NCBI GenBank assembly: GCA_024224295.1
Contig: JAAENN010000120.1
Location: 1-64,000 of the forward strand
Reading direction: 5' to 3'
Length of the DNA: 64,000 nt
Source of the DNA: Shimia sp.
Lineage (GTDB): Bacteria > Pseudomonadota > Alphaproteobacteria > Rhodobacterales > Rhodobacteraceae
The notes under the pieces were generated by a model that was not told where the DNA came from, made no database searches, and saw nothing but the letters and a program-made list of their open reading frames with translations. Shown piece after piece: positions 1 through 64,000 of this stretch (the first letter of the stretch is position 1; every line of letters begins with the position of its first letter). A program made the translations under genes and the position numbers.

Positions 1-951
1 GTCCATGATGGCGATGTGCTGGCCGCAGATGTTTTCGAGTTTCTTGGTGTCAAAACGTGCGGGGCTTTTGCCAATGCCGTCCAGATCAAACCATTCTTTG
101 GCCTGCACGTCGGTAAAGAACTCGTCATCGCCGTGGCTCCAACCGAGACGTGCGAGGTAGTTGCGCATGCCTGCAGAGGGGTAGCCCAATGCCTGATATT
201 CATGTGCGCCTGTTGCGCCGTGACGTTTGGACATCTTTTTGCCGTCCGCGCCGTGGATCAGCGGAATGTGAGCGTAAACCGGAAGATCCCAACCCATCGC
301 CTCATAGATCATCATCTGACGGGCCGCATTGTTGAGGTGATCGTCCCCGCGGATTACATGGGTTACGCCCATGTCATGGTCATCTACAACAACTGCCAAC
401 ATGTAAACCGGCGTACCGTCGGAGCGTAACAGGATCATGTCATCCAGTTGATCATTACGGATGGTCACGTCGCCCTGCACCTGATCGCGGATCACGGTTT
501 GGCCTTCACGTGGGGCTTTGATGCGGATCACATAAGGCGCGTCTGGGTGGCTGGAGTCATCGGCGTCGCGCCATGGGCTACGATAGTGGGTTGATTTACC
601 GGCGGCGCGGGCTTCATCGCGGAAGGTGGCAATTTCGTCTTGGGTAGCAAAGCACTTGTAGGCTTTGCCTTCTGCCAGCAACTGAAGTGCCACTTCGGCG
701 TGACGTTTTGCACCTTCAAATTGGCTGACAACCTCACCGTCGTGATCCAGACCAAGCCAGCTCAGACCTTGCAGGATGGCGTCGGTGGCCTCCGGTGTGG
801 AGCGCTCGCGGTCTGTGTCTTCGATGCGCAACAAAAATTTACCTCCGCGACCACGGGCATAGAGCCAGTTGAACAGCGCCGTACGTGCGCCGCCGATGTG
901 CAGATAACCGGTGGGCGATGGGGCAAAACGGGTGACGACCTGGCCTGTCAT
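1..951 (-). CDS. gltX: Glutamyl-tRNA synthetase, C-terminus cut by window edge
   Basis: Class I aminoacyl-tRNA synthetase that charges tRNA with glutamate in the cytosol. The first 317 codons are present and the reading frame runs off the left edge. Seen: the N-terminus [20 protein letters not shown] with the HIGH-type signature (HIGG) near residue 17, and the KMSK-type loop (KMSKRHG) around positions 221-240. Both halves of the Rossmann active site are therefore included; the missing part is the C-terminal anticodon-binding region. The ATG at 951 is the natural start for the family. It is divergent from comEC across an 80-base gap. Whether the specificity is GltX1-like or GltX2-like cannot be judged from the fragment. 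Confidence 0.96.
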
Positions 952-1031
952 AGCGGGCTTAACCTTTCAGTAACCATTGGGGTTCTAGCGTTGAGGCACT
1001 GTCTAGCGACACCGATAAGAGAGGACAAGGC

Positions 1032-3074
1032 TTGCGCGTCGTCACGTCTCTGCGCCTTTCCCTTTTGCGTCAATACGGGCATCTGTTTTGCTGGGTGCCG
1101 GTCTGTTTGGGGTTGGGGATCGGGGTGTATTTTGCCCTGCCGGTGGAACCCGCCGTTGCCGTGTCGGTTGGGGTTGGCCTGATTTCTTTGAGTTTTGTGT
1201 GCTTGACGATCGGTCAGGAGGCTGACGTCGGGGCGCTGTTATGGATGGTGGCCTTGGTGCTCGCTGGTTTGTGTCTTGCGGGCGCGCGGGCGCATCGTGT
1301 GGCAGGACCGGTTTTGGAGTTTCGCTATTACGGACTGATTGAGGGGCGGATTGTGGCGATTGACCGATCGGCCTCAGACGCGGTGCGGTTGACGCTCGAA
1401 GATGTGGCCCTGGCCGAGATGACACCCGCACAAACGCCGATCCGTGTGCGCATTTCCCTGCATGGCAATCTGACGGGCACGGCGCCGATGCCGGGAAAAC
1501 TTGTCGGCACGACAGGACATCTATCGCCGCCTTCCGGGCCAGTAGAACCGGGGGGCTTTGATTTTCAGCGCCATGCCTGGTTCAAACAGATTGGCGCGGT
1601 TGGGTACACGCGGGTGCCGGTTTTGGCCATGGCACCGCCTGAAGGCGGCGGGATCTTCGGATTTCGGATGCGATTGTCGGCAGCGATCCAAGAGCGTATG
1701 GCGCCAGATGTGGCGGGATTTGCCGGTGCTGTGACCACGGGCGACCGCAGCGCGATCTCTGAAGATGTCACCGAAGCATTGCGCGGAGCCAACCTAGCGC
1801 ATTTGCTGGCGATTTCCGGGTTGCACATGGGGCTTCTGGCTGGGTTCGTGTTCGGCGCGGTAAGGTTTTGTATTGCGCTGGTGCCCACGGTGGCTCTGCG
1901 CGTGAATGGCAAAAAGATCGCTGCTTGCGTGTCCTTTGTGGCGGCCACGGGATATTTACTGCTGTCTGGAGGGGCTGTCTCTACTGAGCGGGCTTATGTG
2001 ATGACTGTGGTGGTTTTGCTGGCGGTGTTATTGGATCGGCGCGCGTTAACGCTTCGAGCGGTGGCGGTGGCGGCCACTGTCGTTTTGGTGTTTCAACCAG
2101 AGGCCTTGATGGGGCCGGGATTTCAGATGTCTTTTGCGGCTACGGCGGCTCTGGTGGGTGTGTTTGGCTGGTTGCGGGACATGCAGTGGCATTTAGGGCC
2201 TAAGTGGTTTCGACCGGTTTCAGCGGTTATAGTCTCGTCATTGGTGGCTGGGTTAGCAACTGCGCCTTTTGCAGCGATGCACTTTAATCATGTGGCGCAC
2301 TATGGCCTTTTGGCGAATGTGCTGTCGGTGCCGGTTATGGGTATTCTTGTGGTGCCCGCTGCCGTGGTGGCAGCGGTTTTGGCGCCGGTGGGGCTAGAGG
2401 CTGTGCCACTTTGGGCTATGGAGCAGGGGTTGCAGTGGATTTTGACCGTGGCGCAGTTCGTCAGTGGCTTGGATGGCGCGCGCGGGACTGTACCAAGCGG
2501 CGGGCGCTGGGTTTTGCCGGTGATTGCACTGGGAGGGCTTTGGCTGTTGCTTTGGCAGGGGCGTCCTCGGGTGGTTGGGGTCGTGGTCGTAACGGCGGGA
2601 TTTTGGCTTTGGGCTCAGGCGGAAAGGCCCGATGTTTTGATCTCCGACACCGGCGGGCTTGTGGGCGTGATGACGCCTGATGGGAGGGCCTTGTCTAAAG
2701 CCAAAGGGCAGGGGTTTGTTGCCGAGAACTGGTTGGAAAATGACGGTAGTAAGCGGGATCAGGCTGGGGCCGCAAGCCTGTGGCCTGGCGAGACGAGCCG
2801 TGTGCCATTTGTCGATTTGGCTAGCGGTGGGCGGTTGATACATGTGCAGGGGAAAACTGGAAGGTCGCTTTTTGAGGGCTGTGCGCCTGAGGATATTGCC
2901 GTGTTTTCAACATCTTTTGACGGGCAGTTGCCGTGCGAAACGCTGGACGTAAAAGACCTGGAAGCGCTTGGATCTGTGGCCCTGCGATTTGAGGGGGGGG
3001 CGCCGTTACGCAAAACGGCCCGCGAGGTGGCGGGCCGTCGGTTGTGGAACGATGCAGAGCTACGCGGTCAGTAG
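1032..3074 (+). CDS. comEC: ComEC/Rec2-family competence channel protein
   Basis: Polytopic inner-membrane protein (680 aa) of the ComEC/Rec2 family, which carries single-stranded DNA across the membrane during natural transformation. Seen: several hydrophobic helices near the N-terminus, an OB-fold-like soluble part near residues 95-190, and the family signature [10 protein letters not shown] near residue 259 followed by a long run of membrane helices. The C-terminal segment after about residue 530 has no HxHxDH metallo-beta-lactamase motif, so the nuclease-like domain of the longest family members looks reduced or absent. The start is TTG at 1032, about six bases after AGAGGA. The 3' end overlaps the convergent lexA gene by 7 bases. 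Whether the organism is naturally competent cannot be told from this gene alone. Confidence 0.9.
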
Positions 3075-3781
3075 GTACGGATCAGCCCGACCAGTTTGCC
3101 TTGCACTTTGACTTTGTCCTCGGGGTAGACGCGGGTTTCGTACGCCGGGTTGGCGGCCTCCAGGGCGATGGAACTGCCGTTGTGGTGAAACTTTTTCAGT
3201 GTGGCTTCCTGATCTTCGACCAGTGCAACGACAATATCACCATTGTCGGCAGTGGTGGTTTCAGAGATGATCACCACATCGCCGTTGTTGATGCCCGCGT
3301 CGATCATGGAATCGCCTTTGACTTCAAGCGCGTAGTGGTTTTGGCCAACTGACAGCATCTGGCCTGGAACTGTCATGTGATGGTCGACGTGGCTGATGGC
3401 CTCGATGGGTACACCAGCGGCGATTTTTCCCATCACTGGCAGCTCCCGCGCGAAGTTTTTAACTTCTTCAGGCGTCACATTGGCCGGTTGGGATGGCGAC
3501 GGATGTGGCCCGTCGATCACCTTGGGGTTGAATCCCGCCGTTGGGGCCGAGGGCGCGCCGCCCATGCTTTCAGGCAGTTTTACAATCTCTATCGCGCGGG
3601 CGCGGTGGGCGAGGCGGCGGATGAACCCCCGCTCTTCCAATGCCGTGATCAGGCGGTGGATGCCTGATTTAGAGCGCAAATCCAGCGCGTCTTTCATTTC
3701 GTCAAAGCTGGGCGGCACCCCGTCTTTTTGCAGACGGGTGTGAATGAATTCCAGCAGGTCTAGTTGCTTCTTGGTCAACAT
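3068..3781 (-). CDS. lexA: SOS repressor LexA
   Basis: Transcriptional repressor of the SOS regulon (237 aa), with self-cleavage stimulated by RecA filaments after DNA damage. Seen: an N-terminal winged helix-turn-helix (residues 1-65, beginning [13 protein letters not shown]), a long linker rich in Pro and Ala, the cleavage site AAGV with the scissile Ala122-Gly123 bond, and a C-terminal S24 peptidase dyad with Ser158 (KGDSM) and Lys196 (EATLKKF). The length is typical for alphaproteobacteria, where the linker is longer than in E. coli. The gene has its own promoter with an SOS box, described separately, so autoregulation is very likely. Confidence 0.98.
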
Positions 3782-3817
3782 GCTCGAGGACCCCCATATA
3801 GAGTGTGTCTTGTCCTC

Positions 3818-3846
3818 GTTCTACGCATGTTCTTGTTTTGTGTCAA
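3818..3846 (-). promoter_or_regulatory. lexA promoter with overlapping SOS (LexA) box
   Basis: Read on the minus strand, a consensus -35 TTGACA (3841-3846) is followed by a 17-base spacer and a -10 TAGAAC (3818-3823). Overlaid on it is the alphaproteobacterial LexA direct repeat, read on the plus strand as GTTC-TACGCAT-GTTC (3818-3832). One repeat half lies inside the -10 element and the other in the spacer, so bound LexA would block RNA polymerase. The box lies 37 bases upstream of the lexA start codon. This is the classic autoregulatory arrangement. Confidence 0.93.
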
Positions 3847-3908
3847 AACTTTTATAGAACATAGCGGAAACAGAAGCCGGAATGTGGTATGTGAGACAGG
3901 TGTTTGGC

Positions 3909-5084
3909 TTAGATCGGAATGTAGTCCACAGCAGCGCCTGCGGGCCAGTCTGGCGCATTTGGCGGCACGACAACAAGTGCGTTGGCGTCTGACAGGATAG
4001 ACAGCAGCGAACTGTCTTGATTGTCAAAAAGTGAGATTTTTCCGTGCTCTATGCGGGCGCGCATGTAGTGTTCGCGTGATCCGTTCTTTGGCATAGGGGT
4101 CGCGAGTTTCGCCGGAAGGCGTGGTGTGGGCGCTTCTCCAAGACCCAACATTGCCCGGATTACCGGCAGCACAAAAATATGGCCGCAGACCATGGCGGAC
4201 ACGGGGTTGCCGGGCAGGCCAATCATCATCGCGCCTTTTGCCAAAGTACCCGCCATAAGCGGTTTACCAGGGCGCATGGCGATTTTGTAAAAACTGCGCT
4301 CCATGCCCAACTCTTGTGCCACATCGCCAACAAGATCATGATCGCCCACCGAGGCGCCACCAATAGTGATGAGCAAATCGGCATCGTCCACCAGATCAAA
4401 GGCGGCTTCCAGCGAGGCGCGGGTGTCTCGGGCGATGGGCAGAAGGCGGGCTTCGCAGCCTGCGTCACGTAACATGGCTTGCAGGCCAAAGCTGTTGGAA
4501 GCGATGATTTGATCCGGGCCGGGTGTTTCGCCGGGCATGACCAACTCGTCACCGGTGGACAAGATCGCCACTTTGGGGCGGCGGGTCACAGGGACTTCGG
4601 CGATGTTCATCGACGCCATCAACGCAACATCCGATGGGCGCAGGACACGCGGCGCCGTAATGGTTTGACCCACTTTGAAGTCGCCACCCAAGGGTCTGAT
4701 GTGAAAGCCTTTGTCGAGGTTTTCGGAGAGCGTGATTGTGTCGCCATCGCGGCGCACATCTTCCTGAATGATCACGTGGTCGGCACCTTCGGGCACTGGG
4801 GCGCCGGTGAAGATGCGCACGGCCTGACCGGCGGACACGCTGCCGTCAAAGGCATGTCCGGCGGCGGCTTCACCAATCACGTCATAGGATTTTCCCGGCG
4901 CAGCACCGTCGGCGACGATGACGTAGCCATCCATGGCAGAGGCGGAAAACGGAGGTTGATCGCGGTTTGCCTGCACCGGCTGTGCCAACGTGCGGCCATT
5001 GGCTTGCGCCAGCGGCACGGTTTCCACTGGCAGCTGTTTGGTGAGGGCAAAGAGATGCGTGAGCGCGTCAGCAACCGAGATCAT
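3909..5084 (-). CDS. moeA: Molybdopterin molybdenumtransferase MoeA
   Basis: Inserts molybdate into adenylylated molybdopterin, the last step of molybdenum cofactor synthesis in the cytosol (391 aa). Seen: the N-terminal MoeA domain with SAMDGYV, the GTP/MPT-binding MoCF core with STGDEL and the [11 protein letters not shown] motif, and the C-terminal MoeA domain IV. The ATG at 5084 overlaps the moaC stop codon by four bases, so translation is probably coupled. It is the last gene of the trpG-trpD-ung-trpC-moaC-moeA chain. The 127 bases between its stop and the lexA start contain the lexA promoter. Confidence 0.96.
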
Positions 5085-5572
5085 TTTGCTTCGTAACGTC
5101 CTGATTTACCGCCGTCTTTGAGGATCACGCGGATGCCGCCGATTTCCATGGCTTTGTCGACCGCTTTGGACATGTCATAGACCGTCAGGGCAGCCACATT
5201 GACCGCCGTTAGCGCTTCCATTTCCACGCCGGTCTGGCCGGTGGTTTTAACAGTCGCCTCGATGCGCAGACCGGGAAGGTCCGCGTCTGGTGTTAGCTCC
5301 ACGGCTACTTTGGTGATCGGCAGTGGGTGGCACAGGGGAATCAGGTCGGCGCATTTCTTGGCGCCCATGATACCGGCAAGGCGCGCCACACCCAGCACGT
5401 CGCCTTTTTTGGCGCGGCCTTCATTTATGATATCAAAGGTGGTGGGCGCCATTTTGACCCAACCTTCGGCGGTGGCGATGCGGGAAGTGACTGCCTTTTC
5501 AGAGACATCCACCATATGGGCATCACCCTTGGTGTCAAAATGAGTCAGGCCGGACGCGTGCGTGTCGCTCAT
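5081..5572 (-). CDS. moaC: Cyclic pyranopterin monophosphate synthase MoaC
   Basis: Converts 3',8-cH2GTP to cyclic pyranopterin monophosphate, an early molybdenum-cofactor step (163 aa). Seen: the family signatures [16 protein letters not shown] and EMEALTAV, and the C-terminal KDGGKSGRY. Start choice: the ATG at 5572 shares its A with the trpC stop (TGATG). A GTG one codon upstream is also open but is not needed. The moaB/moaA/moaE genes are not nearby, so the pathway is dispersed. Confidence 0.96.
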
Positions 5573-6387
5573 CACATGCCTCCCATGGCGTTTAGCGGGT
5601 TGGCTAAAAGGGTGCGGGTGGCGGTGGCTACATCATCTTGGCGCATCAGGCTCTCGCCGATCAAGAAGGTGCGGGCGCCGTAGCGGGCCATGTCCGCCAG
5701 TTCCGCCGGCGTGTTGAGGCCGCTTTCACAGACAATCAGACGGTCTGCCGGCACCAGTTTGGACAGGGTGCGGGTGGTGTCGAGCGTGGTCTCAAACGTT
5801 TTGAGGTTGCGGTTGTTGATGCCCATGAGCGGGGATTTGAGCTGACTGGCACGCTCCAATTCCTCGCGGTCATGTACCTCTAGCAGCACGTCCATGTTCC
5901 AGCTAAAGGCGGCCTCTTCGAGTTCTTGCGCTTGCGCGTCGCTTACGGAGGCGAGGATGATCAGGATGCAGTCCGCACCGAGCGCGCGGGCTTCGGCCAC
6001 CTGATAGGTGTCATACATGAAGTCCTTGCGCAGCGCGGGCAAGTTCGTGGCGTTGCGGGCTTCGGTCAGGAAGGATTTTTGGCCCTGAAAACTTGGCGTG
6101 TCTGTCAACACAGACAGGCAGGTCGCGCCGCCTTCCTCATAGGCTTTGGCCAGTTCCGGAGGGTTGAAATCTTCGCGGATAAGACCTTTGGACGGAGAGG
6201 CTTTTTTGACTTCGGCGATCAGGCCGTAGCCTTCTCGCGCGGCTTTGTGCAGGGCATCGGAAAAGCCGCGTGTGGGGCTGGCTTCACGTGCCTCGGCCTC
6301 GACTGCCGCCAGAGGTTTGGCGGCCTTATCGGCGGCGACTTCTTCCAGCTTGTAAGCTTTGATTTTGTCCAGAACGGTTTCGGTCAT
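5572..6387 (-). CDS. trpC: Indole-3-glycerol phosphate synthase TrpC
   Basis: TIM-barrel enzyme (271 aa) that closes the indole ring of tryptophan from CdRP. Seen: the N-terminal [17 protein letters not shown], the substrate-binding [11 protein letters not shown] with catalytic lysine, the barrel strand [12 protein letters not shown], and [11 protein letters not shown]. It overlaps ung upstream by four bases and moaC downstream by one, so it belongs to a tightly packed polycistron. It is monofunctional, with no trpF fusion. Confidence 0.97.
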
Positions 6388-7052
6388 GCGTCAGTCCAAT
6401 TTATCGGTGTGTCGCCTTGATCGACGAGCCAAGTGTTGATGGTTGAAAACGGGCGGGAGCCGAAAAAACCGCGACGGGCGGAAAGGGGCGAGGGATGCGC
6501 CGTTTCAATCATCAGATGTTGGCCGCCATCTTTAGGCGATGTGATGTGAGGTGCAAGGGCTTGGGCCTGTTTTCCCCACAGGACAAAAGCCGTAGGGCGG
6601 CGGGCGGAGATATCGGCAAGCACCTGATGCGTTAGTGTTTGCCAGCCAAGCGCCTTGTGGCCGTTTGCTTCGCCTGCGGGGACAGACAACACGGTGTTTA
6701 GTAGGAGCACGCCTTGTTTCGCCCAAAAGCGCAGGTCGCCGTTAGGTGGGGTTGCGCCAATATCGCTCTGCAACTCTTTGTAAATGTTATTTAAAGATCG
6801 GGGTAGTGGGGTTACATCGGGTCCGACAGAAAAGGACAAACCATGGGCATGTCCAGGCGTCGGGTAAGGATCCTGGCCCAAGATGACGACGTGCACATCT
6901 TCTGGTGCAACGGCCGCAAGCGCGGCAAAACGTTGCGCCGCGGGAGGAAGGATCTCCCGCGGGTCGTTTTGGATTTTTGTTTCGATGTCTGGCCAGCGGT
7001 CGGTGAAGAATGGCAGATGAGCCCAGTGGCTGGGCGGGGTGGTTGTGCTCAT
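6384..7052 (-). CDS. ung: Uracil-DNA glycosylase, family 1
   Basis: Base-excision-repair enzyme (222 aa) that removes uracil from DNA. Seen: the water-activating motif [20 protein letters not shown] with catalytic Asp, and the minor-groove loop [11 protein letters not shown] with catalytic His. Length is normal. It sits between trpD and trpC with four-base overlaps on both sides (7049-7052 and 6384-6387), an unusual place for a repair gene: expression would follow the tryptophan operon. I see no SOS box or separate promoter next to it. Confidence 0.97.
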
Positions 7053-8068
7053 GCCGCCGAGGTGACTTTGGCCAGTGCGGCTACCTTGCCTTTGGCAGCC
7101 CCAGAGTCGATGCTTTCACGGGCCTTTTCAACGCCTTCGCGTAAGTCTCTTGCTGCATCTGCCACCACCAGCGCGGCGGCGGAGTTGAGCAGGACGGCAT
7201 CACGATATGCGCTTTGCGCACCATCAAGCAGGGCGCGGAAGGCATTGGCGTTGTCCTCTGGCGTGCCACCGACGATGTCTTCAAACGGATGCACGGGCAG
7301 GCCTGCGTCTTCGGGGTGCAGCTCCACGTCTTTGACGGTGCCGTCTGTCTCGAGTGCCGAGACCCAGCTCACGCCGGTGATGGTCAGCTCATCAGTGCCG
7401 TCGGAGCCATGCACCAGCCAAGCGCGCTCGCTGCCCAATTGACCCAGGGTTTCGGCCATCGGGTGGATCAGGTCACGGGTGAAGGCGCCGGTCAGTTGAC
7501 GTTTGACGCCCGCCGGGTTGGTAAGCGGCCCGAGAATGTTGAAGATGGTGCGGGTTCCAAGCTCTGCGCGAGTGGGCATCACATGGGCAATTGCCGGGTG
7601 ATGCATGGGCGCCATCATGAAGGCTATACCGCAGGTTTCCAGCGCTTTTTCAACCACATCCGGGCCAACCATGACGTTGATGCCCATCTGGGCTTGCACG
7701 TCTGCTGTTCCGGATTTCGAGCTTAGGTTGCGGTTGCCGTGTTTGGCAACTGCAACGCCTGCACCTGCGGTGACAAAAGCTGTTGCCGTAGAAATGTTGA
7801 GCGTGTGCTTGCCGTCGCCGCCGGTGCCGACGATGTCAATTGCGCCGTCTGGTGCTTTCACCGCGTGGCATTTGGAGCGCATAACGGCGGCCGCAGCTGC
7901 ATATTCATCGACGGTTTCACCACGGGTGCGCAAAGCCATCAACAGACCGCCCATCTGACTCGGTGTGGCTTCGCCTTCGAAAAGCAGCGTAAAGGCGTCT
8001 TCGGCCTCTGCGCGCGTCAACGGACGATCAGCCGCGGCGCCGATCAGGAATTTAATGTCGGCAGTCAT
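7049..8068 (-). CDS. trpD: Anthranilate phosphoribosyltransferase TrpD
   Basis: Transfers the phosphoribosyl group from PRPP to anthranilate, the second step of tryptophan synthesis (339 aa). Seen: the glycine-rich PRPP loop [13 protein letters not shown] with [14 protein letters not shown], the [16 protein letters not shown] motif, and [11 protein letters not shown]. It overlaps trpG by four bases and ung by four bases. trpE is not in the window. Confidence 0.97.
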
Positions 8069-8658
8069 GCGGCGGCGTCCTCTTTGGCGGGCATCATGTC
8101 CAGAAAGTTTTTGAGCAAGGCGTGTCCGTGCTCAGAGGCTATGGACTCCGGGTGGAATTGCACGCCGTGGATGGGCAGCTCTTTATGTTGCAGCCCCATG
8201 ATGGTTCCATCGTCCAGTTCAGCGGTAATTTCCAGGCAGTCCGGCAGTGTTGCGCGGTCAACCACAAGGGAGTGATAGCGCGTCGCTTCAAACGGGCTGG
8301 GAAGCCCGGCAAAGAGACCTTTGCCAGTGTGTTTCATGGTGCCCATTTTGCCGTGCACAATCTCATGACAGCGCACAACGTCGCCGCCGAAGTGTTGACC
8401 GATGGTTTGGTGCCCCAAGCATACGCCCATCAAAGGTGTGCGGGTTTCCGCTGCAGCTGCCGTTAATGCTAGGCAGATGCCGGCCTGAGACGGGTCACAA
8501 GGGCCAGGGGACAGAAGGATGCCCGACGGGTTCATGCCCATGGCGTCCTGAACGGTCAACGCGTCGTTTCGCCAGACCCGCACATCGGCGCCCATTTCGC
8601 CCAGATAGTGCACAAGGTTGTAGGTGAAACTGTCGTAGTTATCGATCAGAAGCAGCAT
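8065..8658 (-). CDS. trpG: Anthranilate synthase glutamine amidotransferase component
   Basis: Class I glutamine amidotransferase (197 aa) that supplies ammonia to anthranilate synthase TrpE, and possibly to PabB. Seen: the N-terminal [20 protein letters not shown], the nucleophilic Cys in [11 protein letters not shown], and the His-Glu pair in [11 protein letters not shown]. The frame is open 30 codons further upstream, but the ATG at 8658 matches the family N-terminus and follows a GGGAAAGAA-like ribosome site. It is the first gene of the leftward chain and is divergent from the deacetylase-like gene at 8804. No trp leader peptide was recognised. Confidence 0.96.
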
Positions 8659-8803
8659 TTTGTCGGTTCTTTCCCTAAAGATGCAAAAGGGGTGGAGGCA
8701 GAGGGCCTGCTCGCGGTATACATGTTCAGGCTTGGCGCAGAGGGTCAAGAGGGGCAGGTGCAGGTCGCCCCATAAAATGGACGTAAAAGAGAGGCAGGCA
8801 GCT

Positions 8804-10207
8804 ATGTTTCGCGGATTATTGTCAGGTGTGTTTTGGGGCGCGATCCTGGTGGGGGGCGTTTTGGCGGTGACGTCGCTGTTGTCGCCGCTGCCTGCAACGG
8901 TGAAACCTCAGACCAACGCGGATGCACCTAAAGCAACGGAAGATGCTTCACAAGAGAGTGGTGCAGTGGAAACGGAGTCGCAGGCGGATGCGGCGGTGAC
9001 CGAGGCCACGGCAACGGTCACACCAGAAGCGGATGGCAGCGACGCGCCGCCATTGAGCAACACCGATTCTGCTCCAAAACCCGAAACCGGTACAGAGACC
9101 GCCGCATTGGCTACGCCTGAGGCGACCGAGAGCGGGGGGGGTGTGACTATGGGTGAGGAGACGCCAGTTTTGCCAAACCCGCAGGCAGAGACACCTGCGG
9201 CGCCTGTGCCGGACTCCGAGCTGTCGATTTCGACCAATCCGCCGCAACCTGCCGCACCAGACGTGGCGGAAAATGATGTGTTCCCAACCCCCTCTGAGAA
9301 CAACGAGCTGGAGGAGAAAGAGAGCCTTGTGACCGAGGCGGCGCCGATTGAGGAAGCAGAAGACATCACGCCGAAAGCTGAGTCCGCGGAAGAGGAGATG
9401 GTTGAGGAAGCGGCGGCACAGGAAAGCCTGCTGAAACCGGCGAGCGATTTAAATGAAACGTTTGAACAGCGCACCTCCTCACGCTTGCCCACGGTGGGGG
9501 CAGATGAAGACGTTAGTGTAGAGACTATGGCGTCACGCCCTGTCGAAGCGAATGCGGAACAGTTTGAAAATGTGGGCGAGAAACCTGAGATGGCGATTGT
9601 TTTGATCGATACAGGGGAGGCCGAGTTTGATATGGACGCGCTGGAGAGCTTCCCTTACCCGTTGAGCATTGCCGTCAGCACTCTGGATCCAGAAGTGGCT
9701 GAGAAGGCAGCAGATTATCGTGCGCGGGGATTCGAAGTTCTCGCAATGGTAAACATGCCAAAAGATGCCTCGGCGAGCGATGTGGAGCAGGCCTTGCAGG
9801 CGCATCTTTCAGTTTCAGACGCCTTTGTCGGTGTGATGGAAGGACTGGAGGATGGATTGCAAGGCAGCAAGGAAATTAGTGACCAAGTGACCGAGGCTCT
9901 CCTGGGGAGTGGTCATGGATTATTGATGTTTTCCAATGGCTTAAATACAGCGCAGAAACTGGCTGCAAAAGAAGGGGTTCCGTCGGCATCAGTGTTCCGA
10001 GACTTTGATAACAAAGGTCAGTCTGCCGTTGTGATGCGCCGTTTCTTGGATGGGGCTGCCTTTAAGGCAGGACAAGAGCAAGGGGTCGTGATGGTGGGGC
10101 GCCTCCGTGATGAGGCGATCTCTGCACTGCTGCTGTGGGCGCTTCAGGATCGCGCGGGCACTGTGGCCATGGCGCCGGTGTCTGCGACCTTTGAAACTAT
10201 CAACTAG
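8804..10207 (+). CDS. Divergent polysaccharide deacetylase-family envelope protein
   Basis: Membrane-anchored protein of 467 aa. The N-terminus (MFRGLLSGVFWG, followed by a hydrophobic stretch to about residue 25) looks like a signal anchor. Residues about 30-255 are low-complexity and rich in Glu, Ala, Pro and Thr, probably an extended periplasmic spacer. The C-terminal about 200 residues (from near EMAIVLIDTGEAEFDMDAL) resemble the YibQ/divergent polysaccharide deacetylase fold. The usual metal ligands of true deacetylases are not obvious, so catalysis is uncertain. Start: ATG at 8804 after GAGAGGCAGG; the ATG at 8777 in the same frame is an alternative. The substrate is unknown. Confidence 0.72.
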   Translation: MFRGLLSGVFWGAILVGGVLAVTSLLSPLPATVKPQTNADAPKATEDASQESGAVETESQADAAVTEATATVTPEADGSDAPPLSNTDSAPKPETGTETAALATPEATESGGGVTMGEETPVLPNPQAETPAAPVPDSELSISTNPPQPAAPDVAENDVFPTPSENNELEEKESLVTEAAPIEEAEDITPKAESAEEEMVEEAAAQESLLKPASDLNETFEQRTSSRLPTVGADEDVSVETMASRPVEANAEQFENVGEKPEMAIVLIDTGEAEFDMDALESFPYPLSIAVSTLDPEVAEKAADYRARGFEVLAMVNMPKDASASDVEQALQAHLSVSDAFVGVMEGLEDGLQGSKEISDQVTEALLGSGHGLLMFSNGLNTAQKLAAKEGVPSASVFRDFDNKGQSAVVMRRFLDGAAFKAGQEQGVVMVGRLRDEAISALLLWALQDRAGTVAMAPVSATFETIN

Positions 10208-10236
10208 TTGGCCGTTGTGTCCTGTGCAAACCAGAG

Positions 10237-10255
10237 CCGGCGCTCATAGCGCCGG
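10237..10255 (+). terminator. Hairpin after the deacetylase-like gene, no T-run
   Basis: Perfect 8-bp inverted repeat CCGGCGCT-CAT-AGCGCCGG thirty bases after the stop codon at 10207. There is no convincing T-run, so it may be a weak terminator or an mRNA 3' stabiliser. Confidence 0.45.
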
Positions 10256-10283
10256 TTCAAAGTTCTAGAAGCTTTTCTGAATG

Positions 10284-10661
10284 CTATCGTCCAACGCGTT
10301 GCTCAATAACAGTAGACAACTCCACAGGACACGACTTTATGAGCTTGCCTGTTGGATAAAGTGTAGTGTGAGGAAATGTTATTAGAGTCGAAAAATCGGC
10401 CGTTTGATTGTAAACGTACATCCATTTGAGATCCCAATAATCTCCATCGTTTGGTCCACTCACAATGTCGATTTGATTTATTGGGCCAACGTTATGGGCT
10501 CCTTGCACTGTGAATTTGTCAATTGCGCCAGCCTCGAAATCATCAACTCCGGGGTTGTTCAACGCAATCTTGTGGCCATTGGCATTCATAATGATTTCAA
10601 CGGTCCTATTCAGTCCGTTTTTTCCAGTTTGTGTGACAATTTCATAAGTTCCTACCGCCAT
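10284..10661 (-). CDS. PLAT/LH2-like small domain protein, probably acquired
   Basis: Predicted 125-aa protein with no signal peptide. The middle resembles a PLAT/LH2 beta-sandwich: GTYEIVTQTGKNG near the start, then LNNPGVDDFEAGAIDKFTV and NQIDIVSGPNDGDYWDLKWM, which match the family pattern of N-P-G-x-D-D-F-E-x-G followed by D-x-F. Such domains bind lipid surfaces or proteins. The A+T content is clearly higher than in the neighbours and codon use is different, which suggests recent transfer. Start: ATG at 10661 with GGAAG five bases upstream. It stands alone between unrelated genes. Function unknown; the domain call is by eye. Confidence 0.55.
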   Translation of the reverse strand: MAVGTYEIVTQTGKNGLNRTVEIIMNANGHKIALNNPGVDDFEAGAIDKFTVQGAHNVGPINQIDIVSGPNDGDYWDLKWMYVYNQTADFSTLITFPHTTLYPTGKLIKSCPVELSTVIEQRVGR

Positions 10662-10800
10662 AGTGCTTCCAATCAAAAAGAGAAAATTTGCTTTAGTCTG
10701 TAGAAAGTAAGCCAGACTGGACCTAAAAGCAGATTAGGAGCAACCGTTTTGATGTTCCGTAGATCGGTGTTTTGAGAGAAGAATGCTCCCAGAACTGTAC

Positions 10801-10983
10801 TCAGTATCGCATTGGATTGCGTCGCTGTGGTTCTAGTGTCAGCATGTCCGGCCAACCGATGAACTTCTCAATCAACACCAGCACGAGACAGGCTGCTACG
10901 ATACCAAAAACCAACTTAACCCGTGCCTCTGACGGCGGGTTGCGAGCCCATTTGTTCATGCGCATGAGGTGGCGGAAGTTCAT
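10801..10983 (-). CDS. Small one-helix membrane protein
   Basis: Predicted 60-aa protein beginning MNFRHLMRMNKWARNPPSEA, followed by one hydrophobic helix (VKLVFGIVAACLVLVLIEKF) and a short tail with GWPD. The pattern of KWARNPPSE, one helix, then GWPD is what I recall from small conserved Rhodobacteraceae proteins, so I consider it real. Start: ATG at 10983 with AGAGG eight bases upstream; the frame extends to 11043 but without a better start. It lies downstream of hpt in the same direction, separated by a repeat. Function unknown. Confidence 0.6.
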   Translation of the reverse strand: MNFRHLMRMNKWARNPPSEARVKLVFGIVAACLVLVLIEKFIGWPDMLTLEPQRRNPMRY

Positions 10984-11041
10984 CACTAAGGCCTCTATTG
11001 GCTGACTTTGGTTAAAGCTAGGAAAGCCAATCGATGATGGC

Positions 11042-11106
11042 AAGGCGCGATGGGGGCGCTGCCCCCGACCCTGTAGGTCTCCCCCGGGGTTTTGGGCGAA
11101 GGAGAA
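11042..11106. repeat. G+C-rich intergenic repeat, Rhodobacteraceae type
   Basis: Non-coding stretch with a GGGGGC-GCT-GCCCCC hairpin (11052-11066), then GACCCTGTAGGTCTCCCCCGG and an A/G-rich end (GGCGAAGGAGAAAG). From memory, sequences of the form GGGGGCGCTGCCCCCGACCC...CTCCCCCGGGATATTTT are scattered between genes in many Rhodobacteraceae genomes. It lies between the hpt stop codon and the small membrane protein. A second, more degenerate element is at 41761-41804. Confidence 0.55.
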
Positions 11107-11141
11107 AGTGCTTTGGAAGCCAGCTTCGTCAGCCTCAGGTG

Positions 11142-11687
11142 TTAGCTACCTTCGACAAAGCGCACCTTGCCGATGAAGGGCAGGTTGCGGTTGCGTTGGG
11201 CGTAGTCGATGCCGTAGCCCACGACAAATTCATCTGGGATGGAAAAGCCAATCCAGTCGGCGGCAATGTCGGACTCGCGGCGGGACGGTTTGTCCAGCAG
11301 AGCGATGGTTTTGATTTTTGCCGGGTTGCGGGCTTTGAGCAGGTGCAACACGTGGGTCAGGGTGTGGCCGGTATCTACGATGTCTTCCACAACGAGAACG
11401 TCTCTCCCTTCAATTTCACCGCGTAAGTCTTTGAAAATGCGTACTTCTCGACTGCTTTCCATAGCGTTTCCGTAGGAGGACGCTTCTAGAAAATCCACTT
11501 CGACGGGCAGGTCGAGTTCACGCACCAGATCGGCGATGAACACAAAAGAGCCGCGCAGCAGGCCCACCACAATCAGCTTGTCGGTGCCGTCATATTCCGC
11601 TTGAATTTCGCTAGAGAGGTCTTCGATCCGGGCCGCAATGGATTTGGCTGAGATCATTTGATCGATAACATATGGACGCTCTGACAT
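11142..11687 (-). CDS. hpt: Hypoxanthine phosphoribosyltransferase
   Basis: Purine-salvage enzyme (181 aa) that makes IMP or GMP from hypoxanthine or guanine and PRPP. Seen: the PRPP-binding motif [12 protein letters not shown] with its acidic pair, the GSFVFIADL segment, and the C-terminal [20 protein letters not shown] typical of bacterial Hpt. Start: ATG at 11687 preceded by AGAGGG; the frame is open 15 codons upstream but those residues do not fit the family. It is divergent from the coq10 gene. Confidence 0.96.
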
Positions 11688-11785
11688 GAGACCCTCTTGA
11701 TTTTCTCTCGCTTGCGCCGCTATGTGCGCCACCAGAACCGTGCATAGCGAGGACGCTGTGCGCTGTCACGCCAAAATGAGACGAC

Positions 11786-12241
11786 ATGCCGACGCATTCT
11801 GAAACCCGCACGCTGCCATATACCGCCCAACAGATGTATGATCTGGTGGCGGATGTGGCATCTTACCCGAAGTTTTTGCCATGGTGCGCCGCGGCGCGTA
11901 TTCGCTCGGTCACGCCGGTTCAAACCGAGATTGGGACCGGGGACGAGATGCTGGCGGATCTGGTGATTTCGTTCAAAGTGTTTCGCGAACGTTTTGGCAG
12001 CCGGGTTGTGCTGTATCCTAAGGTGAAACACATCGATACCGAGTATCTGGATGGGCCGTTCAAATATATGAAATCCACCTGGGATTTTGCCGATGTGGAC
12101 GGTGGTGTCGAAGTGAAGTTCTTTGTGGACTTTGAGTTCAAGAACATCCTTTTGCAAAAGGCCATTGGCCTGGTGTTCAACGAGGCGATGCACCGGATTG
12201 TGGCGGCGTTTGAGGCGCGGGCGGAGGCGCTCTATCGCTAG
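11786..12241 (+). CDS. COQ10/RatA-type ubiquinone-binding START-domain protein
   Basis: Cytoplasmic START-like lipid-binding protein (151 aa) of the COQ10 family, which helps ubiquinone synthesis or delivery to the respiratory chain; the same family includes E. coli RatA. Seen: the N-terminal TLPYTAQQMYDLVADV, the conserved YPKFLPWC, and the C-terminal FKNILLQKAIGLVFNEA helix. Length is typical. Its 3' end overlaps the convergent MerR-type gene by four bases. Confidence 0.92.
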   Translation: MPTHSETRTLPYTAQQMYDLVADVASYPKFLPWCAAARIRSVTPVQTEIGTGDEMLADLVISFKVFRERFGSRVVLYPKVKHIDTEYLDGPFKYMKSTWDFADVDGGVEVKFFVDFEFKNILLQKAIGLVFNEAMHRIVAAFEARAEALYR

Positions 12242-12645
12242 CCTCTTCGGGGGCGGCGTGAGGAGCGCAACAAACTGCGAAACGTGGGGCAGTCAAACTG
12301 GTTCTCATGTGGACAGTCGGCGATGTGTCGTAGCAGGCTGACCAATTCGGTGAGTTCTTGTATTTGGCTTTCTACTTCATCTGCTTTTTGAACAAAGGTG
12401 TCGCGGTTGATTTTGATGACCGAGGGCGTTGGCATCATTGCGGATACGTCTTTGAGTGAGAATTGTGCTGCCTGCGCGAGCGCAATGAAGGAAAGGCGCT
12501 CCAGCACGTCTGGATCATACTGCCGGCGCAGCCCGTGCTTCCCGGAGGAGCGGATCAGGCCAAGTTTTTCATAGTAGCGTAGGGTGGAGGGGGGCAGACC
12601 GGCTGTGTCGGCCACGTCGCGAATGTCCAAGGTTTTTGCGTTCAT
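12238..12645 (-). CDS. MerR-family transcriptional regulator
   Basis: DNA-binding protein of 135 aa. Seen: an N-terminal MerR winged helix (LDIRDVADTAGLPPSTLRYY, then EKLGLIRSSG), a dimerisation coiled coil around residues 75-110, and a C-terminal tail with two cysteines (CPHENQFDC) that could bind a metal or sense redox state. The gene starts five bases from the -35 element of a divergent promoter with the 19-base spacer typical of MerR control, so the downstream tpm-like gene is its likely target. The inducer is unknown. Confidence 0.88.
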   Translation of the reverse strand: MNAKTLDIRDVADTAGLPPSTLRYYEKLGLIRSSGKHGLRRQYDPDVLERLSFIALAQAAQFSLKDVSAMMPTPSVIKINRDTFVQKADEVESQIQELTELVSLLRHIADCPHENQFDCPTFRSLLRSSRRPRRG

Positions 12646-12649
12646 GGGC

Positions 12650-12680
12650 TTGACCTAAAGTGAGCTTGAAGTTGTATCAC
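12650..12680 (+). promoter_or_regulatory. MerR-type promoter of the tpm-like gene, 19-bp spacer
   Basis: TTGACC (12650-12655), a 19-base spacer, then TATCAC (12675-12680). The spacer holds an imperfect dyad (CTAAAG...CTTGAAG). Promoters activated by MerR-family proteins are known for an overlong 19-20 bp spacer that the regulator untwists. The adjacent divergent MerR gene supports this reading. Confidence 0.72.
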
Positions 12681-12710
12681 CACTAGGCAACAGCTGAGCG
12701 GGAGGCGTCA

Positions 12711-13352
12711 ATGGAAGAAGCATTTTGGCAAGATAGGTGGCAAAACTAGAAAATTGGGTTTCACGAACCTGCGCCAAATGCGCGCTTGATTGCGCATTTT
12801 GAAGCGTTGGCTGTGCCCAAAAGGGCCGCAGTGTTTGTGCCGCTGTGCGGCAAGTCGCTGGATATTGATTGGCTTCTGGTGCAGGGGCATCCGGTGATCG
12901 GGATCGAATTCCATGAAGCGGCGGTGCAGGCGGTTTTTGAGAGATTGGGGCGCCGTGCGGAGGAAACGCAAATCGGGGACTTGCGGCGGTACGCGGCGGG
13001 AGATCTCACGTTGTTTTGTGGGGACTTCTTTGCCTTGACGGCAGAGCAGGTGCCAGAGGTTGCGGCGGTGTTTGATCGGGCGGCTTTGGTGGCCATCGCG
13101 CCGGAGCAGCGTCAAGCATACGTCGATCACTTGAAGCACCTTTGCCGACAGGTGCCGACCTTGCTTGTGAGTTTTGATTACGACCAAAGCCAGATGCAGG
13201 GGCCGCCGTTTTCGGTGCCTCCAGAATTGGTGGATCAGTTTTACGGGGGTGATGTGACGCGGAGATTGCTGCAGAGCGACCCGATCACCAGCCCGCCAAA
13301 AATTCGCGGGATGGGAACGGAAGACGTCTATTTGCTGACGCCTGTCACATAA
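12711..13352 (+). pseudogene. tpm: Thiopurine S-methyltransferase-like gene with in-frame TAG at codon 13
   Basis: The frame from the ATG at 12711 (GGAGG seven bases upstream) reads MEEAFWQDRWQN, then TAG at 12747-12749, then KIGFHEPAPN and on without interruption to 13352. The family begins with W-x-x-R-W-x-x-x-x-I-G-F-H, so both sides of the stop belong to one protein. The rest shows FVPLCGKSLDIDWL (SAM-binding) and the C-terminal IRGMGTEDVYLL. Family members methylate thiopurines, tellurite or selenite. A downstream TTG at 12786 could give a shortened 188-aa protein, but it would lack the N-terminal helix over the active site. Likely a recent nonsense mutation (CAG to TAG would suffice), a sequencing error, or rarely readthrough. 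Confidence 0.82.
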
Positions 13353-13378
13353 AAAGGGGCGGCCACCTTTGGCCGCCC
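13351..13378 (-). terminator. Terminator copy belonging to the amtB remnant
   Basis: Read on the minus strand: a perfect 9-bp stem GGGCGGCCA/TGGCCGCCC with a four-base loop, followed by five T. It is a duplicate of the terminator after intact amtB (15061-15088), with the same flanking CAGTTCCGGAGTGATG on the gene side. Confidence 0.8.
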
Positions 13379-13404
13379 AGTTCCGGAGTGATGTCTGAGG
13401 CCAC

Positions 13405-13716
13405 TTAAGAGGCGATGTCGTAGGCGCGTTCGCCGTGGACGGCGAGATCAAGACCGTTGACTTCGGTTTCTTCGTCCACGCGCAGCGGGGTGATCAGGCT
13501 GACCAGTTTAACCAGAACATAGGTCACAACCACGGTGAAGATACCGACGATGGCCAGAGCGCCCAGCTGAGCGGTCCATGTGCCTTGGCCGAAGACAGCG
13601 ATCATGATGGTGCCGAAGATGTCGCCAACGCCGTGCACGGCAAACACATCCAATGTGTCGTCAATCTTGGCTTTGTTGCGCACGAGGTTCACAGCTTCCT
13701 GACACAGGATGCCGGC
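13405..13716 (-). pseudogene. Duplicated 3' remnant of amtB
   Basis: About 104 codons matching the C-terminus of intact AmtB at 15115-16302, including KIDDTLDVFAVHGVG and the final VHGERAYDIAS. By hand count there are about 26 base differences over about 308 aligned bases, but only two change an amino acid (Gly to Asp, Glu to Gln). The similarity stops abruptly near 13716, where an RTX-type fragment on the other strand begins. There is no family start, no N-terminus and most membrane helices are missing, so it cannot be a transporter. The open frame to 13821 is chimeric. The mostly synonymous pattern means the copy diverged as a selected gene before it was truncated. Confidence 0.9.
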
Positions 13717-14060
13717 GCCGGGGATGATGTGTTGTTGGGTGGCGCTGGCGATGTGATGACCGGTGGGGCAGGCACGGAAGGGCCTACTGGTCGCAAACCA
13801 CGGCGGCGGATACTGGCCCAACAGTGGTAATGGATTTAGAGGCGGGTGAAGAACACTTGCAGGTCACACTTCATGTTGATGATTTCGCTGCATTGGCTGA
13901 CGTCGGCCCAGAGGAGCCAATTGCACGTGAGTTGGTGGAAGTCGGCGGCAACACCCAAGTGATGTTCCAAGGCGAGCTGTTGGTGGAACTGCAAGGCGCG
14001 ACCGGGGTGGTTGCGGCTGATGTCAGCGCAAATGCCTTTGTCCCCTACGATCGCTGGTAG
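13711..14060 (+). pseudogene. C-terminal remnant of an RTX-type calcium-binding protein
   Basis: In one frame the sequence gives GAGDDVLLGGAGDVMTGGAG, an RTX nonapeptide pattern (GGxGxDxLx). Around 13780 the frame shifts by one base, and the second frame continues AYWSQTTAADTGPTVVMDLE to a C-terminal domain ending GVVAADVSANAF. That domain (acidic strand, then TQVMFQGELLVELQGATGVV) is the type that ends many Rhodobacteraceae RTX proteins. There is no start codon context and no N-terminus; the fragment abuts the amtB remnant. A secreted or surface protein gene that has been truncated and frameshifted is the best reading. Confidence 0.75.
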
Positions 14061-14329
14061 AGTAATGCGGACGCTTCAATTGTGACCTCATTTCATGGGG
14101 CGGATGGTTTAGATGTCCGTGCCTTGCCGTGAACTGACTTGTGGGCAATCCGATGAAATCGATGTTCAAGCTATGTAAATCGCCTCTTGCCTTTTGGTAA
14201 CATAAGGTGGGCGTCCTTGCGGGATGTTGCGCATGATCAAGCGGGGTTTGCGAAAGTTTTTATTAAAGGCTCTCGAATATCCTCACTCAGGTGCAGGTTG
14301 TGAATCCTGTGTAGTGAGGGCGCGTAACA
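14061..14329. other. Gap without a recognisable gene
   Basis: About 270 bases between the RTX remnant and the acidic membrane protein. No open frame with family features was seen. The last part must hold the promoter and ribosome site (GTGAGGG) of the gene at 14330. Confidence 0.6.
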
Positions 14330-15052
14330 ATGATGATTTTTTTGGTTGCGATTGGTATCGCTGGTACTTTTGCAGCGATGGCCATGGTGGACGATTTGGT
14401 TGCTGATCTGGAGGCAGAGGCTGAGGCTGCGCGGGAAGAGCAACAGGCGGCAGATGCGGCGCAGGCCGAAGCCGAGGCGGATGGCGGTAAATTGGTGTTG
14501 CCGGATTGGTTTGAGGAAGCGCAGGATGAATTGAATGACCTGTATGCAGCTTCTGAAGAGCAATTGAGTGGCCCAGAGGCCGACTCTGAAGAAAGTATGT
14601 CCACCGATTTGCCAGGGGAGCCTCAAGGTGTTCAGGGGGATGAGCAATCCGTACCTGTCCCCGAAATTGCAGATACAGCGTTAAGCCAGATTTTGGCAGA
14701 ATTTGAGGCGGCGGAAGATGATTTGGCGGCTGATCTGATGATTGGATCGCAGGCTTGGGCAGAAGATATGGACGGCCCGGATGTGCCAGAGGTGAATCGC
14801 GAGTATCCCCTAGAAGGGCAGGGCGAGCCGGTTGCTGAAGATAGTCCGCCACTGATCATAACTGATTTTCTCCCGGAAGACGAAGTTCTGCTAGTTGAGG
14901 GGGGCATGGCGGAAGATTTGACTTTGGAAGAAGTGCATGGTGACACGCAAGTGATGCATGGGGAAGACGTGTTGGCAGTGCTGGAAGGCGTCTCAGGTGT
15001 GTCTGTCGAAGATATTTTGGGAACGCGTCATAGTGACGTCGCTCTCGCCTAA
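14330..15052 (+). CDS. Acidic membrane-anchored protein with RTX-like C-terminal domain
   Basis: Predicted 240-aa protein. Residues 1-22 (MMIFLVAIGIAGTFAAMAMV) form a single membrane anchor. Residues 23-170 are very acidic and rich in Glu, Asp and Ala, with a likely helical or coiled segment at 25-50. The last about 70 residues (from PLIITDFLPEDEVLL to GVSGVSVEDIL) match the C-terminal module that closes many Rhodobacteraceae RTX proteins, yet no GGxGxD repeats are present. It shares this module with the fragment at 13711-14060, so the two are domain-level paralogues. It converges on amtB with only the amtB terminator between. Function unknown. Confidence 0.65.
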   Translation: MMIFLVAIGIAGTFAAMAMVDDLVADLEAEAEAAREEQQAADAAQAEAEADGGKLVLPDWFEEAQDELNDLYAASEEQLSGPEADSEESMSTDLPGEPQGVQGDEQSVPVPEIADTALSQILAEFEAAEDDLAADLMIGSQAWAEDMDGPDVPEVNREYPLEGQGEPVAEDSPPLIITDFLPEDEVLLVEGGMAEDLTLEEVHGDTQVMHGEDVLAVLEGVSGVSVEDILGTRHSDVALA

Positions 15053-15060
15053 TTTAGGTC

Positions 15061-15088
15061 AAAAAAAGGGCGGCCAGTGCGGCCGCCC
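15061..15088 (-). terminator. Rho-independent terminator of amtB
   Basis: On the minus strand: 8-bp stem GGGCGGCC/GGCCGCCC, five-base loop, then seven T. It lies 27 bases after the amtB stop codon. Confidence 0.9.
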
Positions 15089-15114
15089 AGTTCCGGAGTG
15101 ATGCTTTTGAAACC

Positions 15115-16302
15115 TTAGGAGGCGATGTCGTAGGCGCGTTCGCCGTGTACTGCGAGGTCGAGGCCGTTGACTTCGGTTTCTTCGTCCACACGCAGCGGGG
15201 TGATCAGGCTGACCAGTTTCACCAGCACATAAGTCACAACCACCGTGAAGATGCCTACGATGGCCAGCGCGCCAAGTTGCGCGGTCCAAGTGCCTTCGCC
15301 GAAGACAGCGATCATGATGGTGCCGAAAATGCCGCCAACGCCGTGTACGGCAAACACATCCAAAGTGTCGTCAATCTTGGCTTTGTTGCGCACCAGATTT
15401 ACAGCTTCCTGACACAGGATGCCAGCGATGGCACCGATGACCAAAGCCTCAACCGGGCCAACAAAGCCGGAGGCCGGCGTGATCGAGGCAAGACCTGCGA
15501 TAGTACCGGTCACAAGGCCAACAAGCGATGCTTTGCCATATTTGATGCGCTCCCAAAGCGCCCAAGTGAGTGAGGCGGTGGCAGCCGAGATATGGGTCAC
15601 GGTTAGGGCCATCGCGGCGCCACCGTCTGCGGCGAGCTGAGAGCCGCCGTTGAAACCAAACCAGCCCACCCAAAGCATTGCCGCGCCGATCATAACCATC
15701 CATGGGGCGTGTGGCGGGGTGGTGCGGTGGCGGCGGGCGCCAAGCATCACAGCAATCACCAGCGCCGCTAGACCTGCGGTTTCGTGGACCACGATGCCAC
15801 CTGCGAAGTCTTTCACGCCAACTTCTCCAAAGATGCCGCCATCTGCCATCATGCCACCGCCCCAAATCCAGTGCACAACCGGTGCGTAGCACAACAACAT
15901 CCAAAGGCCGGAGAACAGCAGTACAAAGCCAAAGCCGATACGCTCGACAAAGGCGCCGACGATCAGTGCCGGTGTGATGATCGCGAAGGTCATCTGGAAA
16001 GCAAAGAAAAGGACCTCTGGCAGGGTGCCGGACAGGCTGTCGGTGGTGACACCAGAGAGGAACATCTTGCCGAGCCCGCCCCAGACGGAGGTTGCGCCGC
16101 CGTCATTGCCAAAGGCGATGGAGTAGCCAAAGACGAGCCATAGAACGCTCATCAAACAGGCAATGGCGTAGGTTTGCATAAATACGCTGAGCACGTTGCG
16201 GGCGCGTACGAGGCCCCCGTAAAACAATGCCAGGCCCGGCAATGTCATGAACAGGACCAGGGCTGTCGCCACGATGATCCATGCGGTGTCCGCTCCGTTC
16301 AT
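15115..16302 (-). CDS. amtB: Ammonium transporter AmtB
   Basis: Inner-membrane ammonium channel (395 aa, 11 helices expected). Seen: the N-terminal MNGADTAWIIVATALVLFM, the family segments GLALFYGGLVRARNVLSVFM and DFAGGIVVHETAGLAALV with a pore histidine, and the conserved AVHGVGGIFG with a second pore histidine. Start: ATG at 16302 after GAGGAAAG; the frame is open 25 codons upstream, but that part is not hydrophobic and does not fit. No glnK lies next to it, unlike the usual glnK-amtB pair. A truncated duplicate of its 3' end lies at 13405-13716. Confidence 0.96.
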   Translation of the reverse strand: MNGADTAWIIVATALVLFMTLPGLALFYGGLVRARNVLSVFMQTYAIACLMSVLWLVFGYSIAFGNDGGATSVWGGLGKMFLSGVTTDSLSGTLPEVLFFAFQMTFAIITPALIVGAFVERIGFGFVLLFSGLWMLLCYAPVVHWIWGGGMMADGGIFGEVGVKDFAGGIVVHETAGLAALVIAVMLGARRHRTTPPHAPWMVMIGAAMLWVGWFGFNGGSQLAADGGAAMALTVTHISAATASLTWALWERIKYGKASLVGLVTGTIAGLASITPASGFVGPVEALVIGAIAGILCQEAVNLVRNKAKIDDTLDVFAVHGVGGIFGTIMIAVFGEGTWTAQLGALAIVGIFTVVVTYVLVKLVSLITPLRVDEETEVNGLDLAVHGERAYDIAS

Positions 16303-16462
16303 ATTTCTTTCCTCTTTGTCCCGTGAGTGGTGGTTTCCCGCCACAGAGCGGAAAACCTGCACAGAACAAAGGCTCACGTGGCCTCAAAGTGCCTTAAAAC
16401 AGGGCGCTTTGCGGGATGCGCAAAAAATAAGCGGAAAATGCAGGTCACCGCTTAAAAGGACA

Positions 16463-16936
16463 TCACTTTGCGCAAACTGCGTCAAAAAGCAGCGTCAAAG
16501 CATGATTCCGCGCCGCTTCGCGTACGTTTTCGCGGCCTAGGGCCCCAAATTCGACGGTTTCAGTTGTGCAACCCGTTTGCTTGGCGATGCCAAAACAGAC
16601 ACGGCCTTCCGGTTTGAACTCGGACCCACCCGGACCCGCGATGCCCGTGATCGCAACGGCGAGTTGCGCGTCAGAGGTGACCAATGCGCCGAGCGCCATT
16701 TCTCGCGCGACCTCTTCACTTACGGCCCCAACGGCAGCCAGAGTGGCCTCGCGCACGCCGAGCATCTCCGTCTTGGCGAGATTGGTGTAGGTCACAAATC
16801 CGCGCTCAAAAACGTCCGAGCTGCCAGCAACGTCGGTCAGGGCAGCGGCGACCATACCAGCGGTGCAGCTTTCCGCTGTCGCAATGCGCAGGTTGGCGTC
16901 GCGACAGTTTTGCAGCAGTTGGGCGACATCAACCAT
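16463..16936 (-). CDS. pncC: CinA-family nicotinamide-nucleotide amidase
   Basis: Cytosolic deamidase (157 aa) that turns NMN into nicotinate mononucleotide, recycling the NAD by-product of DNA ligase. Seen: the CinA C-terminal domain signatures IATAESCTAGMVAAALT, FVTYTNLAKTEMLGV and AVAITGIAGPGGSEF with the catalytic serine/lysine region. It is the single-domain form, without the N-terminal MoCF domain of full CinA. Start: the ATG at 16936 shares its A with the pgpA stop (TGATG). It is the last gene of the ispDF-pgpA-pncC operon. Confidence 0.93.
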   Translation of the reverse strand: MVDVAQLLQNCRDANLRIATAESCTAGMVAAALTDVAGSSDVFERGFVTYTNLAKTEMLGVREATLAAVGAVSEEVAREMALGALVTSDAQLAVAITGIAGPGGSEFKPEGRVCFGIAKQTGCTTETVEFGALGRENVREAARNHALTLLFDAVCAK

Positions 16937-17412
16937 CAAATCAGCACAATGTGATAGAGCGCAGCCAGCGTGGCGACGCCGGCAAACAGACCGGCCCAGA
17001 TGTCGTCCAGCATGACGCCAATAGGGTCGTGGCGTTGGTCAGCCTTGCCGACCAGCCAGGGTTTCTTGATGTCAAACAGACGGAAGAACAGAAACGCGGC
17101 AATGGGACCGGGCCAGACCATGGACATATCGCGCATCGCAAAGGCCACAGCGGGGAACAGTAGGGCAATCCACATGCCGGCAACTTCGTCGATAACAATT
17201 TCAGAAGGGTCTTCGGTGGGACGATCCGCCAGATCCTGAATGCAGGCCCACATGCCAATCACGATAGCGAGCGCGGTAAGAATGGCCAGAAGCCAAACCC
17301 CGACAAAATGCGCGGCGGCCCAGCCGATGATCAGGGCGGCCAAGGAGCCCCAGGTGCCGGGCGCGGCTGGCAAGCGGCCGACGCCAAAGAATGTCGTGAT
17401 CATGCGGATCAT
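16936..17412 (-). CDS. pgpA: Phosphatidylglycerophosphatase A
   Basis: Inner-membrane phosphatase (158 aa) that makes phosphatidylglycerol from its phosphate. Seen: the N-terminal [17 protein letters not shown], three to four hydrophobic helices, the acidic motif [14 protein letters not shown], and [14 protein letters not shown] followed by [11 protein letters not shown]. Length matches the family. It overlaps ispDF by four bases and pncC by one. Confidence 0.95.
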
Positions 17413-18566
17413 GGTTTCACCAATGTTGCCGTTGCGATGGCGGCAATCCCTTCTTCGCGGCCTGTGAAGCCGAGTTTTTCACTTGTGGTAGCTTTGATCG
17501 ACACGCGGTCTGAGGCCAACCCCATGATCTCGCCCATGCGGGCCATCATGGCAGCGGCGTGTGGGCCGACCTTGGGGCGTTCGCAGATCAGCGTGCAATC
17601 GACATTGGAAATTGTGAAGCCTTTGGAGGTGGCCAGATCTACGGCATGTTTGAGGAACACAGCGCTGTCCATATCCTTCCATTCTGCCTCTGACGGGGGG
17701 AAATGGCGGCCAATGTCGCCTTCGGCCAAAGCACCATAGATGGCATCGGTGACGGCATGCATTCCCACGTCAGCGTCAGAGTGGCCTTTGAGGGCTTTAG
17801 CATGCGGGATTTTCACGCCGCAGAGGATGACGTGGTCGCCGTCTTCAAAAGCGTGCACGTCGTAGCCGTTGCCGAGTCTGATATCCATGGGGCCTCTTTG
17901 GTCGTTTTGCAGGTGCCGTTCCAGACGGGCAAAATCGTCCGGTGTTGTGATCTTTAGGTTGCGCTCATTGCCTGCCACGATGGTCACGTCAAGCCCCGCA
18001 GCGCGGGCGACCTCGACATCATCTGCCGCATTGCCTGGATGGGTGCGGTGAGCCTCAAGGATGGCGGTGAAATCAAAGCCCTGCGGGGTTTGGGCGCGAA
18101 ACAGCCCATCACGGCTTTGGGTCCCGGTCACCAAGCCGTCTTGCCCGCGCCACAGGGCGTCTGTTACGGGCAGGGCGGGCGCTGCGCCTACGGCGCCGGA
18201 ATGGAGCGCGTCAAGCACGGCGTTGATGGTTGCAGAGTCAATACCCGCGCGGGCCACGTCATGGATCAAGACATGGGTAAAGCCCTGACCGTCCAGCGCT
18301 TCCAAGCCGGCTCGCACAGAGGCGTCGCGAGTGTCGCCACCATAGACCGTAGGCACGTTTAGGCCGTTGCTGTGCGCAGTATCATCGGGGTGAACCACAG
18401 CCAGTACGTGGTCAATACGCGGGTGCGTTTGAAAGGCGGCGATGGTGTGGTCGACCACGCGTTTGCCAGCAAGTGGGCGCCATTGTTTTGGCAACCCGGC
18501 GCCAGCGCGGGTGCCTCGGCCAGCGGCGACAATCACAGCGGCAGTTTTGAAGGCGGAATTTGTCAT
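17409..18566 (-). CDS. ispDF: Bifunctional IspD/IspF isoprenoid enzyme
   Basis: Fusion protein (385 aa) with two steps of the MEP isoprenoid pathway. Residues 1-225 are the CDP-ME synthase (IspD) with the nucleotide-binding [20 protein letters not shown]. Residues 228-385 are the MECDP synthase (IspF) beginning [15 protein letters not shown], with zinc-binding DVHAF, the [11 protein letters not shown] motif and the closing [17 protein letters not shown]. IspE, which acts between them, is not present. The fusion is usual in alphaproteobacteria. It is the first gene of the leftward ispDF-pgpA-pncC operon and is divergent from dusB. Confidence 0.97.
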
Positions 18567-18616
18567 GGTTCCTGTGTAGAACCTGCACGTCGGAGTGGCA
18601 ATTGACCCTTGCTGTT

Positions 18617-18633
18617 TGCTTAAATTTTAAGCA
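18617..18633. promoter_or_regulatory. Perfect 17-bp palindrome between ispDF and dusB
   Basis: TGCTTAAA-T-TTTAAGCA, an 8-bp dyad with a one-base centre, in the 169-base divergent gap between ispDF and the dusB-ntr operon. A TACAAT hexamer (18649-18654) lies downstream and could be the -10 of dusB. A compact A+T-rich dyad here could be an operator. The binding protein is unknown. Confidence 0.4.
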
Positions 18634-18735
18634 TACGCTAAAAATTGCTACAATAATGACCAAAATCCCCGGTGATTTGTTTGAGTTTGACCAAGAGGTC
18701 AGATACGCCGAGGGCGCTGCACAAGGATTAGGCAC

Positions 18736-19746
18736 GTGACCGTTCAAGTCGCACATCTCACTCTGACCCCTCCTGTTTTTCTGGCGCCGTTGGCTGGAAT
18801 CACCGATCGCCCGTTCCGCGATCTGGTGGGAAGTTTTGGCGCTGGCCTCGTGGTGAGCGAGATGGTCGCCAGTCAAGAGATGGTGCAGGCCAAGCCGGGC
18901 GTGCGTGAGCGCGCGGAGCTGGGATTCGGTGACGCCACCACGTCTGTGCAGCTTGCCGGGCGGGAAGCGCATTGGATGGCGGAAGCCGCGCGGCAGGTCG
19001 AGGCCAATGGCGCGACATTGATTGACATCAACATGGGCTGTCCTGCGAAGAAAGTGACCAACGCCAGTGGGGGCGGGGCTAGTGGCTCGGCCTTGATGAA
19101 GGATTTGGACCATGCGCTGACGCTGATCGAGGCGGTTGTGGAGGCGGTGGATATTCCAGTGACGCTCAAGACTCGCCTTGGGTGGGACGACAACATGCTG
19201 AATGCGCCGGAGCTGGCACAGCGGGCGGAAAACGCCGGGGTGCAGATGCTGACCATTCACGGGCGGACCCGTTGTCAGTTCTACAAAGGCGCGGCGGATT
19301 GGGCCGCGATCAAAGGTGTGAAAGACGTTGTGTCAATCCCGGTGATTGCCAATGGCGACATTGTTGATGTGTCAACGGCCAAAGCTGCGTTGGCGGCGTC
19401 CGGTGCGGATGGCGTGATGGTGGGCCGCGGGGCACAGGGAAAGCCCTGGCTGTTGGCGCAGATGGCGGCGGAGCTGTTTGGCGGCGAAGCGCCCAACGAG
19501 CCAAAGGGACAAACGTTGGTGGATATGGTGCAGGGGCACTATGAGGCGATGCTGTCGTTTTATGGTGTGCACTTGGGGCTGCGCGTCGCACGCAAACATT
19601 TGGGGTGGTACATGGATCATGTTGGCACGGAAGTCGGTTTGCGCCGTAGGGTTCAGACCAGCCGGGATACTGATGAGGTCATGGCGCTTTTGGCAAAAGC
19701 ATTAGTGCCTGCGCAGGACATTCCAAGCGATGGAGAAGCGGCATGA
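18736..19746 (+). CDS. dusB: tRNA-dihydrouridine synthase (DusB/NifR3 type)
   Basis: Flavin enzyme (336 aa) that reduces uridine to dihydrouridine in tRNA. Seen: the FMN-barrel start PVFLAPLAGITDRPFRDLV, the catalytic Cys in NMGCPAKKVTNASGGGA, and VMVGRGAQGKPWLL. In alphaproteobacteria this gene (historically nifR3) heads the ntrBC operon, as here. The start is GTG at 18736. It overlaps ntrB by four bases, so it is probably cotranscribed with the nitrogen regulators. Confidence 0.96.
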   Translation: MTVQVAHLTLTPPVFLAPLAGITDRPFRDLVGSFGAGLVVSEMVASQEMVQAKPGVRERAELGFGDATTSVQLAGREAHWMAEAARQVEANGATLIDINMGCPAKKVTNASGGGASGSALMKDLDHALTLIEAVVEAVDIPVTLKTRLGWDDNMLNAPELAQRAENAGVQMLTIHGRTRCQFYKGAADWAAIKGVKDVVSIPVIANGDIVDVSTAKAALAASGADGVMVGRGAQGKPWLLAQMAAELFGGEAPNEPKGQTLVDMVQGHYEAMLSFYGVHLGLRVARKHLGWYMDHVGTEVGLRRRVQTSRDTDEVMALLAKALVPAQDIPSDGEAA

Positions 19747-20828
19747 GTGCGCAGAACCCGATTTGGAGCAGCTTGCCGGTGCCTGCGCTGGTGGTGGATG
19801 AAACCGATGTGATCCTGCGGATCAATCCGGCGGCGGAGATGTTTTTGAATGCCTCGTCCAAGTCCATGGTGGGACAGCCGATCTGGGACAAGGTGATGAT
19901 TGATGCGCCCTTGGAAGAGGCGTTCCATCGGGCGCGGGAACACGGAACGCCACTGTTTGTGAATGATGCGGATATTGGGACCGGCGATGGGCCACCGGTG
20001 CAATGCAATTTGCAGATTGCGCCGCTGGCGGATGCGCCTGGCGAGATGCTGTTTTTGATCTCCAGCCGTGAGTTGGCCGGGCGGATGACACGCAGTCATT
20101 CAGTGAAGTCTTCGGCCAAATCGGCGATTGGCATGGCGGAAATGCTGGCACATGAGATTAAGAACCCACTGGCGGGCATAACGGGTGCTGCACAGCTTTT
20201 GTCGATGAACCTGCGCCCGGATGATCTTGAATTGACTGATCTAATTGTGGAGGAGAGCCGCAGAATCGTGAAGCTGCTGGAGCAGGTGGAGCAGTTTGGC
20301 AATCTGTCGCTGCCACAGCGCAAGCCGGTGAATATTCATGATGTGTTGGATCGCGCGCGGCGGTCTGCGCTGGTGAGCTACGGCGCACATATGCAGATCA
20401 TTGAGGATTATGACCCTTCCTTGCCGCCAGCAGAAGGGGACGCGGATCAGCTGCTACAAGTGGTGCTCAATCTATTGAAGAATGCCAGTGAAGCGGCTGA
20501 AAAGTCTGGCACAATTCGAATTCGAACCTACTACGAACACAGTTTCCGCCTGCGGCGTGCAGATGGCACCGGGCAGCCGTTGCCGTTGCAGATTGAGATC
20601 ATTGACGACGGACCGGGCCTGCCGGATGACCTTAAGGGTGATGTGTTTGATCCCTTTGTGTCGGGCCGGGAAAACGGCACCGGGCTGGGTCTCGCCTTGG
20701 TCAGCAAAATCATTTCGGATCATGGCGGCATGATCACGGTGGACTCCGTGCCCGGGCGCACGGTGTTCAAACTCTCGCTTCCGCGGGCAAGCAAAGACAC
20801 ACTCAAAGCATATGAGGAGAGCCTCTGA
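19743..20828 (+). CDS. ntrB: Nitrogen sensor histidine kinase NtrB
   Basis: Cytosolic histidine kinase (361 aa) that phosphorylates NtrC under nitrogen limitation; PII normally switches it to phosphatase. Seen: an N-terminal PAS-like sensor (residues 5-110), the H-box [15 protein letters not shown] with phospho-acceptor His137, the N-box [11 protein letters not shown], and the G-boxes [10 protein letters not shown] and GTGLGLALV. No membrane segments. It starts on the overlap with dusB and ends on a TGATG overlap with ntrC. Confidence 0.97.
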
Positions 20829-22192
20829 TGGATGGCACGGTTCTGGTTGCAGATGATGATCGCACAATCCGCACGGTATTGACGCAGGCACCCACGCGGG
20901 CGGGGTGTAAAGTGCATGCCACGTCCTCCCTGACCACGCTGATGCGCTGGGTTGGGGAAGGCAAAGGTGACGTGGTTATCACAGATGTGATGATGCCGGA
21001 TGGTAATGGCTTAGAAATGCTGCCAAAGATCTCTGAGGATCGTCCTGGGCTGCCAGTGATCGTGATCTCTGCGCAGAATACAATCATGACCGCAATTCAG
21101 GCCGCAGAGGCCGAGGCGTATGACTATTTGCCCAAGCCGTTTGACTTGCCGGACTTGATGAAACGTACGGGTAAGGCGCTGGAACAAAAGCGTCGGGCCC
21201 CCTCCACGCCAGTGACGGAAGATGAGCGGCCAGATGAGTTGCCTCTTGTGGGGCGCACCGCGGCGATGCAGGCGCTCTATCGGCTGGTGGCACGGGTCAT
21301 GAATACGGACTTACCAGTATTGATTTCCGGTGAAAGTGGGACTGGTAAATCGCTGATTGCGATAGAAATTCACGACTTCTCTGATCGTCGAAATCTACCG
21401 TTTGTGGTTGTGAATGCCGCAGATTTGAGTGATTTGGAAGGGCCCGCCAAAGTATTGGCTAAAGCCAAAGGCGGCACCATTCTCTTTGACGAGATTGGTG
21501 ACATTGATGACGAGGTACAGGCCCGGATCGTGCGCATGATGGACACGCCTGGTGAACATAGTCCGCGGTTTATGGCGACCAGTCAGGTGAATTTGAACGC
21601 GGCAATGGATAGTGGGTCAGTGCGGCAAGACCTGTATTACCGTTTGAATGGTGCGGCGATCCATGTGCCGGCTCTGCGTGAACGGGTTGACGATATCCCG
21701 TTATTGGTGGAGCACTTCCTGAACCGAGCTGAGCGCGAGGGTGCTCCTTTGCGGGTGTTCACGGATGACGCGATGGATCTGTTCCGTTCTTACAGCTGGC
21801 CGGGCAATGTGCGGCAATTGGAGAATGCTGTGCGACGGTTGGTTCTGACGGCGCAGGCTGAAGAAGTTACGCGCGGAGAGGCGGAAATGATGTTGGGGGC
21901 GCAGCCCCAGGCTGGACCGCTTTTTGGGGGGGATGACAGCGAGAAACTTTCTGCTTCGGTTGCCCGGCACTTGCGAAGGTATTTTGATTTGCACGGCAAT
22001 ATGTTGCCTCCGGCGGGTCTTTATGCGCGCATCCTGCGGGAGATAGAGATGCCTTTGATTGAGATTGCGTTGGACGCAACAGGTGGCAATCAGGCGAAAT
22101 GTGCTGATTTGTTGGGGATCAACCGGAATACGCTTCGTAAAAAAATCACTGATTTGGATATTCACGTGACACGGCGCCGCAAATTGATGTAA
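20828..22192 (+). CDS. ntrC: Nitrogen response regulator NtrC, lacking GAFTGA
   Basis: Response regulator (454 aa): receiver (residues 1-120, phospho-acceptor Asp53 in [13 protein letters not shown]), AAA+ domain (about 140-360, Walker A GESGTGKS, Walker [12 protein letters not shown]) and a C-terminal Fis-type helix-turn-helix ([20 protein letters not shown]). Between the Walker motifs, the segment that should carry LFG-x-GAFTGA is only [20 protein letters not shown] (about 21418-21475): the sigma-54 contact loop is missing. This is known for Rhodobacter capsulatus NtrC, which works with the housekeeping sigma factor, and I infer the same here. Confidence 0.96.
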
Positions 22193-22312
22193 AAAGGCCA
22201 CATAAGCGTGGCGTGCGGGTCGCACTCGGCAAAAATGAGTCGGCGGCTTGAATGCGCCACAGAATATGGCGGTGGACCGCGAGAGCGGTACCAAATCAAT
22301 TGAGGAAGTCGG

Positions 22313-24577
22313 GTGTCTAGCCGGACAGTGACCAGTCATTGGGCGCGTTTTCAGCGTCTGCGAAGGCAAAGGCGTGTCCAGAATGCAGCAACTCTGGGGT
22401 TGGTGCTTCTGGGGCCTGCTTTGGCTTTGGTTACCTTTTTGGTGCTTGGGCCGTTTAATCTGGGTGCGTCCTCAAGCGGTCTTCGGGCGATTCTGCTTGC
22501 CGATCTGGTGTATGTGCTCGTTGTTGCCACCTTAGTGTTGCAAAACGTCATGCGGGCAATTGCTTCCAGACGTGCAAAATCTGTCGGTTCACGTTTACAC
22601 CTGCGCCTAACAGGGGCCTTTGCGCTTTTGGCGCTGGTGCCGGCGGTGACGGTGGCGGTGTTTGCCGGACTGACGTTGAACATTGGTCTTGAGGGCTGGT
22701 TCAGCGAGCGCGTGCGTCAAGTGGTGGGTAATTCACTGGCGGCTGCGCAGGCGTACGAGCAGGAACATATTGCTGCGCTGGAGGAAGACGCGGGATTGTT
22801 GGCGGATTTCCTGAACGAAAATAAGAGACGCAGCTTTGGCCTGGATGCTGGCGAGGTGCGCGTTCTGCTTGCATCCGGTCAGGTGCGAATTCAGCGGGGG
22901 CTAAAAGAAGCCTTTGTGATCAATAGCGCCGGTCAGATTGAGGCGCGGGGAGAGCGCTCTTACCTGTTTGACTTCGAGAAGCCATCTGAAACGGACATGC
23001 AAACTGCGATAGCAGAGGGTTCGGTTGTCATCCGTGATCTGGATAACAATGAAATGCGCGCGCTGGTGCGGTTGGACGCCTTTCTTGATCGGTTTCTTTA
23101 TATCAGTCGTGACGTTGATGCAGAGATTTTCCAGCTTTTAGATGATACACAGGCCAGTGCGCGTCTGTACTCGCAGCTTGAGAGCGAGCGCGGGCAGAGG
23201 TTGTTTGAATTTGGCATGATTTATCTTGGGTTTGCGTTGATCCTCGTGCTTGCGGCGATCTGGATGGGGATGTGGTTTGCGGAACGCTTGTCGCGACCTG
23301 TCGGACGCTTGACTGGGGCCGCGCAGAGGGTTGGTGCCGGCGATCTCGACGTGCGTGTTATGGAAGAGGATGGCGACGACGAGATTGCCATGCTGAGCCG
23401 CTATTTTAACCAAATGACGCGCCAGTTGAAGGCGCAACGTGAAACCTTGCTGGACAATACAAGGCAGATTGATCGACGACGACGGATGTTTGATTCAGTG
23501 TTGAGTTCAGTAACCTCCGGAGTGGTTGGATTAGACAGCGCTGGCAAAGTTGCCTTTGTGAATCGGTCGGCGGAACGGCTATTGGACTGGGCAGACGACC
23601 GTCAGGAAATGCCTTTATCCTTGGCGGTGCCGGAATTTGGGCCGCTGCTGGAAGACCTCAAGTCAAGTGGCAGAGAGGTGGCGCAGGAAGAGGTGAAAGT
23701 CAGTCGATCGGGGCGGTTGGAAAATCTGCTTGTTCGTATGTCGACACGTCGACGTGATGATGGCTCGTTGGAGGGGTACGTGGTTGCCTTCGATGATGTG
23801 ACCGATTTGGTAACAGCGCAGCGTATGGCGGCCTGGGGTGATGTAGCCCGCAGGATTGCACATGAGATTAAGAACCCGCTGACACCTATTCAGCTGAGCG
23901 CAGAGCGCATTCGGCGCAAATTTGCCAGTAAAGTAGGCGAAGAGAGCGATCAGCTTGAGCAGATGACTGAAGTCATTGTGCGACAAACCAACGATTTGCG
24001 CAGGATTGTGGATGAATTCTCCAAATTTGCGCGGATGCCAGAGCCTCAGCGTAAATCGGTTGAGGTGGTTGAACTTGTGTCTGGCGCAGTGCTGTTGCAA
24101 GAGGCGGGGCAGCCAGATGTTCGGTTTGTGAGGGATATTTGCCAAGGGCCATTGGCAGCGGAACTGGATGATACAATGATTTCCCAGGCGCTGACCAATC
24201 TAATTAAAAACGCCGGAGAAGCCATTGAAACTTTGAAAGAAAAAGGTGTTTCTGAAGCGTTTTCTCCGGAAATTCATGTGAGTCTGATCCAAGAGGTAGA
24301 TCAGGCGGTTGTACGGATATCTGACAATGGCGTTGGCTTACCGGAGGACCGCGCACGTTTGTTTGAGCCTTATGTCACCACACGGGACAAGGGCACCGGG
24401 CTCGGTCTCCCGATTGTGAAAAAGATCATAGAAGAACACGGTGGACAGCTTGCGTTGCTTGATGCCCCGGTGTTTGCCAACAATTCCCACGCAGGGGCGA
24501 TGGCCGAGGTTCGGTTACCGCTGTCTCAGAAGGCCGATTCTGCGATGGTACCCAAAGAGAGCGAGCGAGTATTATGA
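22313..24577 (+). CDS. ntrY: Membrane sensor histidine kinase NtrY
   Basis: Inner-membrane histidine kinase (754 aa), partner of NtrX. Seen: several N-terminal membrane helices (first at about residues 28-48), an extracytoplasmic sensor region (about 130-285), a further helix (about 300-320) followed by a HAMP-like linker, a PAS domain (about 385-495), the H-box [20 protein letters not shown]-box NLIKNAGEAIE, and G-boxes DNGVGLPEDRA and GTGLGLPIV. In alphaproteobacteria NtrYX responds to nitrogen and redox state and influences respiration and the envelope. Start: GTG at 22313 after GAGGAAG. It overlaps ntrX by four bases. Confidence 0.96.
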   Translation: MSSRTVTSHWARFQRLRRQRRVQNAATLGLVLLGPALALVTFLVLGPFNLGASSSGLRAILLADLVYVLVVATLVLQNVMRAIASRRAKSVGSRLHLRLTGAFALLALVPAVTVAVFAGLTLNIGLEGWFSERVRQVVGNSLAAAQAYEQEHIAALEEDAGLLADFLNENKRRSFGLDAGEVRVLLASGQVRIQRGLKEAFVINSAGQIEARGERSYLFDFEKPSETDMQTAIAEGSVVIRDLDNNEMRALVRLDAFLDRFLYISRDVDAEIFQLLDDTQASARLYSQLESERGQRLFEFGMIYLGFALILVLAAIWMGMWFAERLSRPVGRLTGAAQRVGAGDLDVRVMEEDGDDEIAMLSRYFNQMTRQLKAQRETLLDNTRQIDRRRRMFDSVLSSVTSGVVGLDSAGKVAFVNRSAERLLDWADDRQEMPLSLAVPEFGPLLEDLKSSGREVAQEEVKVSRSGRLENLLVRMSTRRRDDGSLEGYVVAFDDVTDLVTAQRMAAWGDVARRIAHEIKNPLTPIQLSAERIRRKFASKVGEESDQLEQMTEVIVRQTNDLRRIVDEFSKFARMPEPQRKSVEVVELVSGAVLLQEAGQPDVRFVRDICQGPLAAELDDTMISQALTNLIKNAGEAIETLKEKGVSEAFSPEIHVSLIQEVDQAVVRISDNGVGLPEDRARLFEPYVTTRDKGTGLGLPIVKKIIEEHGGQLALLDAPVFANNSHAGAMAEVRLPLSQKADSAMVPKESERVL

Positions 24578-25995
24578 GTGACATTCTGATTGTAGACGAC
24601 GAACGCGATATCCGAGAGTTGATTTCGGATATTTTGAAGGACGAAGGCTACACCACGCGGTTAGCGGGCAATTCCGATGACGCCATGGCTGAAGTGACCA
24701 GCGCGCAACCGGCATTGATGATCCTCGATATTTGGCTCAAAGACAGCAATATGGATGGTATCGACATCCTAAAGGCGGTAAAAAACGACTACCCGGAAGT
24801 GCCGGTGGTGATTATTTCCGGGCATGGGAATATCGAAATCGCGGTCGCTGCTATCAAACAGGGCGCCTATGATTTTATTGAGAAGCCGTTCAACATCGAT
24901 CAGCTTTTGGTGGTTATCAAGCGGGCGATGGAGGCCAGCCGCCTGCGACGGGAGAACACTGAGCTTAAACGCCAAGACAGTAAGCCAGCGGAACTGATTG
25001 GCGACAGCGCAGCGTTTCGCGGAATGATTTCGCAACTTGATAAGGTTACGCGGTCCAATGGTCGCGTGATGCTGACAGGCCCTGCTGGTGTCGGCAAAGA
25101 CGTATCGGCTCGCTACATTCATTCCAATTCCAATCGGGCTGGTGCGCCATTTGTGACGGTGTCTTGTGCCGGGATGGATCCGGATCGTGTCGAAGAAATC
25201 CTTTTTGGCCGTGAAAGCGCAGAGCGCGGCGTGGAAACTGGCCTTTTGGAGCAGGCTAACGGCGGCGTGATTTACTTTGACGAAGTGGCTGACATGCCGT
25301 TGGCAGCGCAAAGCAAAATTTTGCGGGTTTTGGTGGATCAGCAGTTTACCCGCGTAGGTGGGGCTAAGAAAATACGAGTCGATTTGCGGGTGATTTCGTC
25401 AACGAACCGTAATCTCAAACAGGCGATTGATGCCGGTGATTTTCGCGAAGAATTGTACCATCGTCTAAATGTTGTACCGATTGCGGTCCCGTCATTGGAA
25501 GAACGCCGCGAGGATATTCCAGCTTTGGCAGCCTATTTCCTCGGGCAGCTGCATGATGTGCAGGGATTGCCGCTGCGTTCGCTGAGTTCGGATGCCGCAG
25601 CTTTGATGCAGACCATGGTTTGGCCCGGCAATGTGCGCCAACTTAAGAACTTGATCGAGCGGGTTTTGATTTTGGGCGACGGCCAGGACGATATTGAGTG
25701 TCGGGAGCTTCCAGGTGAAAGTGATACAACTGCGGAAGAGGGGCGCGTAGTGCTGTCTGGTGCATTGGCAACTCTGCCGCTTCGGGAAGCGCGAGAAGCG
25801 TTTGAGCGGGAATATCTACTCACGCAGATCAATCGATTTGGTGGTAATATAAGCCGCACAGCCAGCTTTGTCGGCATGGAGCGCAGCGCCCTGCATCGTA
25901 AGTTAAAATCTTTGGGTGTTGTGACCTCCAACAAAGCTGGCGCGCGGGTCGCGCATGTCTCTGGCGAGGATGAGGTTGAAAGGGAAGCCGGTTAA
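24574..25995 (+). CDS. ntrX: Response regulator NtrX, degenerate GAFTGA
   Basis: Response regulator (473 aa): receiver (phospho-acceptor Asp52 in MILDIWLKDS), AAA+ domain (Walker A GPAGVGKD, Walker B GGVIYFDEVADMP) and a C-terminal Fis-type helix-turn-helix (NISRTASFVGMERSALHRKL). Where sigma-54 activators have GAFTGA, this protein has LFGRESAERGVETGLLEQ, so the contact loop is replaced, as is usual in alphaproteobacterial NtrX. It probably acts with the housekeeping sigma factor or as a repressor. It ends in an inverted repeat described separately. Confidence 0.96.
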   Translation: MSDILIVDDERDIRELISDILKDEGYTTRLAGNSDDAMAEVTSAQPALMILDIWLKDSNMDGIDILKAVKNDYPEVPVVIISGHGNIEIAVAAIKQGAYDFIEKPFNIDQLLVVIKRAMEASRLRRENTELKRQDSKPAELIGDSAAFRGMISQLDKVTRSNGRVMLTGPAGVGKDVSARYIHSNSNRAGAPFVTVSCAGMDPDRVEEILFGRESAERGVETGLLEQANGGVIYFDEVADMPLAAQSKILRVLVDQQFTRVGGAKKIRVDLRVISSTNRNLKQAIDAGDFREELYHRLNVVPIAVPSLEERREDIPALAAYFLGQLHDVQGLPLRSLSSDAAALMQTMVWPGNVRQLKNLIERVLILGDGQDDIECRELPGESDTTAEEGRVVLSGALATLPLREAREAFEREYLLTQINRFGGNISRTASFVGMERSALHRKLKSLGVVTSNKAGARVAHVSGEDEVEREAG

Positions 25996-26006
25996 CCAGG
26001 CTTCCC
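25982..26006 (+). terminator. Hairpin over the ntrX stop codon
   Basis: Inverted repeat GGGAAGCCGG-TTAA-CC(A)GGCTTCCC that includes the TAA stop codon of ntrX. It has no T-run, so it is a possible but unproven terminator between ntrX and the convergent lipoprotein gene. Confidence 0.45.
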
Positions 26007-26015
26007 GTCACATGC

Positions 26016-26447
26016 TTATAGTGGTTTGGTCAAATCAATTAGAACGCGACCATTTTCTGTGCGTAAGCCGCAGATATTTGGGCTCAACTCTGGTGCAACT
26101 CTGATAGGCGCGAAGGATCGGTCTGCGAGTTGCTCGTCTTTACAATAGGGAATTCTTACCCGGGCATAGCCCTTGGTTTGCATGCAATTTCTTGCAGCAG
26201 TGTAGCGACGTCCCTCGTTAACATCATAGCTTTCTGGGCGTTGTCCGACAACTTGTCCCTTAGAGTTATAGATTGGCCACCAATCGGTCACAATCCAGGG
26301 GGGGAATTCATCCGCCGCTGAACGATTGCATTGCGCTTGATCTACGTTGCGTTCTGTTTTTGTCATGCCTGGCCGATACATCGTCGAGAATTCTGTACAG
26401 CCAACAAGCGCCAACATGAGGCATCCGGTCAGAAATGGGTGTTTCAT
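26016..26447 (-). CDS. Small lipoprotein, paralogue A
   Basis: Predicted 143-aa lipoprotein: MKHPFLTGCLMLALVGCTEF gives a signal peptide with lipobox LVGC. The mature part has four more cysteines and ends in a pattern shared with the gene just upstream: DEQL-x-x-R-x-FAPI, then AP...PN-x-C, then VDL or IDL, then PL. The start at 26447 follows GGAG by six bases; an ATG four codons upstream is possible. I do not recognise a named family. The conserved cysteines suggest disulfides in the periplasm or on the outer membrane. Confidence 0.75.
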   Translation of the reverse strand: MKHPFLTGCLMLALVGCTEFSTMYRPGMTKTERNVDQAQCNRSAADEFPPWIVTDWWPIYNSKGQVVGQRPESYDVNEGRRYTAARNCMQTKGYARVRIPYCKDEQLADRSFAPIRVAPELSPNICGLRTENGRVLIDLTKPL

Positions 26448-26471
26448 TTGGCGCTCCATAGCGTTTCGGGA

Positions 26472-26951
26472 TCAAAGTGGTTCGTTTAGGTCGACTAGTG
26501 CAATGCCCCCACCTTGGCCTCGAATCGCGCAAAGGTTTGGAGCAGGATTTGGAGCGCCCTTGATTGGCGCAAATTGGCGCCCGAATAATTGCTCGTCTGT
26601 GCAGATTGGGTGTGTTGCCGAAGTATACCCTTTAAGCGTCATGCAATCCCGGCGGTGTTCTGCCCGCATGCTGGCGTTTGCGTCCCGCATTTGGACATGA
26701 CTGCCACCCCAATAACCTGGATATCCCCACTGACCACCAACGTAGCCTCCATAGCCTCCGTGATATCCTGAATAGACTGTTGTGGTGAAGTTGGCGGCAG
26801 GAAACAGCTGGTTGGCCTCAACGGAGCAGGCGGTGTCATCGCGTGACGCGGTTTCACGGGTGACGCCCGGTTTGGCAAAGCCGGAGTAGGAGGTTGGGCT
26901 GCAAGCCGTGAGGCAAAGGCCAAAAATGGAAATAAGGGCTGCTGTCCGCAT
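26472..26951 (-). CDS. Small lipoprotein, paralogue B
   Basis: Predicted 159-aa lipoprotein: MRTAALISIFGLCLTACSPT with lipobox LTAC. The middle (about residues 60-90) is rich in Gly, Tyr and Trp (YSGYHGGYGGYVGGQWGYPG), and the C-terminal half (MTLKGYTSATHPICTDEQLF and onward) aligns with paralogue A. ATG at 26951 follows AGGTGAG; a GTG three codons upstream is also open. The pair lies in tandem with a 24-base gap, so it is probably an operon that arose by duplication, with a glycine-rich insertion in this copy. Function unknown. Confidence 0.75.
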   Translation of the reverse strand: MRTAALISIFGLCLTACSPTSYSGFAKPGVTRETASRDDTACSVEANQLFPAANFTTTVYSGYHGGYGGYVGGQWGYPGYWGGSHVQMRDANASMRAEHRRDCMTLKGYTSATHPICTDEQLFGRQFAPIKGAPNPAPNLCAIRGQGGGIALVDLNEPL

Positions 26952-27084
26952 GAGACTCACCTATGACGCAAATGCTTGAAACTTAAGCCAATCAAAGCCG
27001 GTCTGCGCACGAGGGTCAATGGTAACAATTGACCTAGCTTTCCCCTTCTGGCATGGCTGAAGGCCGAAACCCAAGAGGAAACAC

Positions 27085-28461
27085 ATGAAGGTCATAATCT
27101 GTGGGGCTGGTCAGGTCGGGTGGCAGATTGCCCGTCATTTGTCTGGTGAAAACAATGACGTCACTGTTGTTGATAACAATCCAGAGCTGGTGCGCCGCGC
27201 TACGGACACGTTGGATGTGCAAGGGATTTCTGGGTTTGCCAGCTACCCGGATGTGTTAGATCGGGCGGGGGCCCGGGATGCGGATATGGTGATTGCTGCG
27301 ACTTATTCGGATGAGGTCAATATGGTGACCTGTCAGGTGGCACATTCAGTGTTCTCAGTACCGCGTAAAATTGCGCGCTTACGCAGTCAATCCTACCTGG
27401 ATGTGCTGTATTCGGATCTGTATCGACGTGACCATATGCCAATTGACGTTGTGATTTCGCCGGAGCTCGAGGTTGCGGATGCAGCTCTCAAGCGCTTGGC
27501 GACTCCCAAGGCCTTCGATGCGGAAACGTTCTTAGGTGGCAAGGTGCAGATGTTGGGCCTGACACTAGACGATGATTGTCCTGTGGTGAACACGCCTTTG
27601 CGCCAGTTGACCGACCTATTTTCCACCTTGAGCGCCGTGGTTGTCGGCGTGCGGCGGGGCGGTACGTTGATTGCACCTGAGCCTGGAGATCAGTTGTTTG
27701 TCGGGGACGACATATACGTTTTTACTTTGGCAGAAGACGTTAACCGCACCATGGAAGTGTTTGGCAAGAAGGTAAAAAAACAGGAACGCGCAGTGATTGT
27801 GGGGGGGGGCAATGTGGGCCTCATGGTGGCGCAGAGATTGGAAGCCAGCGCCTCTCGAGTGCGTACAAAGATCATTGAACGGGATCGAAAGGTCGCGGAA
27901 CGGGCCGCCGAGACTTTGGAGCGAACCATTGTGTTGAATGGAGACGGGATGGATGTGGCGCTGTTGGCTGAAGCTGGAGTGGATCGGGCGGATGCAGTTT
28001 TGGCTGTAACGGATGATGACAAGACCAATATGTTGGCCTCTGTACGGTCCAAGTCTGCTGGGTGTCCTCTGGCGATTGCGCTCATAAATGACCCGACCTT
28101 GGCCCCGTTGATGACGCCGTTGGAGATTGATGCCTTTATTAATCCGCGAGCCACAACAGTAAGTTCGATCCTTCGGCACATCCGCCATGGGCGGGTGAAA
28201 GACGTCTATTCTGTGGGGGATACTGAGGCGGAGATTATCGAAGCGGAAGTTCTGTCGACTTCGCCGATCGCCGGAGAGATGGTGCGCGACATCGATTTTC
28301 CTGAAGGTGTGTTGATTGGGGCGATTCTGAAGGGCCAAGAGGTGGTGAAGCCAAAAGGCGGCACACGCATCAACGAAGGCGATGTTATCGTCTTGTTTTC
28401 CCTGACTGCAGATGTCCCAGAAGTGGAGCGGCTGCTGCAGGTCTCCATCGATTTTTTCTAA
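27085..28461 (+). CDS. trkA: Trk potassium uptake regulatory subunit TrkA
   Basis: Cytosolic NAD-binding gating subunit (458 aa) of the Trk potassium channel. Seen: two RCK repeats, each with a Rossmann NAD site (KVIICGAGQVGWQIARHL at residue 2 and VIVGGGNVGLMVAQRLE near residue 234), each followed by a TrkA-C domain. Start: ATG at 27085 after AGAGGAAA. trkH begins three bases after its stop, so the two subunits are made from one message. Confidence 0.96.
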   Translation: MKVIICGAGQVGWQIARHLSGENNDVTVVDNNPELVRRATDTLDVQGISGFASYPDVLDRAGARDADMVIAATYSDEVNMVTCQVAHSVFSVPRKIARLRSQSYLDVLYSDLYRRDHMPIDVVISPELEVADAALKRLATPKAFDAETFLGGKVQMLGLTLDDDCPVVNTPLRQLTDLFSTLSAVVVGVRRGGTLIAPEPGDQLFVGDDIYVFTLAEDVNRTMEVFGKKVKKQERAVIVGGGNVGLMVAQRLEASASRVRTKIIERDRKVAERAAETLERTIVLNGDGMDVALLAEAGVDRADAVLAVTDDDKTNMLASVRSKSAGCPLAIALINDPTLAPLMTPLEIDAFINPRATTVSSILRHIRHGRVKDVYSVGDTEAEIIEAEVLSTSPIAGEMVRDIDFPEGVLIGAILKGQEVVKPKGGTRINEGDVIVLFSLTADVPEVERLLQVSIDFF

Positions 28462-28464
28462 ACC

Positions 28465-29985
28465 ATGAGATTGGGTCTGTCTCAAATACCGTTGTTAGTG
28501 CAGATGGTGCTGTTCTCGGGCGCTATGATGTTTGTGCCTGCGGTATTGGCGACTTTTCAGGATCAGCACTTTGTTGCGCGGATGTTTTTCTACGGCGGCA
28601 TTCTGGTTTTGTTTACTTGTATCCTGATTGCGATCGCCATCCATGGGACCAAGCGGCGTGCGCGTACGTCTGACAATTTGAAAGCGCTGTTCTTCGCCAT
28701 AACATTGCTGCCTGCGGTATTGGCTTGGCCGATGTACGAAGCGCTGGATGTGGTGCCGTTTCTCGATGTGTACTTTGAGATGGTCAGCAGCTTAACCACA
28801 ACTGGCATGACAATTTATGAGCCTGCCAGCATGTTGGTGGACCCGCTTCATCTTTGGAGAGGTATGGTGGGCTGGCTAGGCGGATTGTTGATGTGGATTG
28901 CAGCAGCAGCCGTGTTGGCGCCTTTGAGTCTTGGTGGATTTGAAGTGACTGCCGTGGGTGAACCTGGTCAGGCCATCAGTGGTATAGGCCATATGCAGAA
29001 GGCTCATCCAATGAAGCGCTGGAGTAAGGCCTCGCAGGCGTTGGTGCCGATCTATGGTGGGCTGACGTTTGCTTTGGCGGTGATGTTGATTGTGCTCGGT
29101 GACAGTCCATTTGTGGCCACCATGCATGCGATGGCAACCATGTCGACCAGCGGAATTTCTGCTGTAGGCGGTGTTGGGTCCAGTGTTAGCGGCGTGCCCG
29201 GCGAAATGGTGATTTTCCTGTTTCTGCTGTTTTCCCTGTCTCGAGGAACATTCAGCTCAGACACTGGCGCCGTGCAGCGCAACAATCTGCGGGAAGATCC
29301 GGAGTTGCGTTTAGGTTTTCTTATCGTGGCCGCCGTGCCAACAGCTTTGTTCATGCGTCATTGGGTGGGGGCGTTTGAAGACAACGCTTTGCAGGACCCG
29401 ACGGCAGCTCTCAAGGCGGCGTGGGGTGGGATGTTCACGGTGATGAGTTTCCTGACTACCACTGGTTTTCAGAGTGGTGAATGGGAAGTGGCCCGGGAGT
29501 GGAGCGGGCTGTCCGCGCCGGGGTTGATCCTAATGGCGTTGGCGATGGTTGGTGGCGGTGTGGCTACCACTGCGGGTGGTGTAAAACTACTGCGGGTCTA
29601 TGCGCTTTATGTGCAGGGACTTGGGGAAATGGAGCGACTGGTGCACCCAAATGTGGTGCTGGGACGTCGCCGCATAGGCGCTCGTCAGATCCGTCGTAAA
29701 GGCGCGGTGATTGCCTGGGTGTTTTTCATGTTGTTTGCACTGTCGATCGCGGCAGTGACGATCACATTGGCCCTGCTGGGAAATGACTTTCAAGAGGCGG
29801 CTATTTTGGCAATTTCAGCGCTGACCACGGCGGGTCCACTGACCCAAATTGCCGGCGAGTTTCCAATTGCGATTTCGTCGCTCGGGGTTGCGGAAAAGCT
29901 CATTTTATGTGCAGCTATGACCTTTGGACGACTGGAGGCATTGGCGATCATCGCATTGATTTCACCGGATTTGTGGCAGAAATGA
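28465..29985 (+). CDS. trkH: Trk potassium channel subunit TrkH
   Basis: Polytopic inner-membrane potassium pore (506 aa) of the TrkH/KtrB family. Seen: about ten membrane helices and selectivity-filter-like loops such as SSLTTTGMTIYEP, TMSTSGISAVGGV and SFLTTTGFQSGEW, with a fourth near SALTTAGPLTQ. It works with TrkA encoded immediately upstream. The downstream gap to hfq is 122 bases. Confidence 0.96.
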   Translation: MRLGLSQIPLLVQMVLFSGAMMFVPAVLATFQDQHFVARMFFYGGILVLFTCILIAIAIHGTKRRARTSDNLKALFFAITLLPAVLAWPMYEALDVVPFLDVYFEMVSSLTTTGMTIYEPASMLVDPLHLWRGMVGWLGGLLMWIAAAAVLAPLSLGGFEVTAVGEPGQAISGIGHMQKAHPMKRWSKASQALVPIYGGLTFALAVMLIVLGDSPFVATMHAMATMSTSGISAVGGVGSSVSGVPGEMVIFLFLLFSLSRGTFSSDTGAVQRNNLREDPELRLGFLIVAAVPTALFMRHWVGAFEDNALQDPTAALKAAWGGMFTVMSFLTTTGFQSGEWEVAREWSGLSAPGLILMALAMVGGGVATTAGGVKLLRVYALYVQGLGEMERLVHPNVVLGRRRIGARQIRRKGAVIAWVFFMLFALSIAAVTITLALLGNDFQEAAILAISALTTAGPLTQIAGEFPIAISSLGVAEKLILCAAMTFGRLEALAIIALISPDLWQK

Positions 29986-30107
29986 TGCGGTTTACGTGGG
30001 GCCGAACTAAAAACTTAACAATTTAGGCTGGTAAGTCACGAATCCACGTTCCATACTCTCGTCGCACGAATACCCGATGCATAAACAAGAACAAAGGCAA
30101 GCGCGAC

Positions 30108-30347
30108 ATGGCTTCGGATCGACAGAATCTCCAAGATGCATTTTTAAATCACGTCCGGAAAACCAAAGTTCCGGTGACAATTTTTCTGATTAATGGCGTT
30201 AAATTGCAGGGTGTGATCACCTGGTTTGACAATTTTTGTGTGTTATTGCGTCGCGATGGTCAGAGTCAGTTGGTCTACAAACACGCGATCTCAACTATCA
30301 TGCCGGCCCAGCCGATTTCGCTTTACGAGGGTGAAGACGCCTCTTGA
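30108..30347 (+). CDS. hfq: RNA chaperone Hfq
   Basis: Small Sm-like protein (79 aa) that forms a hexamer and pairs small RNAs with mRNAs. Seen: the N-terminal [20 protein letters not shown], the Sm1 core [20 protein letters not shown], and the Sm2 motif [12 protein letters not shown]. It has the short C-terminal tail usual in alphaproteobacteria. Its TGA overlaps the hflX ATG (TGATG), the conserved hfq-hflX pairing. Confidence 0.98.
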
Positions 30348-31621
30348 TGGAGCATGACACGCAGGTGACCCGCGCTTGGGTCCTGCACCCCGATATTTAC
30401 GGCGCTGATGTTCAGCGTGAGGCCTCTTTCGCATTGGAAGAGGCCATTGCACTTGCGGACGCTTTGCCAGAATTGGAAGTTGTTGGCTCAAACGTGGTGC
30501 GTTTGCCGCGGGCGCAACCCGGCACGCTTTTTGGGTCTGGCAAGATTGCAGAGCTGAAAGCGCTTTTTAAAGCCAATGAGGTTGAGCTTGTCCTGATTGA
30601 CGGGCCGGTGACTCCGGTGCAGCAACGCAATCTTGAAAAAGAGTGGAAGGTCAAACTTCTGGACAGGACCGGGTTGATCCTTGAGATCTTCTCTGATCGA
30701 GCACGTACGCGCGAAGGTGTGTTGCAGGTGGAAATGGCGGCGCTGTCTTATCAGCGCACGCGACTGGTGCGGGCTTGGACCCACCTGGAGCGCCAACGTG
30801 GTGGTCTTGGGTTTGTGGGTGGTCCCGGTGAAACCCAGATTGAGGCTGACAGGCGGGCAATTGACGACCATCTGGTGCGGCTGCGGCGACAGCTGTCCAA
30901 AGTGGTGAAGACCCGCGAGTTGCACCGTAAGGCGCGTGCCAAAGTGCCGTTTCCGATCGTCGCGTTGGTTGGCTATACCAACGCTGGAAAATCTACGCTT
31001 TTCAACCGCGTCACAGGCGCGGATGTGATGGCAAAAGATATGCTGTTTGCCACATTGGACCCGACCATGCGGGCGGTTGAATTGCCCAACAACGGGCCGG
31101 AAGTGATCCTCTCTGACACGGTGGGGTTCATCAGTGACTTGCCCACGCAGTTGGTGGCGGCGTTCCGCGCAACACTGGAAGAAGTGTTGGCGGCGGACTT
31201 GGTGCTGCATGTGCGCGACATTGCGCATCCAGAAAGCCAGCATCAATCTGAGGATGTGACTACCATTCTTGAGACGCTTGGCCTCAGTGAGGACACGCCT
31301 CAGATTGAGGTCTGGAACAAGATTGATCTGCTCAGTGCCGAAGACCGCGATGCAGTGGTTGCCAAGGCCGACCGTGAGGATGCGACCTTTGCTGTCTCTG
31401 CGGTGAGTGGCCAAGGGCTGGACGAGATGTTTGCTGCCATTGGGAAAGCGCTTGCCGGTGATAAGTCCCGTGAATTCCTGAAGTTGTCATTTGCTGATGG
31501 CAAAGGCCGGGCCTGGCTGTTCAAAGAAGGTGTTGTAGAAGGGGAGCAGCAAACCGAAGACGGGTTCGAGCTCACCGTTCTATGGACGCCAAAGCAGCGG
31601 GCCCAGTTCGAGGGCCTCTAA
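30347..31621 (+). CDS. hflX: Ribosome-associated GTPase HflX
   Basis: GTPase (424 aa) that splits stalled or heat-damaged ribosomes. Seen: the N-terminal HflX domain with FGSGKIAELKAL, the coiled linker and glycine-rich RGGLGFVGGPGETQIE, and G-domain motifs G1 VGYTNAGKSTLFN, G3 DTVGFISDLP and G4 NKIDLL. The ATG at 30347 overlaps the hfq stop codon by one base, so translation is probably coupled. The convergent penicillin-acylase gene begins four bases beyond the stop. Confidence 0.96.
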   Translation: MEHDTQVTRAWVLHPDIYGADVQREASFALEEAIALADALPELEVVGSNVVRLPRAQPGTLFGSGKIAELKALFKANEVELVLIDGPVTPVQQRNLEKEWKVKLLDRTGLILEIFSDRARTREGVLQVEMAALSYQRTRLVRAWTHLERQRGGLGFVGGPGETQIEADRRAIDDHLVRLRRQLSKVVKTRELHRKARAKVPFPIVALVGYTNAGKSTLFNRVTGADVMAKDMLFATLDPTMRAVELPNNGPEVILSDTVGFISDLPTQLVAAFRATLEEVLAADLVLHVRDIAHPESQHQSEDVTTILETLGLSEDTPQIEVWNKIDLLSAEDRDAVVAKADREDATFAVSAVSGQGLDEMFAAIGKALAGDKSREFLKLSFADGKGRAWLFKEGVVEGEQQTEDGFELTVLWTPKQRAQFEGL

Positions 31622-31625
31622 ACCC

Positions 31626-34094
31626 TTACTGCGCGCGCGGCTGCAATGTGGTGACACCCACCGCCGCGGCGCGCGCCAGTTCTTCATCCAGAGACATTGG
31701 AATATATTCGCCGCGGCGCCAGAGTTGGGCCATGTCGTCGTAAAACCGCGACAGGAAGTGACCAGATTGGCCCGTAGAGATGATGAACACCGAGCTGTCC
31801 GGATCGGCAAAGTCATAAACACCGCGATAGCCTGCGGCGTGTACATTCAGGTATGGATTGGCGCCGGTTCCTGCAGTTTTTCCACGTTGCAAAGTGTTGT
31901 CTCCGCCAGACGTGGATTGGCGGATGTTCACAAAGAAGCGCAGCACTGGCACCTTGCCAAGGACTTGGTGGTCATGGGTTGCTTGGTGCGCGTCACCCCA
32001 ACGCAAGGCTTCAAGTTGCTGCCCGTATCGTTCTTCTATGGCGATCAGTGCGTCGTCAAGCGCCATGCGGGCCATGTCGGCGCAGGTTTCTTTGGGGGCA
32101 CTTTGACGAACGTCACACCAATCTGCCGCGCCACCGACATTGCGGAAAACACGCTCAATGAAGAGCGGCTCCACATGTGTAAACTCATCGGCTAGCGGGC
32201 CAAGGTCGTCACGGATCAGACGATCTTGCAGAGCACGCATCCAGGCGGCGTAAATTAGAGGTTCCGGCATGTGCTCGTTCATTTCGCCGTTCCATTCGGA
32301 CAGCAGGGTTAGGGCGCGCTGCCGTTGGCGTTCGCGGGAGCCTTCGGGCGCGGCCTCGCCGGTGAACCAGAGGTCTGCTCCAATTAGCGGGAGGAGGGCG
32401 CGGGCGGAGAAACTGACGGTATCTAGCTGGGCTTCAATAAAACTGTCACGGGTGTGCACGCGACGTGATTGCATCAAGCGGGTCCAGCGCTGGATACGTT
32501 GACTGTCCCCCCAGACGTGAGAGATATGCTCGGGGAAGCGGCGTTCGACCAGTTTGTTATTGGTGTTGCCGACAATACCGCCAACCGGCTCAATGAAGGA
32601 CGGATTGGCGCCGCCGTCCAGCATGCCTTGCCAGCGGTTCTCCAATCTCCATCCAAGAGCGGGCAGGCGGCCTTGGCTTTGGTGTTTGGCATCCCGTTTG
32701 GGAAGGGCGCCTATGAGTTTCATACCGATGTTTTTACTATCCGCGAGGGTCAGTGTGAGACCCGGAGCTATGTGGCCATTGGTTGCTTCCATGCCCTCTT
32801 CAACTGAGCCCGCAAACATCAGCGCCATCAAAGCACTTGTTGACGTGTCACGTGAACTGAGGGCCGTCCAATTTAGGGCCGCGACGTGGCCCGGAGGTGT
32901 AATTGTGCTCAGGTTGAAATCCGATCCTGGCAGGACAGGGCCATTTTCGGTCCAGCGTAACGTCAGGGTGATTGGTTCACGGTCTTTGATGGTAATGATA
33001 GATTTACGGGTGACAAATGGTTTGAATCCGTTTGGCGTGCGATAGTTTTCCGAATTGGACGAATCCAACTCTTCGATCATTAGGTCTTGGTCGTCGACAT
33101 AGGCCGCGGTAACGCCCCAGCCAAGGTCATTGCTGCGTCCTGCGAGAACAACTGGGATGCCGGGAATGGTTGCGCCGATGACGCCGCCAGACGAAAGCTC
33201 CAAGCGGGCGAGGTACCAGATGGCTGGGGCTGACAGACCAAGATGAGGGTCGTTGGCCAGCAGAGTTCCGCCAGAAGCGCTTCGATTTGGGGCTGCAGCC
33301 CAGGCGTTTGATGCGCCGGAGAGACTTGGCAGTGTGAAGGGCGAGAGTGGGTGCTCTGGCAGAGCTGTGCTTTTGGCGAAGGTCGGCGTGTTTGGCACAA
33401 GGCTGGCGTATTCGGGCAGGGCAGCGACGCCGGTGCCAGGCGCGTCGGGTAGAATGTCGACAAGGCGAGCTTGATCCGGCAGCGCCAACGAGGTGCGGGC
33501 GCGCAGGACTTCGAACTGCAAATGCCCAGTGAGTTGCAGCGCCATGAGTTTTTGAAGGGCTATGGAGTCGGCGGGCTGCCATGGGGAAAAGCTTTGTTTG
33601 AATAAGAACAATTCTGGCGCGCCACGGCCCAATGCTTCGGTGTTCACCTCATTGATGCGGGCGTTGACGCCGCGGGCGTAAGCGTCCAGCGCGGCGAGGG
33701 TTTCATCGTCCTGCACCAAAACTGACTGACGGGCCGCGCCAGCCAGATCAAAGCGGCGCATAAGTTTGTCGATGTCCAGCGTGCGGGGACCAAATACCTC
33801 GGATAGGCGGCCTTGCACCGTGCGGCGCATGGTCAGCATTTGCCAGAGCCGGTCCTGAGCATGAGCATAGCCCAGGCCAAAGAAAACGTCTTCGTCTGAT
33901 TGACCAAAAATGTGAGGCACGTTGGCGTTGTTGCGCACGATTTCGACGGGCTGAGAAATACCGCTGACGGAGAGGGATTTATCGTAAGTGGGCAGACTAC
34001 GTGAGGCGAGGAAGTAGATCAGAATCACACCCAGTACACATAGAATCACCAGGCCGCTCGCGATACGCAAAAGCCATTGAAAGAATGTGGTCAT
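31626..34094 (-). CDS. Penicillin acylase-family N-terminal nucleophile hydrolase
   Basis: Large amidase precursor (822 aa) of the S45 family, which cuts acyl amides such as beta-lactams or acyl-homoserine lactones after self-cleavage. Seen: an N-terminal membrane segment (FFQWLLRIASGLVILCVLGV) that acts as signal or anchor, an alpha chain with AHAQDRLWQMLTMRRTVQGR, the spacer, and the new N-terminal serine of the beta chain in SGASNAWAAAP. Later conserved features are GNDP-like LLANDPHLGL and PGIPVVLAGRSNDLGWGVT. Start: ATG at 34094; the frame is open 16 codons upstream. In marine bacteria a role in quorum quenching is possible, but the substrate cannot be read from sequence. Confidence 0.92.
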   Translation of the reverse strand: MTTFFQWLLRIASGLVILCVLGVILIYFLASRSLPTYDKSLSVSGISQPVEIVRNNANVPHIFGQSDEDVFFGLGYAHAQDRLWQMLTMRRTVQGRLSEVFGPRTLDIDKLMRRFDLAGAARQSVLVQDDETLAALDAYARGVNARINEVNTEALGRGAPELFLFKQSFSPWQPADSIALQKLMALQLTGHLQFEVLRARTSLALPDQARLVDILPDAPGTGVAALPEYASLVPNTPTFAKSTALPEHPLSPFTLPSLSGASNAWAAAPNRSASGGTLLANDPHLGLSAPAIWYLARLELSSGGVIGATIPGIPVVLAGRSNDLGWGVTAAYVDDQDLMIEELDSSNSENYRTPNGFKPFVTRKSIITIKDREPITLTLRWTENGPVLPGSDFNLSTITPPGHVAALNWTALSSRDTSTSALMALMFAGSVEEGMEATNGHIAPGLTLTLADSKNIGMKLIGALPKRDAKHQSQGRLPALGWRLENRWQGMLDGGANPSFIEPVGGIVGNTNNKLVERRFPEHISHVWGDSQRIQRWTRLMQSRRVHTRDSFIEAQLDTVSFSARALLPLIGADLWFTGEAAPEGSRERQRQRALTLLSEWNGEMNEHMPEPLIYAAWMRALQDRLIRDDLGPLADEFTHVEPLFIERVFRNVGGAADWCDVRQSAPKETCADMARMALDDALIAIEERYGQQLEALRWGDAHQATHDHQVLGKVPVLRFFVNIRQSTSGGDNTLQRGKTAGTGANPYLNVHAAGYRGVYDFADPDSSVFIISTGQSGHFLSRFYDDMAQLWRRGEYIPMSLDEELARAAAVGVTTLQPRAQ

Positions 34095-34175
34095 AGGGCT
34101 GCCCTTGTTTGTTCTTGCCTTCTGCTTGCGCAGGCGAGACAAGTATTACGACAATAGACAGTTGGGGAAAAGACG

Positions 34176-35048
34176 ATGGCAAAAGTTGCGTTTTTGGGTC
34201 TGGGTGTGATGGGCTATCCTATGGCTGGTCACTTGGTAAAAGCTGGTCACGAGGTGACTGTTTTTAATCGTACAACAACCAAGGCTGAGGCTTGGGCAAA
34301 GGAGCACGGAGGGTCCTTTGGCGCGACGCCAAAAGAGGCGGTTCAAGGCGCGGATTTTGTGATGTGCTGTGTTGGCAATGATGATGACCTGCGGCAGGTC
34401 TGCATCGGAGAAAACGGCGCGTTTGATGGCATGGAGGCAGACACGATTTTTGTCGATCACACCACAGTTTCGGCCAAAGTGACAGCAGAGCTCTATAATA
34501 CAGGTAAAGCGCAAAGCATTGCCTTTGTCGATGCGCCAGTGTCTGGCGGTCAGGCTGGGGCCGAGAATGGCGTTTTGTCGATCATGTGTGGCGGTGATGA
34601 AGCCAGCTATGAGGCTGCGGAATCTGTGATGCAGGCCTATGGACGTTCAATTAAGAGGTTGGGCGAAAGTGGCGCCGGTCAGCTGACCAAGATGGTGAAC
34701 CAGATTTGTATCGCTGGGTTGGTACAGGGATTGTCCGAAGGGTTGCATTTCGCCGAAAAAGCCGGGCTGGACGGGCGCGCCGTCGTTGAAGTGATTGCTG
34801 GAGGCGCAGCAGGCAGCTGGCAGATGCAGAACCGATACGAGACCATGATTGACGATGAATTCGAACATGGGTTTGCAGTGGACTGGATGCGCAAAGATCT
34901 TGGGATTTGTCTTTCGACAGCGGATGAAGTGGGCGCGAGCCTGCCTGTAACCGCGTTGGTAGATCAGTTTTACAAAGAGGTGCAAAAGCAAGGCGGTGGC
35001 CGTTGGGATACGTCGAGTCTGATTAAGCGCCTGCGGGCAATGGGTTGA
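34176..35048 (+). CDS. NAD(P)-dependent beta-hydroxyacid dehydrogenase
   Basis: Oxidoreductase (290 aa) of the 3-hydroxyisobutyrate dehydrogenase family. Seen: the N-terminal Rossmann motif VAFLGLGVMGYPMAGHLVKA, the substrate motif FVDAPVSGGQAGAENG, and the catalytic lysine helix GAGQLTKMVNQICIAGLVQG. Possible substrates are 3-hydroxyisobutyrate, tartronate semialdehyde, glyoxylate or succinate semialdehyde. No pathway neighbours help to choose. The 3' end overlaps the convergent esterase gene by 26 bases. Confidence 0.92.
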   Translation: MAKVAFLGLGVMGYPMAGHLVKAGHEVTVFNRTTTKAEAWAKEHGGSFGATPKEAVQGADFVMCCVGNDDDLRQVCIGENGAFDGMEADTIFVDHTTVSAKVTAELYNTGKAQSIAFVDAPVSGGQAGAENGVLSIMCGGDEASYEAAESVMQAYGRSIKRLGESGAGQLTKMVNQICIAGLVQGLSEGLHFAEKAGLDGRAVVEVIAGGAAGSWQMQNRYETMIDDEFEHGFAVDWMRKDLGICLSTADEVGASLPVTALVDQFYKEVQKQGGGRWDTSSLIKRLRAMG

Positions 35049-35829
35049 GCACACCAGTTTTGCGCATCAGGGCCAGTGCCTGAAGCCAATACGGCGCCCC
35101 ATCCGGGGCGCTGTCTCTAAACAACGCGTGAACGGGTGCGTTGTGGCCTCTTCTTTCGCAAATCTGTATTTTGACTGGCGCATCAACTTTTTGGATGTAG
35201 CGGTTTACAATGGAACAGTTCTCCGTGGGTACTATGCGGTCTTCAATGCTGTGTACCATCAAGCAGCCAGGGGCGTCCCTTTGCAAAGTCCAGGGATGTT
35301 GAAGCGTGGCGCCGAGTGTTACCACGCAGGCGGGCTTTTCAAAACGGGGCAATAGTGGGTCGGGGAAGGCCAAAGAAAGCCCAATCATGCCGCCAGCAGA
35401 TATGCCTATGTAGCCAAATTTGGAGCGGCTGAAATCAAACGGACCGTGTCCAGCTCGCAAAAAACGTAAGGCTTCTCCCATGTCCTGCCGAGCCGCTTCA
35501 AAGCGTGGACCCATATGGTGGTGGGCTAACTTCATTCCTTCGTCTATCGCTTTTTTACGATTGGCATACACATGGCGGCGCTCCTGCACCTTCAAGGTCC
35601 GATCCTCTGTTTTTAAACGGTAGCTTAATGAGGCAACGGCTGCGCCCAGTGCAGTAAGACGCCGAGCGAGTTTCTGCACTGGCGCTGCAGCGCGGTTACC
35701 TTTCACAAAACCGCCGCCATGGGCGAAAATTATGAGTCCGCTTGGAGCTTTATCTTGCGGCAAATACAAATCGAGCGCGAGGGGGATGTCCGCGCGCTCG
35801 ATGTAGTTGATGCCGAGAATAGAGTGCAT
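35023..35829 (-). CDS. Alpha/beta hydrolase, HSL-like carboxylesterase
   Basis: Esterase-type hydrolase (268 aa). Seen: the oxyanion-hole motif FAHGGGFVKGNR, the nucleophile elbow GYIGISAGGMIGLS, the acidic residue region HSIEDRIVPTENC, and the histidine in RRGHNAPVHALF. No signal peptide. Start: ATG at 35829 after AGGA; an open frame 22 codons upstream does not fit. It lies 19 bases after the SYLF-domain gene in the same direction, so it is probably cotranscribed with it. Natural substrate unknown. Confidence 0.88.
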   Translation of the reverse strand: MHSILGINYIERADIPLALDLYLPQDKAPSGLIIFAHGGGFVKGNRAAAPVQKLARRLTALGAAVASLSYRLKTEDRTLKVQERRHVYANRKKAIDEGMKLAHHHMGPRFEAARQDMGEALRFLRAGHGPFDFSRSKFGYIGISAGGMIGLSLAFPDPLLPRFEKPACVVTLGATLQHPWTLQRDAPGCLMVHSIEDRIVPTENCSIVNRYIQKVDAPVKIQICERRGHNAPVHALFRDSAPDGAPYWLQALALMRKTGVLNPLPAGA

Positions 35830-35848
35830 TTCCGGTCCTGAAATCGGG

Positions 35849-36409
35849 TTACGGAATGATGCGTGAATATTTGATACCTTCCAGCGTAGCGCCAATTTTC
35901 AGTCCGGCTTGGCCGAAGATTACCGCAATTACAGGCGCGAGAAGGTTGGTGGTTTCAGCAGAAAGGTTTGCGCCTTCATTGGCGACCACATACTGAACGC
36001 CAGCACCTGCAGCCCAGCCGTTTGAGCGACGGAACTCAGTCAGAGCACCTTCGGTCATGAAGAACAACACGTGGGCATGTTGCTGTGCGCCAAACTGCAG
36101 ACCCACGCTTCCTTTGGTCGCCGAGTAATAGTCGACCGTAACGTCGTTTACGCGCAGCGCGCCGCGCCCGTAGCCGCCACCAAATCCAAGACCTGCTTCT
36201 GTGATTAGAGGCATAACCAGCGTACCGGTTGATTTTGCTTTCAGATCGAGCGTGTTGGGGTACTCCGAAAAAAGGTAATCCAAAGTTGCGTCTACGCGAG
36301 CGTCAATTTCATTTGCTCCATTGGAGCCTACTCCATTGCCGCATGCTGCTGTGACTCCAGCTGCGGCCAAGCCGGTCAGCGAGAAGCCGCGTCGTGTCAG
36401 GTTGCTCAT
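35849..36409 (-). CDS. SYLF-domain (YSC84-like) Tat-exported lipoprotein
   Basis: Predicted 186-aa protein. The N-terminus MSNLTRRGFSLTGLAAAG is a Tat-type signal (RRGFS), followed by AAC as lipobox. The mature part is the SYLF/Ysc84 domain: YPNTLDLKAKSTGTLVMPL, then GLGFGGGYGRGALRVND, YYSATKGSVGLQFGAQQHAH and the C-terminal GATLEGIKYSRI. Domain members bind phosphoinositides in eukaryotes; the bacterial role is unknown. Probably anchored on the periplasmic side. It is first of a two-gene unit with the esterase. Confidence 0.9.
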   Translation of the reverse strand: MSNLTRRGFSLTGLAAAGVTAACGNGVGSNGANEIDARVDATLDYLFSEYPNTLDLKAKSTGTLVMPLITEAGLGFGGGYGRGALRVNDVTVDYYSATKGSVGLQFGAQQHAHVLFFMTEGALTEFRRSNGWAAGAGVQYVVANEGANLSAETTNLLAPVIAVIFGQAGLKIGATLEGIKYSRIIP

Positions 36410-36543
36410 AATGCTATTGCCCGTTTTTTGTGTTTCTGCTCATATCGCCGGTTTTGTGATCCGGGTTGCTCTCGACTATAGACGCTGCGGTATTCGATGT
36501 CACGAAATCTGCGTCAAATCGCTAAGCTTTGCGGGAGTTTTGC

Positions 36544-37596
<1,053 letters not shown>

Positions 37597-37652
37597 TCAA
37601 GGCTAGGAATTGCCGCAGGGGCGCGGTATGTGAAGTGAAATTCTAAAGGGCA

Positions 37653-38186
37653 GTGAAGACCTTGGACCTGAGCCAAACCATTTTTGAACTCATCGACATG
37701 CGCAGTTTTAGCAACCTCTGGTTCTGGATTGCGCTGGCTGTTTTCTGGTCTTCGGCCAGCCATTGGGTGTTGGGCGTACCCTGGGACTCAGTTTTGCGGG
37801 CAAAGCGCAATGGTGGACAGGCGGAAATTGATCTGCAGGATCTTGTGCGGATCAACTGTAATCGTCTTCTGCATATCATCGATGTGTCCGGGCTTTTTAT
37901 GGTTGGGTTTGCATTTTTCATTCTGACTGGTCTGGCCGGTCTTGGGTTTGGGTATAATGTAGAGTTTGCACAGGCGGTTTTTCTGTTGCTGTTTCCAATG
38001 AGTATCGTCGGAATGTTGAGTGTGCGGGTTGCGCGCCGTATATGTGCAGAGTTGCCTGCTGGAGAGGTACTGCGAAAGCAGTTGGCGCGGCATCGGTTTT
38101 GGGTACAGTTTATTGGCATGATCTCGATTTTCGTGACCTCGCTTTGGGGCATGTTCCAGAACTTCCAAATCTCTCCGCTTGGATGA
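37653..38186 (+). CDS. Conserved integral membrane protein
   Basis: Predicted 177-aa protein with about four hydrophobic helices: residues about 22-42, 75-98, 104-124 and 148-168. Recognisable segments are DLSQTIFELIDMRSFSNLWF and RFWVQFIGMISIFVTSLWGM. From memory, close relatives in Rhodobacteraceae carry the database label 'component of SufBCD complex', but nothing in the sequence (no Fe-S or SufBCD feature) supports that name. Start is uncertain: GTG at 37653 or TTG at 37662. It stands 41 bases before mfd in the same direction. Confidence 0.75.
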   Translation: MKTLDLSQTIFELIDMRSFSNLWFWIALAVFWSSASHWVLGVPWDSVLRAKRNGGQAEIDLQDLVRINCNRLLHIIDVSGLFMVGFAFFILTGLAGLGFGYNVEFAQAVFLLLFPMSIVGMLSVRVARRICAELPAGEVLRKQLARHRFWVQFIGMISIFVTSLWGMFQNFQISPLG

Positions 38187-38227
38187 GAAACCCTGTGTAA
38201 CCAAATGAAAACTGGACGGTTTAACCG

Positions 38228-41200
38228 ATGAAAGACGCGCGACACATTTCTGTTGGTGGGGCCCCAGAAGGCTTTGACGCTCAGTTGATCCTCAAAGAGG
38301 TCGACAAGTGTAACGGGCCTGTGGTGCATGTGGTGCGCGACGACAAGCGCATGGCCGCGACCAAAGCGGCGTTGGAGTTTTTTGCGCCGGACATGCCAGT
38401 GATTGTGTTTCCGGGATGGGACTGCTTGCCGTATGATCGGGTGTCACCCAACGCCGATATCTCGGCGACGCGGATGGCGACTTTAGCAGGCCTTGTGCAC
38501 GACATGCCCGGTCAATTTGTGCTTTTGACAACGTTGAACGCGGCTACACAGCGTGTACCCGCACGAAGAGTTTTAAAAGAAGCTGCATTCCGTGCACAGG
38601 TTGATCAGCGCGTAGATGAAAAAGCGCTGCGGCAGTTTTTGGTGCGCATGGGATTTACGCAAGCTCCAACGGTGATGGAACCGGGCGACTATGCAATCCG
38701 CGGCGGGATCATTGATGTCTTCCCACCAGGTGACAGCGGACCTGTGCGACTTGATTTTTTTGGTGACGTCTTGGATGGCGTGCGGAGGTTTGATCCGGCC
38801 ACCCAAAGGACCACAGAAAAGCTAGACATTATCGAGCTAGCGCCGGTGAGCGAGGTTATTCTGGACGAGGCGGCGATCACGCGGTTCCGGCAGAATTACC
38901 GCATCGAATTTGGCACTGCCGGAACCGACGATCCGCTCTATGAGGCGATCAGTGCTGGGCGCAAACATCAGGGCGTGGAGCACTGGTTGCCGTTTTTTCA
39001 TGACAGCCTGGAAACGCTGTTTGATTACCTGCCGGATGCTGTGATTTCGGTGGATGATCAATCAGATGCGGCGCGAATTGCCCGATGGGACAGTGTGGCG
39101 GATCAGTACGAAACTCGCCAGCATGCGATGTCGCAGAAAGCGCGGTTGGACACGGTGTACAAACCGGTGCCGCCGGAGTTGTTGTATCTGAACGATGCTG
39201 CCTGGAGTGAGGCGATTGCGGGGCGGCGGGTGCTGCATTTCTCGGCTTTGCCACAGGCTTCGGGGCCGGGTGTGGTTGATGCGGGCGGGCGCATTGGGCG
39301 GAACTTTTCGCCAGAGCGTCAGCAAGAAAATCTAAGCCTTTTTGGTGCGTTGGCGGATCACATTCGCGCAAAGTTGGTGGATGGGCCGGTTGTTGTGGCC
39401 AGTTACTCCGAGGGTGCGCGGGAGCGTTTGAGCGGGTTGATTGAGGATGAGGGGGTCGCGGAGACCATCCATGTCAAACATGCGCGAAACCTCGGAAATA
39501 CTGGATTATTTCTCGCGGTTTGGGCGTTGGAGCATGGGTTTGAAACACCCGGCATGACGGTGATTTCGGAACAGGATGTTCTAGGGGATCGTCTGATCCG
39601 GGCGCCGCGCAAGAAAAAGCGGGCCGAGAACTTCCTAACCGAAACCCAATCTTTGAGTCCTGGTGATTTGGTCGTGCATGTCGATCACGGTGTTGGACGG
39701 TACTTGGGACTGGAGGTCGTGACTGCAGCGGGCGCGGCGCATGAGACTATTGCGCTGGAGTATGCTGAAAGCGCAAAGCTTTACCTGCCGGTCGAGAACA
39801 TCGAGTTACTGTCTAAGTACGGCCATGACGAAGGGCTTTTGGATCGGTTGGGCGGCGGTGCGTGGCAGGCCAAGAAAGCCAAGCTGAAAGAGCGTATTCG
39901 CGAGATGGCGGATCGGCTCATTCGCGTCGCAGCGGAGCGGGAGTTGCGATCTGCGCCGGTTCTTGAAGCACAGCATCACGCCTGGGAAGAGTTTTCGGCG
40001 CGGTTCCCTTACCAGGAGACCGAGGATCAATTGCGTGCGATTGAGGATGTAATTGGCGATCTTTCGTCCGGGCGTCCGATGGACCGGTTGGTATGTGGCG
40101 ACGTGGGCTTTGGTAAAACCGAGGTTGCAATGCGTGCAGCCTTTGTGGCGGCCATGTCCGGCCAGCAGGTGGCGGTGATTGCGCCAACCACCTTGTTGGC
40201 GCGGCAACACGCCAAGGGGTTCGCAGATCGTTTTCGCGGATTTCCTTTGGAAGTCAGAGCTTTGTCGCGCTTTATTTCAGCGAAGGATGCTGAAAAAACC
40301 CGCGACGGCATGGCACGAGGCACCGTGGATATTGTGGTCGGTACACATGCTTTGCTGGCCAAAAACACTCGGTTTAAAAATCTTGGCCTGCTGATCATCG
40401 ATGAAGAGCAGCACTTTGGTGTGGCTCACAAGGAGCGTCTCAAACAGATGCGCAGTGACGTGCATGTTCTGACGTTGACCGCAACACCGATCCCACGAAC
40501 ATTGCAGTTGAGCCTGTCAGGGGTGCGCGACCTGTCGATTATCGGCACGCCACCGGTGGACCGCTTGGCGATCCGTACCTATGTGAGCGCCTTTGATGCC
40601 GTCACGGTGCGTGAGGCGCTACTGCGGGAGCACTACCGTGGTGGACAGAGTTTCTATGTGGTGCCGCGTATCAGCGATCTGCCTGAAATCGAAGAGTTTT
40701 TGCGCGACCACGTGCCTGAGGTAAGTTTCATCACCGCCAATGGACAGATGGCGGCGGGCGAACTTGATGACCGGATGAACGCGTTTTATGACGGCAAATA
40801 TGATGTGCTGTTGGCGACCACGATTGTGGAAAGCGGGTTGGATATTCCCACCGCCAACACGATGATTGTGCATCGTGCAGATATGTTTGGTTTGGCGCAG
40901 CTCTATCAAATTCGTGGCCGCGTTGGGCGTTCCAAGACACGCGCCTACGCTTACTTGACCACGAAGCCCCGTGTGAAACTAACATCTGCGGCGGAGAAAC
41001 GGCTGCGGGTTTTGGGGTCTTTGGATACGCTTGGGGCCGGATTTACACTGGCATCTCAAGATCTTGACATCCGTGGTGCAGGTAACCTGCTTGGCGAAGA
41101 GCAGTCTGGGCAAATGCGGGACGTGGGCTATGAGCTTTACCAGTCGATGCTAGAAGAAGCGATTGCGAAGATCAAAGCCGGCGAACTGGAAGGCCTAAAT

Positions 41201-41695
41201 GATGGCGAAGACCAATGGGCGCCGCAAATTAACCTCGGTGTTCCGGTTTTGATCCCGGACAACTATGTGCCAGATTTGGATGTGCGTTTGGGTCTGTATC
41301 GGCGTTTGAGCGGCTTGGAAGGCAAGGTGGAGCTGGAAGGATTTGCTGCGGAACTGATCGATCGGTTTGGAAAATTGCCCAAAGAGGTCAACACTTTGCT
41401 GTTAATCGTACGCATTAAAGAGATGTGTAAGAAGGCGGGTATTGCCAAGCTTGATGGCGGACCAAAGGGTGCGACGATTCAGTTCCATAATGACAAGTTT
41501 TCCTCGCCGCAGGGGCTGGTGGAATTCATTCAGGACCAGAAGGGGCTTGCCAAAGTTAAAGACAACAAGATTGTTGTGATGCGAGATTGGAAGAAGTCGT
41601 CGGACAAGATCAAAGGCGCCTTTGCGATTGCCCGGGATCTGGCGCAGAAGGTGGTTAACGAAAAAAAACGCAAGAAGGCCAAAGCTGCAAAATAG
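38228..41695 (+). CDS. mfd: Transcription-repair coupling factor Mfd
   Basis: Large translocase (1155 aa) that removes RNA polymerase stalled at DNA damage and recruits UvrA. Seen: N-terminal UvrB-like modules (about residues 20-400), the RNA-polymerase-interaction domain near residue 470-560 (DLVVHVDHGVGRYLGLEVV), the RecG-like ATPase with Walker A CGDVGFGKTEVAMRAA and the box IIDEEQHFGV, SATPIPRT-type motif TATPIPRTLQLSLSG, IQIRGRVGRS-type motif YQIRGRVGRSKTRAYAYL, and a C-terminal D7 domain. No SOS box was seen upstream. Confidence 0.97.
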   Translation: MKDARHISVGGAPEGFDAQLILKEVDKCNGPVVHVVRDDKRMAATKAALEFFAPDMPVIVFPGWDCLPYDRVSPNADISATRMATLAGLVHDMPGQFVLLTTLNAATQRVPARRVLKEAAFRAQVDQRVDEKALRQFLVRMGFTQAPTVMEPGDYAIRGGIIDVFPPGDSGPVRLDFFGDVLDGVRRFDPATQRTTEKLDIIELAPVSEVILDEAAITRFRQNYRIEFGTAGTDDPLYEAISAGRKHQGVEHWLPFFHDSLETLFDYLPDAVISVDDQSDAARIARWDSVADQYETRQHAMSQKARLDTVYKPVPPELLYLNDAAWSEAIAGRRVLHFSALPQASGPGVVDAGGRIGRNFSPERQQENLSLFGALADHIRAKLVDGPVVVASYSEGARERLSGLIEDEGVAETIHVKHARNLGNTGLFLAVWALEHGFETPGMTVISEQDVLGDRLIRAPRKKKRAENFLTETQSLSPGDLVVHVDHGVGRYLGLEVVTAAGAAHETIALEYAESAKLYLPVENIELLSKYGHDEGLLDRLGGGAWQAKKAKLKERIREMADRLIRVAAERELRSAPVLEAQHHAWEEFSARFPYQETEDQLRAIEDVIGDLSSGRPMDRLVCGDVGFGKTEVAMRAAFVAAMSGQQVAVIAPTTLLARQHAKGFADRFRGFPLEVRALSRFISAKDAEKTRDGMARGTVDIVVGTHALLAKNTRFKNLGLLIIDEEQHFGVAHKERLKQMRSDVHVLTLTATPIPRTLQLSLSGVRDLSIIGTPPVDRLAIRTYVSAFDAVTVREALLREHYRGGQSFYVVPRISDLPEIEEFLRDHVPEVSFITANGQMAAGELDDRMNAFYDGKYDVLLATTIVESGLDIPTANTMIVHRADMFGLAQLYQIRGRVGRSKTRAYAYLTTKPRVKLTSAAEKRLRVLGSLDTLGAGFTLASQDLDIRGAGNLLGEEQSGQMRDVGYELYQSMLEEAIAKIKAGELEGLNDGEDQWAPQINLGVPVLIPDNYVPDLDVRLGLYRRLSGLEGKVELEGFAAELIDRFGKLPKEVNTLLLIVRIKEMCKKAGIAKLDGGPKGATIQFHNDKFSSPQGLVEFIQDQKGLAKVKDNKIVVMRDWKKSSDKIKGAFAIARDLAQKVVNEKKRKKAKAAK

Positions 41696-41760
41696 CACGT
41701 CGGTATTGCGTCGTTATCACGGCTGTTTTGCGGAGGTGCGTTTTGCGTGCAAAAGGTGTT

Positions 41761-41804
41761 GGCTCTGCCGCCAAACCACCCAGATATTTTTAGCCAAATG
41801 AAGC
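41761..41804. repeat. Degenerate intergenic repeat, Rhodobacteraceae type
   Basis: GGCTCTGCCGCCAAACCACC, then CAGATATTTTTAGCCAAATGAAG. It recalls the common Rhodobacteraceae intergenic form GGGCTCTGCCCC...CCCGGGATATTTTGAGCCAAATGAAG, here decayed so that the G-run/C-run hairpin is lost. It lies between mfd and a convergent MFS gene. Confidence 0.45.
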
Positions 41805-41810
41805 TGTGTG

Positions 41811-43028
41811 TCAGTCCAATCGCAGGCGGGCGATGGCGTAAAGCAGCAGGCAGAGGCAGAGCACGGCGGCGGACAGGAAGGGTGCGCGGAGCGCGAGCTC
41901 TCGGCCAAGTGTAGGTTCCAGTAGCGCAACCATGGCACCACCGGCGATTGCGCCGAGCGGCATGCTGCCCCAGCCAAAGAAACGATAGATGCTGTTGACG
42001 CGGCCCAGAAGCGCGGTCGGGATGCGGCGTTGGCGCCAAGAGACAGTGATGACGTTCCAGAGCATGGCTGCAGCCATGACCGAGAACAACGCGAGTGCCA
42101 TAGGCAAGGCTGAAGTGCTGAGCCCGACAGTGCCGTAGCCAAGGCCCCAAATGGCGATAGAGGCGTAGAGGCAAGCCTGGGTGCCAAACCAATGTACCAG
42201 TTTGGGGGCGGCAAGACTGCCGGTGATAGCGCCCAGTGCGGCGATGGAAAGTAAAAAGCCGTATTGTGTGGCGCTGAGCATCAATACGTCTTGCGCAAAC
42301 AAAACTTGCACGGTGAGTGTGCCCATGGCGATGAAATTGGCGCAGCCCAGTACCACTGCGAGGCGCAGAAGTAAGCGGTCACTGCGCATGAATGCGATGC
42401 CTTCCCTCAAGGCTCCAAAGAAGTTTTGTTGCACCTTTGGGCGTGGTGCGAGGCTGATCATCCAGACAAGGCCGGCGGCGAGGACCAGCGCGGCGACGTC
42501 GAGGCCAAAGGGTAGGGCGACGCTTGAGGCGATCAGGAAGCCCGCGAGGGGTGGTCCGATGAATTGGCCGGTGAGTTGCTCCACACTCCACATCTGGCCG
42601 TTGGCCGCCTCAAGATCGGAGGCTGTGACAATGTCAGGCAAGATGGTTTGGGCGGCGTTGTCGCGGAGGACCTCGGCGGCGCCAAGGAGGAAGGTGAGCG
42701 CGGCAAGCAGCCAGATGGCGCTTGCGCCGGGTACGCTGAGCGCGAGCCAGAGGATGGCGCCCACGAGGGCTGCGCGCAGAAGGTCAGCACGGGCGATGAG
42801 TTTGCGGCGGTCGACCTGATCGGCAATAACACCGGCGGGCAGGGCAAAAAACAACCAAGGCAGGCGACCGGCGGCGGCAACGGCAGCAATGGCAACCGGA
42901 TCACGTGTTAGCAGGGTGGCAAGCCACGGGATTGCCAGCATGACAAGTCCGTCGCCCAGATTTGTCAGGGCGCCTGAGGCAAAAAGCAGACGGTAATTGC
43001 GGTTGCGGAAAATCAATGCGTTGGTCAT
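41811..43028 (-). CDS. MFS transporter, enterobactin-exporter/MefA-like
   Basis: Predicted 12-helix exporter (405 aa) of the MFS_3 type. Seen: the N-terminal FRNRNYRLLFASGALTNLGD, the loop 2-3 motif AGVIADQVDRRKLIARADLL, and the mid-protein LGRVNSIYRFFGWGSMPLGA. This group exports siderophores, macrolides or unknown compounds. Start: ATG at 43028. It may follow the Bcr-type exporter gene in one unit (41 bases apart, same direction). Substrate unknown. Confidence 0.88.
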   Translation of the reverse strand: MTNALIFRNRNYRLLFASGALTNLGDGLVMLAIPWLATLLTRDPVAIAAVAAAGRLPWLFFALPAGVIADQVDRRKLIARADLLRAALVGAILWLALSVPGASAIWLLAALTFLLGAAEVLRDNAAQTILPDIVTASDLEAANGQMWSVEQLTGQFIGPPLAGFLIASSVALPFGLDVAALVLAAGLVWMISLAPRPKVQQNFFGALREGIAFMRSDRLLLRLAVVLGCANFIAMGTLTVQVLFAQDVLMLSATQYGFLLSIAALGAITGSLAAPKLVHWFGTQACLYASIAIWGLGYGTVGLSTSALPMALALFSVMAAAMLWNVITVSWRQRRIPTALLGRVNSIYRFFGWGSMPLGAIAGGAMVALLEPTLGRELALRAPFLSAAVLCLCLLLYAIARLRLD

Positions 43029-43069
43029 GCGAGGAGTGTTTCGTATGATTGGTGGATGCGCAAGTTAAC

Positions 43070-44290
43070 TTATGCGTCTGCTGTTTCGCGGGCTTCGATG
43101 CGGCGCATCTGCAGCATCAGAAAGAAGCCAACGACCGCAAGAACCCCGATGGAAAGAACCAGAGGCAGCGGCGTGCCATCAAACGCCATCCCAATGGGCG
43201 CTGCAAGGATGACGCCAAAAATTGTGGCAAGTGCGCCCATCACGGAAGCAGCAGTGCCGGCCATATGGCCAAGAGGCTCCATTGCCAGGGCATTCAGGTT
43301 ACCGATCGTTAAGCCGATCGAGAAAAACACGGTGAGTTGCCATAGGGCAAAGGCGTAAAACTGTGTTTGAAGGTCGGGTATTGCTAGGCAGATCAACATG
43401 GCTACTGCGCAGATCGCCTTGCTGGCGACAGCAGTGGTTACCAAAAACCGCATGCCGAGTTTCATAACCAGTTTGGCGTTCAGGATGCTGGCGGAGCCTG
43501 ATGCAAGGGCAATACCAGCAAACCAATATGGGAACTCTTCGGCGCGGTTATAGGTTTGGTCGTAGACCAGTTGGACGGAGCCTATGAGGGCGAAGAGGCT
43601 CCCCATGACCAATGATTGTACCAGAATAGACGTGCGCACAGACGGAATGCCCCACATTTCGCGCAAGCCCGCCATTAGTTTTGAAAGGCTGAACGGACGG
43701 CGGTTTTCCACCGGGAGCGGTTCGGGCAAACGGATACCAAGCCAAAGAACAGATGCTAGGGCAAAGAGCATGAAGGCAACAAAAATGCCACGCCAAGAGG
43801 AGAAGTCGATGATCATTTGGCCCAACAGAGGGGCTGCTGCTGGCACCAGAATGAAGACCAGCATGACAAAGGACATGATGCGGGCCATGTCTCGACCTGA
43901 GAAAAGGTCGCGAACAATTGCCAGTGTCACGATGCGGGGCCCCGCAGCGCCCATGCCTTGGAACAGCCGAGCAGCCAGAAGCCACTCCAAAGTTTGACTT
44001 TTGTAGCCGATGAAAGCGCAAAGAGTATAGATCGCTGCGCCTGAGATCAGAACAGGCTTGCGTCCGAAACGATCAGAAAGCGGTCCGGTGAAGAATGTGC
44101 CGATACCCATACCAAGCACAAAAGACATCACGATCAGGGTTTCTGTGTTGTGGCTGCCGGGACTGAGTTCTGCGGCAATTTCCGGTAATGCTGGAAGCAT
44201 GGCATCAATGGAGAATGCGATGGTGGCAAACATCATTGCGCATAGGGCGATGAATTCCACCCGTGACATAGGCAAAGTGTCTTTGGTCAT
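43070..44290 (-). CDS. Bcr/CflA-family drug exporter (MFS)
   Basis: Predicted 12-helix efflux transporter (406 aa). Seen: the helix 1 family motif FSIDAMLPALPEIAAEL, the loop GPLSDRFGRKPVLISG, ARLFQGMGAAGPRIVTLAIV, and the mid-protein GIFVAFMLFALASVLWLGIR. Start: ATG at 44290 with GGAG six bases upstream; the frame is open 13 codons upstream. Members export bicyclomycin, chloramphenicol, sulfathiazole or dipeptides. The true substrate cannot be told. Confidence 0.9.
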   Translation of the reverse strand: MTKDTLPMSRVEFIALCAMMFATIAFSIDAMLPALPEIAAELSPGSHNTETLIVMSFVLGMGIGTFFTGPLSDRFGRKPVLISGAAIYTLCAFIGYKSQTLEWLLAARLFQGMGAAGPRIVTLAIVRDLFSGRDMARIMSFVMLVFILVPAAAPLLGQMIIDFSSWRGIFVAFMLFALASVLWLGIRLPEPLPVENRRPFSLSKLMAGLREMWGIPSVRTSILVQSLVMGSLFALIGSVQLVYDQTYNRAEEFPYWFAGIALASGSASILNAKLVMKLGMRFLVTTAVASKAICAVAMLICLAIPDLQTQFYAFALWQLTVFFSIGLTIGNLNALAMEPLGHMAGTAASVMGALATIFGVILAAPIGMAFDGTPLPLVLSIGVLAVVGFFLMLQMRRIEARETADA

Positions 44291-44483
44291 GGCATGCTCC
44301 AACTGGTAAATGTCGTTCAGCAGAGTCAACAGAACGCAACGGCATTGCCGCGCATACTCTGGCCCACATCTGACGGATGATCGTGCTTGAGTTGTCAGGC
44401 TACGACAAATTGGCGGTCTGACCGGTATAACCTAGCGCGGGCAGTCATGGTTCACAAGTGAAGAATGAACGTTTGTTCAGGCG

Positions 44484-45137
44484 CTATTCGGCGGGTTGCT
44501 CAGCCGCAGCTTGGGCTTTCAGGTCCGCGATGACGCGCCGCCATAGGTCGGCAGGTTGTGCGCCAGGGACTGCATGTTGGTTGGCAACAATGAAGGTTGG
44601 AACAGAGTTCACGCCCATTTCGCGGCTGTGGGCGTCACGTTTTTGGATGTCCTCAATGTCTGAATCAGAGTCCAACAGCTTGCGCACTACGGCAGCGTCC
44701 ATGCCCGCGCTATCAGCGATATCGGCCAAAACGTCTGTGTCGCCAATGTCCCGGCCTTCTTTGAAATAAGCTGCAAAAAGCGCATCCACCACGGTGTTTT
44801 GCTTTTTCTCGATGCCCGCCCAGTGGATCAGTCGGTGCGCGTTGATGGTGTTTGGTGTGCGTTTGATGGCCGCGAAGTCGATATCGAGGCCTTCTTCAAC
44901 GGCGTGTTTCTCAATCTCTGAGTAAACGCGGACGGCGTTCTCTTTGCCGCCAAACTTAGTTTCCAGATATTCGCGGCGGTCCATGCCTTCGGCAGGCATG
45001 TCCGGGTTGAGTTGGAACGGATGCCATTCGATCACAAAAGGATGATCCGGTTCTGCTTCCAAGGCTTTCATCAGGCGGGATTTGCCGATGAAGCACCACG
45101 GGCAGATCGGGTCAGATATGATGTCGAGTTTGATCAT
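44484..45137 (-). CDS. DsbA-family oxidoreductase, FrnE-like
   Basis: Thioredoxin-fold protein (217 aa) of the DsbA/FrnE type, with no signal peptide and therefore probably cytosolic. Seen: the active-site region DIISDPICPWCFIGKSRL with CPWC, a helical insertion, and the cis-proline loop GVNSVPTFIV. Members act as thiol isomerases or in polyketide and stress pathways. The start at 45137 overlaps the upstream ligase gene by four bases (ATGA); a 62-codon extension is open but is only the ligase read in another frame. The coupling suggests a joint role with the ligase. Confidence 0.9.
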   Translation of the reverse strand: MIKLDIISDPICPWCFIGKSRLMKALEAEPDHPFVIEWHPFQLNPDMPAEGMDRREYLETKFGGKENAVRVYSEIEKHAVEEGLDIDFAAIKRTPNTINAHRLIHWAGIEKKQNTVVDALFAAYFKEGRDIGDTDVLADIADSAGMDAAVVRKLLDSDSDIEDIQKRDAHSREMGVNSVPTFIVANQHAVPGAQPADLWRRVIADLKAQAAAEQPAE

Positions 45138-46654
45138 GTGGAAGCCTTGTAGGTCTCGCGCAGGGCGCGGCGGTTGAGTTTGCCGTTGGCGTTGGTGGGC
45201 AACGCGGCCAGGCGTTTGAAGAGCCGAGGCTGCTTGTAACGCGCCAGATGGCTCTGCGCAAAGGCTTTCAGGTCGTCTGCAGCGAGTGCGTGATCGGCGG
45301 TGTAAAAAGCCGCAATGATGCATGTGTCGGTCTTGACCTCTACATTGGTGACGGCGATGGCGGTTATGCCGGGATACGGTAACAGAGCGGCTTCCACTTC
45401 AAGCGGAGACACACGGAAGCCGCCAGCGTTCATCATGTCGTCCGCGCGGCCCATGTAAGTGATGTGGCCATCCGTGTCCATTTTGCCCAGGTCGCCGGTG
45501 AGGAACCAATCGCCTTGGTAGCGCGCGGCAGTCTCCTCTGGTGCGTTGAGGTAGCCCAACATCAGCCCGGGGTCGGATTTGTGCACTGCGATGATACCGG
45601 CCGTGTCCAATGGGACCGGGCCAGGTTCATTCAGGATCGCGATATTTCGGCCGGTTTGGGGACGCCCTAGGGTACCACTAGGTGCAGGATGGCATGGGCT
45701 GGCAGAGATGAAGGTAGAACATTCGGACATGCCGAAGGCTTCGTAGAGTTTGGTCCCGGTGGCAGAATTCCATTGGGCGCGCAAAGGCTCGGAGAGTTTT
45801 TCACCTGCGCAGAGACCGTGACGTAGGTGAGGGAGCGCAGGGTCCGGGCATGTTGCGAGTATCTTTCGGTAGACACCCGGCGCGGCGGCAAACAGGCTGG
45901 CGTGATTGTTGCGTAGCAGGGCTGGTAGAGTGTCCGGCGCGGTGCCCGGGGCTGGGATAAGAGCGGTGGCGCCTTTAGTCCAAGGGTCCATAAGGCCGGT
46001 GCCCAGCGTGAAGGTCCAGTTGAAGGCACCTGCGTGCAAGAGGTGGTCGTCTTCGTGCAGTCCGTACCAGCCCTCAAACATCATTTGGCGCGCCCAGATC
46101 GCGCGATGGGCGTGCACCACAGCGCGGGGGATACCAGAGGTGCCGGACGTGAAAATGATGTAGGCGGGACGGTTGGGGTCACCCATCTTAAAGGCCGCAG
46201 GCGAGAGTGCGTGAAACGCTAAGAGATCACTTTTTGTCAGTATCTTGCGGTCAAAACTTAAGGAGGTTGCGACCACTGGATCGTGCAGGATGGCCGCTGG
46301 CTCCAGTGTTGCGACCATTTTAGAAACTTCGGCCTCAGTGAGCTGTGATGAGGTCGGCACAGGGATTAGGCCAACGGCGATGCACGCGAGGTAGGCAATT
46401 GGAAATTCAACCGTATTGCCGAGGCGCATCAATACGCGGTCACCCGGTTTGAGACCTGACCGCAATAGGCCCGTACTGGTGCCGAGGATGGCGGACTTCA
46501 GCGCGCCGTAGGTCCAGCCTTGGGGCGCCTCAGGACACAATACCCGCAGCGCCTCTTTATGCGCAAGACGGTCAGCATGGCGCAGCACGTGTGCGGCCAT
46601 ATTAAAGTGTGACGGGCAGGCTGGTGGCGGGCCTTGGTTGAAAACGGATTGCAT
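45134..46654 (-). CDS. Acyl-CoA synthetase-like adenylate-forming enzyme
   Basis: AMP-dependent ligase (506 aa) of the ANL superfamily, which activates a carboxylate as acyl-AMP and then CoA ester. Seen: P-loop AYIIFTSGTSGIPRAVVHAH, the A5-type EAFGMSECSTFIS, the hinge region LTGDLGKMDTDGHITYMGRA, and the C-terminal lysine motif LPTNANGKLNRRALRE. Nearest relatives are benzoate-CoA or short-chain acyl-CoA ligases; the acid is unknown. It is divergent from an XRE-cupin regulator whose start is 85 bases away, and overlaps the DsbA-like gene by four bases. Confidence 0.9.
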   Translation of the reverse strand: MQSVFNQGPPPACPSHFNMAAHVLRHADRLAHKEALRVLCPEAPQGWTYGALKSAILGTSTGLLRSGLKPGDRVLMRLGNTVEFPIAYLACIAVGLIPVPTSSQLTEAEVSKMVATLEPAAILHDPVVATSLSFDRKILTKSDLLAFHALSPAAFKMGDPNRPAYIIFTSGTSGIPRAVVHAHRAIWARQMMFEGWYGLHEDDHLLHAGAFNWTFTLGTGLMDPWTKGATALIPAPGTAPDTLPALLRNNHASLFAAAPGVYRKILATCPDPALPHLRHGLCAGEKLSEPLRAQWNSATGTKLYEAFGMSECSTFISASPCHPAPSGTLGRPQTGRNIAILNEPGPVPLDTAGIIAVHKSDPGLMLGYLNAPEETAARYQGDWFLTGDLGKMDTDGHITYMGRADDMMNAGGFRVSPLEVEAALLPYPGITAIAVTNVEVKTDTCIIAAFYTADHALAADDLKAFAQSHLARYKQPRLFKRLAALPTNANGKLNRRALRETYKAST

Positions 46655-46738
46655 AGAGTTTGCCTAAGCGGCTTATGCAATGGCTTCAAGAGTTCGGAGG
46701 CGGTTGCCAGCAGCGTCATCTGCGGGATAAAAGCGCGC

Positions 46739-47362
46739 ATGACTTCAAAAAGCCCAAAATCTCTGATCAAGATCGCACGTGAAAGCGGCGCGCAGGATCA
46801 TGTCGAACCGCTCGATCTTGGCGAACGTGTGCGGCAGCTGCGCAAGGCCCGCAACTGGACTCTGGAACAGGCGGCAGGTCAAGCCGGTTTGGCGCGGTCC
46901 ACGCTTTCCAAGATTGAGAACGGCCAGATGTCACCGACTTATGATGCGGTGAAAAAGCTGGCGGTGGGGTTGGAAATTTCGGTTCCACAGCTGTTTACCG
47001 CGCCGCAGAAAGATCAGGTGAACGGGCGCATGTCGGTGGTGAAATCGGGCACCGGTACCCGGCAGGCAACAACGACATATGAGCATGAATTGCTGGCCGA
47101 GGGTTTGCGCAAGAAAGCGATGTTGCCGTATCGGGCGCGTGTGCGTGCACGGTCGATGGAAGAGTTTGATGGCTGGGTCCGGCATGATGGGGAAGAGTTT
47201 CTTTACGTGCTGACAGGGGTCGTGACGCTTTACACCGAGTTTTATGAACCGGTGGAAATGCGCCGTGGGGACAGCGCCTATTACGATGGATCGATGGGCC
47301 ACAATGTGGTGTCTGTTAGCCAAGATGATGCGACGATACTATGGGTGACATCTTTGGTTTAA
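46739..47362 (+). CDS. XRE-family regulator with C-terminal cupin domain
   Basis: Transcription regulator (207 aa): an N-terminal helix-turn-helix (residues about 25-80; LGERVRQLRKARNWTLEQAA and STLSKIENGQMSP) and a C-terminal cupin (about 135-205; HDGEEFLYVLTGVVTLYTEF, then GDSAYYDGSMGHNVVSVS) that senses a small molecule. The frame is open 35 codons further upstream, but the ATG at 46739 fits the family. It probably controls the divergent acyl-CoA ligase/DsbA operon. Proteins of this type respond to polyamines, sulfur compounds or amino acids; the ligand is unknown. Confidence 0.9.
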   Translation: MTSKSPKSLIKIARESGAQDHVEPLDLGERVRQLRKARNWTLEQAAGQAGLARSTLSKIENGQMSPTYDAVKKLAVGLEISVPQLFTAPQKDQVNGRMSVVKSGTGTRQATTTYEHELLAEGLRKKAMLPYRARVRARSMEEFDGWVRHDGEEFLYVLTGVVTLYTEFYEPVEMRRGDSAYYDGSMGHNVVSVSQDDATILWVTSLV

Positions 47363-47364
47363 CC

Positions 47365-47439
47365 ATTTGTTTCGATCGATATTTTTTGAACACTTAACAA
47401 CACCGCCGAAACAAATTTGCAGTTACAGAAAATTGTAAC
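47365..47439. promoter_or_regulatory. Two inverted repeats upstream of the ATP-grasp gene
   Basis: A perfect 10-bp inverted repeat ATTTGTTTCG (47365-47374)/CGAAACAAAT (47407-47416) is followed by the dyad GTTACA-N6-TGTAAC (47422-47439), in an A+T-rich gap after the XRE-cupin gene. The first could be a weak hairpin terminator or a looped operator pair. The second has the shape of a transcription-factor site. The binding protein is unknown. Confidence 0.4.
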
Positions 47440-47506
47440 GGTTGCTTGCACGTATTTTTAACGACGATTGGGGCATTCCATACGGGCACGAAAATTTGGA
47501 GCCAGA

Positions 47507-48742
47507 ATGGAACCTCAAGAGAGAATCGGGCTTGCGAGCCTGACGAAGATGGCGTTTGACGGCGTCGATCTGCAGCCGTTGCGAAATGAGCTGCTGAGCA
47601 AAGTGTTCACCGGAAAAGATGCCGATGGCATCTTTATGGATCTGTCGGTGATTGATCAGCTGCAAGGTAACCGCATAGCGGGATTGGCCTGGCAGGATGA
47701 AGCGCTAAAGCGACAACGCATCTTCAGTACTAAGAAGGCTGATGGCGCGCGTACCAAACTTTTGGTGTTTGCAGAACCGAGCCATATTGGTGGCAATACG
47801 CCCATTGAGTTTCTTCTTCAGGACGCAGATGTTGAAATTCTTACCTACTATCTGAATGTTGAAAGCCACGAGCAGATCGATCTGCCCGCCCATGATGTGG
47901 CATTTTGTGCCGCACCTGCGGACAGCGAAAAAGCGCAGGCATTTCAGGAAAAAGTCCGTACGTTGACCGCTGCAGTCGGAACCAAAGTGGTAAACTTACC
48001 GGATGGTCAGGTGGATCTTGAGCGGGATTCTCTGGAGACGATGTTTGCAAGCCAAGCCGGCTTGACCCTGCCGAAGACTTTGCGGCTTGACCGGTGGGAG
48101 CTGGAGGGCACAGTCGCGGAAGAGGCGCTGGCAGCAATTGGGGATTACCCCTATGTAGTGCGCCCGGTTGGCAGTCATGCCGGCGAAGGACTGGCGCTGA
48201 TCGAGAGCCGAGATGCGTTGAGTGACTACCTGTTTGATCGCAGTGAGGCAGCCTTTTTTGTGTCTGAGTTCGTTCGCTACGCAACGCTGGAAGACGGGTT
48301 TTATCGCAAGTATCGTGTGATTTTTGTGGACGGGCAACCATACCCTTGCCACATGGCAATCGCGGATCAGTGGGACCTTTGGTATCTGAACGCGCGGATG
48401 GAAGAGTTTGCGGAGAAGCGCGCTGAAGAATCCGCATGGATGGACGGCTTTGACCGCAGGTTTGCGACGCGTCATGAAGCCGGATTTGGTGCGCTGACCG
48501 ATGCGATTGATCTGGATTACTTTGGTGTGGATTGCGCTGAAGATCCGGATGGCAATTTGGTTGTTTTTGAAGCGGACAATGCGTTGATCGTGCATGATAT
48601 GGATGATGAGGATGTTTTTCCATATAAAAGCAAGCACATGAAGCGTATATTTAATGCATTTGAAGCGCTGCTGGAAAAGAACCGTCGGGCGGAGACAGCT
48701 GCAGAAAAGACAGTGAAGACGCCAAGGCGCCGTTTGTCATAA
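47507..48742 (+). CDS. ATP-grasp-like protein of unknown substrate
   Basis: Predicted 411-aa cytosolic protein. The C-terminal half looks like an ATP-grasp ligase: YPYVVRPVGSHAGEGLALIE (nucleotide-binding loop), FYRKYRVIFVDGQPYPCHMA (beta-strand with basic residue) and the metal-binding DCAEDPDGNLVVFEADNALI. The N-terminal half has a Rossmann-like pre-ATP-grasp region (TKLLVFAEPSHIGGNTPIEF). ATG at 47507 follows GGAG by five bases. Such enzymes join a carboxylate to an amine or thiol, as in peptides, but the substrates are not evident. It is monocistronic with a strong terminator and converges on DUF1638. Confidence 0.7.
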   Translation: MEPQERIGLASLTKMAFDGVDLQPLRNELLSKVFTGKDADGIFMDLSVIDQLQGNRIAGLAWQDEALKRQRIFSTKKADGARTKLLVFAEPSHIGGNTPIEFLLQDADVEILTYYLNVESHEQIDLPAHDVAFCAAPADSEKAQAFQEKVRTLTAAVGTKVVNLPDGQVDLERDSLETMFASQAGLTLPKTLRLDRWELEGTVAEEALAAIGDYPYVVRPVGSHAGEGLALIESRDALSDYLFDRSEAAFFVSEFVRYATLEDGFYRKYRVIFVDGQPYPCHMAIADQWDLWYLNARMEEFAEKRAEESAWMDGFDRRFATRHEAGFGALTDAIDLDYFGVDCAEDPDGNLVVFEADNALIVHDMDDEDVFPYKSKHMKRIFNAFEALLEKNRRAETAAEKTVKTPRRRLS

Positions 48743-48752
48743 GATCTTTGAA

Positions 48753-48781
48753 GGGCGCTCCATTTTGGGGCGCCCGTTTTG
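48753..48781 (+). terminator. Terminator of the ATP-grasp gene
   Basis: GGGCGC, an 11-base interior with TCC/GGG partial pairing, GCGCCC, then GTTTT. It lies 10 bases after the stop codon, and the convergent DUF1638 gene ends right beside it. Confidence 0.8.
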
Positions 48782-49423
48782 TTAGAGCGCTGCTAGTGCT
48801 GTGGCCATGTCGCCATAGCCAGTGAAGCGACGCTCAAATTCTAAGCCCAGTCGATCTGCGCAAATTTTGGCTTTTTCGGTCAGGGCGGGATCATCGATTT
48901 GGGCTTGGTAAACCAGTTTCTCGTAGTTGCCGAAGTACATCTCCATCAATTCGGGGTGGCGATCCAATCCCATGGGTTTGATGATGAAGGCGTCAAATTG
49001 GCGGACCAGAAAGTCGGTCAGGTAGAAGGCTGTAAACTCGTCCTCCGCGATTTTGGCAAAGCGCTCGTTGCCTTCAAAGAAGCTGTAGCAGTGCGGGCCT
49101 GCGATCATTTTGACACCCAGGGCATCGCAGGTGGTTTGCAGCTGTCCACCGGTGCCGCAATCCGCGTAGACCACGAAGATGTCGTCGTAGCTGTCGCGAT
49201 GTTTGGCAACGGCGTCACGTACGGCTGGCGCGATTTTCTCTGGGTGGATGTGGAAGATCGCGGGCAGGCAGGTGAGGTCCATGTGGGACCAGTCATTGAG
49301 TTTGATCAGATCGAGAATTTCGCGGGCGAGCGCACCGCAAGCAAGTAGCAAGATGCGGCCAGTTGTACCGGTGGGGGCGAGGCCGGATTGTGCCAGCGTG
49401 TTGTCGTTGGGGAACTGCGTCAT
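48782..49423 (-). CDS. DUF1638 protein
   Basis: Predicted 213-aa cytosolic protein of the DUF1638 family. Seen: LLLACGALAREILDLIKLND near the start, LTCLPAIFHIHPEKI, VVYADCGTGGQL (with conserved cysteine), AGPHCYSFFEG, and MGLDRHPELMEMYFGNYEKL. Cysteines and histidines recur in conserved positions, which suggests a metal or thiol site. The family is often near corrinoid methyl-transfer genes, as here. The start at 49423 overlaps the methyltransferase stop by four bases. Function not established; I infer a role with the nearby corrinoid and homocysteine methyltransferase. Confidence 0.85.
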   Translation of the reverse strand: MTQFPNDNTLAQSGLAPTGTTGRILLLACGALAREILDLIKLNDWSHMDLTCLPAIFHIHPEKIAPAVRDAVAKHRDSYDDIFVVYADCGTGGQLQTTCDALGVKMIAGPHCYSFFEGNERFAKIAEDEFTAFYLTDFLVRQFDAFIIKPMGLDRHPELMEMYFGNYEKLVYQAQIDDPALTEKAKICADRLGLEFERRFTGYGDMATALAAL

Positions 49424-50112
49424 GGCTTCGTCAACTTGATGGCGAAGCGGCCTGGGAGCAGACCTGCGGGGCCGTAACTGTCGAGGACTTCGCAGCTCCA
49501 GCCGATGGCTTCAAGTGCCTGTTTGGTGCTGTCGGGGCGACGGCGAGATTGCTGATGGATCACGGTGTCAAACCGGGTCCCAACCTGGGTTTCGATACGG
49601 CGGGTGAGAAGGTCGCGTTCGACAGTGACCTCGATGCGCATTTGCCAGTCGGTGCCGGTGTTGCGCGGTGCTTTGGGTAAGCATCTGGGACCGATAAGAT
49701 CGGCAAACATCAGTCCGCCAGAGGGCAGCGCGGCAAACGCGGCGCGGGCCACCGGAAGAAGTGTGTCGCGTTTCGTGGTGGCATCGATGTAGCTCAGCAC
49801 TTCGCCAAGACAGGTGATGGCGGTGGTGCCTTTGGGAATACGAATATCGGCGGCATTGCCTTGCTTCACCAGAAGGCCACGGGCCTGAGCGATTTCTACA
49901 AAGGCAGGTGAGAGGTCGACGCCTTCCCCCATGACACCGCGGTCTTCGGCTACGGAAAGCCAGGTACCATCCCCGCAGCCGATGTCAAACAGGTGGGCGT
50001 TTGAAGGCCCGTGCAGGATTTGCGCGGCGAGCCAGTCATGCGCCTCGTCAAATGTATCGTTGTAGCCTTCGGCGTGAATGCGGGCGAGATCGGGGGAGTA
50101 AAGTCCGGACAT
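49420..50112 (-). CDS. Class I SAM-dependent methyltransferase
   Basis: Predicted 230-aa methyltransferase. Seen: motif I HLFDIGCGDGTWLSVAEDRG, the acidic residue of motif II in GEGVDLSPAFVEIAQARG, and motif IV ITCLGEVLSYID. The N-terminal MSGLYSPDLARIHAEGYNDT looks like a substrate lid. Start: ATG at 50112 after AAGG; a 54-codon extension is open but does not fit. It overlaps DUF1638 by four bases, so the two are translated together. Substrate unknown. Confidence 0.85.
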   Translation of the reverse strand: MSGLYSPDLARIHAEGYNDTFDEAHDWLAAQILHGPSNAHLFDIGCGDGTWLSVAEDRGVMGEGVDLSPAFVEIAQARGLLVKQGNAADIRIPKGTTAITCLGEVLSYIDATTKRDTLLPVARAAFAALPSGGLMFADLIGPRCLPKAPRNTGTDWQMRIEVTVERDLLTRRIETQVGTRFDTVIHQQSRRRPDSTKQALEAIGWSCEVLDSYGPAGLLPGRFAIKLTKP

Positions 50113-50126
50113 GTCGGTACCTTGAA

Positions 50127-50156
50127 CAAAAACGGCCCGCCTGTGAAGGGCGGGCC
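50127..50156 (-). terminator. Terminator after the corrinoid protein gene
   Basis: On the minus strand: 8-bp stem GGCCCGCC/GGCGGGCC with a seven-base loop, then GTTTTTG. It lies between the corrinoid protein and the methyltransferase, so transcription into the second pair may be attenuated. Confidence 0.75.
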
Positions 50157-50198
50157 GGATCATATCGCTCGGGGAGTGAGCAAAGAGATTTGGCCGGG

Positions 50199-50900
50199 TC
50201 AGGCGCTCATCTGGTTGTGTTTGCGGGCGACCCACTCTTTGGCCGTTTCCACAGCTACAGCGGCGTCGCGGCAATAAGCGTCCGCGCCAATGGCTTTGCC
50301 AAACTCTTCATTCAACGGTGCACCACCTACGAGTACAATATAGTCTTCTCGCAGCCCTTGTTCTACCAAAGAGTCGATAACAACTTTCATGTAAGGCATT
50401 GTAGTAGTTAGAAGGGCAGACATGCCAAGGATGTCTGGCTTGTGCTCCTCGAGGGCTTCCAAATAGCTCTCGACGGCGTTGTTGATACCGAGGTCCACCA
50501 CTTCGAACCCTGCGCCTTCCATCATCATGGAGACGAGGTTTTTACCGATGTCGTGAATGTCGCCCTTCACTGTACCAATTACCATTGAGCCCATACGTGG
50601 TGCCCCGGTTTCAGCCAGCAAAGGCTTCAGGATGGACATGCCACCTTTCATTGCGCCTGCGGCCAACAGAACTTCAGGGACAAAAAGGATACCATCGCGG
50701 AAGTCGGCACCAACAATCGTCATGCCGCCTACCAGCGCTTCCGTCAGGATGCGGTAGGGTTCCCAACCCCGTTCCAATAGAATATTCACAGCCTCTTCGA
50801 TCTCTTCCTTGAGACCGTCGTAGAGGTCGTCAAACATCTGTTGAACAAGTTCCTCGTCATTGAGTTCGGACAGGATGATGTCGTCTTCTTCTTCTGACAT
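50199..50900 (-). CDS. Stand-alone corrinoid (B12-binding) protein, MetH/MtbC-like
   Basis: Cobalamin-carrying methyl shuttle (233 aa). Seen: an N-terminal helical cap domain (about residues 20-100, with LTEALVGGMTIVGADFRDGI and FVPEVLLAAGAMKGGM) and a C-terminal B12 Rossmann domain with the lower-ligand histidine in GTVKGDIHDIGKNLV, the SALLTTTMPYM segment and VLVGGAPLNEEF. No homocysteine, pterin or reactivation domain is attached. It fits the cobalamin module of a split methionine synthase, with the homocysteine module at 52801. Start: ATG at 50900; the frame is open 24 codons upstream. Confidence 0.92.
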   Translation of the reverse strand: MSEEEDDIILSELNDEELVQQMFDDLYDGLKEEIEEAVNILLERGWEPYRILTEALVGGMTIVGADFRDGILFVPEVLLAAGAMKGGMSILKPLLAETGAPRMGSMVIGTVKGDIHDIGKNLVSMMMEGAGFEVVDLGINNAVESYLEALEEHKPDILGMSALLTTTMPYMKVVIDSLVEQGLREDYIVLVGGAPLNEEFGKAIGADAYCRDAAVAVETAKEWVARKHNQMSA

Positions 50901-51085
50901 GCGCGTATTCCCATACCCTGGCGGGGGCCCAATGTGGGCACCGGTTGCTATTCGTTGTATCCCAGCTTTCAATGTTTTTCAGCGGGCAAACTGTCTGAAT
51001 AGCGACATAGCCTTAGCCGAGTGCGACGTGTAGAGGCAAAAATCAGGTATGCGATGAAAGTTTCTCATCCAGATCATGGGGTTTG

Positions 51086-51114
51086 TTGCAATTGTTCTCT
51101 TTTTGTTCTATTTT
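51086..51114 (+). promoter_or_regulatory. SOS-box promoter of the radical SAM gene
   Basis: TTGCAA (51086-51091), a 17-base spacer, then TATTTT (51109-51114). The spacer holds the perfect LexA direct repeat GTTC-TCTTTTT-GTTC (51094-51108), the same form as at lexA. The -10 ends six bases before the ATG at 51121, so a transcript would begin at or next to the start codon; no ribosome site is visible, which suggests a leaderless message. LexA bound here would cover both promoter elements. Confidence 0.8.
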
Positions 51115-51120
51115 GGGCAC

Positions 51121-52206
51121 ATGTCTGAAATACTGCGGCGTAAAATTGATGAAAACCGCCGGAAGGCACGGGGCGCGCGGAGCAATGCGTCTGGTCGGTA
51201 TGAGCCTTTACGCGAAGAAGTACAGGACGGTTGGGACATTCCGGAAGACCTGGCGGCGTTTGTGACAGAGGTGAGTGAGGAGCGTCCGCGCTCCGTTGTT
51301 TCTCGTAATACGTCGCCGGATATTCCTTTCGACCGGTCTCTCAACCCTTACCGGGGGTGTGAGCATGGTTGCACCTATTGTTTTGCGCGGCCCACACATG
51401 CCTATCTGGGGCTGTCGCCGGGGTTGGATTTTGAAAGCAAGTTGGTGGCTCGGCCTAAGGCGGCGGCGGTGCTGGAAAAGGAGTTGCAGCGTAAGTCCTA
51501 TCAACCCGGCGTGTTGGCGATTGGCACCAACACTGATCCGTATCAGCCAATTGAGCGGCGCTATCGGGTGATGCGGTCAGTTCTTGAGCTGTTACAGCGT
51601 TACAACCACCCTGTAGCGATCACCACCAAAGGCACATTGGTGGAACGCGATATCGACATTTTGAGCGACATGGCTGCCAAAGGCCTGGCACAGGTTGGGA
51701 TTTCTCTGACGACGATGGATGTGGCGTTGTCGCGGGCGATGGAACCGCGATGTCCCCTGCCTAATCGGCGGTTGGAGATCATTCGAAGACTCACAGAGGC
51801 GGGTATTCCTGTGCGGGCGATGTTGGCGCCGGTGGTTCCAGGCTTGACAGATCACGAGGTGGAGGCGTTGCTGGAGGCGGCTTCGGAAGCGGGAGCGACG
51901 GGGATGGCCTGGATCATGTTGCGACTGCCTATGGAGGTGGCGCCGTTATTTGAGGAATGGCTGGAGGCGGCCTATCCGGGGCGTGCGGCAAAGGTCCTGA
52001 CGCGGATGCGGGAGATGCATGGCGGGTCACTGTACCATGCCGAGTTCAATAAACGTATGCGGGGTAAGGGGATCTATGCAGAGATGATCGCTCAGAGAGT
52101 GCAGAAGGCCCGTGTGCGGTTTGGCTTGGACACAGAGATGCCCAAGCTGCGCTGCGATCTGTTTGAGGTGCCGCTGGCGCGTGATGGACAGTTAGCGCTG
52201 TTTTAA
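51121..52206 (+). CDS. PA0069-family (COG1533, SplB-like) radical SAM protein, SOS-linked
   Basis: Radical SAM enzyme (361 aa). Seen: the three-cysteine cluster motif YRGCEHGCTYCFARPTH near residue 95, the GTNTDPYQPIERRYRVMRSV segment typical of PA0069/COG1533 proteins, and a C-terminal extension. The superfamily includes spore photoproduct lyase, but the substrate of this branch is not known to me. ATG at 51121 is chosen because the frame upstream (from 51076) runs through the promoter and would only add a hydrophobic stretch. The LexA box in its promoter supports a part in DNA damage responses. Confidence 0.88.
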   Translation: MSEILRRKIDENRRKARGARSNASGRYEPLREEVQDGWDIPEDLAAFVTEVSEERPRSVVSRNTSPDIPFDRSLNPYRGCEHGCTYCFARPTHAYLGLSPGLDFESKLVARPKAAAVLEKELQRKSYQPGVLAIGTNTDPYQPIERRYRVMRSVLELLQRYNHPVAITTKGTLVERDIDILSDMAAKGLAQVGISLTTMDVALSRAMEPRCPLPNRRLEIIRRLTEAGIPVRAMLAPVVPGLTDHEVEALLEAASEAGATGMAWIMLRLPMEVAPLFEEWLEAAYPGRAAKVLTRMREMHGGSLYHAEFNKRMRGKGIYAEMIAQRVQKARVRFGLDTEMPKLRCDLFEVPLARDGQLALF

Positions 52207-52368
52207 AGGCTTTGACCCCGAGAAGGCCGCGACTTCCCTGAAGGTTTTCTGCCATGAGAATAGTGGCGGAGAAATGCCGAGCGCATCGGAAGGGGACTGC
52301 GGTAGGGTGACAGTCGCGTCGGTACGGAGTAGGGCGGGCGGACCACTCACAGAAGACTGACGACCAAA

Positions 52369-52758
52369 ATGAAAAGACTAATTGCGGCTGCCGTTTTGGT
52401 GGCCTCGCCCGTTTGGGCGGATGTGCAGGTGCGCGACGCGGATACGATTGTTGTGGACGGCACGCCGGTGCGCTTTCAAGGGGTTGATGCGCCGGAGCTT
52501 AAGACCCGCGCCGGCAAAGATGCCAAGCGGTGGACGGTGAACTACCTACGCGACAAAGAAATAACCTGTAATCTGACTGGCGAGCGGTCGTATGATCGCT
52601 ACATCGGCGTGTGTTACGCCGATGGGCAGGACATAGGTGCGGCGGTGATCGCGGCGGGGCACGCGCTGGATTGTGCGCGCTATTCCGGGGGGCGTTATCG
52701 CCACTTGGAAAAGGCATCTGCGAAAAGCCGGATCAAACGAGCGGGCTATTGCAGTTAA
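52369..52758 (+). CDS. Secreted thermonuclease-family (SNase-like) protein
   Basis: Small protein (129 aa) with signal peptide MKRLIAAAVLVASPVWADVQ, so probably periplasmic or secreted. The SNase fold shows VRDADTIVVDGTPVRFQGVD, then APELKTRAGKDAK, the arginine-containing TGERSYDRYIGVCYADGQDI, and AVIAAGHALDCARYSGGRY. The pattern of aspartates and arginines resembles active nucleases, but activity cannot be proven by sequence. The gene is alone between the radical SAM gene and a terminator. Confidence 0.88.
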   Translation: MKRLIAAAVLVASPVWADVQVRDADTIVVDGTPVRFQGVDAPELKTRAGKDAKRWTVNYLRDKEITCNLTGERSYDRYIGVCYADGQDIGAAVIAAGHALDCARYSGGRYRHLEKASAKSRIKRAGYCS

Positions 52759-52764
52759 GGAAAA

Positions 52765-52789
52765 GGCGCCGATGATCGGCGCTTTTTTG
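52765..52789 (+). terminator. Terminator after the SNase-like gene
   Basis: GGCGCCGATGATCGGCGC palindrome followed by six T. It ends 11 bases before the convergent bmt-type gene stop. Confidence 0.85.
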
Positions 52790-52800
52790 TTGGTCCAGGC

Positions 52801-53820
52801 TTAGCCGCGACGGCGGCGGCCGCGGCGTTCGCGGGCCGGGACAGCGGCGTCATCGCCGGTGCCGTCGTTGGCAGAGGAGAATCCGCCCAACGCTTCGGCA
52901 ATGGCTTCTAGGGAAGGACGATCCCCACGCGGACGGTTTTCCAGTGCTTCGCGCATGGCTTTTAGGTGGTTTGGCATGGTACCGCAGCAGCCGCCAATGA
53001 TGGTTGCGCCACAGTCGCGTGCCATTACGGCATAGTCTGCCATCAGTTCCGGCGTGCCATCATAGTGGATGTGGCCGTCGTGGTATTTCGGAATTCCGGC
53101 GTTGCCTTTGGCCACGATCGGGGTTTCGGTGCCTTGGGCGGAGAAGCCGAGCACGGTGCGCAGCAGGTCTGGTGCGCCGGTGCCGCAGTTGGCACCAAAG
53201 CCCAAAGGAGTGTTGGGCAAGCTATTGACCAGTTGAACCATATCGGCAGAGGTCACGCCCATCATGGTGCGCCCTGCGGTGTCAAAGCTCATGGTGCCAA
53301 CCCACGGCATGTCCGCTAAGGCGAAGGCTTCGGCGGCCGCTTTGTACTCTTCTGGAGCGGAGATGGTCTCCAGCCAAAGAACGTCCGCGCCGCCTTCCTT
53401 CAGTCCTTCGGCCTGTTCGTGGAACATTTCAACGGCGTCCGCATGGCTGAGTGTGCCGACGGGTTCCATGATATCGCCGGTCGGGCCAACGGAGCCCGCG
53501 ACGATCACAGGATGGCCGGCGGCGTCAGCTACGTCGCGACCTATTTCGGCGGCTAGGCGGTTGAGTTCACGCACGCGGTTTTGGGCGTCGTGCAGTTTTA
53601 GGCGTGAGGCATTGCCGCCAAAGGAGTTGGTCAGAAAAATGTCAGAGCCGTTGTCAACCGCCAGGCTGTAGAGTTTCTTTATGTTCTGCGGCTCATCTGC
53701 GTTCCAGAGTTCCGGTGCGTCGCCGGAGCTGAGACCCATGTTGAACAGGTTTGTGCCGGTGGCGCCGTCGGCCATGAGCCAGTCACGGGTTTCCAAAAGC
53801 TTGGAGAGGGCGTTGGTCAT
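52801..53820 (-). CDS. bmt: Homocysteine S-methyltransferase (BmtA / MetH homocysteine module)
   Basis: Zinc-dependent TIM-barrel methyltransferase (339 aa) that moves a methyl group to homocysteine. Seen: the N-terminal DWLMADGATGTNLFNMGL, LTNSFGGNASRLKLH, the zinc cysteines in GFGANCGTGAPD and IIGGCCGTMPNH, and an arginine-rich tail (RERRGRRRRG). Annotated in relatives as betaine-homocysteine methyltransferase, it may instead use a methylcorrinoid as partner of the protein at 50199. Start: ATG at 53820 after AAGGAG. The pterin-binding module is not in the window. Confidence 0.9.
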   Translation of the reverse strand: MTNALSKLLETRDWLMADGATGTNLFNMGLSSGDAPELWNADEPQNIKKLYSLAVDNGSDIFLTNSFGGNASRLKLHDAQNRVRELNRLAAEIGRDVADAAGHPVIVAGSVGPTGDIMEPVGTLSHADAVEMFHEQAEGLKEGGADVLWLETISAPEEYKAAAEAFALADMPWVGTMSFDTAGRTMMGVTSADMVQLVNSLPNTPLGFGANCGTGAPDLLRTVLGFSAQGTETPIVAKGNAGIPKYHDGHIHYDGTPELMADYAVMARDCGATIIGGCCGTMPNHLKAMREALENRPRGDRPSLEAIAEALGGFSSANDGTGDDAAVPARERRGRRRRG

Positions 53821-53914
53821 CAGAAACTCCTTAGGGCGCGGCGTACCGCGTTTCATTTGCGCAGCGATGTGCCACGGGTGGGGCCGGGGCACAACTCAAT
53901 TTGATGCAAGACCA

Positions 53915-55807
53915 TTATGAGGATGAGGGCAGGTAGCCCTTGGGTTGCGCAGGCTGGGCGCAGGCAATGGGCGTGGCTGGAGCGCTCCGCAGGTTTACGG
54001 CGCGGGTCAGATCCAGCGCGGCAAGGCTGAGTTGAGCAGGGCCGGGTGCGGCCATGAAGAGCGGCTCCCAACGCGGCGAAAAACAGGCCTTGAACTGGCG
54101 CAGGCCTGCACCGCCTGCGTGTTTGAAGTGATAGCCGCGGATTCTGCGTTCCAGCGCGGTTTTGCCTTCAGGCAGAGCGGGGGCTGCGGCCAAGGACAGG
54201 CGCGGCACGTCAGCCTCTGCGGCTGCGTCGATAGCCTTCTGCACGAGCAAGTGCATGGTACCATCAGGCGCTTCGGGCAGCACGCGCATCAGGTCGAGGC
54301 ACCATTCATGCGTTGTGGCGTGGAAGCTCACAAAACCGACGAGTTGATCACCTTGATAGGCAAGGAAAACGGTTTGGCATCCAACATAGAAGTCGTCAAA
54401 GCGGCCCATGGTGAGACCTTTGGGAATGCCGTGTTTGGCTTCCCAGGCGGCGGAGACCTTTGCCATATCGCCCAATGGCAGCATGTGTGCGTCGGGTTGG
54501 CTCACATCTATTTCGGCCTTTTCAGCTTGGCGCAACTTGCGGCGCAGTTGGCGATAGGTCGATCCGGCAGTGGAGTGTTGTCGTGGTTTGAGCACCGCCT
54601 CGTCGGAAATATGCACCACGGCCCAGCCCGCTTTGCGAGTTTTGACAGCCTGACGGGCGGAGATTTTGTATTTGCAGGCAATTCGGTTTTGCGCGCGCGC
54701 AGCGTTCTTGAGCGGGCGGGCCATGGAATGCGCGTCGCCTTCGATGGGGTCAAACAGGGCCACGAGGGTTTGGCCAATGCGCACCGCACCATATCGACCT
54801 GCGTCACAAGAGAGAAGCGCGCCTCCGTTTTGACGGATCACACCAAGTTCGGCGCGGCTGACGGTAGAGAGAGGAGCGTTGTCGTAGGCTTCGTAGGCGC
54901 GGTGTTGCCGCGGCGTGCGGGCCGGACGCGGTTTGGCGAGATGGCGTAGGAACACCAGCCCGGCCATGAGTGCAGGCAGCGCGTAGTAGATGGCGCGGAA
55001 GGCCAGGACGCCTGCCAACAGCGAGGCTTCCGATTGGTGCGGCAACATTGCGAGGAGCGTAAGTTCAAACGGGCCAACACCGCCGGGGGTGCCAGAGAAG
55101 ATGGCGGCACCAAGCGCGATCAAGAAGACCGGGAGCAGGACAGCAAAACTGAGCGACACGTCTAGCGGAAGCAAAACGTAGAGCGCCAGTGCAGCAAAGA
55201 TGGTGTCGATCAGGCAAAGCGTCAGCAATGCGGCTATGGCTGGCAGGGTTGGCAGGCTGAGGCGGCTGCCTTGGCGGGGCAAGACAGGAAAGACAAAGGC
55301 CAGCACCGCCACGAGAAAAGCTACGGCTAGAATAACCGGCGGTAGGAATGACGGCACGTGCGGCGTGGGCAGGAATAGCGCGGCAAGGGCGATGGTCACG
55401 GCCATTGCGGCTAGAAAGGTTACGGTGACAAAGGCGGTGATGCGGGCGGCATCTTTCAAAGATAAATCCGGCATCATGCGCCAGCGTACAAATGTTCCGA
55501 CGACGGCACCTGCGCCCAAGGTCTGGCCCAATCCAATGGCGGTTGCACCTACTGCCATCGCCTCCGACGTGCTGCGGTGCATCTGGAAATGCCGTTGGGC
55601 AATCACGTCATAGCGTGAGACCGCGAGAAAACTGAGGGCCGAAAATGTGAGTGCTAGCCCCCATTGCCATGGGCTGGCGGAGAGGACGGATGCCCAGAGA
55701 ACGCCGTAGTCCACATCGTCCACCTGTTCAGAAAGCAGCCATAGGCACACGGCGCCAAAGGCAAAAGGCCAAATCCGTCGCAGACAAGTCCGCGCAGTCT
55801 TCATCAT
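53915..55807 (-). CDS. mprF: MprF-like lipid aminoacyl synthase/flippase
   Basis: Inner-membrane protein (630 aa). The N-terminal about 310 residues form roughly eight helices of the flippase/LPG synthase domain (SGTPGGVGPFELTLLAML is the family signature). The C-terminal part is a DUF2156 aminoacyltransferase domain (FDPIEGDAHSMARPLKNAAR, TYRQLRRKLRQAEKAEI, WEAKHGIPKGLTMGRFDDFY). It adds an amino acid, usually lysine or alanine, from tRNA to phosphatidylglycerol and lowers surface negative charge. ATG at 55807 or 55804; a TTG at 55819 is less likely. It probably protects against cationic peptides. Confidence 0.9.
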   Translation of the reverse strand: MMKTARTCLRRIWPFAFGAVCLWLLSEQVDDVDYGVLWASVLSASPWQWGLALTFSALSFLAVSRYDVIAQRHFQMHRSTSEAMAVGATAIGLGQTLGAGAVVGTFVRWRMMPDLSLKDAARITAFVTVTFLAAMAVTIALAALFLPTPHVPSFLPPVILAVAFLVAVLAFVFPVLPRQGSRLSLPTLPAIAALLTLCLIDTIFAALALYVLLPLDVSLSFAVLLPVFLIALGAAIFSGTPGGVGPFELTLLAMLPHQSEASLLAGVLAFRAIYYALPALMAGLVFLRHLAKPRPARTPRQHRAYEAYDNAPLSTVSRAELGVIRQNGGALLSCDAGRYGAVRIGQTLVALFDPIEGDAHSMARPLKNAARAQNRIACKYKISARQAVKTRKAGWAVVHISDEAVLKPRQHSTAGSTYRQLRRKLRQAEKAEIDVSQPDAHMLPLGDMAKVSAAWEAKHGIPKGLTMGRFDDFYVGCQTVFLAYQGDQLVGFVSFHATTHEWCLDLMRVLPEAPDGTMHLLVQKAIDAAAEADVPRLSLAAAPALPEGKTALERRIRGYHFKHAGGAGLRQFKACFSPRWEPLFMAAPGPAQLSLAALDLTRAVNLRSAPATPIACAQPAQPKGYLPSSS

Positions 55808-55910
55808 TGGTGTCTTCAAGGTTCCCGCCCCAAATCGTTACCTGTCCCAAGTGACCCAAATCGCTATCTTAAGCGTGGTTTCGGCGGTCTTAACAAAGAC
55901 AATTGGAGCT

Positions 55911-55935
55911 AAAAAAACGCGGGCCGGAGCCCGCG
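55911..55935 (-). terminator. Terminator after the ATPase inhibitor gene
   Basis: On the minus strand: 7-bp stem CGCGGGC/GCCCGCG with a four-base loop, then seven T. It is a strong terminator 29 bases after the DUF1476 stop. Confidence 0.88.
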
Positions 55936-55963
55936 CTGTTTCTTGATCAGGTTTTAAAGAGGC

Positions 55964-56278
55964 TTAGGCTTGGGTGGAAAGCTCTTCTTTGGCGGCGGCA
56001 AGTGCCTCGCGCCGTTTTGATCTGATGGTTTGTTCATCTGCCTTGCCGCCTAAGTCACCAACAACTTTGCGGATTACATCGTCGTGACCGGCTTCTTCAA
56101 AGTCTGCCGCGATGACGGTTTTGGCGTAATCCTCGGCCTCAGATCCGGATTTTCCGAGCAAGTCGGCGGCCCAAAGACCCAGCTTTTTGTTTGCGCGTGC
56201 CTCGGCCTTGAATTTCATCTCTTCGTCATGGGCAAATTTGGCCTCAAAGGCAGCTTCGCGGTCATCAAATGTGTTCAT
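55964..56278 (-). CDS. ATPase inhibitor subunit zeta (DUF1476)
   Basis: Small helical protein (104 aa) that inhibits the F1-ATPase in alphaproteobacteria such as Paracoccus. Seen: the inhibitory N-terminus MNTFDDREAAFEAKFAHDEE, the KFKAEARANKKLGLWAADLLG helix, and DDVIRKVVGDLGGKADEQTI. It is divergent from purC, the gene order usual in Rhodobacteraceae, though the functions differ. Start: ATG at 56278. Confidence 0.93.
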   Translation of the reverse strand: MNTFDDREAAFEAKFAHDEEMKFKAEARANKKLGLWAADLLGKSGSEAEDYAKTVIAADFEEAGHDDVIRKVVGDLGGKADEQTIRSKRREALAAAKEELSTQA

Positions 56279-56434
56279 TATTGAACTCCTCCATAATTCT
56301 TGGATCTCTCAATAGCCATATGACCATCTAACGCTTATGCTGCAAGTGCAAGCGCCATGCTTGCGACAATGCTATCCATCCATTAAGAGGGCGAACAAAT
56401 TCGGGACTCATCCCGGAAGAGAAGGAATGTAGCC

Positions 56435-57190
56435 ATGGCCCGCGGCAAAAAAATCTATGAAGGCAAAGCCAAGATTCTGTTTGAAGGCCCTGAGCCGGGC
56501 ACCATCGTGCAATACTTCAAAGACGACGCCACCGCCTTCAACGCGGAAAAGAAAGACGTCATTGATGGCAAAGGTGTGCTGAACAACCGCTTGAGCGAGT
56601 ATTTCATGACCGGCCTTGGCCAGATCGGCGTGCCAACCCACTTCCTGAAACGTATGAACATGCGCGAGCAACTGGTGCGCAACTGTGAGATCATTCCTTT
56701 GGAAGTGATCGTGCGCAACTTTGCTGCAGGCTCCATGAGCAAGCGTTTGGGCATTGAAGAAGGCACGCAGCTGCCGCGTCCGATTGTCGAGTACTGCTAC
56801 AAAGATGACAGTCTGGGTGATCCGCTGGTATCTGAAGAGCATATCGCTGCGTTTGGTTGGGCAAGCCAGCAGGATATGGACGATATTCTTGGCCTCGCGC
56901 TGCGCGTGAATGACTGGCTGAGCGGTGTGATGTTTGGTGTCGGTATCCGCTTGATCGACTTTAAAATCGAAATTGGCCGGGTTTACGAGGGGGACTTCCA
57001 GCGGTTGGTGTTGGCCGATGAGATCAGCCCTGACAGCTGCCGTCTTTGGGATATTGAAACCGGGCGCAAGCTCGACAAAGATGTGTTCCGTCGCGATCTT
57101 GGTAGCCTGACCGACGCTTATGCCGAAGTGGCGCGCCGCCTTGGTGTGCTGCCCAAAGGCACCGGTCCCAAGCCGACGCTTGTGAGCTGA
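56435..57190 (+). CDS. purC: SAICAR synthase PurC
   Basis: ATP-dependent enzyme (251 aa) of de novo purine synthesis that joins aspartate to CAIR. Seen: [20 protein letters not shown], the substrate loop [37 protein letters not shown], the family signature [19 protein letters not shown], and [12 protein letters not shown]. It is followed at 107 and 337 bases by purS and purQ, a pur cluster. Confidence 0.98.
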
Positions 57191-57255
57191 TCCTGACCTA
57201 AGCCTTCTGCGCCCAGATACGGGCGTTGTTGGAAAGACGATTTTTGGTAAGAAAA

Positions 57256-57270
57256 GCGGGACAGTCCCGC
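57256..57270 (+). promoter_or_regulatory. Hairpin between purC and purS
   Basis: GCGGGAC-A-GTCCCGC, a perfect 7-bp dyad without a T-run, 26 bases upstream of the purS start. It could be an RNA structure or operator affecting purS translation. Nothing identifies it further. Confidence 0.35.
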
Positions 57271-57296
57271 TACATGCCCTATTGGAGAGAGACCAA

Positions 57297-57527
57297 ATGA
57301 AAGCCCGCGTATATGTCATGCTGAAAAACGGCGTTCTGGACCCACAAGGTGAGGCCGTGCGTCATGCCCTTGGCAGCCTTGGCTTTGATGGTGTGGAAGG
57401 TGTGCGTCAGGGTAAGGTGATCGAGCTGGATCTGGCAGAAGGCTCCACCGAGGCGACCGTGACCGAAATGTGTGAGAAGCTGCTCGCCAACACGGTGATC
57501 GAAAGCTATCGGGTGGAGATGGGCTGA
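57297..57527 (+). CDS. purS: FGAM synthase subunit PurS
   Basis: Small subunit (76 aa) of the PurS/PurQ/PurL formylglycinamidine ribonucleotide synthase; it bridges PurQ and PurL. Seen: MKARVYVMLKNGVLDPQGEA, LGSLGFDGVEGVRQGKVIEL and MCEKLLANTVIESY. ATG at 57297 follows GGAGAGA; the frame is open five codons upstream. Its TGA overlaps the purQ ATG by one base (TGATG). purL is not in the window. Confidence 0.97.
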   Translation: MKARVYVMLKNGVLDPQGEAVRHALGSLGFDGVEGVRQGKVIELDLAEGSTEATVTEMCEKLLANTVIESYRVEMG

Positions 57528-58195
57528 TGAAAGCAGCGGTTATTGTTTTCCCGGGTTCCAACTGTGACCGCGATCTTGCTGTGGCATTTGAGCAGGCCGG
57601 AGCAGACGTCACCATGGTGTGGCACAAGGACACTGCGTTGCCAGAGGGCATCGACATGGTTGGTGTGCCGGGTGGTTTCAGCTTTGGTGACTACTTGCGC
57701 TGTGGTGCGATTGCGGCAAACTCGCCTATTTGTCAGTCACTTATCAAGCACGCCGAACGTGGTGGTTATGCGCTTGGTGTTTGTAACGGTTTCCAGATCC
57801 TGACCGAAACGGGCCTGTTGCCGGGTGCGCTGCGCCGCAATGCCGGGCTTAAGTATATATGCCGCACGGTGGGTCTAGAAGTGGCAAGCGCGGACACAGC
57901 CTTCACGTCTGGCTACAACAAGGGTGACGTCGTGAATGTGCCAATCGCGCATCACGACGGCAACTACTTTGTCACCGACGAAAAGTTGGCACAGCTGCAC
58001 GATGAGGACCGGATTGCGTTTACTTATACCGAAAACCCAAATGGATCGGTGGCAAACATCGCGGGCGTTGTCAGCAAGAACCGACGCGTGCTGGGCATGA
58101 TGCCGCACCCGGAGCGGGCGGCGGATACCGGCCACGGCGGCATCGACGGAGTGGCAATGTTCCGCGCGTTGATGGACCAGTTTGCCACAGCATGA
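57527..58195 (+). CDS. purQ: FGAM synthase glutaminase subunit PurQ
   Basis: Glutamine amidotransferase subunit (222 aa) that feeds ammonia to PurL. Seen: the N-terminal VIVFPGSNCDRDLAVAFEQA, PGGFSFGDYLRCGAIAA, the nucleophile in ALGVCNGFQILTETGLLPGA, and the His-Glu pair in GMMPHPERAAD. The start overlaps the purS stop. Confidence 0.98.
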   Translation: MKAAVIVFPGSNCDRDLAVAFEQAGADVTMVWHKDTALPEGIDMVGVPGGFSFGDYLRCGAIAANSPICQSLIKHAERGGYALGVCNGFQILTETGLLPGALRRNAGLKYICRTVGLEVASADTAFTSGYNKGDVVNVPIAHHDGNYFVTDEKLAQLHDEDRIAFTYTENPNGSVANIAGVVSKNRRVLGMMPHPERAADTGHGGIDGVAMFRALMDQFATA

Positions 58196-58231
58196 CTTGA
58201 GGGTATCGTCGCGTCCGCGTAATATTCGTAC

Positions 58232-59995
58232 ATGACGCAAAACGCTCCCGACACCAATGATAAACTGCGCCCGGCGACGATTAGCTGGCGGGCGCGTGTG
58301 ATATTGGCGTTGTTGGTCGTGGTCGCGGGGGTGACCATCTGGGTCACCAACAGTTTCCTGACTGACAGGTTTACGGCAAATACGCGCAATCGGGCGGAGC
58401 TTCGGTTGGCGCTATACTCCGGCAATTTGCTGAGTGAGTTACGGCGGAGTGCGATTGTGCCCCAGCTGCTGGCAAAAGATCCGGCACTGATTGGGGCGCT
58501 AAACTCGCATGATTTTTCTAGTTCGACCGCACGTCTGATCAGCTTTGTTGATGAAATTGGTGCGGCGTCTTTGTTGATGCTTGATGAAACCGGTCGAACT
58601 GTCGCTGCTACAGACCGCACGCGTCTTGGCACGATGTATCGGGAACAAGAGTTTTTTATCAATGCATTACGTTCCAATGTTACACTATTTACTACGACCA
58701 AAGATGAGACTGGCGCCTATCGCTTCATTTATTCCCGTCGGTTGGAAAGCGGCGGTGCAACACTCGGTGTGATTGCTGTTGAAGTGGATCTGCACAAATT
58801 CGAGCGGGCTTGGGCTGGGATTTCCGATGCGGTATTGGTGACCAACAGTGAGGGTACCATCATTCTAAGCAGTGAACCGCGCTGGCGCGGTCTGACTGAG
58901 GTTGAGGCTTTGTCTCGGCAACCGGCATTGGGAGCTATTGAACGCGCAATCAAGGTAACGGCGGATTGGGCACAAGACCCGGCGGATGCATACTTGCGTG
59001 GCGAAGCGGTGATGCGCATGGGGGCACGCATACCGTTCCGCGGTTGGCAGATGACCAGTTTCACCAGCTACGCTGGTGTGCGGGAAAAGGTGAACGCGGT
59101 TCTGGCGCTGGAAATTATGGGATTTGCGATCCTACTGGCACTGGGTTTCTATGTGCTGGGTCGCAAAAGCGCGCTACGCATGGCGCTTTTTCAGCGTGAA
59201 AGCGTGGAATTGCGCGGGTTGAACCTGCGGCTTCAGCGGGAAATCGCCGAACGTGAGCGCATGCAGCAGAGCCTTGAAGTGGCGGAGCAAAGCCTGGCGC
59301 AGAGTTCGAAGCTGGCAGCGCTTGGGGAGATGTCTGCGGCGGTGAGCCATGAGTTGAACCAGCCGTTGGCGGCGATGAAGACATACCTGGCCGGGGCGCA
59401 GCTCTTGGTGAAGCGCAATCGGCCGGATGAGGCGTTGACCTCGTTCCAGCGGATCGATGACTTGATCGAACGTATGGGGGCGATCACTAAGCAGCTCAAA
59501 TCTTACGCTCGAAAGGGCGGCGATGAGTTTCATGTGGTAGATATGGGGGAGGCTGTGGCCTCCGCTTTGTCGATGATGGAGCCGCAGTTGCGTCAACGGC
59601 AGGTGCGGATAAGCAAGATTGTGCCGACGGATCCAGTGCGCGTGATGGGCGATCGGGTGCGAATTGAGCAAGTGATGATCAACCTTTTACGCAACGCGTT
59701 GGATGCGACGGAATCTGTGGCCGACCCGGAGATCGAAATCCTTTTGGCAGCAGGGGAAACAGCCACTTTGACGGTGCGCGACAACGGTCCCGGTATTGAG
59801 GATTTGAACAACCTTTTTGAGCCGTTTTTCACAACCAAACAGCCAGGTGAAGGTGTTGGTTTGGGATTGGCGATCAGCTCTGGCATCGTCAGTGACCTTG
59901 GCGGGCGGCTGACAGCGCGGAATGGAGACGGGCAGGGGGCTGTATTTGAAGTTCAACTGCCTATCTTGAACGAAGATATTGAAGCAGCGGAGTAA
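58232..59995 (+). CDS. dctB: Sensor histidine kinase, DctB-like
   Basis: Membrane histidine kinase (587 aa). Seen: a first membrane helix (RARVILALLVVVAGVTIWVT, about residues 20-40), a periplasmic double-PAS sensor region (about 40-285; ARLISFVDEIGAASLLML and LGVIAVEVDLHKFERAW), a second helix (about 290-310), a coiled coil, the H-box AAVSHELNQPLAAMKTYLAG, N-box NLLRNALDATE, and G-boxes DNGPGIEDLN and GVGLGLAIS. DctB proteins sense C4-dicarboxylates. No dctA or dctPQM transporter genes are nearby, so the ligand is inferred only. Probably an operon with the next gene. Confidence 0.9.
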   Translation: MTQNAPDTNDKLRPATISWRARVILALLVVVAGVTIWVTNSFLTDRFTANTRNRAELRLALYSGNLLSELRRSAIVPQLLAKDPALIGALNSHDFSSSTARLISFVDEIGAASLLMLDETGRTVAATDRTRLGTMYREQEFFINALRSNVTLFTTTKDETGAYRFIYSRRLESGGATLGVIAVEVDLHKFERAWAGISDAVLVTNSEGTIILSSEPRWRGLTEVEALSRQPALGAIERAIKVTADWAQDPADAYLRGEAVMRMGARIPFRGWQMTSFTSYAGVREKVNAVLALEIMGFAILLALGFYVLGRKSALRMALFQRESVELRGLNLRLQREIAERERMQQSLEVAEQSLAQSSKLAALGEMSAAVSHELNQPLAAMKTYLAGAQLLVKRNRPDEALTSFQRIDDLIERMGAITKQLKSYARKGGDEFHVVDMGEAVASALSMMEPQLRQRQVRISKIVPTDPVRVMGDRVRIEQVMINLLRNALDATESVADPEIEILLAAGETATLTVRDNGPGIEDLNNLFEPFFTTKQPGEGVGLGLAISSGIVSDLGGRLTARNGDGQGAVFEVQLPILNEDIEAAE

Positions 59996-59999
59996 ATTC

Positions 60000-61334
60000 G
60001 TGGCACAAAGCATGAAGATCGCTATCGTCGATGACGAGCAGGACATGCGGCAGTCGATCAGCCAATGGCTGGCACTGTCGGGCTATGACACAGAAACATT
60101 TCCCAGCGCCGAAGATGCGCTGAAGGCGCTTGGAGCAGAGTATCCGGGGATCGTGATTTCTGACATCAAGATGCCTGGTATGGATGGGATGCAGTTTCTG
60201 AAGAAACTGATGGGCGCGGATAGTTCTCTACCAGTAATTATGATTACTGGGCACGGAGATGTTCCAATGGCTGTGGAAGCTATGCGCGTGGGTGCGTTTG
60301 ATTTCCTAGAGAAGCCATTTAACCCGGATCGTATGACGCAATTGGCGAAGAAGGCCACTAACGCCCGTCGTTTGACGCTGGATGCGCGGGCGCTGCGGCG
60401 AGAGCTGTCAGATGGCGATCAGATTATGAACAAGCTGATTGGGGCGAGCCCGGTGATGGCGCGTCTTAAAGAAGATATTCTAGACCTCGGTCAGGCCGAC
60501 GGACATGTGCTGATCGACGGCGAGACTGGAACCGGTAAAACGCTCGTTGCACATGCCTTGCACGCGGTTGGTAGCCGCGCAGGCAAGAAGTTTGTGCTGG
60601 TGAGCTGTGGTGCTTTTGAGGAAGAGGCGTTGGCAAAACGCTTGTTTGGTCCGATGAACCCGGAAGACAGTCAATTGCCTGCGGTAGAAGAAGCGCGTGG
60701 CGGAACGCTGGTGCTTGAGGATATCGAGAGCTTGAGCGATGCGCTGCAAGCCAAGCTGCTCAATGTGATCAATGAGCAGGGCACGCCAGCAGAAACGCGG
60801 ATTGTGGCGATATCCAACATGCAGGAGCAGGACCGCACCTGCGAAGATGCGCTGCGCTCTGATCTGTTCTATCGGTTGGCCGCATTGCGGATCACTGTGC
60901 CGCCGCTGCGGCAACGTGGTGAAGACATCTTGAGCCTGTTCACGCGTTTGGCAGAGCAATTCAGCGAAGAATATGGCTGTGATGCACCTAAGGTGAGCGC
61001 ACAAGAAGCAGCGCAGTTGCTACAGGCTCCGTGGCCTGGCAACGTGCGGCAGCTGATCAACCTGGCGGAACGTGCCGTGCTACAAAGCCGTCGCGGCGAA
61101 GGCACCATTGCTTCGCTACTGATGAGCGATCACGAGGAGATGCAGCCGGTTGTGACCACTGAGGGCAAGCCGCTCAAGGAATACGTTGAAGCCTTTGAGC
61201 GCATGTTGATTGACAACACAATGCGTCGGCATCGCGGCTCCATTGCGGGGGTGATGGAAGAGCTGTGCCTACCACGCCGGACGTTGAACGAGAAGATGGC
61301 GAAATACGGGCTTCAACGGGCTGACTACCTCTGA
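60000..61334 (+). CDS. dctD: DctD-like response regulator with degenerate sigma-54 loop
   Basis: Response regulator (444 aa): receiver (Asp55 in IVISDIKMPGMDG), AAA+ domain (Walker A DGETGTGKTLVAHAL) and a C-terminal Fis-type helix-turn-helix (GSIAGVMEELCLPRRTLNEK). The segment that should hold GAFTGA reads LFGPMNPEDSQLPAVEEARG, and the Walker B acids are ED (TLVLEDIESL) instead of DE. Neither sigma-54 contact nor normal ATP hydrolysis is expected. GTG at 60000 is chosen because GGAG lies eight bases upstream and dctB ends at 59995; ATG at 60012 is an alternative. Confidence 0.9.
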   Translation: MAQSMKIAIVDDEQDMRQSISQWLALSGYDTETFPSAEDALKALGAEYPGIVISDIKMPGMDGMQFLKKLMGADSSLPVIMITGHGDVPMAVEAMRVGAFDFLEKPFNPDRMTQLAKKATNARRLTLDARALRRELSDGDQIMNKLIGASPVMARLKEDILDLGQADGHVLIDGETGTGKTLVAHALHAVGSRAGKKFVLVSCGAFEEEALAKRLFGPMNPEDSQLPAVEEARGGTLVLEDIESLSDALQAKLLNVINEQGTPAETRIVAISNMQEQDRTCEDALRSDLFYRLAALRITVPPLRQRGEDILSLFTRLAEQFSEEYGCDAPKVSAQEAAQLLQAPWPGNVRQLINLAERAVLQSRRGEGTIASLLMSDHEEMQPVVTTEGKPLKEYVEAFERMLIDNTMRRHRGSIAGVMEELCLPRRTLNEKMAKYGLQRADYL

Positions 61335-61358
61335 TTTCGGTCTTTTAGACTATGTGAG

Positions 61359-61393
61359 CGCCGTAAGTCCGCGAAGGTCTTGCGGCGTTTTTT
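61359..61393 (+). terminator. Terminator of the dctBD-like operon
   Basis: 9-bp stem CGCCGTAAG/CTTGCGGCG (one G-U pair) with an 11-base loop, then six T. It lies 25 bases after the stop codon. Confidence 0.88.
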
Positions 61394-61450
61394 GTTTGGT
61401 GACAAGGTGCGCGCCGTTGGCGCTAACGGAGTTTTTGGAGGTTCTTGGCA

Positions 61451-62134
61451 ATGGCGATATTGAATTCCCCGGCGGCTTACTTGTTTGATATGGACGGACT
61501 GCTGCTTGACACCGAGCGCATGTTTTTGTCGGCTTTTGTGACGTTGACGGATGATCTCATGATTGCACGTGACGAGGCGGAGGCATTTTTTGGCAGATTG
61601 GTGGGCACCTCGAGCCAGCACACAACGGCGCAACTGCACAGGTTTCTCCCCAAGAGCACGGACGTGGCTGTGTTTGATCAACGTTGGCGAGAGCTGCACA
61701 AAGAAAACGTCGCCAATGGCGTTCCGGTAAAGCCGTATGCCGTGGACGTGTTGCAGACCATCCGAGCCAAAAATTTACCAATGGCGGTTGTGACCTCAAC
61801 CCATGGACCGGCGGCGCAACACCATTTGGAGGTCGCGGGTCTCCTGCAGTTCTTTGATACGGTCTGTACCGGCAATGAAGTGGCCGCCAACAAACCGGAC
61901 CCGGAGCCCTATCTGGAGGGCGCACGCCGTTTGGGTGTGGATCCGATGCATTGCGTGGCCTTTGAGGACAGTGATTTGGGTACCACCGCTGCGGTGCGCG
62001 CCGGGTGCTTCACGGTGCAAATTCCGGACCTTCGTCCCCCAAACACTCCGCTGCCGGACTTAGGGCAACTAGTTGCACAAGATTTGGGCCATGCCGCTGT
62101 CCAGATTGGGCTTTTTGACAAGGCGTTAACCTAA
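61451..62134 (+). CDS. HAD-superfamily phosphatase, beta-phosphoglucomutase-like
   Basis: Phosphatase or phosphomutase (227 aa). Seen: motif I AYLFDMDGLLLDTERMFLSA with the nucleophile aspartate, an alpha-helical cap (about residues 20-90), motif II VVTSTHGPAAQHHLEV, and motif III/IV KPDPEPYLEGARRLGVDPMH with CVAFEDSDLGTTAAVRAGCF. ATG at 61451 follows GGAGG by nine bases; a TTG two codons upstream is possible. Substrate unknown; common ones are sugar phosphates. It is the last gene before the rne leader. Confidence 0.9.
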   Translation: MAILNSPAAYLFDMDGLLLDTERMFLSAFVTLTDDLMIARDEAEAFFGRLVGTSSQHTTAQLHRFLPKSTDVAVFDQRWRELHKENVANGVPVKPYAVDVLQTIRAKNLPMAVVTSTHGPAAQHHLEVAGLLQFFDTVCTGNEVAANKPDPEPYLEGARRLGVDPMHCVAFEDSDLGTTAAVRAGCFTVQIPDLRPPNTPLPDLGQLVAQDLGHAAVQIGLFDKALT

Positions 62135-62567
62135 GCCACGTATCTGTCAGACGATTCCCCATTGTGTTTTCCACAGGAGTGGTTTTATGTGGGGGAACGG
62201 TTCGCGCAGGCTTTGCGCGCCGTGATGAGTTTCGCTGAGTGTTGCGTATCAGGTGGCCTACAGGACCCCGAGGGGCAAAGGGCCGGGCGCAGTATTCAGA
62301 CCGATTGGGTTCATGATAATGAACCGGTAGAGACGCCCGCACCGCCATGGCGGAGGGCATGTAACAGGCGCAGGCACGGGTACACCGATCGCCGCGTCGG
62401 AGAAGAAACGCGATGAAGCGCGCGAGTGATTTGAGAGACCGAGCAGGGGCCGCAAGCGGCTCCATCGGCGGCGCGCATCCCCTCGCTCAGACAAGACACC
62501 CCCAAAAAGTTCACCGACCCGATCCCCCGGGAGGGGCGCGGCGCTTACGCGGGTGCAAACGGATAAC
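62135..62567. promoter_or_regulatory. Gene-free 433-base leader of rne
   Basis: No convincing gene was seen between the HAD gene and rne. The sequence is G+C-rich and has many short inverted repeats, for example CGCGCAGGCTTTGCGCG near 62201-62217 and a T-G-A-T-A-A-T-containing loop near 62310-62325. Long structured rne leaders are known to be bound by RNase E itself to limit its synthesis. I infer such a leader here, with the promoter somewhere in the first 150 bases. An sRNA processed from it is possible. Confidence 0.5.
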
Positions 62568-64000
62568 ATGGCTAAGAAAATGCTCATCGATGCCACCCAC
62601 GCGGAAGAGACCCGCGTTGTGGTGGTGGACGGAAACAAGGTTGAGGAGTTCGACTTTGAATCTGAAAACAAACGGCAGCTCGCCGGCAACATTTATCTCG
62701 CAAAAGTAACACGGGTTGAGCCGTCGCTGCAGGCGGCATTTGTCGACTACGGCGGAAACCGTCATGGTTTCCTGGCGTTCTCCGAAATCCACCCCGATTA
62801 TTATCAGATTCCGGTGGCGGACCGTGAAGCGCTTTTGGAAGAAGAGCGTGCTTACGCCGAGTCGCTGAAAGCGCGCGACGAGGAAGAAGAAAAGCCCAAG
62901 GCGCGCTCACGCCGATCTCGCTCACGCAAGAAGAAGTCTGAGGATCAAGTTGCCACTGAGGCAGCTGAAACTGAAGGGGTAGAGGCTGCATCTGTGGAAA
63001 CGGTTGCGGAAATCTCCGGAATGGAGACCATCGATTTGGTGGAAGATGCCGGTGGTGACGAGGGCGAAGGGCTGTCGCCGATGGAACTGGTAGAAGCGAC
63101 ACCGGTTGAGGAACCTGTTGAGGCCGAAGCTGTAGAAAATGACGTTAAGGACGAAGTAGAAGTCGAAGCGTCAGAGGCTGAAGACATTTCTGTCGAAGAA
63201 ACTGCGGAAGCAGCCAGTGAACCTGAGGATAACGGTCAATCTGTTGAGGTAGAGGACGCTGCTGAAGCGGACGACGCGAAAGCCGAGAAGGTTGCTAAAA
63301 GCGGTGACGACAAAGACGAAGGTTCAAAAACCATCGCGGCCAATACTGAAGGCGAAGACGCTGTTGTCAGCAAGGACCCCGTAACCGGCGAAGAAACTGA
63401 GACCGAAGCCTGCGCTACGCCAGATGGTGAAGGCGCGGTTGAAGCGGAACCGGCTGCTCTTGAGAGTGCTGAAGAAGCGGATGCCGAGGTGCAGTCGTCA
63501 GAGAAAGTGGTTGCAGAAGAAATTTCGGCTGAAGCTAAAGCCGATGTTGATGTCGCGCTTGATGAAGATAGCGAAGCTGTAACTGACGAGGCAGAAATGT
63601 CTGCGGCTGACTCTGGTGCGGTTGCGCAGGTAGATGACGCTGTGGACGAAGGCGCGCCGGAAGATCAAGTGGTCGCGTCAAATGGTGTCGAAGATGACGC
63701 AGAATCTGAGGGCCCCTCAGACGACGAAGATACCGGTAAGAAATCTGGCCGTCGTCGGTCCCGTCGACGTAGCAAACGCTCTGAAGCGTCAGAAAAAGAT
63801 GAGAGCATTGAATCTGTCGCTGATGAAGATGACAGCGAGGATATCCGTCCGCCGCGAAAGCCGCGTGCGCGTCGTTACAAAATCCAAGAAGTTGTCAAAG
63901 TGCGTCAGATTATGCTGGTGCAGGTCGTAAAAGAAGAACGCGGCAACAAGGGCGCAGCACTAACTACCTATTTGTCTCTGGCTGGTCGTTATTGTGTGTT
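62568..64000 (+). CDS. rne: Ribonuclease E, C-terminus cut by window edge
   Basis: Endoribonuclease of RNA decay and rRNA processing; 477 codons are present. Seen: MAKKMLIDATHAEETRVVVV, the S1-domain start LAGNIYLAKVTRVEPSLQAA and FVDYGGNRHGFLAFSEIHPD, then an insertion from about residue 105 to 432 made almost only of Glu, Asp, Ala, Val and Ser, with Arg/Lys clusters (RSRRSRSRKKKS and KKSGRRRSRRRSKRS) at its ends. The S1 domain resumes at YKIQEVVKVRQIMLVQVVKE. Insertion inside S1 is normal for alphaproteobacteria, but about 330 residues is long. The catalytic DNase I-like and zinc-link parts lie beyond the edge. Confidence 0.96.
   Translation, partial: MAKKMLIDATHAEETRVVVVDGNKVEEFDFESENKRQLAGNIYLAKVTRVEPSLQAAFVDYGGNRHGFLAFSEIHPDYYQIPVADREALLEEERAYAESLKARDEEEEKPKARSRRSRSRKKKSEDQVATEAAETEGVEAASVETVAEISGMETIDLVEDAGGDEGEGLSPMELVEATPVEEPVEAEAVENDVKDEVEVEASEAEDISVEETAEAASEPEDNGQSVEVEDAAEADDAKAEKVAKSGDDKDEGSKTIAANTEGEDAVVSKDPVTGEETETEACATPDGEGAVEAEPAALESAEEADAEVQSSEKVVAEEISAEAKADVDVALDEDSEAVTDEAEMSAADSGAVAQVDDAVDEGAPEDQVVASNGVEDDAESEGPSDDEDTGKKSGRRRSRRRSKRSEASEKDESIESVADEDDSEDIRPPRKPRARRYKIQEVVKVRQIMLVQVVKEERGNKGAALTTYLSLAGRYCV

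Follow-up and report, generated by a model that had tools for sequence, protein, structure and literature searches.

A PA0069-family radical SAM gene of Shimia sp. under predicted LexA control, with a probably leaderless message

Introduction

The question raised by this locus is how a gene is controlled and read when its start codon lies six bases beyond a promoter that is itself filled by a LexA box, and what the enzyme it encodes might do. The gene codes for a radical SAM protein of the PA0069 family and lies in a 64-kb stretch of DNA from Shimia sp. that was analysed as a whole and is called the window here. It is well established that LexA represses and that RecA drives its release, and radical SAM chemistry is likewise established knowledge. 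PA0069 itself reportedly belongs to the LexA regulon of Pseudomonas aeruginosa, a finding that is said to go back to Cirz in 2006.

A tie between the SOS response and genes of this kind has been in print for some time. LexA control of the COG1533 gene 'splB' was predicted in 2012 for alpha- and beta-proteobacteria, in sections that tabulate Rhodobacter sphaeroides and Paracoccus denitrificans among the species (PMC3323433). COG1533 has also been called SOS-regulated in several species, in a passage with a P. aeruginosa study among the sources cited (PMC8565304), and a radical SAM protein is placed in the core Gram-positive and in the Balneolaeota LexA regulons (PMC7739468, in the passages concerned). 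The SOS link was therefore treated as prior knowledge. Within the literature searched, the leaderless layout described below looks new and the SOS link does not: neither that layout nor the shift in operator register nor the missing donor cysteine was found there, and in the passages retrieved the match for PA0069 was a strain name. Among the papers listed on leaderless messages together with LexA, no title or opening of an abstract names the gene. The main text of two recent Caulobacter SOS papers does not mention radical SAM, and the word leaderless is absent from one of them.

The gene, its promoter and the operator

The features on which the argument turns are as follows.

51086..51091, + strand: -35 element TTGCAA, at -8..-3 from the box and conserved in the 127-row logo
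51094..51108, + strand: LexA box GTTC-N7-GTTC, the predicted operator, GTTCTCTTTTTGTTC, with an exact box in 126/138 orthologues
51109..51114, + strand: -10 element TATTTT, of which the T at +15, the A at +16 and the last T at +20 (counted from the box) are conserved
51121..51123, + strand: start codon ATG, with the predicted transcription start on its A, inferred from ATG-aligned logos
51121..52206, + strand: PA0069-family radical SAM gene, 361 amino acids from the predicted leaderless ATG at 51121, based on the open reading frame, profile match and start conservation
51358..51384, + strand: CxxxCxxC 4Fe-4S motif (C80, C84, C87), then F88, at the place of Tyr99 in the spore photoproduct lyase (SPL) of Bacillus subtilis
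51526..51528, + strand: Thr136 of IGTNTDP, at or beside the place of the SPL hydrogen-donor cysteine (Cys141 in B. subtilis)
51076..51120, + strand: alternative in-frame upstream start, judged unused, upstream of the -35 element
3068..3781, - strand: lexA, the repressor gene (LexA match G000:C120:3074-3781, 183 bits)
3818..3832, + strand: box upstream of lexA, reversed relative to lexA, from a motif scan of the window

A sequence-only reading of the window had placed the box in a 17-base spacer between TTGCAA and TATTTT, with the -10 element ending six bases before the ATG, and this was borne out letter for letter: the spacer of this sigma-70-type promoter runs from 51092 to 51108 and holds GTTCTCTTTTTGTTC. 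The same reading had the identical form of box controlling lexA; a box is present there, but read along lexA it is GAAC-N7-GAAC, in the opposite orientation.

The bare box says little on its own. The window holds three exact copies against 2.0 expected, and at least three were reached in 30 of 100 shuffles, so that by count alone the box is without significance in 64 kb and conservation decides. The promoter context is more distinctive: a matrix built from the orthologues together with the window site itself gave this site 43.4 and the next best box of its own genome 32.4, the boxes scored being those in 47 loci, a part of the genome's 80 exact boxes. Two boxes of the genome with good context, one ahead of a cytochrome c' gene (score 32.4) and one ahead of a gene of the arginase family (18.2; L146/L149, G000:C282/C339), mark either unexpected SOS candidates or chance.

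Conservation of the LexA operator

With one genome taken per genus, 139 of 198 genomes in the taxonomic family of the window proved to carry a PA0069-family gene, and all 138 non-self loci served as the orthologue set. A search for the box upstream of the orthologues, proposed beforehand as the way to check the SOS link, found the exact forward box in 126 of the 138 and a box on either strand in 127, between -300 and +60, counted from the place of the query's first residue. A control pattern with the letters reversed was met in 2/138 forward and 0/138 in reverse. The background outside the tested region was 15 boxes in 500,518 bases, or 0.011 per 360 bp, which puts about 1.5 boxes by chance in 138 loci. 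The exact forward box is missing from 12 orthologues: L169 and L203 offer little DNA upstream, L178 carries the box in reverse, L161 and L212 show weaker sites, and the other seven each have a box with one mismatch immediately ahead of the ATG. In four loci, three from Ruegeria and one other (L073, L088, L090, L178), the sole exact box near the start is GAAC-N7-GAAC.

Wider sampling gave a similar picture among the Alphaproteobacteria and a different operator beyond them. The loci of the class and phylum searches are the best scorers, several sharing a genus, and eight more alpha loci were picked by hand; the family is carried by 93 of 190 class genomes and 88 of 249 phylum genomes. The box is present on either strand in 78 of the 80 named loci, which are those closest to the query. 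A further 66 alpha loci, some of them sharing a genus, include 58 with the forward box. The eight alpha loci without a forward box comprise one with the box reversed (L292), five with a forward one-mismatch site, one with a reversed one-mismatch site only (L359), and L323, where no site within one mismatch was found; lexA is present in all of their genomes, those of L323 and L359 included. Among the non-alpha Pseudomonadota, represented by all 32 loci found in the phylum search, GTTC-N7-GTTC occurs in 0/32. Instead, CTGT-N8-ACAG, the other known type of LexA operator, stands before 23 of the 32, and the 80,850 bases scanned downstream in these loci contain it once. The operator sequence thus switches in the non-alphas, and the gene stays under an SOS operator.

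The conservation is confined to the site. Between genera, identity in the stretch 30-110 bases above the box is 27%, close to what is seen between unrelated DNA, while promoter and box together are 65% identical, and the promoter still 52% once the eight fixed letters of the box are omitted (ungapped identities over 2000 random pairs from 88 rows, which were chosen for having box and ATG). Since the flanks have so diverged and the promoter has not, we conclude that the conservation of box and promoter is selected.

A functionless chance match could appeal to the count in the window, where three boxes hardly exceed expectation. It was rejected, and we give it practically no weight, in view of the conservation (126 of 138 against about 1.5), the nearly dissimilar flanks and the change of operator in the non-alphas. 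LexA (SOS) control of the PA0069-family gene is predicted with high confidence from these comparisons. The SOS link put forward in the sequence-only reading thus gained strong comparative support, without being new, having been predicted in print in 2012. Given how common the family is, and since its link to LexA persists when the operator changes, the family is probably a core and uncharacterised component of the damage response.

A start codon tied to the promoter

When 127 rows (the 126 orthologues and the window) were aligned on the box, the logo showed the box at 0..14, preceded by TTG at -8..-6 and followed by TA...T at 15..20 and by the ATG at 27. As start we took the first ATG or GTG in frame from +22 onward; 89 rows have it at +27, 11 each at +26 and +28, three at +29 and one at +25, which places 115 of 127 within +25..+29. 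A few of the 12 out-of-register rows (e.g., L206, L048, L166) may be misplaced by this rule. Starts at +26, +27 and +28 lie in three frames, and so the start codon keeps to the promoter rather than to the frame. The logo aligned on the ATG in the 115 Rhodobacteraceae rows has T-35, T-34 and G-33, then T-12 at 0.64, A-11 at 0.76, T-7 at 0.72 and C-1 at 0.66.

The other alphas were represented by 64 loci (after removal of L318 and L319 as members of the window's family), 57 of them with a box. In 42 of these 57 the start lies at +36..+42 from the box, and the ATG-aligned logo again shows T-35 and T-34, with T-12 at 0.55, A-11 at 0.60, T-7 at 0.79 and C-1 at 0.86. There is no clear preference for G-33 in these 42, the -35 element falls within the box, and the letters of the -10 element are moderately conserved. 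As read from the two logos, the operator has shifted by some 12 bp against the promoter and the distance from the -10 element to the ATG has been kept. The distance between the end of TANNNT and the start is exactly six bases in 57/115 and 20/42 rows of the two groups; the motif also ends 13 bases before the start in 23/115, mostly from letters of the box, and one base before it in 7/42.

Ribosome-binding sites are scarce at these starts. A Shine-Dalgarno (SD)-like motif precedes 2 of the 115 in-register starts against 5 of the 12 out-of-register ones, and two neighbouring genes used as controls have it at 28/34 and 21/32 starts. The control is uneven, as DUF1638 (6/21) and RNase HII (5/24) are also low; all control starts were chosen automatically. 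With wider registers (+25..+29 or +36..+42) the two groups came to 119 and 44 rows, and the motif was seen in 5 and 10 of them, the latter being other-alpha starts of the radical SAM gene.

The layout is also close to a signature of the PA0069-family gene, since most whole-genome matches are to this gene. A search for the box, TANNNT, six bases and ATG in 197 genomes of the family gave 61 matches, 57 of them the radical SAM gene, and the second geometry in 181 alpha genomes gave 20, of which 16 were this gene; the patterns read backwards gave none for the first geometry and one for the second. The Rhizobiales-type loci, a grouping taken from database titles, speak against the layout: 38 of the 39 named ones have the box, 78-215 bp upstream of the query's first-residue position, and in many of them the leaderless place holds no ATG.

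An SOS-controlled gene with an ordinary leader from another promoter, the spacing of the ATG being a by-product of a compact promoter, would fit the in-frame ATG at 51076 and the SD-like motifs at 10 of 44 other-alpha starts. We regard this as unlikely, because no in-frame start exists upstream of the -35 element in 51 of the 89 rows with the ATG at +27, because the first starts at +26, +27 and +28 occupy three frames, and because the motif is so rare in register. The start at 51076, which lies upstream of the -35 element, was rejected. The leaderless message suggested in the sequence-only reading is therefore strongly supported by comparative sequence, with starts at +25..+29 in most rows, and we are fairly confident that the message begins at the start codon; transcription would start on the A of the ATG at 51121. 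Leaderless AUG messages can be initiated, as is well known.

Two other genes of the same genome were noted for their boxes. An AlkZ-like DNA glycosylase gene (PF06224, 230.6 bits) has a box in leaderless geometry with the ATG at +39 (G000:C72:25956-25997; L414, L142:307-1476, - strand), and a look-alike in another genome of the genus has the same layout (G219:C1:2315198; L413:1540-2727, + strand); it is possible that this gene is an SOS-controlled crosslink glycosylase. Before mmcB (PF06319; L144:1527-1997, G000:C139) a LexA box starts 26 bases upstream of the ATG, and this gene may also be leaderless.

The protein and its relation to spore photoproduct lyase

The encoded protein matches NF033668 (rSAM_PA0069) over its full length, with 493.2 bits against a cut-off of 360, which makes it a member of the family, and it matches the radical SAM domain PF04055 with 71.6 bits. 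In an alignment of 51 sequences there are three invariant cysteines, C80, C84 and C87, all in CxxxCxxC. Distant relatives are found in 12 virus records (H1-H12), at 28-36% identity over about half the protein, one being annotated as PA0069 family (Dulem virus 36) and others residing in Acidianus viruses; PHROG 13321 matches at 148.8 bits.

An AlphaFold2 model was obtained with a mean pLDDT of 78.7 and a pTM of 0.80, the pLDDT falling below 50 around the cluster motif. Its four best matches in the PDB are all SPL entries (4fhc, 4fhf, 4k9r and 4rh0), at TM 0.50-0.57, an rmsd of about 6 Å and 14% identity, with the model weak at the cluster loop; SkfB, MgmA and lipoyl synthase also match, below SPL. 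As modelled, the fold is nearest to SPL, and the match is modest. Sequence searches of the PDB returned no match at E up to 1 for the single protein and seven weak matches for the profile, none of them SPL and the best at E 0.015. A direct comparison of profiles (hhalign) with three true SPLs aligned the CxxxCxxC and TDP motifs, weakly (probability 26%, E 7e-4).

The alignment drew attention to the end of the SPL reaction. The fourth conserved cysteine of SPL, Cys141 in B. subtilis, is described as the hydrogen donor (PMC3742179, in the part concerned), and the alignment of true SPLs has four invariant cysteines, in agreement with that passage. In the profile alignment the fourth falls opposite a gap or Thr136, a position held by Thr in 49 and Ser in 2 of the 51 sequences. 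Over all loci, no cysteine was found at the donor place in any of 316, that is, 0/310 with the G...D.Y motif and none in the six exceptions; the 310 have Thr in 263 and otherwise Ser, Ala, Ile, Val, Met or Gly. At the place of Tyr99, a part of the radical-transfer chain of SPL, the query has Phe88, and Phe occupies it in 48 of the 51 sequences (Tyr in 3) and in 272 of the 316 loci (Tyr in 44).

Could the gene nevertheless be a true spore photoproduct lyase (splB) that repairs thymine dimers by the SPL mechanism? The best PDB folds, the CxxxCxxC and TDP motifs common to both and the SOS control reported for 'splB' in the relevant sections of PMC3323433 would all suit such an assignment. PF20903, the Pfam family for SPL, is nevertheless not among the matches of the protein at E up to 1, whereas a true SPL (L395) scores 272 bits; true SPLs turned up in four of the 249 phylum genomes, which belong to a single genus and also carry a PA0069-family gene. 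Membership in SPL was rejected on the missing PF20903 match, the missing donor cysteine and the Phe in place of Tyr99, and we consider a true SPL highly improbable here. The working of the PA0069-family enzyme would resemble that of SPL at most in outline. The missing catalytic cysteine argues against the SPL reaction, and it should redirect assays away from the reading as splB or photoreactivation.

Gene neighbours and possible function

At 50199-53892 of the window the radical SAM gene is flanked by opposite-strand genes for a corrinoid-protein-like and a homocysteine-methyltransferase-like product, names that are our own reading of the sequences, and this surrounding on the other strand is common to most named Rhodobacteraceae loci. 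A small staphylococcal-nuclease-like gene (PF00565) lies on the same strand 162 bases downstream, at 52369-52758; it was not recognised among the 30 neighbour clusters listed. No single partner emerged from those 30 clusters, and the Rhizobiales-type loci have other genes. Of the Rhizobiales-type loci 36 of 39, and of the other alpha loci 31 of 64, have an RNase HII motif on the same strand no more than 1.2 kb downstream (L091-L140, L266-L317 and others), against 6/136 in the window's family, 0/41 named Rhodobacteraceae and 0/32 non-alphas, and RNase HII may belong to an SOS operon in the first two groups.

The sequence-only reading had seen here its best lead for a new function; such a function is a candidate at best. 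The SPL-like fold together with SOS control suggests that the enzyme works on damaged nucleic acid, with the RNase HII motif as modest support, and on this footing a role in nucleic-acid repair is slightly favoured. An enzyme that serves the damage response through a target other than DNA (an RNA, a protein or a cofactor), for instance in the modification of tRNA or the ribosome or in making a signal, is a less likely but real contender: radical SAM folds are versatile, as the lesser matches to the model illustrate, and no DNA-binding domain was recognised by NCBIfam or Pfam. Against it stand the closeness of the fold to SPL and the frequent RNase HII motif downstream in other alphas, which may be mere neighbourhood.

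A bolder proposal joins both halves of the problem, and as a joint claim it is offered only tentatively. The PA0069 family would be widespread, induced by the SOS response, and would directly reverse some DNA lesion that is not the spore photoproduct, using SPL-like radical chemistry without the donor cysteine (Thr in most). At the same time, leaderless translation would have been selected across much of the Alphaproteobacteria, and kept when the operator moved by about 12 bp, so that the protein could be made when ordinary initiation is impaired by damage.

Proposed mechanism

The box, the promoter, the register of the start, their conservation, the operator switch and the missing cysteine can be read from the sequences themselves. 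From these we infer repression, induction, the start of transcription and the class of substrate. A LexA dimer bound to the direct-repeat box in the promoter spacer would block RNA polymerase, and upon DNA damage the inactivation of LexA would permit transcription from the A of the ATG at 51121. The resulting message, having neither a leader nor a ribosome-binding site, would be read as a leaderless mRNA. The PA0069-family enzyme would then most likely turn a 5'-deoxyadenosyl radical on a damaged nucleic-acid substrate, in a reaction that could not finish as in SPL because the SPL hydrogen-donor cysteine is missing. Taken whole, the account that we find rather more probable than otherwise, given the sequence comparisons and the model, is that of a radical SAM enzyme with the SPL fold, repressed by LexA, made from a leaderless message and directed at damaged nucleic acid.

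Comparison with known systems

The closest precedent is the LexA-regulated 'splB' of PMC3323433, which as far as its text allows is the same gene family, with the same class of box and with Rhodobacteraceae tabulated. In the portions bearing on it, that paper calls splB a photolyase or photoreactivation enzyme and states that the trait was not seen in the gamma group it studied; a leaderless message, the start register and the missing cysteine are absent from its sections 7 and 8. SPL itself (4fhc, 4fhf, 4k9r, 4rh0; PF20903) is alike in being the nearest fold and in the CxxxCxxC and TDP motifs, but it differs in its match to PF20903 and in having the hydrogen-donor cysteine and Tyr99, where the query has no such match, no such cysteine and a Phe.

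Among protein families, NF033668 (rSAM_PA0069), of which the query is a member, is a hypothetical equivalog. The Rv2578c-family radical SAM proteins (NF038135) are related at 247 bits, below that family's cut-off of 430. The radical SAM protein of the Gram-positive LexA regulon is presumably Rv2578c, and no report of Rv2578c with LexA was found in the literature searched.

For the message, the comparison is with Sinorhizobium meliloti, where 171 leaderless mRNAs were mapped, according to the passages concerned, and where, as predicted here, the transcription start is on the first base of the start codon, which is AUG only (PMC3616915). The main text of that study is without mention of LexA, and its relevant passages do not name the radical SAM gene. 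The layout of the PA0069-family gene, if true, would show in clear form how an inducible repressor governs a message that is both conserved and leaderless.
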